Of a stretch of 40,663 bases of DNA, positions 1 through 40,663 are shown in pieces (positions within the stretch are counted from its first letter, which is position 1; every line of letters starts with the position of its first letter). The DNA lies in the NCBI GenBank assembly GCA_905235505.1, contig CAJOMJ010000024.1, positions 1 to 40,663 on the forward strand. The letters are read 5' to 3'. The stretch comes from Paludibacteraceae bacterium. GTDB taxonomy: Bacteria > Bacteroidota > Bacteroidia > Bacteroidales > Paludibacteraceae. The notes beneath the pieces are model-generated. The model ran no database searches. It was not told where the DNA came from and saw only the letters and a program-made list of their open reading frames with translations. The position numbers and the translations under genes were made by a program.

Positions 1-1
1 G

Positions 2-388
2 GAAAACGGCTTGAAGTATAGGGCTTATTTTATTGAGTTCCCCGCGACGTTCTATAAGTTGTATTCTTTCTCTTTTGAAAAAGAAGAAGGGAAAGCTCCA
101 TATGACAAACGCGTAAAAGATACTATCGTCACGGTTCTGGCGGATTTCTTTGATTCGGAGAACTATATTCTGGGCTATACGTGTGATGTGACGGATGGTC
201 GTGAGATGGCACGCAAGCGTTTGTTCGACCGCTGGTTTGAGCAAGCTAACAACGGCTCTCTTCGCAAAATTGATTTCCAGACGGACAACATCTACGTATC
301 ATTGATAGTAAACCGGAATTATTTTGTAATCGACACAGCAGTTCAAGACATCAACCAACTGTTTGTCGATATCTTATCGCAGAAATAG
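2..388 (+). CDS. DUF6169-like protein, 5'-truncated by window edge
   Basis: The frame is open from base 2, reading ENGLKYRAYF onward, and ends with TAA at 386-388. The TTG at 11 is unlikely to be the true start because the reading frame is protein-like before it, so roughly 20-30 N-terminal residues probably lie outside the window. The visible part is about 128 residues, soluble, alpha/beta in character, with a DRWFEQ segment and a C-terminal VIDTAVQDINQLF helix. It resembles the small Bacteroidetes family DUF6169, whose function is unknown. The family call is from memory of its pattern and is moderate. It is the last gene before structured element A and no terminator other than that element is visible. 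Confidence 0.6.
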   Translation, partial: ENGLKYRAYFIEFPATFYKLYSFSFEKEEGKAPYDKRVKDTIVTVLADFFDSENYILGYTCDVTDGREMARKRLFDRWFEQANNGSLRKIDFQTDNIYVSLIVNRNYFVIDTAVQDINQLFVDILSQK

Positions 389-404
389 AATTCTAAATAC
401 AACC

Positions 405-634
405 GCCTATGATAAAAAACGATTAAAAGGCAACATACATAAATAATAGCGTTTTAGCTCAAATACTTGGGTCTTGAAAACTGCACACTTTTGAGACTTA
501 ATACTTACCAAGGAACAAGCCAAAATGCTCACGTTGAAGCGTGGGCTTTGTTCGTATAGATTTGGTAAGTATAGGTAGTGCAGAAATCCTCAAGACCCGA
601 ATTGAAGCAACATAGCACCGCGCTATTTTATGTG
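405..634 (+). ncRNA. Candidate structured RNA element, copy A
   Basis: This gene-free stretch folds into nested helices: an outer stem 437-451/621-633 (imperfect), then 469-477/590-598 (9 bp perfect), 481-486/578-583 (6 bp), 501-510/563-572 (10 bp), 513-521/544-553 (one bulge) and an apical hairpin 530-533/540-543. A second copy with the same architecture lies at 25324-25554, but its three middle stems have different sequence with pairing kept. Shared unpaired or apical parts are GCTCACG, AGCGTGGGCTTT, ATAGATTTG and GAAGCA-CA-AG--CC. Homology starts at GCCTATGA (405). I do not recognise a named RNA family. The strand is uncertain because a hairpin folds either way; plus is chosen because the flanking 5-codon ORF is on plus. 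Confidence 0.65.
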
Positions 635-718
635 CCTATCCTAACCAAATGTCTTCATGGTGCTGACGGAGAATGCCGAAAATCCAATTAAAGAGTAGGC
701 TAAAAATACAATTAAAAT

Positions 719-988
719 ATGAAATGGAGTAATAAAAAAGTAGTTGAAATACTACATACAAACCCCGAGTTCCTCAATTTTGAAAAAGAATTCGACGGGA
801 AATTTATTTGCTACTATCCGATTGATGGAGTTCAAGTTATTCTCTTTAACTCTGTTGGAGGATATGCTGAGGTTTTCTTCGGTTCTTGTTTATGGGGTGC
901 AGATATTGAAAGTGCGCAAGAGTTTGCAAAGATCGCTCAGTGTTATCTGCAGGAGTTAATTAACAAAAATGCTTATAAACATAATTAA
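719..988 (+). CDS. Small hypothetical protein
   Basis: This 89-residue frame starts at ATG (MKWSNKK) and ends with TAA. I do not recognise the family. The product is predicted soluble and mildly acidic, with a beta-rich middle (GKFICYYPIDGVQVILFN) and a C-terminal helix containing AQEFAKIAQCYLQEL. There is no signal peptide or membrane span. It begins about 85 nt after structured element A and ends 43 nt before the zinc-ribbon gene, so the two small genes could be co-transcribed. The local sequence is clearly more AT-rich than the housekeeping blocks, consistent with acquired DNA. Coding status is inferred from length and order only. Confidence 0.5.
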   Translation: MKWSNKKVVEILHTNPEFLNFEKEFDGKFICYYPIDGVQVILFNSVGGYAEVFFGSCLWGADIESAQEFAKIAQCYLQELINKNAYKHN

Positions 989-1031
989 GTATGTTTAACA
1001 ACCTAATTATTAACAATTAATTATAAAAGTT

Positions 1032-1415
1032 ATGGCTTTAATAAAATGTCCCGAATGCGGTAAAGAAATTAGTTCAAACGCAGCTGTATGTCCGAATTGT
1101 GGAACTCCGATTAAAGGAGCTAATGTTATTAGAGTTCAGTTCCCAAAAACTGACACAATTCTTAATTGTTATGTGTATGATTCAAATGGGCATACACTTG
1201 CAAAATGTAATGTTGGAGAAATCGCTTCATTTGAAAGTGAGAAACCAATTGACATTAAAGTGGTAATGAAAGGATTCTTTGGATCCGCTAAAATTACAGC
1301 AAAACCAGGAGGCAGATATGCTGTTAGCACAAAATGGTTAGGCGGAATTAGTATCAAAGAAGTAGATAGTTTGACTGGGAGCGAATCTGCAAGTAATTGG
1401 AATGGTTGGAAATAG
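1032..1415 (+). CDS. Zinc-ribbon domain protein
   Basis: This is a 127-residue protein whose N-terminus is a zinc ribbon: C6-P-E-C9 and C20-P-N-C23 form two CPxC knuckles. The remaining part (about residues 32-115) looks like a single beta-sandwich-type domain, with alternating hydrophobic strands such as NVIRVQFPK, LNCYVYDSNG and DIKVVMKGFFGSAKI, and a glycine-rich tail. Proteins with this layout are common in accessory regions of gut bacteria and have no assigned role. There is no signal peptide or transmembrane helix. The ATG at 1032 is preceded by an AT-rich leader. It may be in one unit with the preceding small gene. Function unknown. Confidence 0.7.
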   Translation: MALIKCPECGKEISSNAAVCPNCGTPIKGANVIRVQFPKTDTILNCYVYDSNGHTLAKCNVGEIASFESEKPIDIKVVMKGFFGSAKITAKPGGRYAVSTKWLGGISIKEVDSLTGSESASNWNGWK

Positions 1416-1504
1416 AAAATATATACAACCTTTATCATACCCTTTCATGAAGCCATTACATTATAACATTTAGATATGTATAATAATGGACTTTTGGTTA
1501 ACAA

Positions 1505-1536
1505 AAGAACGCGCGTACACATGTACACGCGTTCTT
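1505..1536. repeat. Near-perfect GC-rich palindrome
   Basis: A hairpin with arms 1505-1519 and 1522-1536 has a single mismatch (C1514/A1527). It could act as a terminator for the zinc-ribbon gene, although no T-run follows directly. The rest of 1416-1800 holds no gene: a second possible GC-rich hairpin lies at about 1617-1645 (GCGGC with GCCGC then TTTTT). Confidence 0.5.
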
Positions 1537-1726
1537 ACATTTATTACTGGTAATTACACCATGCAGTACCCAGTATTCTCAGGTAAGACTTGTAACGCCA
1601 CTGAGCATTCTCCTGAGCGGCGGCTTAGCACCAGTCTGCCGCTTTTTCGGGAAATGCTTTGCTACTTAGATACTCCTTAAAAATAGTCCAACATACTGAT
1701 AACAAATACAATAAATACGAAATTTC

Positions 1727-1757
1727 TTGCAAATATCAACAATATTTTGTAACTTTG
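1727..1757 (+). promoter_or_regulatory. Bacteroidetes-type promoter
   Basis: TTG at 1727-1729 and TAACTTTG at 1750-1757 are separated by 20 nt, matching the TTTG / TAnnTTTG promoter of Bacteroidetes. It points into the transposase remnant and may have belonged to a gene that is now deleted. Confidence 0.6.
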
Positions 1758-1806
1758 CAGTCGAAAATGTTGCAGATATATAAAGTTATATATTAGGAAA
1801 TGTAGG

Positions 1807-2097
1807 GTGTTTGATGCTGAAACACTTGTAAAATTCAGGCACCGAGCCGGAATAGAACCGCATTTTGGACACCTCAAATCAGGCTATCGTATGCAGGAGA
1901 ATTATCTCCATGGAAAGGCATCATCAACCTTAAACGCCATGACGGCTGCTACTGCATGGAATCTAATGAATCTAATGAAGAGGAAGAGGAAATTCAAGTT
2001 ACTTTGTGCCTATTTTAGGGATGACATTTATATATTACCTGCAACAACCAATGTTACAAGTTGTGAGTATTTAAGGAACGACTATTTATATATATAA
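1807..2097 (+). pseudogene. IS5-type transposase, C-terminal remnant
   Basis: A frame of 96 residues matches only the C-terminus of an IS4/IS5-superfamily DDE transposase. The signature RAGIEPHFGHLKSGYRM carries the conserved catalytic-region glutamate (IEP), followed by NYLHGKASSTLNAMTAATAWNL, the usual tail of these enzymes. Everything upstream (the two Asp residues of the DDE triad and the N-terminal domain) is absent: a promoter and about 40 nt of leader lead directly into the fragment. Full-length enzymes are about 300-500 residues, so it cannot be active. The GTG at 1807 is only the first in-frame start. No terminal inverted repeats were found. It marks past insertion in this AT-rich patch. 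Confidence 0.8.
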
Positions 2098-2115
2098 TCG
2101 GGTTAATCCTGTGCC

Positions 2116-2889
2116 TTATTCAACTATACTATTGACCAGACTTGCACCCATATTCTGAGGGTTGGTACCGTCATGTCGCTTTTGCCCGAGGAGTTCAGGC
2201 AGATAACAGTCGCGTATATAGGCAAACTCGGGTTCTTCCTTGAGAATGGTGCGGCATTTGTCTATCGCCTTCTGCTTTTCTCCTGTCTTCTCATAGCATT
2301 GGGCAATCACCATCTGCACAGAGCGGTAGTTCCAGTTGTCAATAGTGTCGCCTGTCTGCCGGAACTGCTTCTCAGCCTTCTGCAGATAATCCAAGGCAAG
2401 GTGTTTGTCCCCTCCGAAGGCGGACGGGCAATAGAAATACAGGCTGCCACGCAAGGTAAGGGCGTATGGGTCATAAGGGTCCGCCTGGACAGCCTTCTGC
2501 GAGTAGGAGAACACCTTCGGGCCATTGCTGAGAGCCTTGATCTTACTTAATGAGATACTATACGAGGCGGCGGCAGAGAGATATGTCAGACGGGTGGACT
2601 CAGCCATCTTGCCTTCCATGTCTGCTATGTGGTTGTTGAAGTTATCCAGCAGTTGCTTCACGTTCTTCTCCTTGGCAGAGATGGCGTATGCGATGTAGCC
2701 ATATTCGTAATTAAGCAACCGCTGACGCTCCTCATCCTCCATATTTTGCCAGTCGGCTGTCGTTACATATTGTTTCCAGAGTTGCTTGTTCTGACCTAAG
2801 TAACAATTATACATAGCCTTCTGGTCGTATTGGGCAAAACAGGCAATACTGCCAAACAAGATTGCAGATATTATAGTTATTCTCTTCAT
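2116..2889 (-). CDS. Secreted/periplasmic TPR-repeat protein
   Basis: The product is 257 residues when started at MKRITI (2889). An ATG 24 nt further upstream is possible, but it would put MTGVTHDN before the signal peptide. The N-terminus MKRITIISAILFGSIACFAQ is a signal peptide, probably cleaved after CFA. The mature part is helical with tetratricopeptide-like repeats: a DPYDPYALTLRGSLYFYCP repeat with the FGGDKHLALDYLQKA helix that is common in Bacteroidetes TPR proteins, and a repeat with QMVIAQCYEKTGEKQKAI near residues 205-225. It is probably a scaffold in the cell envelope; the partner is unknown. A loose TAATCTTTG element sits at 2930-2938 upstream. It is transcribed on the same strand as pfp but downstream of that gene's terminator. 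Confidence 0.75.
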   Translation of the reverse strand: MKRITIISAILFGSIACFAQYDQKAMYNCYLGQNKQLWKQYVTTADWQNMEDEERQRLLNYEYGYIAYAISAKEKNVKQLLDNFNNHIADMEGKMAESTRLTYLSAAASYSISLSKIKALSNGPKVFSYSQKAVQADPYDPYALTLRGSLYFYCPSAFGGDKHLALDYLQKAEKQFRQTGDTIDNWNYRSVQMVIAQCYEKTGEKQKAIDKCRTILKEEPEFAYIRDCYLPELLGQKRHDGTNPQNMGASLVNSIVE

Positions 2890-3006
2890 ATTGTCATGTG
2901 TTACTCCTGTCATTTTTCAACAACCGTGCCAAAGATTACATACATACCGGTTCCTTATAAAGAATATGAACTAATGTACACTTTTGTGGCAATAATGCCA
3001 TAATAA

Positions 3007-3036
3007 AAGAGTTGAGAACCCAAGCCCTCAACTCTT
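3007..3036 (-). terminator. Rho-independent terminator of pfp
   Basis: A perfect 10-bp stem (AAGAGTTGAG with CTCAACTCTT) and 10-nt loop are followed on the minus strand by TTTTATT. It lies 24 nt past the pfp stop codon. Confidence 0.85.
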
Positions 3037-3059
3037 CTTTATTCAATCACTGCCCCGCG

Positions 3060-4709
3060 TTATTTGATTACGCCTTTCTCAAGCAGCAATGTGTGGGTAG
3101 GCAGGTCGCATACCTCCGAAGGGCCATAATACTGAATAGGACCCGGGTAGATATACTGGTTGGTCTTTGCCCAGCTCTCTCTGTGGGCAGCGAAATACTT
3201 GAACGGCTCGCCATCCAGCTCAACCAGTGCTTTCTGTATCACGGGTTTCATCTTGCCGTTACGCTTCTCCATGTTCATCATCATGGTGATAGGCACACCG
3301 CCTGCTATCCATTCTGCGGCAGGAGCAGTGAGGTTACGCACAAGTGCCATATAGCCGGTCTTGCCTGCTGCTATAAGATAGGTGGCTGTTATTCCGAGAG
3401 CGTAGCAATAGTCGGCATCGAAGTTGCTCGGAGTGGCGCAACGGCCCTCGTAACCGAAGAAGTGGTTCAACGCTGCGAACTTGCCTTTGTACTTGCCCTC
3501 GCCTTTGAGCATTGCCAGTTTCTTGGCTACCATCTCAATCAGCAGTTTCTCTGTCTCTATCTGGCTAACCTGCACATTTCCGTGAGGGTCGCGGTCCATA
3601 GTGAGCTGACGTGCAATACCCTTCGGCAGCGAGCGGTAGAGTTCGCGACTCTCGGGAGAAAGCATACCTTTCACATACTGGCGTTTCTCGTCGTCCGTAC
3701 CCATAGCCAGGAACTCCTCATTATTGGCAAGCAGGTCATTCAGTTCGCGAATCAGACGTTTCATTGCAGGAATAAACTCAATGAGTCCCTCCGGAATCAG
3801 TACCGTTCCGAAGTTGAGGCCTGCTTCCGAGCGCTCTACTATCACATTCACAATGCCGTCCACTATCTCGTTCAGAGTCATGTTCTTCTTCTCCACCTCC
3901 TCCGAGATAAGGCAGATGTTAGGCTGGCTCTGCAGGGCGCACTCAAGTGCTATATGGCTTGCCGAGCGGCCCATGAGACGGATGAAGTGCCAGTATTTCT
4001 TTGCAGAATTGGCATCGCGCTGTATGTTACCTATAAGTTCGCTATACACCTTGCAGGCTGTGTCGAAACCGAAGCTGGTCTCTATCATCGAGTTCTTCAG
4101 GTCGCCGTCGATAGTCTTCGGGCAGCCTATCACCTGTATGCCGCACTGCTTCTGCAGATAGTACTCGGCAAGCACACACGCATTGGTGTTGGAGTCGTCA
4201 CCGCCTATTATGACAATAGCCTTGATATCAAGTTCCTTGCATATCTCAATACCTTTGTCGAACTGCCATGTCTCTTCGAGTTTCGTACGGCCTGAGCCGA
4301 TGATATCAAAGCCGCCTGTGTTGCGATACTCGTCAATGATATCGGCGGTCAGTTCTGTATATTGGTGCTCTATCAGTCCGCTCGGACCACCTAAGAAACC
4401 ATAGAGTTTGCTGTCTTTGTTCAGGCGTTTCAGACCGTCGAACAAACCGCATATCACGTTGTGACCGCCGGGTGCCTGACCACCGGAGAGTATCACACCT
4501 ACATTGATTGCAGGATAGGACGCCTCCTTGCCTTTTACCAATTCGAGTACCGGCAACCCGTATGTATTGGGGAATAAAGCCTTGATTTCTTCTTGGTCGG
4601 CAACCGACTGTGTAGCAGCGCCTTCCTGTACCTTTACATTACCTTTGAGTGCCACCGGCAACTTAGGTTGGTAGTTGCCGCGTGCAATCTGAAGTGGACT
4701 TTTTTGCAT
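3060..4709 (-). CDS. pfp: Diphosphate--fructose-6-phosphate 1-phosphotransferase
   Basis: PPi-dependent phosphofructokinase (EC 2.7.1.90) interconverts fructose 6-phosphate and fructose 1,6-bisphosphate using pyrophosphate, in cytosolic glycolysis and gluconeogenesis. At 549 residues it is the long PFP type. Visible motifs are GGQAPGGH (76-83), GGDDSNTNA (169-177), where the Asp in the GDD position marks PPi rather than ATP use, PKTIDGD with the catalytic Asp (197-203) and MGRS (246-249). The C-terminal half carries the long-form insertions. It is a single gene with its own promoter (TAACTTTG at 4751-4758, minus) and terminator. The leader is about 35 nt. A 427-codon antisense frame inside it is a shadow. 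Confidence 0.96.
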
Positions 4710-4750
4710 ATATGTATATTGTTTTATTGTTGTATTCTCGTTTCAGCTTG

Positions 4751-4781
4751 CAAAGTTACGGAATATTCTCCAATTATGCAA
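4751..4781 (-). promoter_or_regulatory. pfp promoter
   Basis: On the minus strand, TTGC (4778-4781) and TAACTTTG (4751-4758) are spaced about 19 nt apart, a good match to the Bacteroidetes promoter. The -33 element overlaps the ispG stop codon region (ispG ends at 4783). Confidence 0.75.
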
Positions 4782-4782
4782 T

Positions 4783-6192
4783 TTATTCTTGCTCTTTCCA
4801 ATCCGAGTTCTCTTTTATCAGTTCTACCAATCGCTCTACTGCCTCCTCCTGAGGTATATTCTTCACCACACATTCTTTGCCCTTGTACAGACTGACACGC
4901 CCTCTTCCCGCACCTACGTATCCGTAGTCTGCATCTGCCATCTCACCCGGACCGTTCACAATGCAACCCATGACTGCTATCTTCAAACCTTTGAGTCTCG
5001 ATGTCGCAGCCTTTACCTCGGCAATGGTCTTTTCTATGTCAAACAATGTTCTGCCGCACGACGGGCACGACACATATTCGGTCTTGTACCTTATCACTCC
5101 TGCCGCCTGAAGTATGTCTTTTGCAAGGGTTTGAAGCCTGTCCTCCCCAAAATGGGGGTTCTCTATCCTCAGTTGTTTTGCCCCCGTATCAAACAGCGGT
5201 TTGCCCAAGTCGGCTGACGCATGAATGCAGAAAGTCTCCCAACTGCAATCTTCCTCCGACTTGTACAGCAGAGAGCCGTCGTCAAGTTGATACAGTGATA
5301 CCTTTGCATTACCATTCTCAAACCGCCTTACTATCTCTTTCGCAACCGGTATTTCCGACTCGGGCGACTCCGAGAGAGACACTCTGACAGTATCGCCTAT
5401 TCCGTCTGCAAGCAGTGCACCTATACCCAATGCCGACTTTATTCTGCCGTCTTCACCCTCGCCTGCCTCTGTCACACCTAAATGCAAGGGAAAACACATG
5501 TTCTCTTTTTCCATCTGCCCTACCAGCATGCGAACCGTCTCCACCATTATCTTCGTCGTAGATGCCTTGATTGAAATCACCACATCGTTGAAGTTCTCCT
5601 CTTTGCATACCCGCAGAAACTCCATACAACTCTCCACCATACCGGCAGGCGTATCGCCGTATCTCGACATTATTCTGTCCGACAACGACCCGTGGTTCAC
5701 TCCTATTCTGAGTGCCGTATGGTGCTCTTTGCAGATGTCAAGCAGTCGTATGAACCTTTCTCTCAACCGCTTCAGTTCTGCCTCGTATTCCTCGTCCGTA
5801 TATTCCAGATGAATGAACTTCCTTGCAGGGTCAACGTAGTTGCCGGGGTTGATTCTCACCTTCTCCACCGTCTTCGCCGCCTCATCCGCTACATTGGCAT
5901 TGAAGTGAATATCAGCCACGAGAGGTATTGTAATACCCTCTCTGTGCAGCATCTCTGCCGTCTGACCCAGACTCTCCACCTCTCTTGTCCCTTGTGTAGT
6001 AAAACGCACAAGTTCGCCCCCCGCAGCGACTATTCTCTTCGCCTGCTCTACCGATGCCGCCACATCGTTGGTGTCGGTATTTGCCATACTCTGTATCCGT
6101 ATCGGATATTCCGAACCTATAAAAGTATTGCCTACGCGGGTTGTGCTCGTCTTGCGGCGCTTCTTTACACTAAGGTCTATTCTTCGCATCAT
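4783..6192 (-). CDS. ispG: 4-hydroxy-3-methylbut-2-en-1-yl diphosphate synthase
   Basis: IspG/GcpE converts 2-C-methyl-D-erythritol 2,4-cyclodiphosphate to HMBPP in the MEP isoprenoid pathway, using a [4Fe-4S] cluster. The N-terminal TIM barrel carries PIRIQSM (30-36), VADIHFN (92-98), KVRINPGN (111-118) and RIGVNHGSLS (162-171). The C-terminal cluster domain has C376-P-S-C379, C410 and E417 (NGPGE). Length is 469 residues, between the two-domain form (about 370) and the three-domain form usual in Bacteroidetes (about 600 or more). The segment between barrel and cluster domain, roughly 285-365, is therefore a strongly shortened insertion domain. Two adjacent ATGs (6192, 6189) are possible starts. 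Confidence in function is high. Confidence 0.95.
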   Translation of the reverse strand: MMRRIDLSVKKRRKTSTTRVGNTFIGSEYPIRIQSMANTDTNDVAASVEQAKRIVAAGGELVRFTTQGTREVESLGQTAEMLHREGITIPLVADIHFNANVADEAAKTVEKVRINPGNYVDPARKFIHLEYTDEEYEAELKRLRERFIRLLDICKEHHTALRIGVNHGSLSDRIMSRYGDTPAGMVESCMEFLRVCKEENFNDVVISIKASTTKIMVETVRMLVGQMEKENMCFPLHLGVTEAGEGEDGRIKSALGIGALLADGIGDTVRVSLSESPESEIPVAKEIVRRFENGNAKVSLYQLDDGSLLYKSEEDCSWETFCIHASADLGKPLFDTGAKQLRIENPHFGEDRLQTLAKDILQAAGVIRYKTEYVSCPSCGRTLFDIEKTIAEVKAATSRLKGLKIAVMGCIVNGPGEMADADYGYVGAGRGRVSLYKGKECVVKNIPQEEAVERLVELIKENSDWKEQE

Positions 6193-6347
6193 TCTGATAA
6201 TTGTTCTGAGAAAACCTGTTCACTGTCAGGCAACACCGTTTATGCAGCATACAGGGCAGTCGTCTGCCATTGCCATGCTTGGTTGCCATAATCGCAAATT
6301 GTTTGCAAAATTACTACTTTTATATAGAGTGCGCAAGGAAAATACAG

Positions 6348-6355
6348 TAACTTTG
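6348..6355 (+). promoter_or_regulatory. Promoter -7 element of the recombinase gene
   Basis: TAACTTTG lies 20 nt before the ATG at 6376, with TTTTATAT about 27 nt upstream as a weak -33 region. It predicts a leader of about 12-15 nt. Confidence 0.7.
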
Positions 6356-6375
6356 TAAAAAAACTATACTGCACC

Positions 6376-6969
6376 ATGATTTACGGTTATATCCGCGTAA
6401 GTTCCGACAAGCAGACTGTTGAGAACCAGCGGTACGAGATAATGAAGTTCTGCGAAAAAGAAGGCTGGATAGAAGAGACTATCTCCGGCACCAAAGACTA
6501 CGACAAGCGACAACTTGGCAATCTGCTGAAAATAGTGCAGAAAGATGACATAATTATATGCTCCGAGCTGTCACGCCTCGGCAGAAGTCTTTTTATGATT
6601 ATGGAGATTCTTAACATCTGCATGGGCAAAGAATGCAGAGTGTGGACCATCAAAGACAATTACCGGTTGGGAGATGACATACAGAGCAAAGTGCTGGCAT
6701 TTGCATTCGGCCTATCAGCGGAGATAGAGCGTAACCTCATCAGTCAGCGCACAAGAGAAGCGTTGGAGCGCAAGAAGTCCGAAGGTAAACCGTTGGGCCG
6801 GCCCAGAGGCAGAAAAACTGACAAATCAGCATACAAGCTGAACAAGAAGGAAGAATCTATCCGGCGGATGATGGAGAAAGGTATTAGCCTTCGTCAGATA
6901 AGTAAAAAACTGAAAGTGAGCAGAAACACAGTAAGGAGATATTACAGAAGTTTCCTGCAGAATCCCTGA
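6376..6969 (+). CDS. Serine recombinase, Mpi-like DNA invertase
   Basis: This 197-residue protein is a small serine recombinase (resolvase/invertase). The catalytic domain (1-140) has YIRVS with nucleophile Ser9, the SELSRLGRS segment (65-73) with catalytic arginines, and the long E-helix AEIERNLISQRTREAL. The C-terminus (about 165-192) is a helix-turn-helix, SLRQISKKLKVSRNTVRRYY. The opening MIYGYIRVSSDKQTVENQR is very close to the Bacteroides fragilis Mpi family, which inverts many promoters for surface polysaccharides. By analogy it may switch invertible promoters elsewhere in the genome; no such inverted repeats were found next to it. It stands alone with its own promoter. Mobile-element resolvase is the alternative role. 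Confidence 0.88.
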   Translation: MIYGYIRVSSDKQTVENQRYEIMKFCEKEGWIEETISGTKDYDKRQLGNLLKIVQKDDIIICSELSRLGRSLFMIMEILNICMGKECRVWTIKDNYRLGDDIQSKVLAFAFGLSAEIERNLISQRTREALERKKSEGKPLGRPRGRKTDKSAYKLNKKEESIRRMMEKGISLRQISKKLKVSRNTVRRYYRSFLQNP

Positions 6970-7097
6970 CTATGCCTTTGTATAATCACCCCGCAACCTT
7001 ATACTACAAACAATGCAACGCCTGCATCCTGACAATAATAAGAAGTAATACCTGATTCTACCAGGAGGCGACATTGAATACAGACTCCTTTCTAACA

Positions 7098-7132
7098 GCA
7101 ATGCCGCTGAACTCAGTGTTCATCGGCATTGC
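7098..7132 (-). terminator. Hairpin 3' of tRNA-Ser
   Basis: A 9-bp stem (GCAATGCCG, 7098-7106, with CGGCATTGC, 7124-7132) encloses an inner TGAAC/GTTCA stem. It begins at the tRNA 3' end and lacks a clear U-run, so it may be a processing or termination hairpin. Confidence 0.55.
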
Positions 7133-7218
7133 GGAAGGAGGGGGATTCGAACCCCCGGTACCCTTACGAGTACGTCAGTTTAGCAAACTGGTGGTTTCAG
7201 CCACTCACCCATCCTTCC
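7132..7218 (-). tRNA. tRNA-Ser(GCT)
   Basis: On the minus strand an 87-nt class II tRNA folds fully: acceptor GGAAGGA pairs with TCCTTCC, discriminator G; the anticodon stem-loop CAGTTTGCTAAACTG gives anticodon GCT (codons AGC/AGT). A long variable arm is present (GTACTCGTAAGGGTAC), as expected for serine, followed by the T-arm GGGGGTTCGAATCCCCC. The 3' CCA is not encoded. tRNA-Ser genes are frequent integration targets, but no integrase or repeated att segment is seen here. Confidence 0.97.
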
Positions 7219-7427
7219 TGTCAGGCGTGTTGCCAAACTGCTTTCTTACAAAAGCGGCTGCAAAAGTAGTACTTTTATTTTGATTGTGCAAGAGAGAACT
7301 GAAAATAATTGCATATTTCGCTAAAAAAACACGTGCAACAGCCCGAACATTCCCCCTATATAAACGCCACACTGCATATTCACTTGCGAAAATTTCGCTG
7401 TCTCTATGAAATTCCGGAAAAAAGTAT

Positions 7428-7435
7428 TACCTTTG
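7428..7435 (+). promoter_or_regulatory. mltG promoter -7 element
   Basis: TACCTTTG is followed by CAGTCTGTT and then ATG at 7445. Because it lies inside the longest open frame, it argues that the start at 7445 is correct and that the mRNA is almost leaderless. Confidence 0.7.
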
Positions 7436-7444
7436 CAGTCTGTT

Positions 7445-8470
7445 ATGAAGAAGATATTTCTAATCGTTTTTTCTGTTCTGTGCCTTGCTGCAGTAGCTGT
7501 CGGCATAGAGCAGTATTACCGGATGTTTGTATGCAATATCACTGCAAACGACGGAGATACGCATTTGTTATATGTATATCCTGATGCCTCGTTGGATAGC
7601 GTAATTGATGTTATTGCACAGACGCATGATATCGCTTCGCCATGGAATCTGCGCTTCCACTGCCGCCTCATGAAGTTCACCGCCCCGAAAGTAGGGTGCT
7701 ATATGCTCAATCAGAAAGAAGGCGATGTCGCACTCATAAGACGGCTGCGCGGCGGGGAACAGACTCCTGTCGAAGTCACTTTCAATCGTATCCGCACCCG
7801 CAGCCAACTCGCCAAACGTCTCTCGGAACAGCTGTTGATGGACTCTGCCGAAGTCGCACAGAGGCTCGAAAGCAATGAGTACATGTCTCAGTTCGGCTTA
7901 AAGCGCGAAACAGCAGTATGTCTCTTTATCCCTGACACTTACCAACTCTATTGGACCATATCTCCCGACGCTTTGTTCCAAAGAATGGAGAAAGAATACA
8001 AGCATTTCTGGACAGACGAGAGAGACAGAAAAGCCAAGAAGATAGGTCTTACCCGAGATGGCGTCGCCACCATCGCAAGCATTGCGGAAGAGGAGACCAA
8101 CAAAGATTTCGAATATCCCATCATAGCAGGTCTGTATCTCAATCGCCTTAACAAAGGTATGCCACTACAGGCATGCCCTACAATAAAATTCGCATGGCAG
8201 GATTTCTCTCTCAGGCGTATTCTCAACAGGCACCTTGAGATAGACTCGCCATACAACACCTATAAGAACGCAGGGCTCCCGCCCGGACCTATACGTATTC
8301 CCCGAGCCTCTACAATGGATGCCGTACTCAACTACACACCCAGCGACTACCTCTTTATGTGTGCCTCTGCCGATTTCAATGGCACTCACCATTTCTCCTC
8401 CACTTATGCCGAACATGCCCGATATGCCAAAGAATATCAGGCCGAGCTCAACAGGCGCAATATAAAATAA
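7445..8470 (+). CDS. mltG: Endolytic murein transglycosylase MltG
   Basis: MltG (YceG-like) is an inner-membrane lytic transglycosylase that cleaves nascent peptidoglycan strands. Started at 7445 the protein is 341 residues; an ATG at 7406 is in frame but lies upstream of the promoter. A single membrane anchor is at residues about 3-22 (IFLIVFSVLCLAAVAVGI), followed by a LysM-like region. The catalytic stretch ASIAEEETNKDF (about 211-222) carries the conserved Glu, and the downstream signature is NRLNKGMPLQACPT, then YNTYKNAGLPPGPI, SPYNTY and THHFSSTYAEH. It opens a plus-strand run with prmA, mnmE and yicC; prmA starts 12 nt later. Confidence 0.93.
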   Translation: MKKIFLIVFSVLCLAAVAVGIEQYYRMFVCNITANDGDTHLLYVYPDASLDSVIDVIAQTHDIASPWNLRFHCRLMKFTAPKVGCYMLNQKEGDVALIRRLRGGEQTPVEVTFNRIRTRSQLAKRLSEQLLMDSAEVAQRLESNEYMSQFGLKRETAVCLFIPDTYQLYWTISPDALFQRMEKEYKHFWTDERDRKAKKIGLTRDGVATIASIAEEETNKDFEYPIIAGLYLNRLNKGMPLQACPTIKFAWQDFSLRRILNRHLEIDSPYNTYKNAGLPPGPIRIPRASTMDAVLNYTPSDYLFMCASADFNGTHHFSSTYAEHARYAKEYQAELNRRNIK

Positions 8471-8482
8471 CACCACACTGCC

Positions 8483-9328
8483 ATGCAATACTCTCAGGTT
8501 CTATTCAATATTAAATCAGAATTCAATTTTGTGCAGGACATCCTGACACAGCAACTCGCTGACATCGGCTTCGAGAGTTTCTCAGAGGATGAGAATGGCA
8601 ATCTGTCCGCATATATTCAAACCGGCATCTTCAGCCCCGACAAACTTCAAGACCTCCTCAACTCCTTCCCCTTCGACGGGGTAACGCACCTTCAGACAAC
8701 TCTGTGCGAGGACAAGGACTGGAATGAAGAATGGGAGAAAAACTCGTTCCAACCTATTCAGATAGGCAACAGGTGCCTTATTCGTGCACCCTTCCATCAT
8801 ATCGGACACTCTTTTGAATATGAGGTGATTATCAACCCCAAGATGGCATTCGGCACAGGCACACATCAAACCACCTCACTCATTCTCAACCGACTGTTTC
8901 AGTTAGACCTCCGCAACAAGAGCCTGCTCGACATGGGCTGCGGCACCGCAGTATTGGCTATCTTGGCAAGAAAACTCGGAGCAACACCCGTCACCGCTGT
9001 CGATATTGACAACTGGTGCACCGAAAACGCTGCCGAAAACTGCCAACTCAACGGTATCAGCGACATCGACATCATTCTCGGAGACAGCAAGACCTTATGC
9101 GGCAGACACTTCGACATCATCCTTGCCAATATCAACCGCAATATCCTGCTCATGGACATGACCCGCTACTGTGATGCACTCAACACCGGTGGAACACTCA
9201 TTATGAGCGGGTTCTACGAAGATGACGTACCCGTCCTGCTTGCCAAAGCGGACAAACTCAATCTCAAGAAAGTAACCCTTGCAAGCAAAGACAACTGGGC
9301 TATGCTTCAACTCGAAAAAACAATCTGA
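8483..9328 (+). CDS. prmA: Ribosomal protein L11 methyltransferase
   Basis: PrmA methylates lysines and the N-terminus of ribosomal protein L11 using S-adenosylmethionine. At 281 residues it is slightly shorter than the E. coli enzyme. The N-terminal substrate-recognition domain (about 1-60) precedes DWNEEWEKNSFQPI (75-90), the FGTGTHQTT motif (about 118-126) typical of PrmA, SAM-binding motif I LLDMGCGTAVLAILA (about 146-160) with acidic VDID, and ANINRNIL (about 214-221), the NxxxN/NPxY-equivalent motif. It lies 12 nt after mltG and about 40 nt before mnmE, so it is likely in that operon. It is cytosolic. Confidence 0.94.
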   Translation: MQYSQVLFNIKSEFNFVQDILTQQLADIGFESFSEDENGNLSAYIQTGIFSPDKLQDLLNSFPFDGVTHLQTTLCEDKDWNEEWEKNSFQPIQIGNRCLIRAPFHHIGHSFEYEVIINPKMAFGTGTHQTTSLILNRLFQLDLRNKSLLDMGCGTAVLAILARKLGATPVTAVDIDNWCTENAAENCQLNGISDIDIILGDSKTLCGRHFDIILANINRNILLMDMTRYCDALNTGGTLIMSGFYEDDVPVLLAKADKLNLKKVTLASKDNWAMLQLEKTI

Positions 9329-9368
9329 CAACCGTAATACTCTCCAACAACCCGATACAACAACGCCA

Positions 9369-10691
9369 ATGTCAACTATCTGCGCAATATCAACTCCCGC
9401 CGGCATCGGAGGCATAGCCGTAATCAGAGTATCAGGCAAAGATGCTCTGACTATTGTTGACAGACTCTTCCGAGGCACACACACTCTCTCCGATGCCAAA
9501 GGTTACTCCCTTCACTACGGCACTATTGCTGACCTCGACGAAGTCATCGTTAGTGTCTTTCGCGCACCCCGCTCTTTCACTGGAGAAGATGTGGTCGAGA
9601 TAAGTTGCCACGGCTCCCTGTACATACAGCAGCAACTCCTTAACCTGCTCGTTGAGGCTGGCTGCCAAATAGCACAACCCGGAGAGTTCACACAACGCGC
9701 TTTTCTCAACGGCAAACTCGACCTTACTCAGGCTGAGGCTGTGGCTGACCTTATCGCCGCACAAAGCAAGGCTGCTCACAACATCGCCTTCAATCATATC
9801 AAAGGCGGCATTTCCGAGCAACTCAAACTACTGCGGGACAAACTGCTGAACCTCACCTCGCTGCTGGAACTTGAACTCGACTTCGCCGACCACGAAGAAC
9901 TTGAGTTCGCTGACAGAAGCGAACTGAGCCTCCTCGCTCAGGATATCGACAACCACATCAGCCGCCTTGTCGGCTCCTTCAAAGTGGGCAATGCCCTCAA
10001 AAACGGCATATCCGTCGCTATCGTCGGACCAACCAACGCCGGCAAGTCCACACTCCTCAATGCCCTGCTTGGAGAAGACAGGGCTATCGTTAGCGATGTT
10101 CATGGCACCACCAGAGACACTATCGAAGAGACCCTCACCATCAACGGCACTCTCTTCCGCCTTATCGACACTGCCGGTATCAGGCATACCGACAACCGTA
10201 TCGAAAGTATTGGCATTGAACGCTCCAAGCAGGCTGCAAGCAAAGCCGACATCATACTCTATGTCACCGATGCCACCCAAACCGGCAACGACGACATCCT
10301 CGCCGAAATAGATACCACAGACAAACACATAATCAGAATCTGCAACAAGGCTGACCTGCTCCTACTGCCGCCTGCACCTTGCGACTCGCACACTATCTAT
10401 ATCTCCGCCAAGAATGGCGATATACAGCCTCTCAAAGAAGCGCTCATCTCTCTCGCACCTCACTCCGACAGCAACTATATCCTCATCTCCAATGCAAGAC
10501 ACTATCAGGCACTTGTCAATGCGCAGTCTGCCATCAGACGGGTGCAGGATGGACTCAGCCAAGACCTCTCCGGCGAATTGCTCGCAATCGACCTACACGA
10601 CTGCCTCAACTCGCTCGGCGAGATAACAGGGGAGATAAGCTCGCAGGATGTCCTCAACAACATCTTCCAACACTTCTGTATCGGCAAGTAA
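9369..10691 (+). CDS. mnmE: tRNA uridine-5-carboxymethylaminomethyl(34) synthesis GTPase MnmE
   Basis: MnmE works with MnmG to modify U34 of the tRNA wobble position. The chosen ATG (9369, MSTICAIST) matches the conserved N-terminus; the longer frame from 9279 overlaps prmA and is not family-like. The product is 440 residues. Order: N-terminal tetrahydrofolate-binding domain (TPAGIGGIAVIRVSG, then the RSFTGEDVVEISCHG signature near residue 77), helical domain, and the inserted G domain with P-loop GPTNAGKST (about 220-228), G2 GTTRDTIEE, G3 DTAG and G4 NKADL. The C-terminus FCIGK provides the CxGK cysteine motif. It is cytosolic and co-directional with its neighbours. Confidence 0.96.
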   Translation: MSTICAISTPAGIGGIAVIRVSGKDALTIVDRLFRGTHTLSDAKGYSLHYGTIADLDEVIVSVFRAPRSFTGEDVVEISCHGSLYIQQQLLNLLVEAGCQIAQPGEFTQRAFLNGKLDLTQAEAVADLIAAQSKAAHNIAFNHIKGGISEQLKLLRDKLLNLTSLLELELDFADHEELEFADRSELSLLAQDIDNHISRLVGSFKVGNALKNGISVAIVGPTNAGKSTLLNALLGEDRAIVSDVHGTTRDTIEETLTINGTLFRLIDTAGIRHTDNRIESIGIERSKQAASKADIILYVTDATQTGNDDILAEIDTTDKHIIRICNKADLLLLPPAPCDSHTIYISAKNGDIQPLKEALISLAPHSDSNYILISNARHYQALVNAQSAIRRVQDGLSQDLSGELLAIDLHDCLNSLGEITGEISSQDVLNNIFQHFCIGK

Positions 10692-10714
10692 AACAATATT
10701 AAATCATAACATAT

Positions 10715-11596
10715 ATGTTAATGTCAATGACCGGCTACGGAAAAGCCGAATGCCAAATCCAAAACAAGAAATACATAGTCGAAATACGCTCGCTCAACTC
10801 CAAACAGATGGATATTAACCTCCGCCTCGCTCCGCTGTTTAGGGAGAAAGAACTTGATATAAGAACCATCCTCACCCAACAACTCGAGCGCGGGAAAGTC
10901 GATTGCTCCATCATGCCCGACAACAACGACACTGATACAACCGCCGCATATATCAATGTTCCCCTCCTCGATGCCTATGTCAAACAACTGCAGGATTTCG
11001 CCACACAACACCAGCTCGACTCCGACATTCTCGCTATCGCAATGAGAATACCTGATGTCACCAGACCCAACGAGAATAGCCAACTGTCTGACAACGACTG
11101 GCTCACGCTCAAAGACGCCCTGCAAAACGCCATCAGTCAGTTCAACAACTTCCGCAGGCAGGAAGGGCAGGCGCTGCAAAACATGTTCACCGAGAAACTT
11201 AACGACATATCCGAGCTGCTCTCGCAGGTAGAGCCGCTTGAGAAAGAGCGTATCAGTAAAATCCGGACTCGGCTGGAAGACAACCTGCGCCTCCTCTCAC
11301 AAGAGACTCAGCAAGCCACCGACCGCAACCGCCTCGAACAGGAAATGATTTACTACCTCGAGAAACTCGACATAACAGAAGAAAAAGTCAGACTCGCCAA
11401 CCATATCCGCTATTTCTTCCAGACAATGCAGGAAGAAACAGGAGTAGGCAAAAAACTCGGCTTCGTCGCACAGGAAATGGGCAGAGAAATCAACACCCTC
11501 GGCAGCAAATCCAACAACTCCGAAATGCAGATTATCGTCGTCAAAATGAAAGACATCCTCGAACAAATCAAAGAACAAATCCTCAACGTCCTCTAA
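10715..11596 (+). CDS. YicC family endoribonuclease
   Basis: The 293-residue product starts MLMSMTGYGKAE, the diagnostic N-terminus of the YicC/YloC family (usually M-x-x-SMTGYG), and ends with the family signature KKLGFVAQEMGREINTLGSKSN followed by a helix to EQILNVL. Family members are Mn-dependent endoribonucleases implicated in RNA turnover. The middle (about 120-230) is coiled-coil-like with many Glu, Gln and Arg. It follows mnmE by 23 nt. The usual neighbour gmk comes next, 314 nt later, separated by an odd C-rich repeat region, so the yicC-gmk association known from many bacteria is kept. Confidence 0.92.
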   Translation: MLMSMTGYGKAECQIQNKKYIVEIRSLNSKQMDINLRLAPLFREKELDIRTILTQQLERGKVDCSIMPDNNDTDTTAAYINVPLLDAYVKQLQDFATQHQLDSDILAIAMRIPDVTRPNENSQLSDNDWLTLKDALQNAISQFNNFRRQEGQALQNMFTEKLNDISELLSQVEPLEKERISKIRTRLEDNLRLLSQETQQATDRNRLEQEMIYYLEKLDITEEKVRLANHIRYFFQTMQEETGVGKKLGFVAQEMGREINTLGSKSNNSEMQIIVVKMKDILEQIKEQILNVL

Positions 11597-11910
11597 CCCC
11601 CACTTTTTACCCGAAACATTCTACCCGTCCCCGCACCCTTTTACCCGTAACACCTCACCCAAAATATACCCGTTTCCCCGTAACACCTCTCCCACATAAT
11701 ACCCTCATACCCGAAACATATACCCGCACCCCCACCCGTTTACCCGTGAAATTCCCCTGCCTTGAAAATTTAACAAAAAGTCGTTTTTTCACACATACCG
11801 CCAAGCCGTCGTCATGCTATCTCTAAGCCGAGTGTTAGCCATCTCTAAATTTAACAAAAAGTCGCTTTTTCTATATACACCCATCTCGAATAACAGATAA
11901 AATAACCGTT
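11597..11910. repeat. C-rich (TACCCG)-type repeat region
   Basis: This 314-nt gap contains no gene. Positions 11597-11757 are nearly G-free on the plus strand and hold about eight TACCCG units, several followed by AAACAT or TAACAC. Two copies of a 25-nt direct repeat (11766-11790 and 11847-11871, one mismatch) centre on AACAAAAAGTCG plus a T-run. The core AAAAAGTCGTTTTTT occurs again on the minus strand at 40120-40134, next to a similar GGGTA-rich stretch. No promoter of the usual type for gmk is obvious. Confidence 0.8.
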
Positions 11911-12468
11911 ATGATACTTATCTTTTGTGCCCCCTCAGGCTCTGGAAAGAGCACCTTTGTAAAGCATCTCCTCACTTGCTACAACAACTTCGAGTTGTCC
12001 GTCTCTGCCACCTCACGCCCCCCACGTGGAACCGAGCAACATGGAGTGGAATACTATTTCCTCTCCGCAGCAGAATTCCGGCAACTCATTGCCGACGATA
12101 AACTCATCGAGTATCAGGAAGTCTATAAAGACTACTTCTATGGTACCCTCCGGAGTGAAATCGACAGAATACAGCAAAACGGACACCATGTCGTCTTTGA
12201 CGTTGATGTCAAAGGAGGACTCAATCTCAAAAAGATATTTGGCGGCAATGCCTTGTCCGTGTTCATACAACCCCCTTCTATCGAGGAACTTAGGCATCGG
12301 CTCGAAGGTAGAGGCACCGACTCCGAAGATATGATTCGGCAACGGCTTGCCAAAGCCTCTGTCGAACTGCAGGATGCACCCTTCTTCGACCACATCATCG
12401 TCAATGATGACCTGAACACCGCTCTCGCACAACTCGACGAACTACTCAAACAATACCACCTCATCTGA
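11911..12468 (+). CDS. gmk: Guanylate kinase
   Basis: Gmk phosphorylates GMP to GDP with ATP in nucleotide metabolism. It is 185 residues, near the normal bacterial length (about 190-205). P-loop APSGSGKST lies at residues 6-14, followed by the GMP-binding SATSRPPRGTEQHGVEYYFLS segment (32-52), VDVKGGLNLKK (98-108) and the lid with ELRHRLEGRGTDSEDMIRQRL. The stop TGA shares its A with the ATG of nadD (TGATG), predicting translational coupling. It is cytosolic and the assignment is secure. Confidence 0.96.
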   Translation: MILIFCAPSGSGKSTFVKHLLTCYNNFELSVSATSRPPRGTEQHGVEYYFLSAAEFRQLIADDKLIEYQEVYKDYFYGTLRSEIDRIQQNGHHVVFDVDVKGGLNLKKIFGGNALSVFIQPPSIEELRHRLEGRGTDSEDMIRQRLAKASVELQDAPFFDHIIVNDDLNTALAQLDELLKQYHLI

Positions 12469-13046
12469 TGAATATCGGCATCTTTTCCGGCTCCTTCAAC
12501 CCCATCCACCTTGGTCATACAAGTCTGGCACAGTATATCTGCACACACTGCAACCTTGACGAAGTGTGGCTCATGGTCTCGCCTAACAACCCGCTTAAAG
12601 ACAAGTCCGCGTTGTGGGACGAAAACCTCAGGCTCAGGTTGGCAAGAGTCGCAACAAGAGACTTGCCCCGTATCATACCTTCCGACTTCGAGTTTCACCT
12701 CCCGAGACCGTCTTATACCGTAGATACTCTCAAGCAACTCACGTCCGCTTACCCCTGCCACACCTTCTCCCTCATTATCGGGTCAGACAACCTGACTATC
12801 TTCAACCAATGGAAAGACTATAACTATATTCTCCTGCACTACCCCGTAATAGTATATCCCCGTAAGGGCGACAATATAGCAGCACTGAAGACACTCTATC
12901 CCCAAATAACCATACTCGAACATGCACCCGAGTTTGACGTCTCTTCAACCATGATCCGACAGAAACTTATGGCAGGTGAAAGCATTGACAAATGGGTCGA
13001 TACCGAAGTAAATAACATTTTGATAAAAGAATATTTGCAAGATTGA
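12468..13046 (+). CDS. nadD: Nicotinate-nucleotide adenylyltransferase
   Basis: NadD joins nicotinate mononucleotide with ATP to make deamido-NAD in NAD biosynthesis; nadC for the preceding step is also in this window (28132). The product is 192 residues. The nucleotidyltransferase signature GSFNPIHLGH (8-17) contains the HxGH motif, LMVSPNNPLK (35-44) binds substrate, and the C-terminal SSTMIRQKL (about 162-170) is the ISSTxxR motif. Its start overlaps the gmk stop by one base, indicating coupled translation. It is cytosolic. Confidence 0.95.
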   Translation: MNIGIFSGSFNPIHLGHTSLAQYICTHCNLDEVWLMVSPNNPLKDKSALWDENLRLRLARVATRDLPRIIPSDFEFHLPRPSYTVDTLKQLTSAYPCHTFSLIIGSDNLTIFNQWKDYNYILLHYPVIVYPRKGDNIAALKTLYPQITILEHAPEFDVSSTMIRQKLMAGESIDKWVDTEVNNILIKEYLQD

Positions 13047-13121
13047 TTTTTTTGTTGTAATTTCGTAGCCGAAAAATTAGGGTCTCCCTATAATATAAAT
13101 TTTAACAAACAATTATTATCT

Positions 13122-13358
13122 ATGATAACCACATTCAATAAGTTACGCGCTGTCAAAGACAGCCTCCCAAGCGGTAGCATGAACGCTATCGCTGAAGAAT
13201 TGGGCATCACTGCCGATGAAGTAAGAACATATTTCGGAGGAAAAGCCGAAGATGGTACCGGCATCCATATCGAACCCGGACCTGACGGAGGACTCGTCAC
13301 ACTTGATGACACGCGAATCCTTGAAGTCGCATTGCGCATTGCGTGGGAAAACCGCTGA
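13122..13358 (+). CDS. Small conserved HTH-like protein
   Basis: The 78-residue protein has an N-terminal helical segment (NKLRAVKDSLPSGSMNAIAEE) followed by LGITADEVRTYFGG, which reads as a helix-turn-helix recognition unit, then a GIHIEPGPDGGLVTLDD strand segment and a short C-terminal helix. Similar short proteins annotated only as DNA-binding are widespread in Bacteroidetes; the exact role is not known. The upstream TAATTTCG (about 13059) is one base off the -7 consensus. It is followed by a strong hairpin, so it is probably a monocistronic, well-expressed gene. Function is inference from the helix pattern. Confidence 0.7.
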   Translation: MITTFNKLRAVKDSLPSGSMNAIAEELGITADEVRTYFGGKAEDGTGIHIEPGPDGGLVTLDDTRILEVALRIAWENR

Positions 13359-13387
13359 AATGCCAATACTACAACTCTGCAACATTA

Positions 13388-13430
13388 GCAAAGAAGACGC
13401 TCTAATGGGTATTAGAACGGCTTTCTTTGC
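13388..13430 (+). terminator. Hairpin terminator after small HTH-like gene
   Basis: Stem GCAAAGAA/TTCTTTGC (13388-13395/13423-13430) encloses inner TCTAAT/ATTAGA with GGGT loop. It lies 30 nt after the stop. The U-run is within the stem. Confidence 0.6.
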
Positions 13431-13474
13431 ATTATCATAAATATTAGTCTGTAACATTTTAAAACCCTGAAGAA

Positions 13475-14350
13475 ATGAAAAAACGTATCCTCGTTGTTTT
13501 TACCGCTATCACACTCGCATTACCCTCCTTCGCTTGGGAATTCCCCGGATTCGAATGGAATGTGGGAGCAGATGTCACATCTTCTTACCTCTGGCGTGGT
13601 CTGAACTTCGGCGGACTTGCTTTACAACCCGACCTCATGGTTGGCTATGGTGGACTACAACTTGAAACTTGGGCAAACCTCAGTCCAGCTGACTGGACTT
13701 TCAAACCGCTTCCGGATTACGAAAGCGCCTTTGTCCCCGAACTCGATCTGACACTCTCCTACCGTATCTTCGGCTTCAAAGTAGGACTCACACACATGTA
13801 CTATTTCGACGGGTCCAAATTCCTTGATGTCAGAAAAGTGCCCTCACTCGAAGACTACAACAACGGCAACTACGGAGGACACCAGACAGAAGTCTTTGCC
13901 GAGTTCAACCTCGATGAAATAGTGGAAGAACTGCCCCTCCATATCGGATGGTACACCTTCATCCTCGGAGACGACTACATCGAAATATACGACGATGACG
14001 ACAACCTCACCGGTATCAAACGCGCTTACTCTTCCTATTTCGACGTATCCTACCAGTTCGGATTACCATTAGGATTCTCTATTACCCCTACCGTAGGTAT
14101 GACTCCGTGGAAAGGTATGTATAACTACTACGAAGAGAACTTCTCCGTAAACAATGTATCACTTAAGCTCAACTGGGAGCACGAATTTACCGACCATTTC
14201 GCTATCGACGTGTATGCTCAGGGAATGGTTAATACCGCAGGTATAAATAAAGACAACGTGTGGCCCAAGCTCTCACAGTCATATAGTATGGATTACGAGA
14301 AGAGCCGTCGTCTGCACTTCGCTGTCGGTGTCGGAATCTGGTTCTATTGA
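13475..14350 (+). CDS. Outer-membrane beta-barrel protein (TorF-like porin)
   Basis: This 291-residue protein has a signal peptide (MKKRILVVFTAITLALPSFA, cleavage before WEFPG). The mature chain is a series of alternating hydrophobic beta-strands, e.g. WNVGADVTSSYLWRGLNFGG near the start (a pattern typical of TorF/MipA-like putative porins), strongly acidic loops (YDDDDNLTG) and a final strand RLHFAVGVGIWFY ending in an aromatic residue, the outer-membrane insertion signal. It is likely a 12-stranded outer-membrane pore of unknown substrate. It has no partner gene nearby; apbE follows by 33 nt and may be co-transcribed. Confidence 0.75.
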   Translation: MKKRILVVFTAITLALPSFAWEFPGFEWNVGADVTSSYLWRGLNFGGLALQPDLMVGYGGLQLETWANLSPADWTFKPLPDYESAFVPELDLTLSYRIFGFKVGLTHMYYFDGSKFLDVRKVPSLEDYNNGNYGGHQTEVFAEFNLDEIVEELPLHIGWYTFILGDDYIEIYDDDDNLTGIKRAYSSYFDVSYQFGLPLGFSITPTVGMTPWKGMYNYYEENFSVNNVSLKLNWEHEFTDHFAIDVYAQGMVNTAGINKDNVWPKLSQSYSMDYEKSRRLHFAVGVGIWFY

Positions 14351-14383
14351 TATCTTATAACACACACCGCCTGATTTACAATT

Positions 14384-15403
14384 GTGGATAAACGTTGGAT
14401 GAAAATATCGTTTGCTTTACTTTTTACCGCAGTAGCGGCTTTCTTCCTGTGGGCATATCCTGACAGAGAGGAAGAACAACGCTATTACTGCAATCAGGGA
14501 TATATCTTTGGCACTTACTATAATATTAGGTACAGTTCCGGCAAAGACCTTGAGAAAGGAATACTGAAAACCCTGAAAGAGTTTGACAATAGTCTCTCCA
14601 CGTTCAACCCCAAGTCAACCATCAGCCGTATCAATCAGAACAAAAGCGAAGATACCGACGAGCATTTCAGGCTTATGTACAACAATGCCCTGCAAATATG
14701 GCAGTTGTCTGATGGAGCTTTCGACATAACTGTAGCACCATTGGTCAACGCTTGGGGATTCGGCTTCAGCAATAAGGAAGACATTACCGGCAACCTCATT
14801 GACAGCCTCCTGCAATATGTCGGCATGCAACACATAAGCCTCGAGGGCAAACTACTTAAGAAATCCGACCCGCATATCATGCTCGACGCAAGTGCTATAG
14901 CTAAAGGACAAGCATGCGATGTCGTGGCTGAATATCTCCTCAGTCAAGGCTGCGACGACCTTCTGGTTGATATAGGCGGTGAGATAGTTCTCCGAGGACT
15001 GAACGACAGTGGTGAACCATGGCGGGTAGGTATAACCAAACCCGAGGACGACCCTATCGGTAAACAAAACGATATTCAGCAAATCATCTCTTCCACATCC
15101 CTTGCTATGGCAACCTCCGGCAACTATAGACAGTTCTATTATGATAACGGCATCCGGCGCTCACATACCATCGACCCCAGAACCGGCTTCCCCGTTAACC
15201 ACTCCCTCCTCTCCGCCACTGTCGTTGCTGACAACTGCATGACTGCCGACGCTCTTGCTACTGCATGCATGGTCTTGGGAAAAGACAGTGCTCTCGATAT
15301 GATAAACAAACTCAACTATGCAGAATGCTATCTTATCTGTGCCGACGCCGACAGCACAAACATATTTATGTCTGACGGCATGAAACAATTGATAGGAGAA
15401 TAA
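14384..15403 (+). CDS. apbE: FAD:protein FMN transferase
   Basis: ApbE attaches FMN covalently to threonine residues of membrane flavoproteins such as the Rnf and Na+-NQR subunits. Started at GTG 14384 it has 339 residues; ATG 14399 (MKISFALLF) would give 334 and is equally possible. The N-terminus has one membrane span (about 8-24), without a lipobox although many relatives are lipoproteins. Motifs seen: FGTYYNIRY, DASAIAKGQACDVVAEYL (FAD/Mg site, about 166-183), VDIGGEIVLRG (about 194-204), and HTIDPRTGFPV followed by TADALATACMVLG, the Mg-binding C-terminal region. It is active on the periplasmic side. No target flavoprotein gene is in the window. Confidence 0.93.
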   Translation: MDKRWMKISFALLFTAVAAFFLWAYPDREEEQRYYCNQGYIFGTYYNIRYSSGKDLEKGILKTLKEFDNSLSTFNPKSTISRINQNKSEDTDEHFRLMYNNALQIWQLSDGAFDITVAPLVNAWGFGFSNKEDITGNLIDSLLQYVGMQHISLEGKLLKKSDPHIMLDASAIAKGQACDVVAEYLLSQGCDDLLVDIGGEIVLRGLNDSGEPWRVGITKPEDDPIGKQNDIQQIISSTSLAMATSGNYRQFYYDNGIRRSHTIDPRTGFPVNHSLLSATVVADNCMTADALATACMVLGKDSALDMINKLNYAECYLICADADSTNIFMSDGMKQLIGE

Positions 15404-15429
15404 AATTTGCATATTCCGATAAAAGTTTG

Positions 15430-15437
15430 TACCTTTG
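15430..15437 (+). promoter_or_regulatory. bamD promoter -7 element
   Basis: TACCTTTG lies 18 nt before the bamD ATG at 15455 and downstream of the earlier in-frame start at 15407, which it rules against. Confidence 0.65.
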
Positions 15438-15454
15438 TCGGCTTTTTTGGTAAG

Positions 15455-16255
15455 ATGAATAAAAAGGGTTTTATATTAGCTATGATTATGGTACTTGCCG
15501 CCTCCTGCGGCGAATACCAGAAACTGCTTAAGTCTGCCGACCCTGAACTCAAATACGAAAAGGCTGTTGACTACTTCAATCAGAAGAAATACGCCAAAGC
15601 CGTTACTCTGTTTGACGATGTTTCTACTTACTACAGAGGCACTGAACGAAGCCAGGATGTGCTCAATTATTTAGCACGTTGCTATGTCGGACAGAAAAAC
15701 TACTCGTCAGCCGCAGAGTATTATCAGATATACATACGCAACTATCCTAAAGGAAGATATATCATTGAAGCACGGTATATGGTCGGGCACTGCTACGCTC
15801 TTGACTCACCCGATGCGAGACTTGACCAGACTATGACCAAAGATGCTATTAACTACTTGACCGATTTCGTTGACCTGTTCCCCGAGAGCGAATATGCTCC
15901 CCAAGCATACGAAGAGATAGAAGCCATGAACAACAAACTGGCACTCAAAGAATTCTATTCTGCCAAATTATACTATAACCTCGGCTCTTACCTCGGAAAC
16001 AACTATGAATCCTGCGTTATCGTTTCACGTAATGCACTGAGAAACTATCCCGGAAACATCTATCAGGAAGAATTCAGCTGGCTCATTCTGCAATCCAAGT
16101 ATCAGCAAGTACTTATGAGTGTAAGCGAAAGACGACAGGAAAGAGCACAAGATACTGAAGACGAATGTTACAGTTTCCTTACTGAGTTCCCCCAGTCCAA
16201 ACACCGTAAGGCAGCGGAGAAAATTCAGACCGAACTCATCAAAATAAGCAAATAA
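15455..16255 (+). CDS. bamD: Outer-membrane assembly lipoprotein BamD
   Basis: BamD is the essential lipoprotein partner of BamA in the outer-membrane beta-barrel assembly machine. The start at 15455 gives 266 residues with lipoprotein signal MNKKGFILAMIMVLAASC; Cys18 would be lipidated. The mature part has about five TPR repeats: KYEKAVDYFNQKKYAKAVTL, VLNYLARCYVGQKNYSSAAEYY and YIEARYMVGHCY-type helices are clear. The gene order bamD-rpoZ-coaBC is a typical Bacteroidetes arrangement and supports the call over a generic TPR lipoprotein. It has its own promoter and is followed by rpoZ after 58 nt. Confidence 0.92.
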   Translation: MNKKGFILAMIMVLAASCGEYQKLLKSADPELKYEKAVDYFNQKKYAKAVTLFDDVSTYYRGTERSQDVLNYLARCYVGQKNYSSAAEYYQIYIRNYPKGRYIIEARYMVGHCYALDSPDARLDQTMTKDAINYLTDFVDLFPESEYAPQAYEEIEAMNNKLALKEFYSAKLYYNLGSYLGNNYESCVIVSRNALRNYPGNIYQEEFSWLILQSKYQQVLMSVSERRQERAQDTEDECYSFLTEFPQSKHRKAAEKIQTELIKISK

Positions 16256-16313
16256 TATCTTCTTCATTAAGATATTCACTAACATACACGACTAACAATT
16301 AAGATTAAAATAT

Positions 16314-16649
16314 ATGGATTACAAAAACAGTAAAGCACCTCACAACACTGTCACCCGTGACATGAATGAGTTAGACAAAAAAGTAGGCAACGTGTACGAA
16401 ACAGTTGCCATCATCTCCAAGAGAGCCAACCAGATATCCCAAGAGTTGAAGAAAGAACTCGATGCACGTCTCCAGGATTTCAATGTACCTCAGGAGAATA
16501 TCGATGAAGTCTTCGAGAACAAAGAGCAGATAGAAATCTCACGCCAGTACGAACTGCTGCCCAAACCCACATTGCTCGCTACTGAAGAGTTCATCAATGA
16601 CGAACTCATCATCCGTAACACCTCGAAAGATAAAGCCTTGGAGGAGTAA
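16314..16649 (+). CDS. rpoZ: RNA polymerase omega subunit, Bacteroidetes type
   Basis: The 111-residue protein begins MDYKNSKAPHNTVTRDM and contains ETVAIISKRANQISQELK (about 30-47), which corresponds to the conserved omega/Rpb6 helix that latches the beta' C-terminus, followed by EEVFENKEQIEISRQYE-like sequence and LPKPTLLATEEF. Bacteroidetes omega is longer and more diverged than the E. coli protein, and this matches the lineage form. It sits between bamD and coaBC, and its TAA overlaps the coaBC ATG by one base (TAATG), so the two are translationally coupled. It is cytosolic. Confidence 0.88.
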   Translation: MDYKNSKAPHNTVTRDMNELDKKVGNVYETVAIISKRANQISQELKKELDARLQDFNVPQENIDEVFENKEQIEISRQYELLPKPTLLATEEFINDELIIRNTSKDKALEE

Positions 16650-17830
16650 TGCTCAAGGGCAAACACATATTGGTAGGTATAAGTGGCGGTATTGCCGCAT
16701 ACAAGATTCCCGAACTTATTCGTCTTCTAAAGAAAGAAGAAGCGGAAGTGTGTGTGTGCACTACCCGGAATGCACTGCAGTTTGTCACCCCGCTTACTCT
16801 CGAAACTCTGAGTAATAATCAGGTCTATTCCGATGTATTTGCCCCACACAATAATCATCAGACAGAACATATCTCCCTACCCGACTGGGCAGACCTGATG
16901 ATAATAGCACCATGCACTGCCAACGTAATCGGCAAGATGGCGGCAGGCATAGCTGACGATGCCCTCACCACCACTTTCCTCGCTATGACAAAACCAGTGT
17001 TGGTGGCTCCCGCTATGAACGACAAGATGCTTGCACACCCTGCTGTACAACGCAATCTGCAGACTATCGCCGGTTATCACAACGTCACTGTGCTTGACTG
17101 CGACAGCGGGTTCCTCGCTTGTGGCACAACAGGCAAAGGGCGTATGCAGGAACCTGAAGACATACTCCTCGCTGCGGACATCCTGCTTGAGGAGAAAACT
17201 CTCTCCGGCAAGCGTGTACTTATTACCGCAGGACCTACTCAAGAGAAGATTGACCCTGTTAGATACATATCTAACTACTCCTCAGGCAAGATGGGTTATG
17301 CCCTCGCTTATGCCTGTCTCAAACGTGGAGCAGATGTTACTCTCGTCAGCGGACCAAGCAACGAACATTTTATCGGCAAAACTGTCAATGTAACCTCTGC
17401 CGAAGATATGCGCCGGGCATGCCTCGAACTATTCCCCGAAACCGACATAGCAATTCTTTGTGCCGCTGTTGCCGACTTCAAACCTGATTATATCTCAGAA
17501 CAGAAGATAAAACGACACTCGGAAGACTTAACCCTCACCCTTAAACCGACTCACGATATCGCAGCCGAGTTAGGGCAGATAAAGACTGAAAGACAATTGC
17601 TCGTAGGCTTCGCTCTTGAAACAAACAACGAGGAAGAAAATGCCGTCAATAAGATGAAGAAGAAGAATCTTGACTTTATTGTTCTCAACTCCACTCAGGA
17701 CAAAGGCGCAGGCTTCGGTTGTGACACCAACAAAGTAACTGTCTTCTCGCAGTTGGGAAGCAAACATACCTTACCTCTCGCTTCCAAACATGAGATTGCA
17801 GACTCGATAGTTGACATTATCTCACACTGA
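16649..17830 (+). CDS. coaBC: Phosphopantothenoylcysteine decarboxylase / phosphopantothenate--cysteine ligase
   Basis: This bifunctional Dfp protein catalyses two successive steps of coenzyme A synthesis. It is 393 residues. The N-terminal flavoprotein CoaC domain has GISGGIAAYK (8-17), the catalytic His in EHISLPDWAD, NVIGKMAAGIADD, PAMNDKM and the active-site cysteine in GFLACGTTGKGRM (about 153-165). The CoaB domain begins about residue 188 with VLITAGPTQEKIDPVRYISNYSSGKMG, then AAVADF and KIKR (about 280-290). All key motifs are present. It is the last gene of its run, followed by a strong terminator hairpin. Confidence 0.96.
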   Translation: MLKGKHILVGISGGIAAYKIPELIRLLKKEEAEVCVCTTRNALQFVTPLTLETLSNNQVYSDVFAPHNNHQTEHISLPDWADLMIIAPCTANVIGKMAAGIADDALTTTFLAMTKPVLVAPAMNDKMLAHPAVQRNLQTIAGYHNVTVLDCDSGFLACGTTGKGRMQEPEDILLAADILLEEKTLSGKRVLITAGPTQEKIDPVRYISNYSSGKMGYALAYACLKRGADVTLVSGPSNEHFIGKTVNVTSAEDMRRACLELFPETDIAILCAAVADFKPDYISEQKIKRHSEDLTLTLKPTHDIAAELGQIKTERQLLVGFALETNNEEENAVNKMKKKNLDFIVLNSTQDKGAGFGCDTNKVTVFSQLGSKHTLPLASKHEIADSIVDIISH

Positions 17831-17852
17831 CCAACTATAGCAACAACTATAA

Positions 17853-17890
17853 AACAGGAAAAACACGGAGATTTCCGTGTTTTTCCTGTT
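17853..17890. terminator. Bidirectional terminator
   Basis: A perfect 17-bp stem (17853-17869/17874-17890) with a 4-nt loop has an A-rich left and T-rich right side. It separates convergent coaBC and the DUF3276 gene and can serve both. Confidence 0.9.
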
Positions 17891-17908
17891 ATTCATACCA
17901 CTCTGTTT

Positions 17909-18334
17909 CTACTTCACAAAGCGAGAGAACAGACCATGACGTTTGGGCTCATCATCAGTAGAATCCAAACTCTCATCATCATTCTCTTCATTCTCGGCAT
18001 CCTCTGCCTTAGGCTCGCCGGCTGAAGCTTCAGGAGTCCACTCCTGACGGTCTTCTATAGTACCGAACTTCTGTTCAACAAAACCTATTACATCTCCCAA
18101 TGCTTCGGTGAAATGCTTGAAATCTTCTTTATAGAGAAATACTTTATGTTTCTCAAATGTAGGATATTCTTCCTCTCCCGACTTCTTCTTGCTCTCTGTT
18201 ATGCAAAGATACAAGTCCTCGTTGCGAGCCTTCTTTACATCAAGATAATAAATTCTCTTACCTGCTTTTACAGAACGTGAATACACAATCTCAGGTTCAC
18301 GTCTGTCTTCATTTCTGCGATTTTCCATCTCCAT
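17909..18334 (-). CDS. DUF3276 / PUR-alpha-like nucleic-acid-binding protein
   Basis: The 141-residue protein has a PUR-type domain at about 14-95: IVYSRSVKAGKRIYYLDVKKARNEDLYLCITESKKK followed by the strand/helix KHKVFLYKEDFKHFTEALGDVIGFV. Bacterial relatives (DUF3276, Borrelia Bpur) bind single-stranded DNA or RNA. The tail (95-133) is very acidic and disordered, ending in a basic KRHGLFSRFVK. The promoter is a near-ideal TTTG-N20-TAATTTTG on the minus strand; the roughly 60-nt leader contains the palindrome GTTTCGAAAC (18375-18384), a candidate operator. MEMENRR offers two starts. It is cytosolic; its precise role is unknown. Confidence 0.85.
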   Translation of the reverse strand: MEMENRRNEDRREPEIVYSRSVKAGKRIYYLDVKKARNEDLYLCITESKKKSGEEEYPTFEKHKVFLYKEDFKHFTEALGDVIGFVEQKFGTIEDRQEWTPEASAGEPKAEDAENEENDDESLDSTDDEPKRHGLFSRFVK

Positions 18335-18395
18335 CGTGTTTTATGTGAATAATAAAAAGTTGTTATGTTTCCTCGTTTCGAAACATTATCAAGCG

Positions 18396-18427
18396 CAAAA
18401 TTAGTGCAATATTTTGATATACGCAAA
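18396..18427 (-). promoter_or_regulatory. DUF3276 promoter
   Basis: Minus-strand TTTG (18424-18427) and TAATTTTG (18396-18403) are spaced 20 nt apart, one of the best consensus promoters in the window. Confidence 0.85.
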
Positions 18428-18489
18428 TTTATTTTACTTTTCTCTATTCCTTTTTTTCTGTTGATATTGCATATTTGAAGGATTTATAT

Positions 18490-18497
18490 TACTTTTG
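18490..18497 (+). promoter_or_regulatory. nusB promoter -7 element
   Basis: TACTTTTG is followed by CAGC and a leader of about 40 nt to the nusB ATG at 18542. Confidence 0.7.
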
Positions 18498-18541
18498 CAG
18501 CATAATTCATTACTAAATATGCGCAGTGGCGCAAATGCTAT

Positions 18542-19498
18542 ATGATTAACCGCACTCTTGTCCGTACTAAAGTCATTCTCACTCTTTTCGCATATTTCCA
18601 GGATGCAGAAAAGACCAAGCACTCTGCAGAAAAAGAACTCTTACATTCGTTTTCTGACACCTACAATCTCTATTTCTTACTCCTTGAACTTATCAACCAA
18701 CTGACTGCTTCCGCACAACTGAAGATTGATGAGGGAAAAGAAAAGGCTCAGGCCCTGCATATTGATTACAACCCCAATCCGCGTTTCGTTAACAACAGGT
18801 TTGCAGAGCAAGTGTTCGAAAACCGCCAATTAAGGCATTACACCGAGGAGCAGAAACTCTCATGGAATACAGTGCCTGACTCCATCGATCTCATTCTCAA
18901 ACAAATATTTGACTCCGACATATACAAAGAGTATATGAACCAGCAAGAATCCTCGTATGATGCTGACAAAACATTGTGGAGAAAAATATTCACTTTCATT
19001 CTCCCTGATAATCCGAATCTTGAGAATGCTCTTGATGAGTTGGAGGTAGTACTTGACGGCAGTTGTTGGACATCCGACATGAATGTGGTAATGTCATACG
19101 TGGTTAAGACTATCAAACGGTTCAAAGAGGACAATGGCGCCGACCAGCAGCTTCTTGAGATGTTTGACCATGAAGAAGAACTTGATTTTGCCAAACAACT
19201 TCTCCGCCAGACAATAGACCATAGCGACGAATATGAAAAACTCATCGGACAAAAACTGAAGAACTGGGACGCTGACAGAATAGCATTCATGGATATGATT
19301 ATCATGAAAACTGCATTGGCGGAACTATTCTCTTTCCCCGATATTGCCGTGCAAATCACCATCAACGAGTATCTTGACATAGCAAGAGAATACTCCACTG
19401 AGAACAGTCCGCAGTTTATCAACGGTCTGCTTGACGAAATAATTAAAGAGCAAACCAAACAGGGCAATATGCTGAAAGGTCTCACTCTCAAAGACTGA
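18542..19498 (+). CDS. nusB: Transcription antitermination factor NusB (extended)
   Basis: NusB with S10 promotes rRNA antitermination and processing. At 318 residues it is about twice the E. coli protein, as is usual in Bacteroidetes. The N-terminus MINRTLVRTKVILTLFAYFQ is the NusB RNA-binding start, split from the C-terminal NusB core: KNWDADRIAFMDMIIMKTALAELFSFPDIAVQITINEYLDIAREYS and FINGLLDEII (about 237-300). The intervening 60-230 region is helical and lineage-specific. It heads the nusB-yajC-ybbR run that is conserved across the phylum. It is cytosolic. Confidence 0.92.
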   Translation: MINRTLVRTKVILTLFAYFQDAEKTKHSAEKELLHSFSDTYNLYFLLLELINQLTASAQLKIDEGKEKAQALHIDYNPNPRFVNNRFAEQVFENRQLRHYTEEQKLSWNTVPDSIDLILKQIFDSDIYKEYMNQQESSYDADKTLWRKIFTFILPDNPNLENALDELEVVLDGSCWTSDMNVVMSYVVKTIKRFKEDNGADQQLLEMFDHEEELDFAKQLLRQTIDHSDEYEKLIGQKLKNWDADRIAFMDMIIMKTALAELFSFPDIAVQITINEYLDIAREYSTENSPQFINGLLDEIIKEQTKQGNMLKGLTLKD

Positions 19499-19539
19499 TA
19501 ATAAACAACAAATACTGATAACTATAAAAACAAAAAACT

Positions 19540-19914
19540 ATGCTTAATTACATTCTTCTACAGGCAGCAGACACTGCCCCAAAGCCACAAGGCTCAAGTT
19601 GGTCATTCTTGATAATGATGATTCTTATCTTTCTGGTTTTCTACCTCTTCATGATTCGTCCCCAGACCAAACGTCAGAAAGAATTGCAGAAGCAGCGCGA
19701 TTCACTCAAGAAAGGCGACAAAGTGATAACCGCTGGCGGTATTTATGGCGAAATAAAAGATATCCTGGAGAATGCCTTCATCATCACCGTTTCCAAAGAT
19801 GTAACTATTAAAGTGGACAAATCCTCTGTTACACCTCTCGCAGAACCTGAACCGAAGAAGACAGACCCCAAAGCAGCTGACCCCAAGGAAACCGAACCCA
19901 AGGGTAAGAAATAA
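19540..19914 (+). CDS. yajC: Preprotein translocase subunit YajC
   Basis: YajC associates with SecDF at the Sec translocon. The 124-residue protein has one membrane span (about 21-40, WSFLIMMILIFLVFYLFMIRPQ) followed by the family motif RPQTKRQKELQKQRDSLKKGDKVITAGGIYG, a small beta-domain (to about 95), and a charged Pro/Lys/Glu tail with repeats of DPK and EPK. Placement after nusB and before ybbR matches other Bacteroidetes. Confidence 0.95.
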   Translation: MLNYILLQAADTAPKPQGSSWSFLIMMILIFLVFYLFMIRPQTKRQKELQKQRDSLKKGDKVITAGGIYGEIKDILENAFIITVSKDVTIKVDKSSVTPLAEPEPKKTDPKAADPKETEPKGKK

Positions 19915-19947
19915 GAGGTATCAATCGGAGAGTACTATACGGTTACG

Positions 19948-20922
19948 ATGAACAGGCTGAAAGCAATATTGTTGCGCAGTTGGATAAAGATAAAAGCGTT
20001 TGCAAAGAACAGAAGTTTCTTCACGTTTTGTCTTTTCCTTATCTTTGCCGCCATATTGTGGTATGGGCATGCATTGAATACAGTCAGAGAGCGCACAATG
20101 AGCATTAATATACAATATATCGGCATCTCTGATAACATCGCATTCTCTGAGCCACTGCCCGAAGTATTCCGTTTTACTGTAAGAGACCAGGGCAAGCGTC
20201 TGCAAAAATATCACGAGAGCGACTTCGCTCCGATAGAGATGGATCTGACGCAACAACTTACGGGCAAAGAGGGGCATCTGCATATTGCTGCCGACCAACT
20301 CAGAAGCAAAATAGCTGACCAACTGCAAGGCACTGCCAAGATACAGAATATCCGGCCTGATGTCATTGCGGCAGACTACTATACACAGGCAAGCAAACAG
20401 GTGGAAGTGGTAATAGAAGGCAACATTCAAACCGCCGCACAATACTATTTCACGCAACCGCCCGCTGCATACCCCGATAAAATCACTATCTACGGCAAGA
20501 AGCAGCAGCTTGATTCAATCAAAACCGTCAGAACCGAGGCCCTCAATATACAAGACATACGCGATAGCCTTAGTATTGAAGCACAACTCATACCTGTAGA
20601 AGGGTGCCGACTTTCCACTCAGACAATCACTGTAAAAGCACAGTCGCGGCAGTTCACCGAGAAGAAACTCACAATGGATATCCCCACCAAAGGAGTCCCC
20701 GCAGGCGAGCGGCTTAAACTCTTCCCCTCTACAGCTGAAGTAACCGTGCATATCCCCATTGAATATTTCAACGAGGTAAACCAAAGCGACATCACTATCT
20801 ACTGCAATTATCCTCTCAAACAGCAACGCACACTGCCTGTGGAACTTAAATACAAGTCAGAACATATTATCAAAGCACGCGTCATGCCGCAGGAAGTGGA
20901 ATATATAATTGAAAAGCAATGA
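19948..20922 (+). CDS. YbbR-like domain protein
   Basis: The 324-residue protein has a single N-terminal membrane span (about 25-43, FFTFCLFLIFAAILWYGHAL) and an extracytoplasmic part made of YbbR-type beta-domains, visible as repeated strands such as YPDKITIYGKKQQLDSIKTVRTEALNI and the KVTVKA-like TITVKAQSRQF segment. In Firmicutes the homologue CdaR regulates the c-di-AMP cyclase; in Bacteroidetes the role is not settled and no cyclase gene is adjacent here. Its stop overlaps the next start by 4 bp (ATGA). In many relatives the gene after ybbR is coaE; here it is an aminotransferase instead. Confidence 0.82.
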   Translation: MNRLKAILLRSWIKIKAFAKNRSFFTFCLFLIFAAILWYGHALNTVRERTMSINIQYIGISDNIAFSEPLPEVFRFTVRDQGKRLQKYHESDFAPIEMDLTQQLTGKEGHLHIAADQLRSKIADQLQGTAKIQNIRPDVIAADYYTQASKQVEVVIEGNIQTAAQYYFTQPPAAYPDKITIYGKKQQLDSIKTVRTEALNIQDIRDSLSIEAQLIPVEGCRLSTQTITVKAQSRQFTEKKLTMDIPTKGVPAGERLKLFPSTAEVTVHIPIEYFNEVNQSDITIYCNYPLKQQRTLPVELKYKSEHIIKARVMPQEVEYIIEKQ

Positions 20923-22046
20923 CAAAGATACAGATGGTTGACCTGCATACCCAGTATCAGCAGATAAAACCCGAAATAGATGAGGCCATACAAAAAGTGC
21001 TTGACACCACCACTTTCGTTAAGGGGCCGCAAGTCACGGAATTTTCCGGGGCTCTCGCTGCATGGCTACCCGTGAAGCATGTCATTACTACCGGAAACGG
21101 CACCGATGCTCTGCAAATTGCCCTCATGGCTCTTGGACTCAAAAAAGGCGACGAGGTCATCACTCCCGACTTCACTTTTATCGCCACAGCAGAGGTGGTG
21201 GCATTGCTCGGTCTTACGCCTGTGGTTGTGGATGTGGACAAAGACACAATGAATATGAATGTGGAGGCTGTCAAACGTGCTATCACTGACAAGACCAAAG
21301 CAATTGTACCTGTTCATCTCTTCGGCCAGTGTGCAGATATGGAGCCCCTACTTAAGATTGCCGAAGAACACAATCTTTATATTGTAGAAGACGCTTGTCA
21401 GGCTATCGGTGCAGAATATATATTCTCAGATGGCACACGCAAGAAAGCTGGCACTATTGGTCACATCGGTTGCACCTCTTTCTTCCCTTCAAAGAACCTC
21501 GGTTGCTATGGTGACGGTGGTGCTATCTTCACCGACGACGATGAGCTCGCCAATCGTATGCAGGCTATTGCCAATCACGGTATGACGGTGCGCTACCACC
21601 ACGACATAGTGGGAGTCAACTCACGCTTGGATAGCATTCAGGCTGCAGTGCTTAATGTCAAACTCAGGCATCTTGACGAATATACTGAACTCAGACAACA
21701 GGCTGCAGAGCAATACGACAAAGCCCTCAATGGCAATCAGCATCTCATCATTCCCGCAAGAGCACCCTACTCCACTCATGTATTCCACCAATACACGCTC
21801 CAACTGGTTGATACCGACAGAGATGCGCTCCGGCAACATCTCAGCGAGGCAGGAATACCTGCTATGGTGTATTACCCTGTGCCGCTACACCGGCAAAAAG
21901 CATATCATGATGCAAGGTACTCAGACACTGACTTCCCAGTCAGCAACTACCTGAGCAACTGTGTATTGTCTCTACCTATGCACACCTGCCTCAGCAACGA
22001 GCAAATCAACTACATTACCGACAACGTCATTGCCAATATAGAGTAA
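20919..22046 (+). CDS. DegT/DnrJ/EryC1/StrS family aminotransferase
   Basis: This PLP-dependent sugar aminotransferase (375 residues) converts a keto-sugar nucleotide to an amino sugar using an amino acid donor. Visible are GNGTDALQIALMALGLKKGDEV (59-80), the PLP-stacking region, VEDACQAIGA with the cofactor Asp158, and SFFPSKNLGCYGDGGAI with Lys192 as the Schiff-base lysine. The FFPSKNLG form and VDLHTQYQQIKPEI opening resemble WbpE-like enzymes of surface polysaccharide synthesis; substrate specificity cannot be assigned. No other glycan genes are nearby. The ATG overlaps the ybbR stop by 4 bp, so it is co-translated with that gene. Confidence 0.92.
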   Translation: MTKIQMVDLHTQYQQIKPEIDEAIQKVLDTTTFVKGPQVTEFSGALAAWLPVKHVITTGNGTDALQIALMALGLKKGDEVITPDFTFIATAEVVALLGLTPVVVDVDKDTMNMNVEAVKRAITDKTKAIVPVHLFGQCADMEPLLKIAEEHNLYIVEDACQAIGAEYIFSDGTRKKAGTIGHIGCTSFFPSKNLGCYGDGGAIFTDDDELANRMQAIANHGMTVRYHHDIVGVNSRLDSIQAAVLNVKLRHLDEYTELRQQAAEQYDKALNGNQHLIIPARAPYSTHVFHQYTLQLVDTDRDALRQHLSEAGIPAMVYYPVPLHRQKAYHDARYSDTDFPVSNYLSNCVLSLPMHTCLSNEQINYITDNVIANIE

Positions 22047-22086
22047 CCGGCTCAACATACCAATATATAAATACTATTGCTCTTTA

Positions 22087-23556
22087 ATGGAGAAAAACTC
22101 ACTTACACAGGAAACCACCCTCAAGCAGAAAACCACTCTTACCCCTCTGCAGATACAGGAAATACGCATTCTCGAATATCCCACACTCGAGTTGGAGCAA
22201 CGTATCGAACGGGAGATAGAGGAGAACCCTGCACTTGAAGCTGGTGCCGAGGAGAAAGAGACTTCCGAAGAAGATGATATTGATCAGGCTGAAGAAGATG
22301 CTTTGCAGAATGAAGACTTCGACCTCAATGACTACATCTCCGACGACGACTATGAGGAAGTCCCCGACTACCGCACACGCACAAACAATGTCTCCCCTGA
22401 CGACAAACAGGAAGACATTCCGTTTTCCGTAGGTGAGAGTTTTCAAGAGCAACTGCTCTCGCAACTCGGATTACTATCACTCACTCCGTTGCAACAGAAA
22501 GTAGCGCAGTATATCATTGGCAACATCGACCAAGACGGATACCTGCGGCGCGAAACCGAGCAGCTTGCCGACGACCTCGCTTTCAAAGCTAATATCAACA
22601 TCTCCGATAAAGAGGTGGAAGATATTATCCGACTTATACAAACCACCTTCGAACCCGCAGGAGTAGCAGCCCGCGACCTGCGTGAGAGTCTCATTCTGCA
22701 ACTGCAGCGGAAACAGCCTGCACCTGCCATCACTCTTGCACAAAACATACTCGATAAGAAATACAAAGAGTTCACCTCACACCACTATCAGAAGATAATA
22801 GAGCGCTTCAATGTCTCAGAGGAAGAACTGCGTGACGCCATAAAAGAAATTCAGAAACTGAATCCCAAACCCGGCAACACTTATTCACAAGACATATATA
22901 ACGTTACCGCAGTAGTACCTGACTTCATCATCGATGTTGAAGAAGGCAATATAAACGTCAGTCTCAACAACGGTATGGTGCCCGACCTACGCGTCAATCG
23001 TGAATTCAGTCAGATACTCCAACAATATCAGGCACAAGAATCACACTCCAAACAAGAGAAAGACACTATCGCCTTTATCAAAGATCGGATTGACTCTGCA
23101 CGTTGGTTCATCGATGCCATACAACAACGTAATACCACACTTCTGCGCACCATGCGATGCATCGTTGCCATTCAGCGTGACTATTTCCTCGAGGGCGACG
23201 AGACACTGCTCAAACCGATGATACTTAAGGATGTAGCCGACCGCACCGGATACGACGTAAGCACTATCTCGCGCGTCAGCAACTCCAAATACGCACAAAC
23301 ACCATACGGCATCTTCCCTCTAAGATACTTCTTCTCTGAGAGTATGGCAAACTCGGAAGGCGAGGAGGTGGCAACAAGAACCATTAAGAACGCTCTATTA
23401 GAGATTATAAACAACGAAGACCCCCTTGCACCTGCAGGTGACGACGAGTTGGTAACACTACTCACTCAGCGCGGATTTCCTATCGCAAGGCGCACCGTAG
23501 CCAAATACAGAAAACAACTCGGAATCCCTGTCGCAAGACTGAGAAAGAGCATTTAA
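22087..23556 (+). CDS. rpoN: RNA polymerase sigma-54 factor
   Basis: Sigma-54 directs transcription at -24/-12 promoters and needs an enhancer-binding ATPase. The 489-residue protein shows region I (LKQKTTLTPLQIQEIRILEYPTLELEQRIEREIEENPALE, split here as residues 13-50), an acidic region II (about 55-115), the core-binding domain, a DNA-binding HTH (DVADRTGYDVSTISRV, about 378-393) and the RpoN box ARRTVAKYRKQL (467-478). It starts 41 nt after the aminotransferase gene. No sigma-54 activator and no obvious GG-N10-GC promoter were noticed in the window. A 99-bp repeat array begins 12 nt past the stop. Confidence 0.96.
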   Translation: MEKNSLTQETTLKQKTTLTPLQIQEIRILEYPTLELEQRIEREIEENPALEAGAEEKETSEEDDIDQAEEDALQNEDFDLNDYISDDDYEEVPDYRTRTNNVSPDDKQEDIPFSVGESFQEQLLSQLGLLSLTPLQQKVAQYIIGNIDQDGYLRRETEQLADDLAFKANINISDKEVEDIIRLIQTTFEPAGVAARDLRESLILQLQRKQPAPAITLAQNILDKKYKEFTSHHYQKIIERFNVSEEELRDAIKEIQKLNPKPGNTYSQDIYNVTAVVPDFIIDVEEGNINVSLNNGMVPDLRVNREFSQILQQYQAQESHSKQEKDTIAFIKDRIDSARWFIDAIQQRNTTLLRTMRCIVAIQRDYFLEGDETLLKPMILKDVADRTGYDVSTISRVSNSKYAQTPYGIFPLRYFFSESMANSEGEEVATRTIKNALLEIINNEDPLAPAGDDELVTLLTQRGFPIARRTVAKYRKQLGIPVARLRKSI

Positions 23557-23567
23557 GCGTAAAATAC

Positions 23568-23892
23568 GTAGAGACCCGCCACAGTCAAGTCTCAATGAGA
23601 AGTTCGAAATATATACCACTTGTAGAGACATTTGACTAAATGTCTCTCATAAATTAGAGAAGTTGCGTAGAGACCAGCCACCGTCAAGTCTCAATGAGAA
23701 GTTCGAAATATATGCCACCTGTAGAGACATTTGACTAAATGTCTCTCATAAATTCAAGAAGTTGCGTAGAGACCCGCCACCGTCAAGTCTCAATGAGAAG
23801 TTCGAAATATATACCACCTGTAGAGACATTTGACTAAATGTCTATCATAAATTCAAGAAGTTGCGTAGAGACCCGCCACCATCAAGTCTCAA
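23568..23892. repeat. 99-bp tandem repeat array (3 full units plus partial)
   Basis: Units begin at 23568, 23667, 23766 and 23865, exactly 99 bp apart; the fourth is cut after about 28 bp. Each unit holds GTAGAGACCCGCC...GTCTC and a second hairpin, AGAGACATTT GACT AAATGTCTCT (10-bp stem). Units differ at a few positions; in unit 3 one base change weakens the second hairpin. All frames tested carry stops, so the array is non-coding. It fills the 355-nt gap between rpoN and the PAP2-like gene. Confidence 0.95.
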
Positions 23893-23911
23893 ATCGTTTC
23901 ACTTATAGAAG

Positions 23912-24535
23912 ATGAGTAAGTTCCTCAAATATGCTGCCCGGACACTCAGTATCCTGTGTCATCCGCTACTAATACCGACATACGCTATAAGTATGTTGAT
24001 GGCCGCATATACAATGCGGGGTACTTCTCTGCCAACGTCTCTTAGTATTGCCCTAATCTCTATTACGTTCTTTCTCACCTGCTTTATCCCTCTCTCTATC
24101 TATCTCTTGCTTATCAAGCACGGGAAAGTGAAGAATCTGTATATGGAAGACAGAAGTGAGCGGACAACGCCATATATATACAGTATTCTTTCTGTTGCGA
24201 TATGGGGAGGATATATGTCGCATATATTTCAATTCCCTGCCTTTATCAATATATCTGTTATTGGAGCGGTAGTTGCATTAGTACTTATGCTCATTGTCAA
24301 TCTGCGCTGGAAGATATCCGCCCATCTGACTGCTATGGGGGCACTAATCGGAACTGTCGCATCGTGGCAGTATCACACAGGCATATATTCACTTTGGCTG
24401 ATTCCCACCCTGCTTGTTCTGGCACTTCTATTATCTTACGCCAGAATCTATCTCAACCAACACACAGGAGCACAGACTGTTGCCGGACTCCTATTAGGTC
24501 TTACCCTCACCTTTCTCCCTGCACTATTTGTCTAA
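23912..24535 (+). CDS. PAP2-superfamily-like integral membrane protein
   Basis: This 207-residue polytopic membrane protein has about six hydrophobic helices. Late segments resemble the PAP2 phosphatase core: KISAHLTAMGALIG aligns with the SGH motif (here SAH) and YARIYLNQHTGAQTVAGLLLG with the R-x5-H-x3-D motif, although the final Asp position is Gln. The first PAP2 motif (KxxxxxxRP) may correspond to KNLYMEDRSERTTPY, where RTTP keeps an R/P-like end. If related, it is a degenerate or divergent lipid-phosphate phosphatase of the inner membrane. It starts right after the tandem repeats without a recognisable promoter. Confidence 0.65.
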   Translation: MSKFLKYAARTLSILCHPLLIPTYAISMLMAAYTMRGTSLPTSLSIALISITFFLTCFIPLSIYLLLIKHGKVKNLYMEDRSERTTPYIYSILSVAIWGGYMSHIFQFPAFINISVIGAVVALVLMLIVNLRWKISAHLTAMGALIGTVASWQYHTGIYSLWLIPTLLVLALLLSYARIYLNQHTGAQTVAGLLLGLTLTFLPALFV

Positions 24536-24559
24536 GCAATATTCTCGTAGAAACATAGC

Positions 24560-24585
24560 GTAGAGACACGACACCGTCACGTCTC
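24560..24585. repeat. Dispersed GAGAC...GTCTC palindrome
   Basis: GTAGAGACACG...CACGTCTC is a single member of the same family as the 99-bp array, 25 nt after the PAP2-like stop. Confidence 0.7.
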
Positions 24586-24744
24586 AAGTAAAAAGTAAAA
24601 ATGAAAAAAGCACTAAATAAAAGTAATGAGAAATTTGGAAGTCTTACCTACTGAATAATGGTTTATACTCTTATTCAAAAACGTATATCATTGTATACTT
24701 TCAAAAACATCGTACAACGCTTTTTTACTTTTTACTTTTTCATT
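24586..24744. repeat. 26-bp inverted repeat pair enclosing 107 bp
   Basis: Arms 24586-24611 and 24719-24744 match at 22 of 26 positions when one is inverted; both consist of GTAAAAA units. The enclosed AT-rich 107 bp has no gene. The layout is MITE-like, but low complexity makes it uncertain. Nothing else is seen in 24745-24817. Confidence 0.5.
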
Positions 24745-24817
24745 ATTAATTGAAACTCCCGTCTCCTGCTGTCCACAATACGGAAAATCCCAATGTATAA
24801 TACGCAACAAATCTATA

Positions 24818-24849
24818 TTTGCACAATCAAAACATTTCTTGTATCTTTG
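24818..24849 (+). promoter_or_regulatory. Promoter of the toxin-antitoxin remnant
   Basis: TTTG (24818-24821) and TATCTTTG (24842-24849) are 20 nt apart; the ATG at 24863 follows 13 nt later, giving a very short leader. Confidence 0.8.
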
Positions 24850-24862
24850 CAGTCGTGAAGTA

Positions 24863-25111
24863 ATGAAAACATCTACAACTATGAGTTTCAATCAAATGGC
24901 GCAATTGGATATCCTGAATATAATAAAGGATATCAACACCGAAAGCGAGTATGCCGAGTTTCGGAATATGCTTGCACACTATCTGGCTGCAAAAGCACAA
25001 AGACAGATAGATGCTTTGTGGGATGATGGCACTGTTAATAACCGGACAATAGAGCAGTGGGGTAAAGAACGAATGAGAACTCCTTATCGTTATGCGATAC
25101 ATCGTTCTTGA
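24863..25111 (+). CDS. Antitoxin of a PIN-type toxin-antitoxin pair
   Basis: The 82-residue frame starts MKTSTTMSFNQMAQLDIL. It reads as a small helical protein with LWDDGTVNNRTIEQWGKERMRTPYR near the C-terminus, the pattern of the unnamed antitoxin that precedes PIN-domain toxins in Bacteroides. The short leader and strong promoter fit a TA operon. Its end overlaps the start of a broken PIN toxin gene by 20 bp, as in intact pairs. The antitoxin frame itself is undamaged. It may be an orphan, or could protect against related toxins elsewhere; that is inference. Only the C-terminal motif and the context support the call. Confidence 0.72.
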   Translation: MKTSTTMSFNQMAQLDILNIIKDINTESEYAEFRNMLAHYLAAKAQRQIDALWDDGTVNNRTIEQWGKERMRTPYRYAIHRS

Positions 25112-25305
25112 CACCAATTGTTTGTTGCAGGCACTACCCTCCAAGAGTCCTTATCATAAAATATGGTAGGATGTTTTAGATGGTAATATAAGTTTGTGCG
25201 TCAATACAGATATTAACCAATGATAAATATTTTAATGCTTTGAAACTTATCACGTGGCCTAAGATTGAAATCATAAACATTAAGGAATTTATAAAGCAAC
25301 TATAA
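25092..25305 (+). pseudogene. PIN-domain toxin, broken by stop and internal deletion
   Basis: From ATG 25092 the frame reads MRYIVLDTNCLLQALPSKSP, the first strand and acidic residue (D7) of a PIN ribonuclease with the usual SPYHKIW, then hits TAG at 25167. The same frame continues DVLDGNISLCVNTDI. It is then joined in another frame to TNDKYFNALKLITWPKIEII and INIKEFIKQL, the C-terminal end of the same family (up to TAA 25303-25305). About 80 residues carrying the remaining catalytic acids are missing. Intact relatives are about 130-145 residues. So toxin inactivation is certain by sequence, while the family assignment rests on the two ends. Confidence 0.85.
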
Positions 25306-25323
25306 ACCTGTATTCTCTCATTT

Positions 25324-25554
25324 GCCTATGAAAAAAACAAGATAACTACAATACATATAACACCATGCGTTATAAGCCTACACTTGAGTTTTGAAATCTC
25401 GACAGTTTCATTACTACATCTAAGTTATCAAGCAAAAGCCTATAGACGCTCACGCCTTTAGCGTGGGCTTTTGTGCAATAGATTTGATAACTTAGGATAG
25501 TCGAGAACCTCAAAACTCAAATGGAAGCATCAAAGTGCCACGCTTGTTTTATGT
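25324..25554 (+). ncRNA. Candidate structured RNA element, copy B
   Basis: It has the same architecture as 405-634. Helices: outer 25453-independent stem 25353-25357/25550-25554 with 25359-25362/25545-25548 and 25367-25370/25540-25543; 25384-25394/25510-25520 (11 bp perfect); 25398-25403/25500-25505 (6 bp); 25420-25430/25485-25495 (11 bp); 25433-25440/25466-25473 (8 bp); apical 25451-25455/25461-25465. Stem sequences differ from copy A but pairing is complete. Conserved parts: GCCTATGA at the 5' edge, GCTCACG, AGCGTGGGCTTT, ATAGATTTG, GAAGCA. Total length 231 nt against 230 in copy A. It ends 36 nt before the XRE gene. Strand as for copy A is unproven. Confidence 0.68.
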
Positions 25555-25590
25555 CTTAATATTTACCACAAAAAGGAATCTATATCTACC

Positions 25591-25800
25591 ATGGAAGAAA
25601 TCCACATTGGTCATATTATTCAATCCGAGCTTCGCCGGCAAGGCCGCTCTGTCACATGGTTTGCCCGCCAAATCCCCTGTGACCGCCGCAATGTATATGA
25701 CATCTTCAACCGTGCTTCCATTGACACCGCCCTTCTGCTACGCATCTCCTGCATCCTCCAACACGACTTCTTCTCAGATATATCACACATTATGCAATAA
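25591..25800 (+). CDS. Small XRE-type helix-turn-helix protein
   Basis: The 69-residue protein starts MEEIHIGHIIQSELRRQGRSVTWFARQ (ATG 25591). The layout helix-GRSVTWFARQ-helix-NVYDIFNR is a compact XRE/Cro-like HTH (about residues 18-55), followed by ALLLRISCILQHDFF. Very similar short proteins with SVTWFARQ and NVYxIF are common in Bacteroidetes and are usually next to mobile or phage-derived DNA; function unknown. It follows element B by 36 nt, so the element could be its leader. A shorter alternate-frame ORF starting at 25535 is ignored. Downstream, TGTGATA and GTGTGATA motifs (25800-25860) may be operator sites. Confidence 0.75.
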   Translation: MEEIHIGHIIQSELRRQGRSVTWFARQIPCDRRNVYDIFNRASIDTALLLRISCILQHDFFSDISHIMQ

Positions 25801-25888
25801 CTTCCTTCAGCACTCCGTGATATATCTTGTCTCACTTGTGTGATAAATTCTGCCACACATACATATTCTCCATTTACAGGATTCGGTG

Positions 25889-25896
25889 TAACTTTG
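25889..25896 (+). promoter_or_regulatory. Promoter -7 element
   Basis: TAACTTTG followed by CAAAAC matches the -7 consensus. No gene starts close downstream (the next is at 26067), so it could drive a leader transcript or belong to a lost gene. Confidence 0.5.
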
Positions 25897-25991
25897 CAAA
25901 ACTAAATTTTGATTATGTAAATAGTTTGCTATTTTAGTATAATTTGTTTATTTATAAAAATATGGAGTTAGTATCATTTTGCATGCTGTAA

Positions 25992-25999
25992 TACCTTTG
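25992..25999 (+). promoter_or_regulatory. Promoter -7 element before mini-lipoprotein
   Basis: TACCTTTG lies 67 nt before the ATG at 26067. The rest of 25801-26066 holds no gene. Confidence 0.5.
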
Positions 26000-26029
26000 T
26001 TTCATAAATGAACAGAAAAAATAATCCAT

Positions 26030-26045
26030 TAATAGTTGCGCACGA
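26030..26045 (+). repeat. Direct repeat, left copy
   Basis: TAATAGTTGCGCACGA differs at one of 16 positions from 26518-26533. The pair flanks the mini-lipoprotein/DUF2085 cassette. Confidence 0.6.
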
Positions 26046-26066
26046 TACAAACGAGTGCATAAGAAG

Positions 26067-26207
26067 ATGAAAAAGAATAATATAAAGATCCCGACAATCA
26101 TGAGTGCCATCGCAATTTTGATGACAAGTTGCGATGGCGGAGGCTATGTTGTTATCCCTATGTGGGTTGTTATTTTAATCATTATATGTTTTTGTTTTGG
26201 TGATTAA
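26067..26207 (+). CDS. Putative 46-residue lipoprotein
   Basis: The ATG at 26067 opens MKKNNIKIPTIMSAIAILMTSCDGGG. The N-terminus looks like a lipoprotein signal with an acceptor-type cysteine at 22 (MTSC, an imperfect lipobox), a Gly-rich spacer, then a hydrophobic helix VVIPMWVVILIIICFCFG at the C-terminus. The stop TAA (26205-26207) is one base before the ATG of the DUF2085 gene, so the two form a unit. It is too short for usual gene callers. Coding potential is supported by signal-like N-terminus and the tight spacing, not by family recognition. Confidence 0.5.
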   Translation: MKKNNIKIPTIMSAIAILMTSCDGGGYVVIPMWVVILIIICFCFGD

Positions 26208-26208
26208 T

Positions 26209-26520
26209 ATGTATTTGTGCAACATTAAACAAGATTTTGGACGTGTTCCATTATGCAATCGTAGAGCAGAACGTGCACCTCATATCGGTACATTTGTATT
26301 TCCTTTATGTTGGAGATGTACGGGATTACTGGCGGGAGGTATAATTGCAACATTGATCCACTTATGCACTTCTGTTCCTCAATGTCTTCCTTTAGCCATA
26401 GGTAGTTGCTTCCCATTAGTGATAGATTGGTCATGCCAGCGTTTAGGGGTATGCGAAAGTACAAACCGGCGCAGATTCGTTACTGGTTTCTTTCTTGGAG
26501 GATGTCAAATCTTTTTATAA
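26209..26520 (+). CDS. DUF2085 family membrane protein
   Basis: The product is 103 residues from ATG 26209 (MYLCNIKQDFGR). It shows the DUF2085 pattern: CNRRAERAPHIGTFVFPLCWRCTGLLAGG, with the FPLCxRCTG core (about 32-40), two hydrophobic segments, then PLVIDWSCQRLGVCESTNRRRFVTG where ID, ESxNxxRFxTG are the second signature. Function is unknown; the cysteine pair and histidine suggest metal binding, which is inference. Longer TTG/GTG starts at 26197 and 26200 are possible but overlap the lipoprotein gene. The stop codon lies inside the right-hand direct repeat. Confidence 0.78.
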   Translation: MYLCNIKQDFGRVPLCNRRAERAPHIGTFVFPLCWRCTGLLAGGIIATLIHLCTSVPQCLPLAIGSCFPLVIDWSCQRLGVCESTNRRRFVTGFFLGGCQIFL

Positions 26521-26533
26521 TAGTTGCACACGA
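26518..26533 (+). repeat. Direct repeat, right copy
   Basis: TAATAGTTGCACACGA is the partner of 26030-26045. It includes the DUF2085 stop codon and runs into a gene fragment. Confidence 0.6.
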
Positions 26534-26637
26534 CAAAGTCTCTCCTCCATGCCCGCAAAGTCTATGACAACGGCAATATATTCATCCTCCTGCCCGACGA
26601 CAAACGCTACACCCTCCAAGGCGCAGAGGTCAAGTAA
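26524..26637 (+). pseudogene. C-terminal fragment of a secreted-protein gene
   Basis: The frame after a TAG reads TTKSLLHARKVYDNGNIFIL, then LPDDKRYTLQGAEVK and TAA (26635-26637). The ending KV-x-NG-x-IxIL-x4-R-Y-TLxGxEVK is the common tail of secreted Bacteroidales proteins (repeat/sorting-like C-termini). No start codon and no N-terminal portion remain, so this is the leftover end of a gene removed or split by the adjacent cassette. Codon use is C-ending as in the housekeeping genes. Confidence in the fragment's origin is moderate. Confidence 0.5.
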
Positions 26638-26651
26638 CCTTTCACATTCTC

Positions 26652-26736
26652 GTAGAGACGCGATACTGTCACGTCTCTCTCACACATCCGCATCATAGAG
26701 ACAGCAAAGTATTGCGCGTATAACAATCGTCTCTAT
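26652..26736. repeat. Two GAGAC...GTCTC palindromes
   Basis: GAGACG/CGTCTC (26655-26660/26672-26677) and ATAGAGAC/GTCTCTAT (26695-26702/26729-26736) are further members of the family seen at 23568 and 24560. Confidence 0.7.
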
Positions 26737-26789
26737 AGGCAATAAAGGAGACAGCACAGCAAAAGAACGTTAATGAATTGAAAAACAAT

Positions 26790-26818
26790 CACGGGCGGCT
26801 CAAATTGAGTCGCCCGTG
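26790..26818 (-). terminator. Terminator of the Fic gene
   Basis: The hairpin CACGGGCG-x-CTCAA / TTGAG-x-CGCCCGTG is followed on the minus strand by ATTGTTTTT. It begins 7 nt past the fic stop codon. Confidence 0.8.
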
Positions 26819-26824
26819 GTGTGT

Positions 26825-27859
26825 TTAGAAGTATTCTCTTACCGCAAATTCATATTGCTCAATGAAGATTTTCTTAAATGCATACAGGTTGTTTTGTTCA
26901 TAGAAAACAAGCATGGCTTTCTTGTAATCTATCGAATCTACTGTTCTGAACGACAATGGGCAGTAACCGTTTGCTATCAGCAACGCGTTGCTCGTTATAC
27001 GCGCCGTACGTTTGTTTCCGTCCATAAACGGTTGAATATAACTTAGCAACAATAACGCTAACAACGCTTTCTCGAATATATTGTTTCTGCTGTTAATGAG
27101 TTCGCATGTGTCATTTACCGCCTCACGAATCTGAAACTCATTATCCAACGGCCTGTATTGCGTACCCGTAATACCTACGCGCCGATGCCGAAGACCTTTA
27201 TCTACTGATAGTTCCTTTGTTAGTAACCTGTGTATGTCCTCAATATGACTTATAGACAGAGTCTGCAAATAATCGGGATTGTCCAATACAAAACGTAATG
27301 CATCTTTATGGTTTAGTAGCATTACGGCTTCCTCTTTGGTTTTTCCTTCTGCCGTCTTACTCTCCCGTAGCAGTCGCTCGGTTTCTAAAAGAGAATAGGT
27401 ATTACCCTCAATCTGCGAGGATTTCCAACTCAAGTCTATCCCCAGACGCTCCATTTCTTTGCGATACTCATATTCACTCATATCCTCCAGATGTGCTCGG
27501 AATTCTGATTGCAGTCTATTCAAGCGGTCTGCTTCTTCGGCTGTAAACAGCGAAACTGACACAAGTTGCCCGGTGATAAGATCAAAATTAAAACTTGTTT
27601 GTACCTGCCTTTCGTCTGTTTCTTGCGCAAAATAAGCATCCAAATCCAATGGCCTCAACAAACGTGCATTGTAAGACAAAGAATAACGTGTGGCACGCGC
27701 CTTTCCCGCCACCACTATATCACCATCAGCTACTCCTGCTGCTATCAGCCGTTTAAGTGTCGCATCGCTTTCCTTAAAACTGATACCGGTTCTGATTTCT
27801 TCACGGGACGAGTTGGGATGATAGTGCAGAAATTGCAGTATCTCATGAGTTGTTTCCAT
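26825..27859 (-). CDS. Fic family protein with substituted catalytic histidine
   Basis: Fic proteins usually transfer AMP to target hydroxyls. This 344-residue protein has an N-terminal winged-helix-like region (METTHEILQFLHYHPNSSREEI, GVADGDIVVAGKARATRY), an inhibitory-helix motif SSQIEGN (S-x3-E-G, class II autoinhibition), and a Fic core. The active loop reads YIQPFMDGNKRTAR instead of HPFxxGN(G/K)R: the codon is CAA (Gln) where catalytic His is expected. The C-terminal NALLIANGYCPLSFRTVDSIDYKKAMLVFYEQNN is typical of Bacteroidetes relatives. It has its own promoter (27882-27889) and terminator. With Gln it may be inactive as an AMPylator, or use another chemistry. Confidence 0.9.
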   Translation of the reverse strand: METTHEILQFLHYHPNSSREEIRTGISFKESDATLKRLIAAGVADGDIVVAGKARATRYSLSYNARLLRPLDLDAYFAQETDERQVQTSFNFDLITGQLVSVSLFTAEEADRLNRLQSEFRAHLEDMSEYEYRKEMERLGIDLSWKSSQIEGNTYSLLETERLLRESKTAEGKTKEEAVMLLNHKDALRFVLDNPDYLQTLSISHIEDIHRLLTKELSVDKGLRHRRVGITGTQYRPLDNEFQIREAVNDTCELINSRNNIFEKALLALLLLSYIQPFMDGNKRTARITSNALLIANGYCPLSFRTVDSIDYKKAMLVFYEQNNLYAFKKIFIEQYEFAVREYF

Positions 27860-27881
27860 TGTGCATTGTAATAAATCGGTG

Positions 27882-27889
27882 CAAAGTTA
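27882..27889 (-). promoter_or_regulatory. fic promoter -7 element
   Basis: TAACTTTG on the minus strand, followed by CACCG, gives a leader of about 17 nt to the ATG at 27859. Confidence 0.7.
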
Positions 27890-28029
27890 CAAAAAATATT
27901 CTGATTATCGGCTCAATCTAAGCAGAAAAATGCAATAATTCTAACTTTTTTGAGCCGATTCCCGCTAAATTCCCATATTATTAACTATGTATGGCGGCAT
28001 CGGTATACTTGCAATTTACATAAATACCG

Positions 28030-28061
28030 TTTGCATATTTGCTTTTATTTTGCTATCTTTG
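28030..28061 (+). promoter_or_regulatory. nadC promoter
   Basis: TTTG (28030-28033) and TATCTTTG (28054-28061) are 20 nt apart. The leader to ATG 28132 is about 65 nt, and it excludes the longer in-frame start at 28039. Confidence 0.85.
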
Positions 28062-28131
28062 CAGCCGTATAAGTGTGCGCCGCAACAAGCACACAATATG
28101 CATACTTGGAACACAATTATTACTTGATATT

Positions 28132-29007
28132 ATGAAATATATTTCAACAGAAGAACTGAACAAGCTGATAGCACAATGGTTCAAAGAGGACATAGGTGAC
28201 GGCGACCACACCTCGCTCAGTTGCATACCCGAAACAGCCATGGGGTGCCAGCAGCTCATTATCAAAGAAGAAGGCATACTGGCAGGCGTGGAAGTGGCTG
28301 AACATGTGATTCACTATTTCGACCCCGACCTGCGCATTGAGTCGTTCATCAAAGACGGTGCCCACGTAGTGCCCGGCGACATCGCATTCCGCGTATATGG
28401 CAAAGTGCTGAGCCTGCTTCAGGTGGAGCGCACCATGCTCAATATCATGCAGCGCATGTCGGGCATAGCCACCACTGCCAACCGCTATCAGTCGCTCATT
28501 GCCGACACCGGCTGCCGTGTCCTCGACACCCGCAAGACTACACCCGGTCTGCGGCTCTTGGAGAAAGAGGCGGTGGCAATAGGCGGAGGCACCAACCACC
28601 GCATCGGACTCTTCGACATGATACTGCTCAAAGACAACCATGTGGACTTTGCAGGAGGCATAACAGCTGCCATTACACGCGCACAAGACTATTGCAAGCA
28701 GAACAATAAAGACTTGCGCATCGAAATAGAAGTGCGCAACGAGAACGAGATACGCGAGGCTTTGGCTACCAACGGCGCAGACCGTATCATGCTCGACAAC
28801 TTCACTCCCGAGCGCACACGCAAGGCTGTGGAGATAATCCGCCTGTGGGAGAAGCAGAATGGTCGTCACATCGAGATAGAGTCTTCCGGAGGAATAACCA
28901 TTCAGACCATTCGCGACTATGCTGTCTGCGGTGTGGACTTCGTGAGTGTAGGAGCACTCACCCACTCCGTGAAGAGTCTCGACATGTCCTTCAAAGCCGT
29001 CAAATAA
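28132..29007 (+). CDS. nadC: Carboxylating nicotinate-nucleotide diphosphorylase
   Basis: NadC (quinolinate phosphoribosyltransferase) makes nicotinate mononucleotide from quinolinate and PRPP in de novo NAD synthesis. From ATG 28132 it is 291 residues, the normal length. Visible: EDIGDGDHTS (17-26), VERTMLNIMQRMSGIAT (about 98-114), the substrate-binding TRKTTPGLRLLEKEAVAIGGGTNHRIGLFD (split; residues about 135-165), KDNH, IEVEVRNENE-type strand, MLDNF, and ESSGGI near 245. It is cytosolic. The next step's enzyme NadD is at 12468. Confidence 0.96.
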   Translation: MKYISTEELNKLIAQWFKEDIGDGDHTSLSCIPETAMGCQQLIIKEEGILAGVEVAEHVIHYFDPDLRIESFIKDGAHVVPGDIAFRVYGKVLSLLQVERTMLNIMQRMSGIATTANRYQSLIADTGCRVLDTRKTTPGLRLLEKEAVAIGGGTNHRIGLFDMILLKDNHVDFAGGITAAITRAQDYCKQNNKDLRIEIEVRNENEIREALATNGADRIMLDNFTPERTRKAVEIIRLWEKQNGRHIEIESSGGITIQTIRDYAVCGVDFVSVGALTHSVKSLDMSFKAVK

Positions 29008-29135
29008 TAATATCATCCATATTCCGTGTCCGAAGACGGGCAAATTTTCAAGCCGGACCAAGCCAAGTGTTTGCTCACTCTTTGCCCACTCTTTAGGTAC
29101 ACCTCAAATAGTAATATTGTCAATATTGCACTACT

Positions 29136-30932
29136 ATGATACAAGAAAGAATCAATTCTCTAAGAAAACTAATGCAGCAGCACGGACTGAGTGCATACAT
29201 AGTGCCCGGCACCGACCCGCACGCAAGCGAGTACATGGCTGACCATTGGAAAGAAATCACGTGGCTCAGCGGGTTCAAGGGCGAAACGGGAACCGTACTC
29301 GCAACCCTCACCGAAGCCTTTCTTTGGACTGACTCACGCTATTATCTGCAGGCAGACAAAGAGTTGGCTGGCACAGGTGTCAGCCTTATGCGCGAAAGCG
29401 ACATCGACACCCCAACCATTCCCGAGTGGCTCACAGCAAACTTGCAGAGCGGAGACAAAGTTGGCGTAAACCCCGAAATGTTCACCGTCAGCGGTTACAA
29501 AGCATTGGCTGACCAATTATCTGAATCAGGCATATCGCTCAAGAGCATAGATTTTATCCGCATGCTTTGGACAGAGAATCGTCCGCCCATACCGCAAGTG
29601 CCTTTGTATGAGTACAAAGCAGAGTTCGCAGGCGAGACTACACAAAGCAAACTCACTCGGGTAAGAGAAGAGTTACAGAAGAAAAAAGCAGATACCATGG
29701 TTATCTCCGCCCTCGATGAGATAGCATGGTTGCTGAATATCCGCGGTCTGGATGTGGATTTCAATCCTGTGGTAATCAGCTATCTGCTGCTCGAGCAGGA
29801 TAATTGCACCTTGTTTGTTGATAAAACCAAGGTAACTGCCGAGGCTGCGGAGTATCTCAGGAAAGAGAATATCACGATAAAAGAATACGAAGATATCTTC
29901 CCCGCTCTCAATGCCCTGCCTGTCTCTGCAACCGTGCTCTTCGATGGCAACCGCCTCAACCGCGCATTGTATGAGGCACTGCCTGAGCAATGCAGAAAGA
30001 TAGATGTGCAATCGCCCGTAATGGTTCTCAAAAGCATAAAGAACGAGGTGGAACTCGAAGGCGAACGAATAGCAATGAGACAGGATGCCGTGGCTCTTAC
30101 ACGTTTCTTCCGCTGGCTGGAGGAGGAGGCTTTCAAAGGCGGAAATACTCCTACAGAATACGACCTGATGGAGAAACTGCACGAATATCGTGCTATGGGC
30201 AGGAACTTCGTAACCGAGAGCTTCGGCACTATAGCAGGCTATAAAGGCAACGGAGCCATCGTACACTACGAAGCCACCAAAGATGACTGCGCCGTTGTAC
30301 ATCCGGAAGGCATGTTGCTGCTCGACTCAGGAGGACAGTATCTTGACGGCACTACCGACATCACCCGTACAGTATGGCTCGGCGGAGAAATACCCTCGCA
30401 GGCAAAACTTGATTTTACTTACGTACTGAAAGGTCATATAGCACTCGCCTCCATTCATTTCCCGCAAGGTACACGTGGTAACCAGCTTGACGCACTCGCC
30501 AAACAATATATGTGGCAGGCAGGCATTACTTTCGGGCATGGCACCGGGCACGGCGTAGGACATTTCCTCGGTTGCCATGAGGGGCCGCAGAACGTACGCA
30601 CCGACAACAACCCCACCCCTCTGCGAGTGGGCAACATCTGCTCCGACGAACCCGGCATATACAGAACAGGCGAATGGGGAGTGAGAATAGAGAATCTTGT
30701 GGCAGTCAAAGAGGCGGAGCAGACAGAAATGCGTACCACCGGCGACAAGTTCCTCTGCTGGGAAACCCTCACCTTATGCTACTATGACACAAGCCTCATC
30801 GAGATGTCACTGCTTACTGAACAAGAAAAAACATGGCTCAACAACTATCACGAAAGAGTGTATAACGAGATAAGCCCTATGCTCACCAAAGACGAAGCGG
30901 CTTGGCTTAGAAACAAATGTAAAGCGATATGA
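29136..30932 (+). CDS. pepP: Xaa-Pro aminopeptidase (M24B)
   Basis: The enzyme removes N-terminal residues before proline. At 598 residues it is the three-domain eukaryote-like form common in Bacteroidetes: two creatinase-like N-terminal domains (about 1-310) and a pita-bread metallopeptidase domain. Metal ligands are recognisable: the two aspartates in LLLDSGGQYLDGTTDITRT (about 395-410), His in GHGTGHGVGHFLGCHEGP (about 470-486), Glu in SDEPGIY and Glu in GVRIENL. No signal peptide is present, so it is cytosolic. Its stop overlaps the prfB start (ATGA), indicating coupling. Confidence 0.94.
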   Translation: MIQERINSLRKLMQQHGLSAYIVPGTDPHASEYMADHWKEITWLSGFKGETGTVLATLTEAFLWTDSRYYLQADKELAGTGVSLMRESDIDTPTIPEWLTANLQSGDKVGVNPEMFTVSGYKALADQLSESGISLKSIDFIRMLWTENRPPIPQVPLYEYKAEFAGETTQSKLTRVREELQKKKADTMVISALDEIAWLLNIRGLDVDFNPVVISYLLLEQDNCTLFVDKTKVTAEAAEYLRKENITIKEYEDIFPALNALPVSATVLFDGNRLNRALYEALPEQCRKIDVQSPVMVLKSIKNEVELEGERIAMRQDAVALTRFFRWLEEEAFKGGNTPTEYDLMEKLHEYRAMGRNFVTESFGTIAGYKGNGAIVHYEATKDDCAVVHPEGMLLLDSGGQYLDGTTDITRTVWLGGEIPSQAKLDFTYVLKGHIALASIHFPQGTRGNQLDALAKQYMWQAGITFGHGTGHGVGHFLGCHEGPQNVRTDNNPTPLRVGNICSDEPGIYRTGEWGVRIENLVAVKEAEQTEMRTTGDKFLCWETLTLCYYDTSLIEMSLLTEQEKTWLNNYHERVYNEISPMLTKDEAAWLRNKCKAI

Positions 30933-32035
30933 TAACTCAAGAACAACTGAAAGACATACAAGAGCGCACTGACAAGTTGCGTCATTATCTCAATATCGAC
31001 GAGAAACAGGTGCAACTCAAAGAGGAAGAACTGCGCACACAAGACCCCGAATTCTGGAACGACCAGAAGGCTGCCGAATTACAAATGAAGAAGGTGAAGA
31101 CCCTGAAAAACTGGATTCAGGGTTATGAAATAGTCAACAAGGCGGCAGAAGAACTGATTCTCGCCTTAGACTACTTCAAGGAGGAAATCGTCACGGAAGA
31201 AGAAGTGGATGCCGCCTACGCTAATGCACTCAGAGAAGTGGAAACACTTGAGATGAAGAACATGCTCTCTCACGACGAAGACCAAATGCCGGCAGTACTC
31301 AAAATCGTGGCAGGAGCCGGAGGCACCGAAGCACAAGACTGGGCGGATATGCTCATGCGTATGTATCTCCGTTATTGCGAGAAACACGGCTACAAAACCA
31401 CCATACAGAACTTGCAGGAGGGCGAAGAAGCAGGTATCAAGACCGTCACTTTCAATGTGGAAGGCGACATGGCATACGGCTACCTCAAGTCAGAGAATGG
31501 TGTTCACCGGCTCGTGCGCGTCTCACCCTACAACGCACAAGGCAAGCGTATGACCTCCTTCGCCTCGGTATTCGTAGTACCGCTTATCGACGACACTATA
31601 GAAGTGGATGTGAATCCGGCTGGAATAAGTTGGGATACTTTCCGCTCATCCGGCGCAGGCGGACAAAACGTGAACAAAGTGGAGTCAGGAGTACGTCTGC
31701 ACTATAAGTTCAAAAACCCCTTGACAGGCGAAGACGACGAGATAGTCATCGAAAACACCGAGACCCGCGACCAGCCTAAGAACCGCGAGAATGCCCTCCG
31801 TCTGCTGCGCTCGCAACTCTACGAACTGGAACTGGAGAAGCGCCGTCAGGCTGCCGCCAAAGTGGAGGCAGGCAAGAAGAAGATTGAATGGGGTAGCCAG
31901 ATTCGCTCATACGTCTTCGATGACCGCCGTGTGAAAGACCATCGCACCAACTACCAGACCTCAAACGTAAATGCAGTGATGGACGGCGACTTGGACGAAT
32001 TCATCAAAGCCTACCTCATGGAGTTCCCCGACTGA
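30929..32035 (+). CDS. prfB: Peptide chain release factor 2
   Basis: RF2 releases peptides at UGA and UAA codons. The 368-residue single frame begins at ATG 30929, overlapping pepP by 4 bp. The GGQ motif sits in RSSGAGGQNVNKVES (about 232-246) and the codon-recognition motif in VRVSPYNAQGKR (SPY in place of SPF). The N-terminal stretch DKLRHYLNIDEKQ covers the place where many prfB genes have an in-frame UGA and +1 programmed frameshift; here no stop is present, so that autoregulation is absent. All domains are full length. It is cytosolic. Confidence 0.96.
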   Translation: MITQEQLKDIQERTDKLRHYLNIDEKQVQLKEEELRTQDPEFWNDQKAAELQMKKVKTLKNWIQGYEIVNKAAEELILALDYFKEEIVTEEEVDAAYANALREVETLEMKNMLSHDEDQMPAVLKIVAGAGGTEAQDWADMLMRMYLRYCEKHGYKTTIQNLQEGEEAGIKTVTFNVEGDMAYGYLKSENGVHRLVRVSPYNAQGKRMTSFASVFVVPLIDDTIEVDVNPAGISWDTFRSSGAGGQNVNKVESGVRLHYKFKNPLTGEDDEIVIENTETRDQPKNRENALRLLRSQLYELELEKRRQAAAKVEAGKKKIEWGSQIRSYVFDDRRVKDHRTNYQTSNVNAVMDGDLDEFIKAYLMEFPD

Positions 32036-32051
32036 TAAAAACACCTATGAC

Positions 32052-32768
32052 ATGAAACGCATTTTATCTCTGACAGTATCGACCCTCCTTGTGGTCGGAA
32101 TGGCGTTTGCACAGGTTAACCCTGTTAACGCTGGCTACAAGAAAGCCCTTTTCATAGGTGCCCACCCCGATGACAACGAGTCGTGTGCGGGAGGCACAAT
32201 GATTCTGATGCAGCAACACGGCTGCGAAGTGGTGAGTGTGTATCTCACCTCGGGCGAAGCAGGTATTCCGGGCAAGAGTCACGACGAGGCTGCTGCCATC
32301 CGCAGGAAAGAACTGGCTGAAGCATGCAGGGTTATGGGAGTCAGACCCTTGCTGATGACGCAGATTGACGGCGCTACCGAAATCAATGCAGACCGCTACA
32401 GAGAGATGCTGCAGGTGATTGAGAAAGAGAAACCCGACGTAGTCTTCACCCATTGGCCTATCGATTCGCACCGCGACCACAGAATATGCTCTGTGCTTGT
32501 GTTCGACGCATGGAGACAGAGTGGCAAAGTTTTTGATTTGTTTTATTATGAAGCAGAAACCGGAATGCAGTCGAAGAACTTCACACCCGAGGTATATGTC
32601 AATATCGACCCGATAGTTGAAACCAAACATGAAGCACTAATGAAACACGCAAGTCAGAACCCCGAAGATATACTGGAGTGGCACTCGCCAATGGAGATAT
32701 TCCGCGGCAGAGAATCGGAATGCTCAAGAGCAGAAGCATTCATGATGCTTCACAAAACAAAGCAATAA
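32052..32768 (+). CDS. Secreted PIG-L family deacetylase
   Basis: The 238-residue protein has a signal peptide (MKRILSLTVSTLLVVGMAFA, cleavage before QVNP) and a PIG-L/LmbE N-deacetylase domain: GAHPDDNES (36-44) with Zn ligands His38, Asp41-type acidic pair, and THWPIDSHRDHR (about 135-146) with further His/Asp ligands. It removes N-acetyl groups from amino-sugar conjugates; the exact substrate is not deducible, and periplasmic location argues against bacillithiol synthesis in the cytosol. It follows prfB by 16 nt and precedes the C1B peptidase by 20 nt, so both are likely co-transcribed. Confidence 0.88.
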   Translation: MKRILSLTVSTLLVVGMAFAQVNPVNAGYKKALFIGAHPDDNESCAGGTMILMQQHGCEVVSVYLTSGEAGIPGKSHDEAAAIRRKELAEACRVMGVRPLLMTQIDGATEINADRYREMLQVIEKEKPDVVFTHWPIDSHRDHRICSVLVFDAWRQSGKVFDLFYYEAETGMQSKNFTPEVYVNIDPIVETKHEALMKHASQNPEDILEWHSPMEIFRGRESECSRAEAFMMLHKTKQ

Positions 32769-32788
32769 CAAAACAACATATATCAGGT

Positions 32789-33991
32789 ATGAAAAAGACC
32801 ATTATCTTGGCTGCAATGTTAGGAATGATACTTCCTGTGGCAGCACAAACAGACACTATTCCAGAAGAGAAGAAGGACTCGGGATTCGTATTCACCACAG
32901 TAAAAGAGAACCCCATCACGAGTGTCAAAGACCAAAACCGCTCGGGTACGTGCTGGGCATTCTCAACCATCGGTTTCCTTGAGTCGGAACTGCTCCGCAC
33001 GGGCAAAGGCGAGAAAGACCTGAGCGAGATGTTCGTGGTTCACCACACTATGCAAGACCGCGCCGAATACGTAGTTCGTATGTACGGCGAAGCACAGTTT
33101 GCCGCCGGAGGCTCGGCTTACGATGTTATTTACTGCCTGAAGAACTACGGCATTGTGCCTCAGGAGGTAATGCCGGGCATCATGTACGGTGACACACTGC
33201 CCAACCATAACGAACTTGATGCCGTAACAAAAGGCTACGTGAACGGCATCACCAAAAGCAACCTCAAGAAACTGACTCCCGTCTGGAAAAAAGGTCTGCA
33301 GGCTGTGTATGATACCTATCTTGGCGAGATACCCGAAGAGTTCGAGTATGAGGGCAAGAAATATACGCCCAAGAGTTATGCCGAGTCGCTCGGACTGAAT
33401 CCTGACGACTATGTAAGTATCACCTCCTACACCCATCACCCTTTCTACACTCAGTTCGCTCTCGAAGTGCCCGACAACTGGCGTATGGATCAGATGTACA
33501 ACGTGCCGATGGAAGACCTTATGGCAATCATTGACAATGCTATCGACAAAGGCTATACTCTGGCATGGGGAGCAGATGTAAGCGAGATAGGTTTCACCCG
33601 CACAGGTATAGGCGTTATGCCGGATGCTGACAAAGGTGCCGACCTCACAGGCTCCGATGCTGCCAAGTGGCTCGGACTCAGTCAGGCGGACAAACGCAAA
33701 GAACTCACAAGCAAACCTCTGCCTGAGATGGAGATTACTCAAGAGATGCGCCAGACTGCCTTCGACAACTGGGAGACCACCGACGACCACGGTATGCAGA
33801 TATTCGGCATTGCCAAAGACCAGAACGGCAAAGAGTACTATATGGTGAAAAACTCATGGGGCACACAACGCAGCGACTATAAAGGTATTTGGTATATCAG
33901 CCGCGCTTTCATGCAGTATAAAACCAATGATGTGCTCGTGCACAAAGATGCCATCCCCAAAGACATTCGCAAGAAACTGGGGATAAAATAA
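32789..33991 (+). CDS. C1B papain-family aminopeptidase (PepC/bleomycin hydrolase type)
   Basis: Start 32789 (MKKTIILAAML) is preferred over 32678, which lies inside the PIG-L gene. The 400-residue protein has a signal peptide cleaved near VAAQ (20), and the catalytic set of a cysteine peptidase: oxyanion Gln49 (KDQN), Cys55 in GTCWAFS, His334 in DDHGMQIFG and Asn355 in VKNSWG. Bleomycin hydrolase relatives are cytosolic hexamers with a C-terminal arm; this Bacteroidetes form is exported to the periplasm or outside. The C-terminus ends DIRKKLGIK. It is likely co-transcribed with the deacetylase. Confidence 0.92.
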   Translation: MKKTIILAAMLGMILPVAAQTDTIPEEKKDSGFVFTTVKENPITSVKDQNRSGTCWAFSTIGFLESELLRTGKGEKDLSEMFVVHHTMQDRAEYVVRMYGEAQFAAGGSAYDVIYCLKNYGIVPQEVMPGIMYGDTLPNHNELDAVTKGYVNGITKSNLKKLTPVWKKGLQAVYDTYLGEIPEEFEYEGKKYTPKSYAESLGLNPDDYVSITSYTHHPFYTQFALEVPDNWRMDQMYNVPMEDLMAIIDNAIDKGYTLAWGADVSEIGFTRTGIGVMPDADKGADLTGSDAAKWLGLSQADKRKELTSKPLPEMEITQEMRQTAFDNWETTDDHGMQIFGIAKDQNGKEYYMVKNSWGTQRSDYKGIWYISRAFMQYKTNDVLVHKDAIPKDIRKKLGIK

Positions 33992-34044
33992 AGAACCATG
34001 GAATATAATATAAACACATATAAATCATCCTAAACCACATTTTT

Positions 34045-37000
34045 ATGAACTTCACACATCTACACGTACACTCACACTACAGCATTCTTGACGGCATGTC
34101 GAAAGTGCCTGATATCGTTGACCATTGCAGAGAAAACGGCATGAACGCAGTGGCTCTCACTGACCACGGCAATATGTATGGTATAAAAGAGTTCTTGGAT
34201 TACTGCAAGAAACTCAACAGCAAGCCTGCCGGCAAAGTGAAAGACTGCAAAGAACAGATTGCCAAAGCAAAGCAGATGGCAGAGCAACTGCCGGCATGGG
34301 AGGAGCAATTCACCGCTGAGACCGACGAACATGAGAAACAGACTCTGCTTACAAGGATAAAAGATGCAAAAAAGGCTATCGAAGGGTTACCCGACCTTGA
34401 GACCGATTTGCCGAGACTTGAGAAGAAAGCCTCCGAGTATGTACCTTTCAAACCTATTGTAGGCGTAGAGGCATATTGCGCCCGCCGCAGCAGGCACTTG
34501 AAAGAGAAGGGCTTTAAGCAGATTACAGGGGAGGGGCGCGAGATTATTGTTGACCGTTCAGGTTGGCACCTCATCCTTCTCGCAAAGAACAAGACCGGCT
34601 ACTACAACCTCTGCCGCATAGTATCACTCGCCTACATCGAAGGTTTCTACGACCGTCCCCGCATCGACAAAGAACTGCTTGAGCAATACCACGAGGGTAT
34701 CATCTGCTCGTCAGCATGCTTGGGCGGAGAGTTGCCCCAACTCATTCTGCAAGGCAAAACAGATGAAGCGGAAGAATCAATAAGATGGTTCAAATCCGTT
34801 TTCGGCGATGACTACTACATTGAACTCATGCGCCATCAGACCGACAAACCGGGAGCTGACACCGACGTCTATCAGAAACAGATGATTGTCAACCCCGTGT
34901 TAGTAGAGTTGGCACGCAAGACCGATACCAAGATTATCTGCACCAACGATGCCCACTTTGTCAAAGAAGAGCATGCCGAGGCACACGACCGCCTTATCTG
35001 TTTGAGTACAGGCAAGTTCATTGACGATGTAAACCGCATGCACTATACCAAGCAGGAATGGCTCAAGACACCCGAAGAGATGGCCGCTATCTTCAGCGAC
35101 CTGCCCGAGGCTTTGGAAAACACTCAGGAGATAGTGGACAAAGTGGAGTTCTACGATATTGACTCGGCACCGATAATGCCCTTATTCCCCATACCCGAAG
35201 ACTTCGGAACAGAGGAAGAGTACAAACAACGGTTCACACACGAAGACCTCTTCAACGAGTTCACTCGCGACGAGAAAGGCAATGTGGTAATGTCGCAGGA
35301 AGAAGCAGAGAAGAAGATAAAAAAACTCGGAGGCTACGACAGACTGTACCGTATCAAGTTGGAGGCGGACTATCTGAGCAAACTCACTTGGGAAGGTGCT
35401 GCCAAACGCTACCCTGGCGACAAACTGACAGACGAGCATAAAGAACGTATCAACTTCGAGTTGCACGTGATGAAAACTATGGGTTTCCCCGGCTACTTCC
35501 TCATCGTGATGGATTATATCCGCGCTGCAAGAGAAGAGTTGGGCGTAAGTGTAGGTCCGGGGCGCGGTTCGGCTGCAGGGTCAGTGGTCGCCTACTGCCT
35601 TAGAATAACTGACATTGACCCGCTTAAATACGACCTTCTGTTCGAGCGTTTCCTCAATCCCGATCGTATTTCTCTGCCTGATATAGATGTTGACTTCGAT
35701 GATGCAGGAAGAGACCGTGTCCTCAACTGGGTAAGCGAGAAATACGGCAAGACGCACGTAGCGCACATCATCACCTACGGCACTATGGCGGCAAAATCTG
35801 CAATAGCGGATGTAGGCCGTGTGCAGCGTGTACCGCTCGCCGAAGTCAATGAGATAAAAAAACTGGTGCCCGACAAGTTCTCCGACGATTTGAAAGACGA
35901 ACGGGGCAAGACACCGAAAGTCAATCTGCACAACTGCTACAAGTATGTTGACGAACTTAAGAAACTCCTCAACTCCGATGACGACAATGTATCGTCAATG
36001 CTCCATTATGCAGAAGAACTTGAAGACACCATCCGACAAGTGGGCATACATGCCTGCGGAGTTATTATCGGTGCAGACGACCTGACCAAGTTCGCCCCCC
36101 TTGCCACCATCAAAGACCGTAATACCGGCGAAGACATCATGGTGACACAATACGACGGGCATGTGGTGGAAAACGTAGGACTCATAAAGATGGACTTTCT
36201 CGGACTCACCACCCTCACCATCATCAAAGAGGCACTCAACAACATACGTCACTCAAAGGGAGAAGACGCTGTACCCGACATCGACAATATTCCTATCGAC
36301 GACCCGCTAACATACAAACTCTTTCAGGAGGGCAGAACCATTGCCGTATTCCAGTTCGAGTCTCCCGGCATGCAGAAACACATGAAGAACCTGCGCCCCA
36401 CGAAGATAGAAGACCTTATCGCCATGAATGCGCTCTACCGGCCCGGGCCAATGGAATATATCGACTCTTTTATCAAGCGCAAACACGGTCTTGAGCCAAT
36501 CACCTACGATATTCCTGTCATGGAGAAGTATCTCAAAGACACCTACGGAATAACCGTCTATCAGGAGCAGGTGATGCTTCTCTCGCAACTATTGGCAGGG
36601 TTCACCCGGGGTCAGGCTGACTCGCTGAGAAAGGCTATGGGTAAGAAGATATTCTCCATGCTGGCAGACCTCAAACCCAAGTTCATTGAGGGAGGCAAGA
36701 AAAACGGATACGACACCAAGGTGCTTGAGAAGATATGGGGAGACTGGGAATCATTCGCAAGTTATGCTTTCAACAAGTCGCATGCCGCCTGCTATGCATG
36801 GGTAGCCTACCAGACCGCCTACCTGAAAGCACATTTCCCCGCTGAATTCATGGCAGCCAACCTTACCGTCTCGAAAGACGATATCACCTCTGTGACCAAA
36901 CTCATGGACGAATGTCGTGCCTTGGGTATAAACGTGTTGCGCCCTGACATCAACGAGTCGGAACTGAACTTCACGGTGAATACGTCAGGTCATATCCGTT

Positions 37001-38127
37001 GCGGACTCGGAGGTATAAAAGGTGTAGGCGAGAGTGCTGTGGAGGCCATTATCCAAGAGCGTGACACCAATGGCAAATATAGCAGCATCTACGACTTCGT
37101 TGAGCGTGTCAACCTCAATGCCTGCAACAAGAAAGCAGTCGAGAGTATGGCTCTTGCAGGCGTATTCGACGGTCTTGACGGGCTATATCGCGAACAACTG
37201 ATGGGTGTAAACAGCAGAGGGGAAAACGTGCTTGACACACTAATCAGATACGGCAACCAGTACCAGCAAGAGAAAGACATGCAGCAGAACTCCCTCTTCG
37301 GCTCTTTCGGTTCGGAATTCTCGGTAGAGATAAAGAAGCCCGAACTGCCTATTGTGCCGCGCCGTTCTGCCATTGAGAAACTCAATATCGAGAAATCGCT
37401 TATAGGTATCTTCCTCTCCGCCCACCCGCTTGACGAGTTCGACTACGAAGTAAACCATCTCTGCAACATTTCAGCTACCGACCTGACTTACTTCGACCAA
37501 TTCGCCAAACCCGATAACAGAGCCTCTTTCATTACACCTGAAGACAAATCTGCACCGCAGGATTGGATTCAGAAGTTTGAGAACAGGCCGGTCAAAATCG
37601 GAGGCATAATCACCAAGGCGGAGAAACTCATAAGCAAGAACCAGAATGCTTATGGCAGATTCACGGTTGAAGACTACACGGGCAGTTACAACTTCGTTGT
37701 CTTCGGCGAGACATATAAGAATATCGCACCTCTCATGATAGAAAACATGTATGTGGCTGTCACCGGCGTGGTCCAGCAACGTGGAGCAGGCAGACAATAC
37801 TTCAAGCCGCTACCTTATGAGCAGGCGGAATACGAGTTCAATGTGAAAGGTATGGAGGAACTGAAAGAGATGCAGAACAGAAACATAAAGGAACTCCGCC
37901 TCAACCTCTGTGTTGACAGTATCACTCCCGATTTCAACGAAGAACTTATCAGCATATTGGAAAAGAGTGCCGGCACGGCATCATTCAGTATGCAGATATT
38001 CGACGAGCTGCACAGAAACAAGATTCTTATGGTCTCCAAGAAATACAAGATACGTATCACCAAAGACTTGTGGCAATGGTTGCAGACGTATGCAAAGAAA
38101 GATATTATCAGTTTTGAAATACTCTAA
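34045..38127 (+). CDS. dnaE: DNA polymerase III subunit alpha
   Basis: The replicative polymerase (1360 residues). The N-terminal PHP domain opens with THLHVHSHYSILDG and continues DHGNMYG. It is interrupted by a charged, coiled-coil-like segment (about 58-132, rich in Lys/Glu/Ala) before FKPIVGVEAY; a shorter version is known in Bacteroides. The polymerase site PDIDVDFDD has catalytic Asp at about 546, 548 and 550; GPGRGSAAGSVVAYC and the helix-hairpin-helix region follow. A C-terminal OB fold (KIGGIITKAEKLISKNQNAYGRF near 1190) is present. PHP metal ligands look largely kept (HLHVH, DHGN). The 3' end overlaps convergent folC by 20 bp. Confidence 0.97.
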   Translation: MNFTHLHVHSHYSILDGMSKVPDIVDHCRENGMNAVALTDHGNMYGIKEFLDYCKKLNSKPAGKVKDCKEQIAKAKQMAEQLPAWEEQFTAETDEHEKQTLLTRIKDAKKAIEGLPDLETDLPRLEKKASEYVPFKPIVGVEAYCARRSRHLKEKGFKQITGEGREIIVDRSGWHLILLAKNKTGYYNLCRIVSLAYIEGFYDRPRIDKELLEQYHEGIICSSACLGGELPQLILQGKTDEAEESIRWFKSVFGDDYYIELMRHQTDKPGADTDVYQKQMIVNPVLVELARKTDTKIICTNDAHFVKEEHAEAHDRLICLSTGKFIDDVNRMHYTKQEWLKTPEEMAAIFSDLPEALENTQEIVDKVEFYDIDSAPIMPLFPIPEDFGTEEEYKQRFTHEDLFNEFTRDEKGNVVMSQEEAEKKIKKLGGYDRLYRIKLEADYLSKLTWEGAAKRYPGDKLTDEHKERINFELHVMKTMGFPGYFLIVMDYIRAAREELGVSVGPGRGSAAGSVVAYCLRITDIDPLKYDLLFERFLNPDRISLPDIDVDFDDAGRDRVLNWVSEKYGKTHVAHIITYGTMAAKSAIADVGRVQRVPLAEVNEIKKLVPDKFSDDLKDERGKTPKVNLHNCYKYVDELKKLLNSDDDNVSSMLHYAEELEDTIRQVGIHACGVIIGADDLTKFAPLATIKDRNTGEDIMVTQYDGHVVENVGLIKMDFLGLTTLTIIKEALNNIRHSKGEDAVPDIDNIPIDDPLTYKLFQEGRTIAVFQFESPGMQKHMKNLRPTKIEDLIAMNALYRPGPMEYIDSFIKRKHGLEPITYDIPVMEKYLKDTYGITVYQEQVMLLSQLLAGFTRGQADSLRKAMGKKIFSMLADLKPKFIEGGKKNGYDTKVLEKIWGDWESFASYAFNKSHAACYAWVAYQTAYLKAHFPAEFMAANLTVSKDDITSVTKLMDECRALGINVLRPDINESELNFTVNTSGHIRCGLGGIKGVGESAVEAIIQERDTNGKYSSIYDFVERVNLNACNKKAVESMALAGVFDGLDGLYREQLMGVNSRGENVLDTLIRYGNQYQQEKDMQQNSLFGSFGSEFSVEIKKPELPIVPRRSAIEKLNIEKSLIGIFLSAHPLDEFDYEVNHLCNISATDLTYFDQFAKPDNRASFITPEDKSAPQDWIQKFENRPVKIGGIITKAEKLISKNQNAYGRFTVEDYTGSYNFVVFGETYKNIAPLMIENMYVAVTGVVQQRGAGRQYFKPLPYEQAEYEFNVKGMEELKEMQNRNIKELRLNLCVDSITPDFNEELISILEKSAGTASFSMQIFDELHRNKILMVSKKYKIRITKDLWQWLQTYAKKDIISFEIL

Positions 38128-39355
38128 GAGCCTCACCCACTACGTAGTTGCTGCCGCCGATGAACAATGTGTCGTCTGCGGCAGCATCGTTTAGTGCCGC
38201 TTCTATCGCCTCTTTCACACTGCCGTATTCTTTGCCCTGCAGACCCGCCTCTCTGGCCATCCGGCAGAGTGTCCCGGCAGGTATTGCACGGTGTGTCTGC
38301 GCCTGCGTAAAATAATATACGGCAGACCTTGGCAGCAACCTCAGCACTACATCTGCATCTTTGTCACTCACCATGCCAAACACAACCCGCAGATTGTCTA
38401 TTCTGCGCAAATCTTCTATATAGGCACTCACACCATGAGAGTTATGACCTGTGTCAAGAATGACCGGCAGCATGCAGTTATCTCCCGTTTTATACTCTAT
38501 CGTCTGCCACCTGCCCTGCAACCCGGTCAAGTCACACACATGCAACAAACCGTTCTTCACAGCAGCGTCCGGTATCTCCCAACCGCGCAACCTCAGTTCT
38601 TCCACGGCTGCGAGCACCGCCCGTATGTTCTTCTGCTGATAACTGCCTTTTAGTTGGCATTCCGGTATCTCTGCCCTGACTTGCTCGCTTGCAAACACCG
38701 CCTTACTACCCGTCTCCTCCGCCTTGCTCAGGAATACGGGGCGGGTCTCTGCGGTCGTCTCCCCTATCACCACCGGCACATTCCGCTTGATGATTCCCGC
38801 TTTTTCACCCGCTATCTTGCCAAGCGTATCTCCGAGAAACTCGGTGTGGTCATAACCAATATTGGTGATTACGCTCACTTCGGGAGTTATGATATTCGTA
38901 GAATCTAAACGGCCGCCAAGACCGACCTCTATCACTGCGATATCCACTTTCTGAGAAGCGAACCACGAGAAAGCAAGAGCCATCGTAGTCTCGAAAAACG
39001 AGGGTTTCACATCTTCCAGCAACTGCTTGTATCTCTCTACGAAATCCACCACAACCTCCTCCGGTATCATTGCGCCGTCAATACGCATGCGCTCGCGGTA
39101 GTCAACCAGATGTGGCGAAGTGAACAATGCCGTCTTGTAACCTGCCGACTGCAGAACCGCTGCCAATAGATGCGAAGTGCTGCCCTTGCCATTGGTGCCT
39201 GCCACATGAACAGAGCGGAACTGCAAGTGAGGGTTGCCTAATGCCTCCATCAGACGCATAGTGTTGGCAAAGCCGGGTTTGTACGCCGCTGCACCCACCA
39301 GATGGAATGCCGGCTGCGATGCGTACAAGTACGAAAGAGTCTCAGAATAAGTCAT
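38108..39355 (-). CDS. folC: Folylpolyglutamate synthase / dihydrofolate synthase
   Basis: FolC adds glutamate to folates. Start ATG 39355 (MTYSETLSYLYASQ, 415 residues) is chosen because the promoter -7 element at 39380-39387 lies just upstream, putting the longer start (39382) outside the transcript. Visible: P-loop VAGTNGKGSTSHLLAAVL (about 43-60), FTSPHLVDYRERMRIDG, IEVGLGGRLDSTN, TNIGYDHTEFLGDTLGKIAGEKAGIIK, and the C-terminal VVFGMVSDKD and ILDTGHNSHG. All key motifs of the Mur-ligase superfamily enzyme are kept. The last 20 bp overlap the end of dnaE on the other strand. Confidence 0.96.
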   Translation of the reverse strand: MTYSETLSYLYASQPAFHLVGAAAYKPGFANTMRLMEALGNPHLQFRSVHVAGTNGKGSTSHLLAAVLQSAGYKTALFTSPHLVDYRERMRIDGAMIPEEVVVDFVERYKQLLEDVKPSFFETTMALAFSWFASQKVDIAVIEVGLGGRLDSTNIITPEVSVITNIGYDHTEFLGDTLGKIAGEKAGIIKRNVPVVIGETTAETRPVFLSKAEETGSKAVFASEQVRAEIPECQLKGSYQQKNIRAVLAAVEELRLRGWEIPDAAVKNGLLHVCDLTGLQGRWQTIEYKTGDNCMLPVILDTGHNSHGVSAYIEDLRRIDNLRVVFGMVSDKDADVVLRLLPRSAVYYFTQAQTHRAIPAGTLCRMAREAGLQGKEYGSVKEAIEAALNDAAADDTLFIGGSNYVVGEALRVFQN

Positions 39356-39379
39356 GGCTGTACATGTCGTTTCACGCTG

Positions 39380-39387
39380 CAAAGATA
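39380..39387 (-). promoter_or_regulatory. folC promoter -7 element
   Basis: TATCTTTG (minus) followed by CAGCGTG predicts a start of transcription about 15-20 nt upstream of ATG 39355. Confidence 0.75.
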
Positions 39388-39472
39388 CGACTTTTTTGTT
39401 ATACAGGAAAAAACCATGCTGAAGAAATCATACTGTCCGCCTGAAATGCCGTTTTGACACTTTGTCACCTTA

Positions 39473-39615
39473 TAGGGCAATTTACATAGCAAAGTGTAAG
39501 TTCGCGGGTAGCCCACGAGGCGGCGTGTTTGCCCTATGCGGCAGCTTGTATTGCGTGAATGGATTTTGCGCAGATTTGTGCCTGCGCGGCGCAGCCTTAT
39601 GGGGTTCCATAAGGC
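39473..39615. repeat. Palindrome-rich non-coding segment
   Basis: It includes TAGGGCAA/TTGCCCTA (39473-39480/39529-39536), an interrupted GC-rich TGCGC/GCGCA segment near 39567-39593, and a perfect 9-bp hairpin GCCTTATGG/CCATAAGGC with GGTT loop (39594-39615). Antisense ORFs across it look like shadows. It resembles a dispersed intergenic repeat of Bacteroidales, an impression from memory only. No gene was found in 39388-40307. Confidence 0.55.
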
Positions 39616-39722
39616 AAGACGAAAGGTGCAAAGATGCGTGAAATCCATAGCAAGACAAGTTAGTGATTGCTTCGTGTGACAGCAGAAAAGAAAGAGAGGG
39701 GTGGGGAAATAATAAAACAGCC

Positions 39723-39808
39723 GGAGCGAAGCGACACCTAAGCAGAAACCGCAAGACCAGAGAGGAGCGAAGCGACACCAAAGACAATAAGGCGCAAGGG
39801 CTTGCGCC
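39723..39808. repeat. 16-bp direct repeat pair and GC hairpin
   Basis: GGAGCGAAGCGACACC occurs at 39723-39738 and 39764-39779 without mismatch; GGCGCAAGGGCTTGCGCC (39791-39808) is a perfect palindromic hairpin next to it. Confidence 0.8.
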
Positions 39809-40019
39809 GTTAAGAAGAGAGACGATGACGAAGAACGAGAAGAGAGAGAAATGTTGTTTAGAGTGGTTTAGTATGGTTTAGAGTTGTTGGTATTGAATGG
39901 GTATGCAAGTATTATTTTATGTGTAACAATGTAACAATGTAACAAAGTGAGATAAGGCGGTTATTTTGATTTATTGGGGGATAAAGTTACATTGTTACAT
40001 TGTTTCATAACAAAACACG

Positions 40020-40155
40020 GATTTGCGTGTTTCGTTATTCGGAAATCGGGGGTAAATGTTACGAAATCGGGTATTTTGTTGTGAGTTTTGGGGTATTTCG
40101 GTTAAAAAATAGGGGGTAAAAAAAACGACTTTTTGGGGGCGTTAAGTGGGGGTAA
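40020..40155. repeat. G-rich GGGTA region with AACGACTT core
   Basis: Several GGGGTA/GGGTA units on the plus strand plus AAAAAACGACTTTTT (40120-40134) make this the counterpart, inverted, of the 11597-11880 region. Confidence 0.7.
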
Positions 40156-40163
40156 GATAATTA

Positions 40164-40208
40164 TTATATATATATTATATTTATTTTATAAATATAATAT
40201 ATATATAA
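40164..40208. repeat. Perfect 20-bp A/T palindrome
   Basis: Arms 40164-40183 and 40189-40208 pair perfectly with a 5-nt loop and consist only of A and T. It could extrude as a cruciform; no T-run or gene end is adjacent. Confidence 0.9.
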
Positions 40209-40307
40209 CCGCGCGTACGCTTATGCGTAGAGAGGCGAAAAAGAGACGAAAAAAGCACGAAAACAGACAGAAAAGATGTGAAACAATGTAACAATGTAAC
40301 AAAGAGC

Positions 40308-40460
40308 CTATTTTCGGAGTTTTCGGATGAGGTAGAAGAGAAGGCAATTGTACTCGCCCGCCTTGTTGAGATTGCGGGTAAAGAAGGGGTACTCGGGTAG
40401 CAGTGCGAAGACGAGAACAGAAACGAGTATGACGAGGAAAGTTTTCATGCGGCAGAGCAT
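40308..40460 (-). CDS. Possible small membrane protein (50 residues)
   Basis: On the minus strand ATG 40460 (MLCRMKTFLVILVSVLVFAL...) or ATG 40448 (MKTFLVIL, 46 residues) opens a frame with one membrane helix and a basic tail LIRKLRK, ending with TAG (40308-40310). A second open frame ends with TAA (40461-40463) directly before it, reading KIDYPIFQYAMRQLQTTLF and then VPD; it continues upstream through a 9-G tract without stop. The tight head-to-tail arrangement suggests two real short genes or the end of a longer one, but no family is recognised. Confidence 0.3.
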   Translation of the reverse strand: MLCRMKTFLVILVSVLVFALLPEYPFFTRNLNKAGEYNCLLFYLIRKLRK

Positions 40461-40663
40461 TTAATCGGGCACGAAGAGAGTTGTCTGCAGTTGCCGCATA
40501 GCGTACTGGAAAATCGGGTAGTCGATTTTACCCCCCCCCTTAACTGAGAGGCAGGGTGAGTGAGGTGATTTTGCGACAGTCTTAAATCTTCGATTTAAGG
40601 CGATAAAATTTCCGAGGTGAGGAATTATATTACCAGAGGGGAGAAAACGGCGCAGAAGTCAAA

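Follow-up and report, generated by a model that had tools for sequence, protein, structure and literature searches.

A structured element present in two copies on a Paludibacteraceae contig is best explained, with a probability of about 0.72, as a cis-acting two-state 5' leader RNA belonging to a family spread through the Bacteroidota, as judged from sequence comparison and computed folding. These approaches support the structure, both sets of pairings, a very short upstream open reading frame (mini-ORF), a promoter motif, and the position before genes. Leaders with two mutually exclusive folds standing before genes for mostly exported-looking products suggest a widespread gene switch.

Two copies of the element and their parts

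The window, the whole 40,663-nucleotide stretch of DNA that was analyzed, contains two copies of one structured element, copy A at 405-634 and copy B at 25324-25554. The helices follow in the same order in both, and the folding energy of each copy was better than that of all 200 of its 200 dinucleotide shuffles (z-scores of -5.0 and -6.1, respectively). The parts are given below, where R1 denotes a covariance model of 187 positions and 41 pairs, trained on 36 loci that include copies A and B.

409-426, + strand: mini-ORF of copy A, ATG ATA AAA AAC GAT TAA (MIKND, stop), within a conserved CGCCTATGA motif
444-628, + strand: core of copy A, R1 score 160.9 bits
448-452, + strand: closing-helix strand a of copy A, pairing with a' at 620-624; conserved, little covariation
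451-458, + strand: 5' strand of P0alt of copy A, an alternative helix, predicted partner 519-526 in the nascent fold
466-480, + strand: 5' strand of H1 of copy A (CTTGGGTCTTGAAAA), predicted to pair with 590-600 in the full fold and with 489-497 and 508-512 in the nascent fold
481-486, + strand: 5' strand of H2 of copy A, partner 578-583; in the loop of the nascent hairpin
489-497, + strand: INT segment of copy A, the competitor strand, predicted partner 471-480 in the nascent fold
501-511, + strand: 5' strand of H3 of copy A, partner about 561-572
527-546, + strand: apex hairpin of copy A, GCTCACG..AGCGTGGGC, in both folds; U-G wobble mostly conserved
561-600, + strand: 3' strands of H3, H2, and H1 of copy A (about 561-572, 578-583, and 590-600)
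614-619, + strand: putative pseudoknot strand b of copy A (AGCACC), partner 659-664; equalled by 2.2% of swapped partners
620-630, + strand: strand a' of copy A (620-624), then a T-rich stretch
659-664, + strand: putative pseudoknot strand b' of copy A (GGTGCT), partner 614-619
666-701, + strand: DUF805b RNA (RF02914), a known cis-regulatory motif, 40.6 bits against a gathering score of 35.6; separate, in tandem
719-988, + strand: first gene 3' of copy A, 89 amino acids, no Pfam match and no signal-like N terminus
25328-25345, + strand: mini-ORF of copy B, ATG AAA AAA ACA AGA TAA (MKKTR, stop)
25362-25548, + strand: core of copy B, R1 score 138.6 bits
25591-25800, + strand: gene 3' of copy B, 69 amino acids, no Pfam match and no signal-like N terminus

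The functional unit of copy A is probably larger than 405-634, because the mini-ORF lies at the 5' end (ATG at 409), a pseudoknot strand at the 3' end (659-664), and DUF805b at 666-701. Elsewhere the window holds a 96-amino-acid remnant of a DDE transposase (1807-2097; PF01609, 23.6 bits, cutoff 23) and a serine resolvase gene (6376-6969; PF00239) that adjoins a tRNA-Ser gene (7131-7218), as at the edge of an integrated element.

Covariation across the family

On the 41 pairs of R1, copies A and B differ on both sides at 6 and on one side at 5, are unchanged at 28, and at the remaining 2 are unpaired in one copy or both. The first-pass annotation had taken these copies as evidence of compensatory change over about 27 bp; selection for a structure with the same helices held up, but the extent of change was overstated for A against B alone. 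Strong evidence from covariation is provided by the family and not by the two window copies alone. In a set of 101 R1 matches, training loci among them (A6), 91.0% of cells pair, compared with 74.5% after shuffling, and 697 cells are changed on both sides, compared with 207; none of 500 shuffles reached as high, and sliding the partners by one column lowered pairing to 40 to 45%. A set of 67 matches (A7), 4 of whose sequences are also present in A6, gave 95.2% pairing against 75.8% and 492 both-sided changes against 145 in shuffles. The folding of the copies relative to shuffles and the covariation in both sets bear out the proposal that this is a selected structure and a single family.

Covariation is carried by helices H1, H2, and H3; there is hardly any variation in the closing helix a:a' or the apex. 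The invariance of the apex in A6 is due in part to ascertainment, since an apex pattern was used to find most loci of that set. The A7 loci came mainly from model searches, and there the apex is more variable, with U-G in 47 of 66 rows at one pair. Because alignments are fitted to R1, a swap test was added in which the pairing energy of each strand with its own partner was compared to that with partners from other loci. It used 82 loci, the 101 of A6 minus those removed by an 85% identity filter and very gappy rows. The own partner was better at 82 of 82 loci for H1, 81 of 82 for H2, and 80 of 82 for H3. The corresponding figures for a:a' (54 of 81) and a further helix, P1b (42 of 82), amount to little or no covariation.

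A predicted competing fold of the 5' half

The segment between the 5' strands of H2 and H3, designated INT, has the same sense as the H1 3' strand and pairs with the H1 5' strand; CTTGG pairs with CCAAG, which H3 also needs. For INT together with the CCAAG region, the own pairing beat swapped partners in 74 of 82 loci; restricting the swaps to the ten nearest relatives gave 68 of 82. INT alone gave 58 of 82 in both comparisons, and CTTGG:CCAAG alone gave 71 of 82 against swapped partners and just 47 of 82 against near relatives; controls for these tests gave 36 to 40 of 82. In a further helix of the nascent fold, P0alt, the sequence that follows strand a pairs with the bases immediately preceding the apex; the own partner was better in 70 of 82 loci against swapped partners and in 58 of 82 against nearest relatives (controls, 30 to 42).

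When computed folding was limited to the sequence through the apex hairpin, as early in transcription, the alternative helix reached 6 bp or more in 79 of 82 loci, and its mean length was 12.5 bp with the own INT compared to 6.6 bp with a swapped one, the own INT being better in 80 of 82. When the full element was folded, the alternative helix remained in 3 of 82 loci and H1 formed in 78 of 82. In these models, the nascent and full folds exclude each other. The 5' half can thus be described as having a selected fold of its own that the 3' half is predicted to dismantle strand by strand. Two competing folds, one of the marks of a ribosome-mediated attenuator, are present in the computed structures.

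Promoter motif and mini-ORF

Tests of promoter, mini-ORF, pseudoknot, downstream ORF, and T-run were done with 137 loci, obtained from 168 matches (4 repeated sequences and one wrong-strand palindrome match, L202, included) by removing those with less than 90 nt downstream and those more than 90% alike. Of 136 loci, 85 have the motif TAnnTTTG in the 150 nt upstream, compared with 9.0 in single-base shuffles, and 71 of 91 sites lie 40 to 99 nt before the core. A passage in PMC9723704 names this motif, for flavobacteria, as the -7 box of the main sigma factor. The exact motif is absent within 150 nt upstream of copies A and B. At one locus (L174, upstream of position 935), a tRNA-like sequence was seen by eye between the promoter motif and the element.

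A second upstream motif, TGCCTATG or a close form of it, is found in 73 of 137 loci, compared with 5.0 in shuffled sequence, and its ATG lies 29 to 53 nt before the core in 68 of the 73; the strict motif is absent from the other 64. The frame opened by this ATG reaches a stop within 6 codons in 70 of the 73 motif-bearing loci, giving a mini-ORF of 0 to 6 codons, as against 19 and 31 in the other frames. The stop is TAA in 61 loci, and in 6 of the 73 it follows the ATG at once. Short frames were also seen independently of the motif, among 78 loci having the promoter motif 25 to 125 nt upstream. Nineteen of these lack an ATG before the core; in the other 59, the first ATG opens a frame that ends within 6 codons in 49, compared with 25.9 +/- 3.8 when tails were shuffled, and is longer in 10. 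The stop codon of six loci lies in a hairpin loop, with the last codons forming the hairpin arm; a seventh candidate, L050, is a direct ATG-stop and hence not a real case. A short ORF upstream of the switch, also a mark of ribosome-mediated attenuators, therefore appears to be present in part of the loci.

The 3' end

Strand b, just before a', paired better with its own downstream b' than with swapped partners in 91 of 137 loci, compared with 69 of 136 for an upstream control, and with b defined more loosely the figure was 94 of 148. The start of b' lies 19 to 35 nt past the core in 35 of the 39 strongest loci. Together, b:b' and a:a' would make an H-type pseudoknot before the gene in many copies. 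Copy A has b' (AGCACC with GGTGCT), and copy B lacks it. Behind the CG of a', 130 of 137 loci have a T-rich stretch with at least 6 T residues in 8 nt. The local hairpin before this T-run was no better in energy than shuffled sequence (72 of 137), and the swap test gave weak support for a local terminator stem (55 of 81; p 2e-4).

The DUF805b RNA begins 38 nt beyond the end of copy A's core. It was considered as a 3' part of the same RNA and rejected, since it mostly occurs apart from the element: it is above its cutoff in 54 of 119 sampled genomes of the order, and R1 matches at E up to 1 accompany only 3 of the 30 top DUF805b loci, two of them adjoining (E 2.7e-7 and 0.078) and the third about 0.9 kb off. 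In the element's own genome, DUF805b stands behind it at two places by model (contigs C24 and C41) and behind one degenerate copy by eye (C26). Another locus (L253; G142:C104, about 6134-8212) has four DUF805b copies in 2.1 kb, each shortly before a small gene; these genes open with MRKLKLSLKKEIISDLEA or slight variants of it (frame judged by eye), continue to a GG motif, and resemble double-glycine leader peptides.

Downstream genes and copying of the leader

In 97 of 101 loci the element and the nearest ORF downstream share a strand, and the nearest ORF upstream does so in 74 of 106. Both counts take in some loci that lack the element, among them L035, L078, L094, and L114. A search of the same strand gave a downstream ORF for all except 6 of the 137 loci, and the start codon of that gene lies 35 to 110 nt on in 109 of 131. 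By crude regular expressions, which are not equivalent to SignalP, 101 of the 131 ORFs have a signal-peptide-like start and 51 a lipobox-like motif. Nearly the same regular-expression rule found signal-like starts in 54 of 72 downstream ORFs; among the other ORFs in these loci that are 150 amino acids or longer it found them in 114 of 326, which gives an odds ratio of 5.6. The downstream products are diverse, with 89 Pfam families matched over 114 proteins from the 131 ORFs. Among the 25 of these 89 families that were listed, the commonest was BspA-type repeats, with 6, and no shared pathway was visible.

A single BLAST match spans the element in 1546 locus pairs. Similarity ends 0 to 19 nt past the core in 1086 of them and starts at -60 to +19 in 1387, a pattern that conservation of the element alone could produce. 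Closer pairs are more telling. There are 61 pairs at least 85% alike, a set in which four loci occur twice, and 50 of these have an ORF behind both leaders. The ORFs are non-homologous in 43 of the 50 (blastp E 1e-3), and in 31 of those 43 the similarity stops at -5 to +19 of the element's 3' edge. One such pair, L017 and L159, is 92% alike over 202 nt before non-homologous genes. Because near-identical leaders precede non-homologous genes, with similarity ending at the edge of the element, we conclude that the leader is copied as a module.

Retention with a gene was seen as well. One lipoprotein, chosen for a leader already known, has it at 12 of 12 genus homologues (11 by model at E 6.5e-4 or better and 1 by eye, the latter cut by a contig end), a count that includes the query's own locus and one identical pair; an empty site was not found, as all of these homologues have the leader. 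For the gene behind copy B, 6 of 14 genus matches, its own included, have an R1 match just upstream, 4 of them strong and 2 weak (E 0.25 and 0.35), with the two closest matches among the strong; the other 8 have no leader match at E up to 1. The 89-amino-acid gene after copy A has no match besides itself in 91 genus genomes.

Distribution and relation to known RNAs

The genome that contains the window has 11 R1 places at E up to 1, 8 strong (1.3e-7 or better) and 3 weak. Mutual identity among ten of its copies is 42 to 70%, so these are old relatives and not the result of a recent burst. Within the genus, 58 of 61 sampled genomes (own included) have R1 matches, with 1 to 19 per genome having any. 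Across the order, matches were found in at least 77 of 247 genomes at E 1e-3, and across a phylum sample in at least 11 of 296 at E 1e-4, own included, all within the same class; both prevalences are lower bounds, with few candidates scored per genome (10 and 8, respectively). A class sample gave matches in 8 of 40 genomes at E 1e-3, including the known centre G318 and G327. The copies of the own genome and those in the genus and order samples are mostly dispersed. Contigs of four genomes (G040, G130, G207, and G234) end only a few hundred bases from several of the copies, perhaps because the surrounding sequence differs between strains.

Thirteen loci of the phylum sample lie outside the order. 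By eye, the arms and the apex are preserved in the twelve that were inspected. Several of the twelve also show b:b', and in some of them 205 to 317 nt separate the apex start from the next long ORF. A match in a record titled Flavobacteriaceae (L046; E 1.1e-9) extends the family to the Flavobacteria. Nine genomes titled as other groups, reached through apex look-alikes, gave no R1 match, an empty answer that is weak evidence by itself. The apex pattern alone, with one genome per species, was found in at least 116 stretches, and those listed are mainly from metagenome-assembled genomes titled Paludibacteraceae, Prevotellaceae, Bacteroidaceae, Bacteroidales, and relatives. Viral origin was considered and dropped, with 3 viral contigs having the apex pattern and none passing the arm filter, as was carriage of a close relative of copy A by plasmid or phage, for which there was no blastn match. 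Degenerate copies with other apex sequences were seen at three loci (L258 at G000:C26, about 17000-17296; L286; and L290). The family is probably larger than R1 shows, because R1 misses or barely finds such copies.

The core matched no Rfam 15 family at the gathering threshold in the window and 59 loci, and permissive scans gave core hits only far below gathering scores. Two earlier expectations are sustained: a covariance-model search of genomes returned many matches in the Bacteroidales with strong covariation and the predicted apex, and the family that could not be recognized from the window has no named Rfam counterpart in the window or the loci scanned. No prior description was found in the limited set of open-access papers searched, and an entry in a published motif list is possible. 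The element apparently represents a large, unnamed family of leader RNAs. A fluoride riboswitch (RF01734) was seen about 2 kb from one element copy (L222, 3005-3067).

Known systems share individual features with the element. The tetQ leader of the Bacteroides element CTnDOT, which we take to have a 3-amino-acid leader peptide and competing RNA folds, would resemble it in the very short leader ORF and the competing folds and comes from the same phylum. It responds to tetracycline, whereas the genes behind the element are diverse and the ORF has 0 to 6 codons of variable sequence, and the likeness is one of description. By this analogy, the tetQ attenuator may be the nearest working precedent in the phylum known to us. 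A passage in PMC5418344 describes tetQ as a translation attenuator in Bacteroides. DUF805b is likewise a cis-regulatory leader motif of Bacteroidales, found behind copy A, but it is a 35-nt motif that mostly occurs alone, and its model has no match within the R1 core, the match at 666-701 lying outside. In eukaryotic start-stop upstream ORFs, an ATG is followed at once by a stop. The 6 of 73 motif-bearing loci with ATG-stop share this arrangement, in a bacterial element without homology to those ORFs and coupled to a large RNA fold. Reverse transcriptase, the mark of a retron, was not found among the four window genes scanned beside the copies. The element is also similar to Flavo-1 RNA (RF01705) in being multicopy, structured, and from Bacteroidota, and Flavo-1 had no gathering-score match in L046 or L264 to L278 and none in a permissive scan of L265. 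A passage in PMC9723704 describes Flavo-1 as a multicopy structured RNA of Bacteroidota of unclear function.

A proposed two-state leader and its alternatives

In the proposed leader, the order from 5' to 3' would begin with the promoter, followed mostly by 11 to 48 nt, the mini-ORF of 0 to 6 codons in many copies, and the closing strand. The 5' half would then form the nascent hairpin (P0alt, CTTGG:CCAAG, and H1-5':INT) during transcription, along with the apex hairpin, and the strands of H3, H2, and H1 in the 3' half would take over the partners of that first hairpin. The second closing strand with the T-run, b' of the H-type pseudoknot in many copies, and the start codon would complete the leader. 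We consider it fairly probable that the exchange from nascent to full fold occurs in the cell and sets expression of the gene. A translation-sensing leader would fit the mini-ORF best. We suggest only tentatively that the leader acts through translation start or mRNA stability and not through intrinsic termination; attenuation by termination is still to be reckoned with, because the swap test weakly supports a terminator stem. More tentatively again, a ribosome at the mini-ORF might reach near the closing strand and so decide whether the closing helix and pseudoknot form, by which the leader would report initiation or termination at the mini-ORF.

Several observations run against a two-state leader. 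TAnnTTTG is absent within 150 nt upstream of both window copies, the genes behind them lack a signal-like start, the strict mini-ORF motif is missing in 64 of 137 loci, and copy B has no b'. Little or no covariation is seen in a:a' and P1b, no leader match up to E 1 accompanies 8 of the 14 matches to the copy B gene in the genus, and the alternative pairings could serve orderly folding and not switching. That last point leads to an unlikely, though not negligible, alternative, a 5' leader without regulation whose large arm shields the mRNA or holds the start region open, with the nascent hairpin merely guiding folding. The diversity of the genes, 89 Pfam families over 114 proteins, makes a single metabolite signal hard to imagine and is in keeping with such a stabilizer, as is the lack of a clear expression platform among our findings, but a conserved mini-ORF and a competing second fold exceed its needs. 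The same diversity, with no visible shared pathway among the 25 of 89 families listed, weighs on a metabolite riboswitch with the apex and a conserved GGT..ACC region as the binding core. We regard this as quite improbable: near-invariant positions around the apex (partly ascertainment), a complex fold with a pseudoknot, and two computed states would suit a riboswitch, but the helix sequences drift freely and the element has a mini-ORF, which is not typical of riboswitches.

The two remaining readings detach the element from the gene behind it. The first-pass annotation had raised a folded-DNA recombination target, and an attC-like or MITE-like mobile DNA element without RNA function is, in our estimation, slightly more doubtful than a riboswitch. 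The 1086 of 1546 pairs with similarity ending 0 to 19 nt after the element could be given by conservation alone; stronger are the 43 of 50 close pairs with non-homologous ORFs, 31 ending at the edge, with L017 and L159 among the examples, and the element is an imperfect palindrome, such that one copy (C7) was first matched on the wrong strand. The close pairs keep that proposal alive, but a gene orientation of 97:4, the promoter motif, the mini-ORF, retention with one lipoprotein, and a second fold that covaries within the 5' half weaken it, and no empty site was found or aligned. The other proposal, a new class of free-standing regulatory RNA, is probably wrong and is the least credible of these readings, with very little likelihood in our view. 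The promoter motif that precedes many loci and the T-run that ends the element would suit a free RNA, yet the next ORF has the same orientation in 97 of 101 loci and its ATG is 35 to 110 nt on in 109 of 131, the leader stays with the orthologues of one lipoprotein, and there is no strong terminator hairpin.

Implications

If the two-state leader is right, this is a large unnamed family of cis-regulatory RNAs in gut and environmental Bacteroidota, in which an ORF as small as a bare start and stop is combined with a two-state RNA that covaries. Such a family would open a way into the control of lipoproteins and secreted proteins in these bacteria and a natural system in which to watch RNA strand exchange during transcription. 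A bolder version, which we think rather unlikely, is a phylum-wide self-spreading module in which a ribosome-read, start-stop-like mini-ORF and a strand-exchange switch are copied between promoters and unrelated genes for exported proteins. Were that true, part of the envelope proteome would be coupled in the cell to the status of translation initiation or termination.
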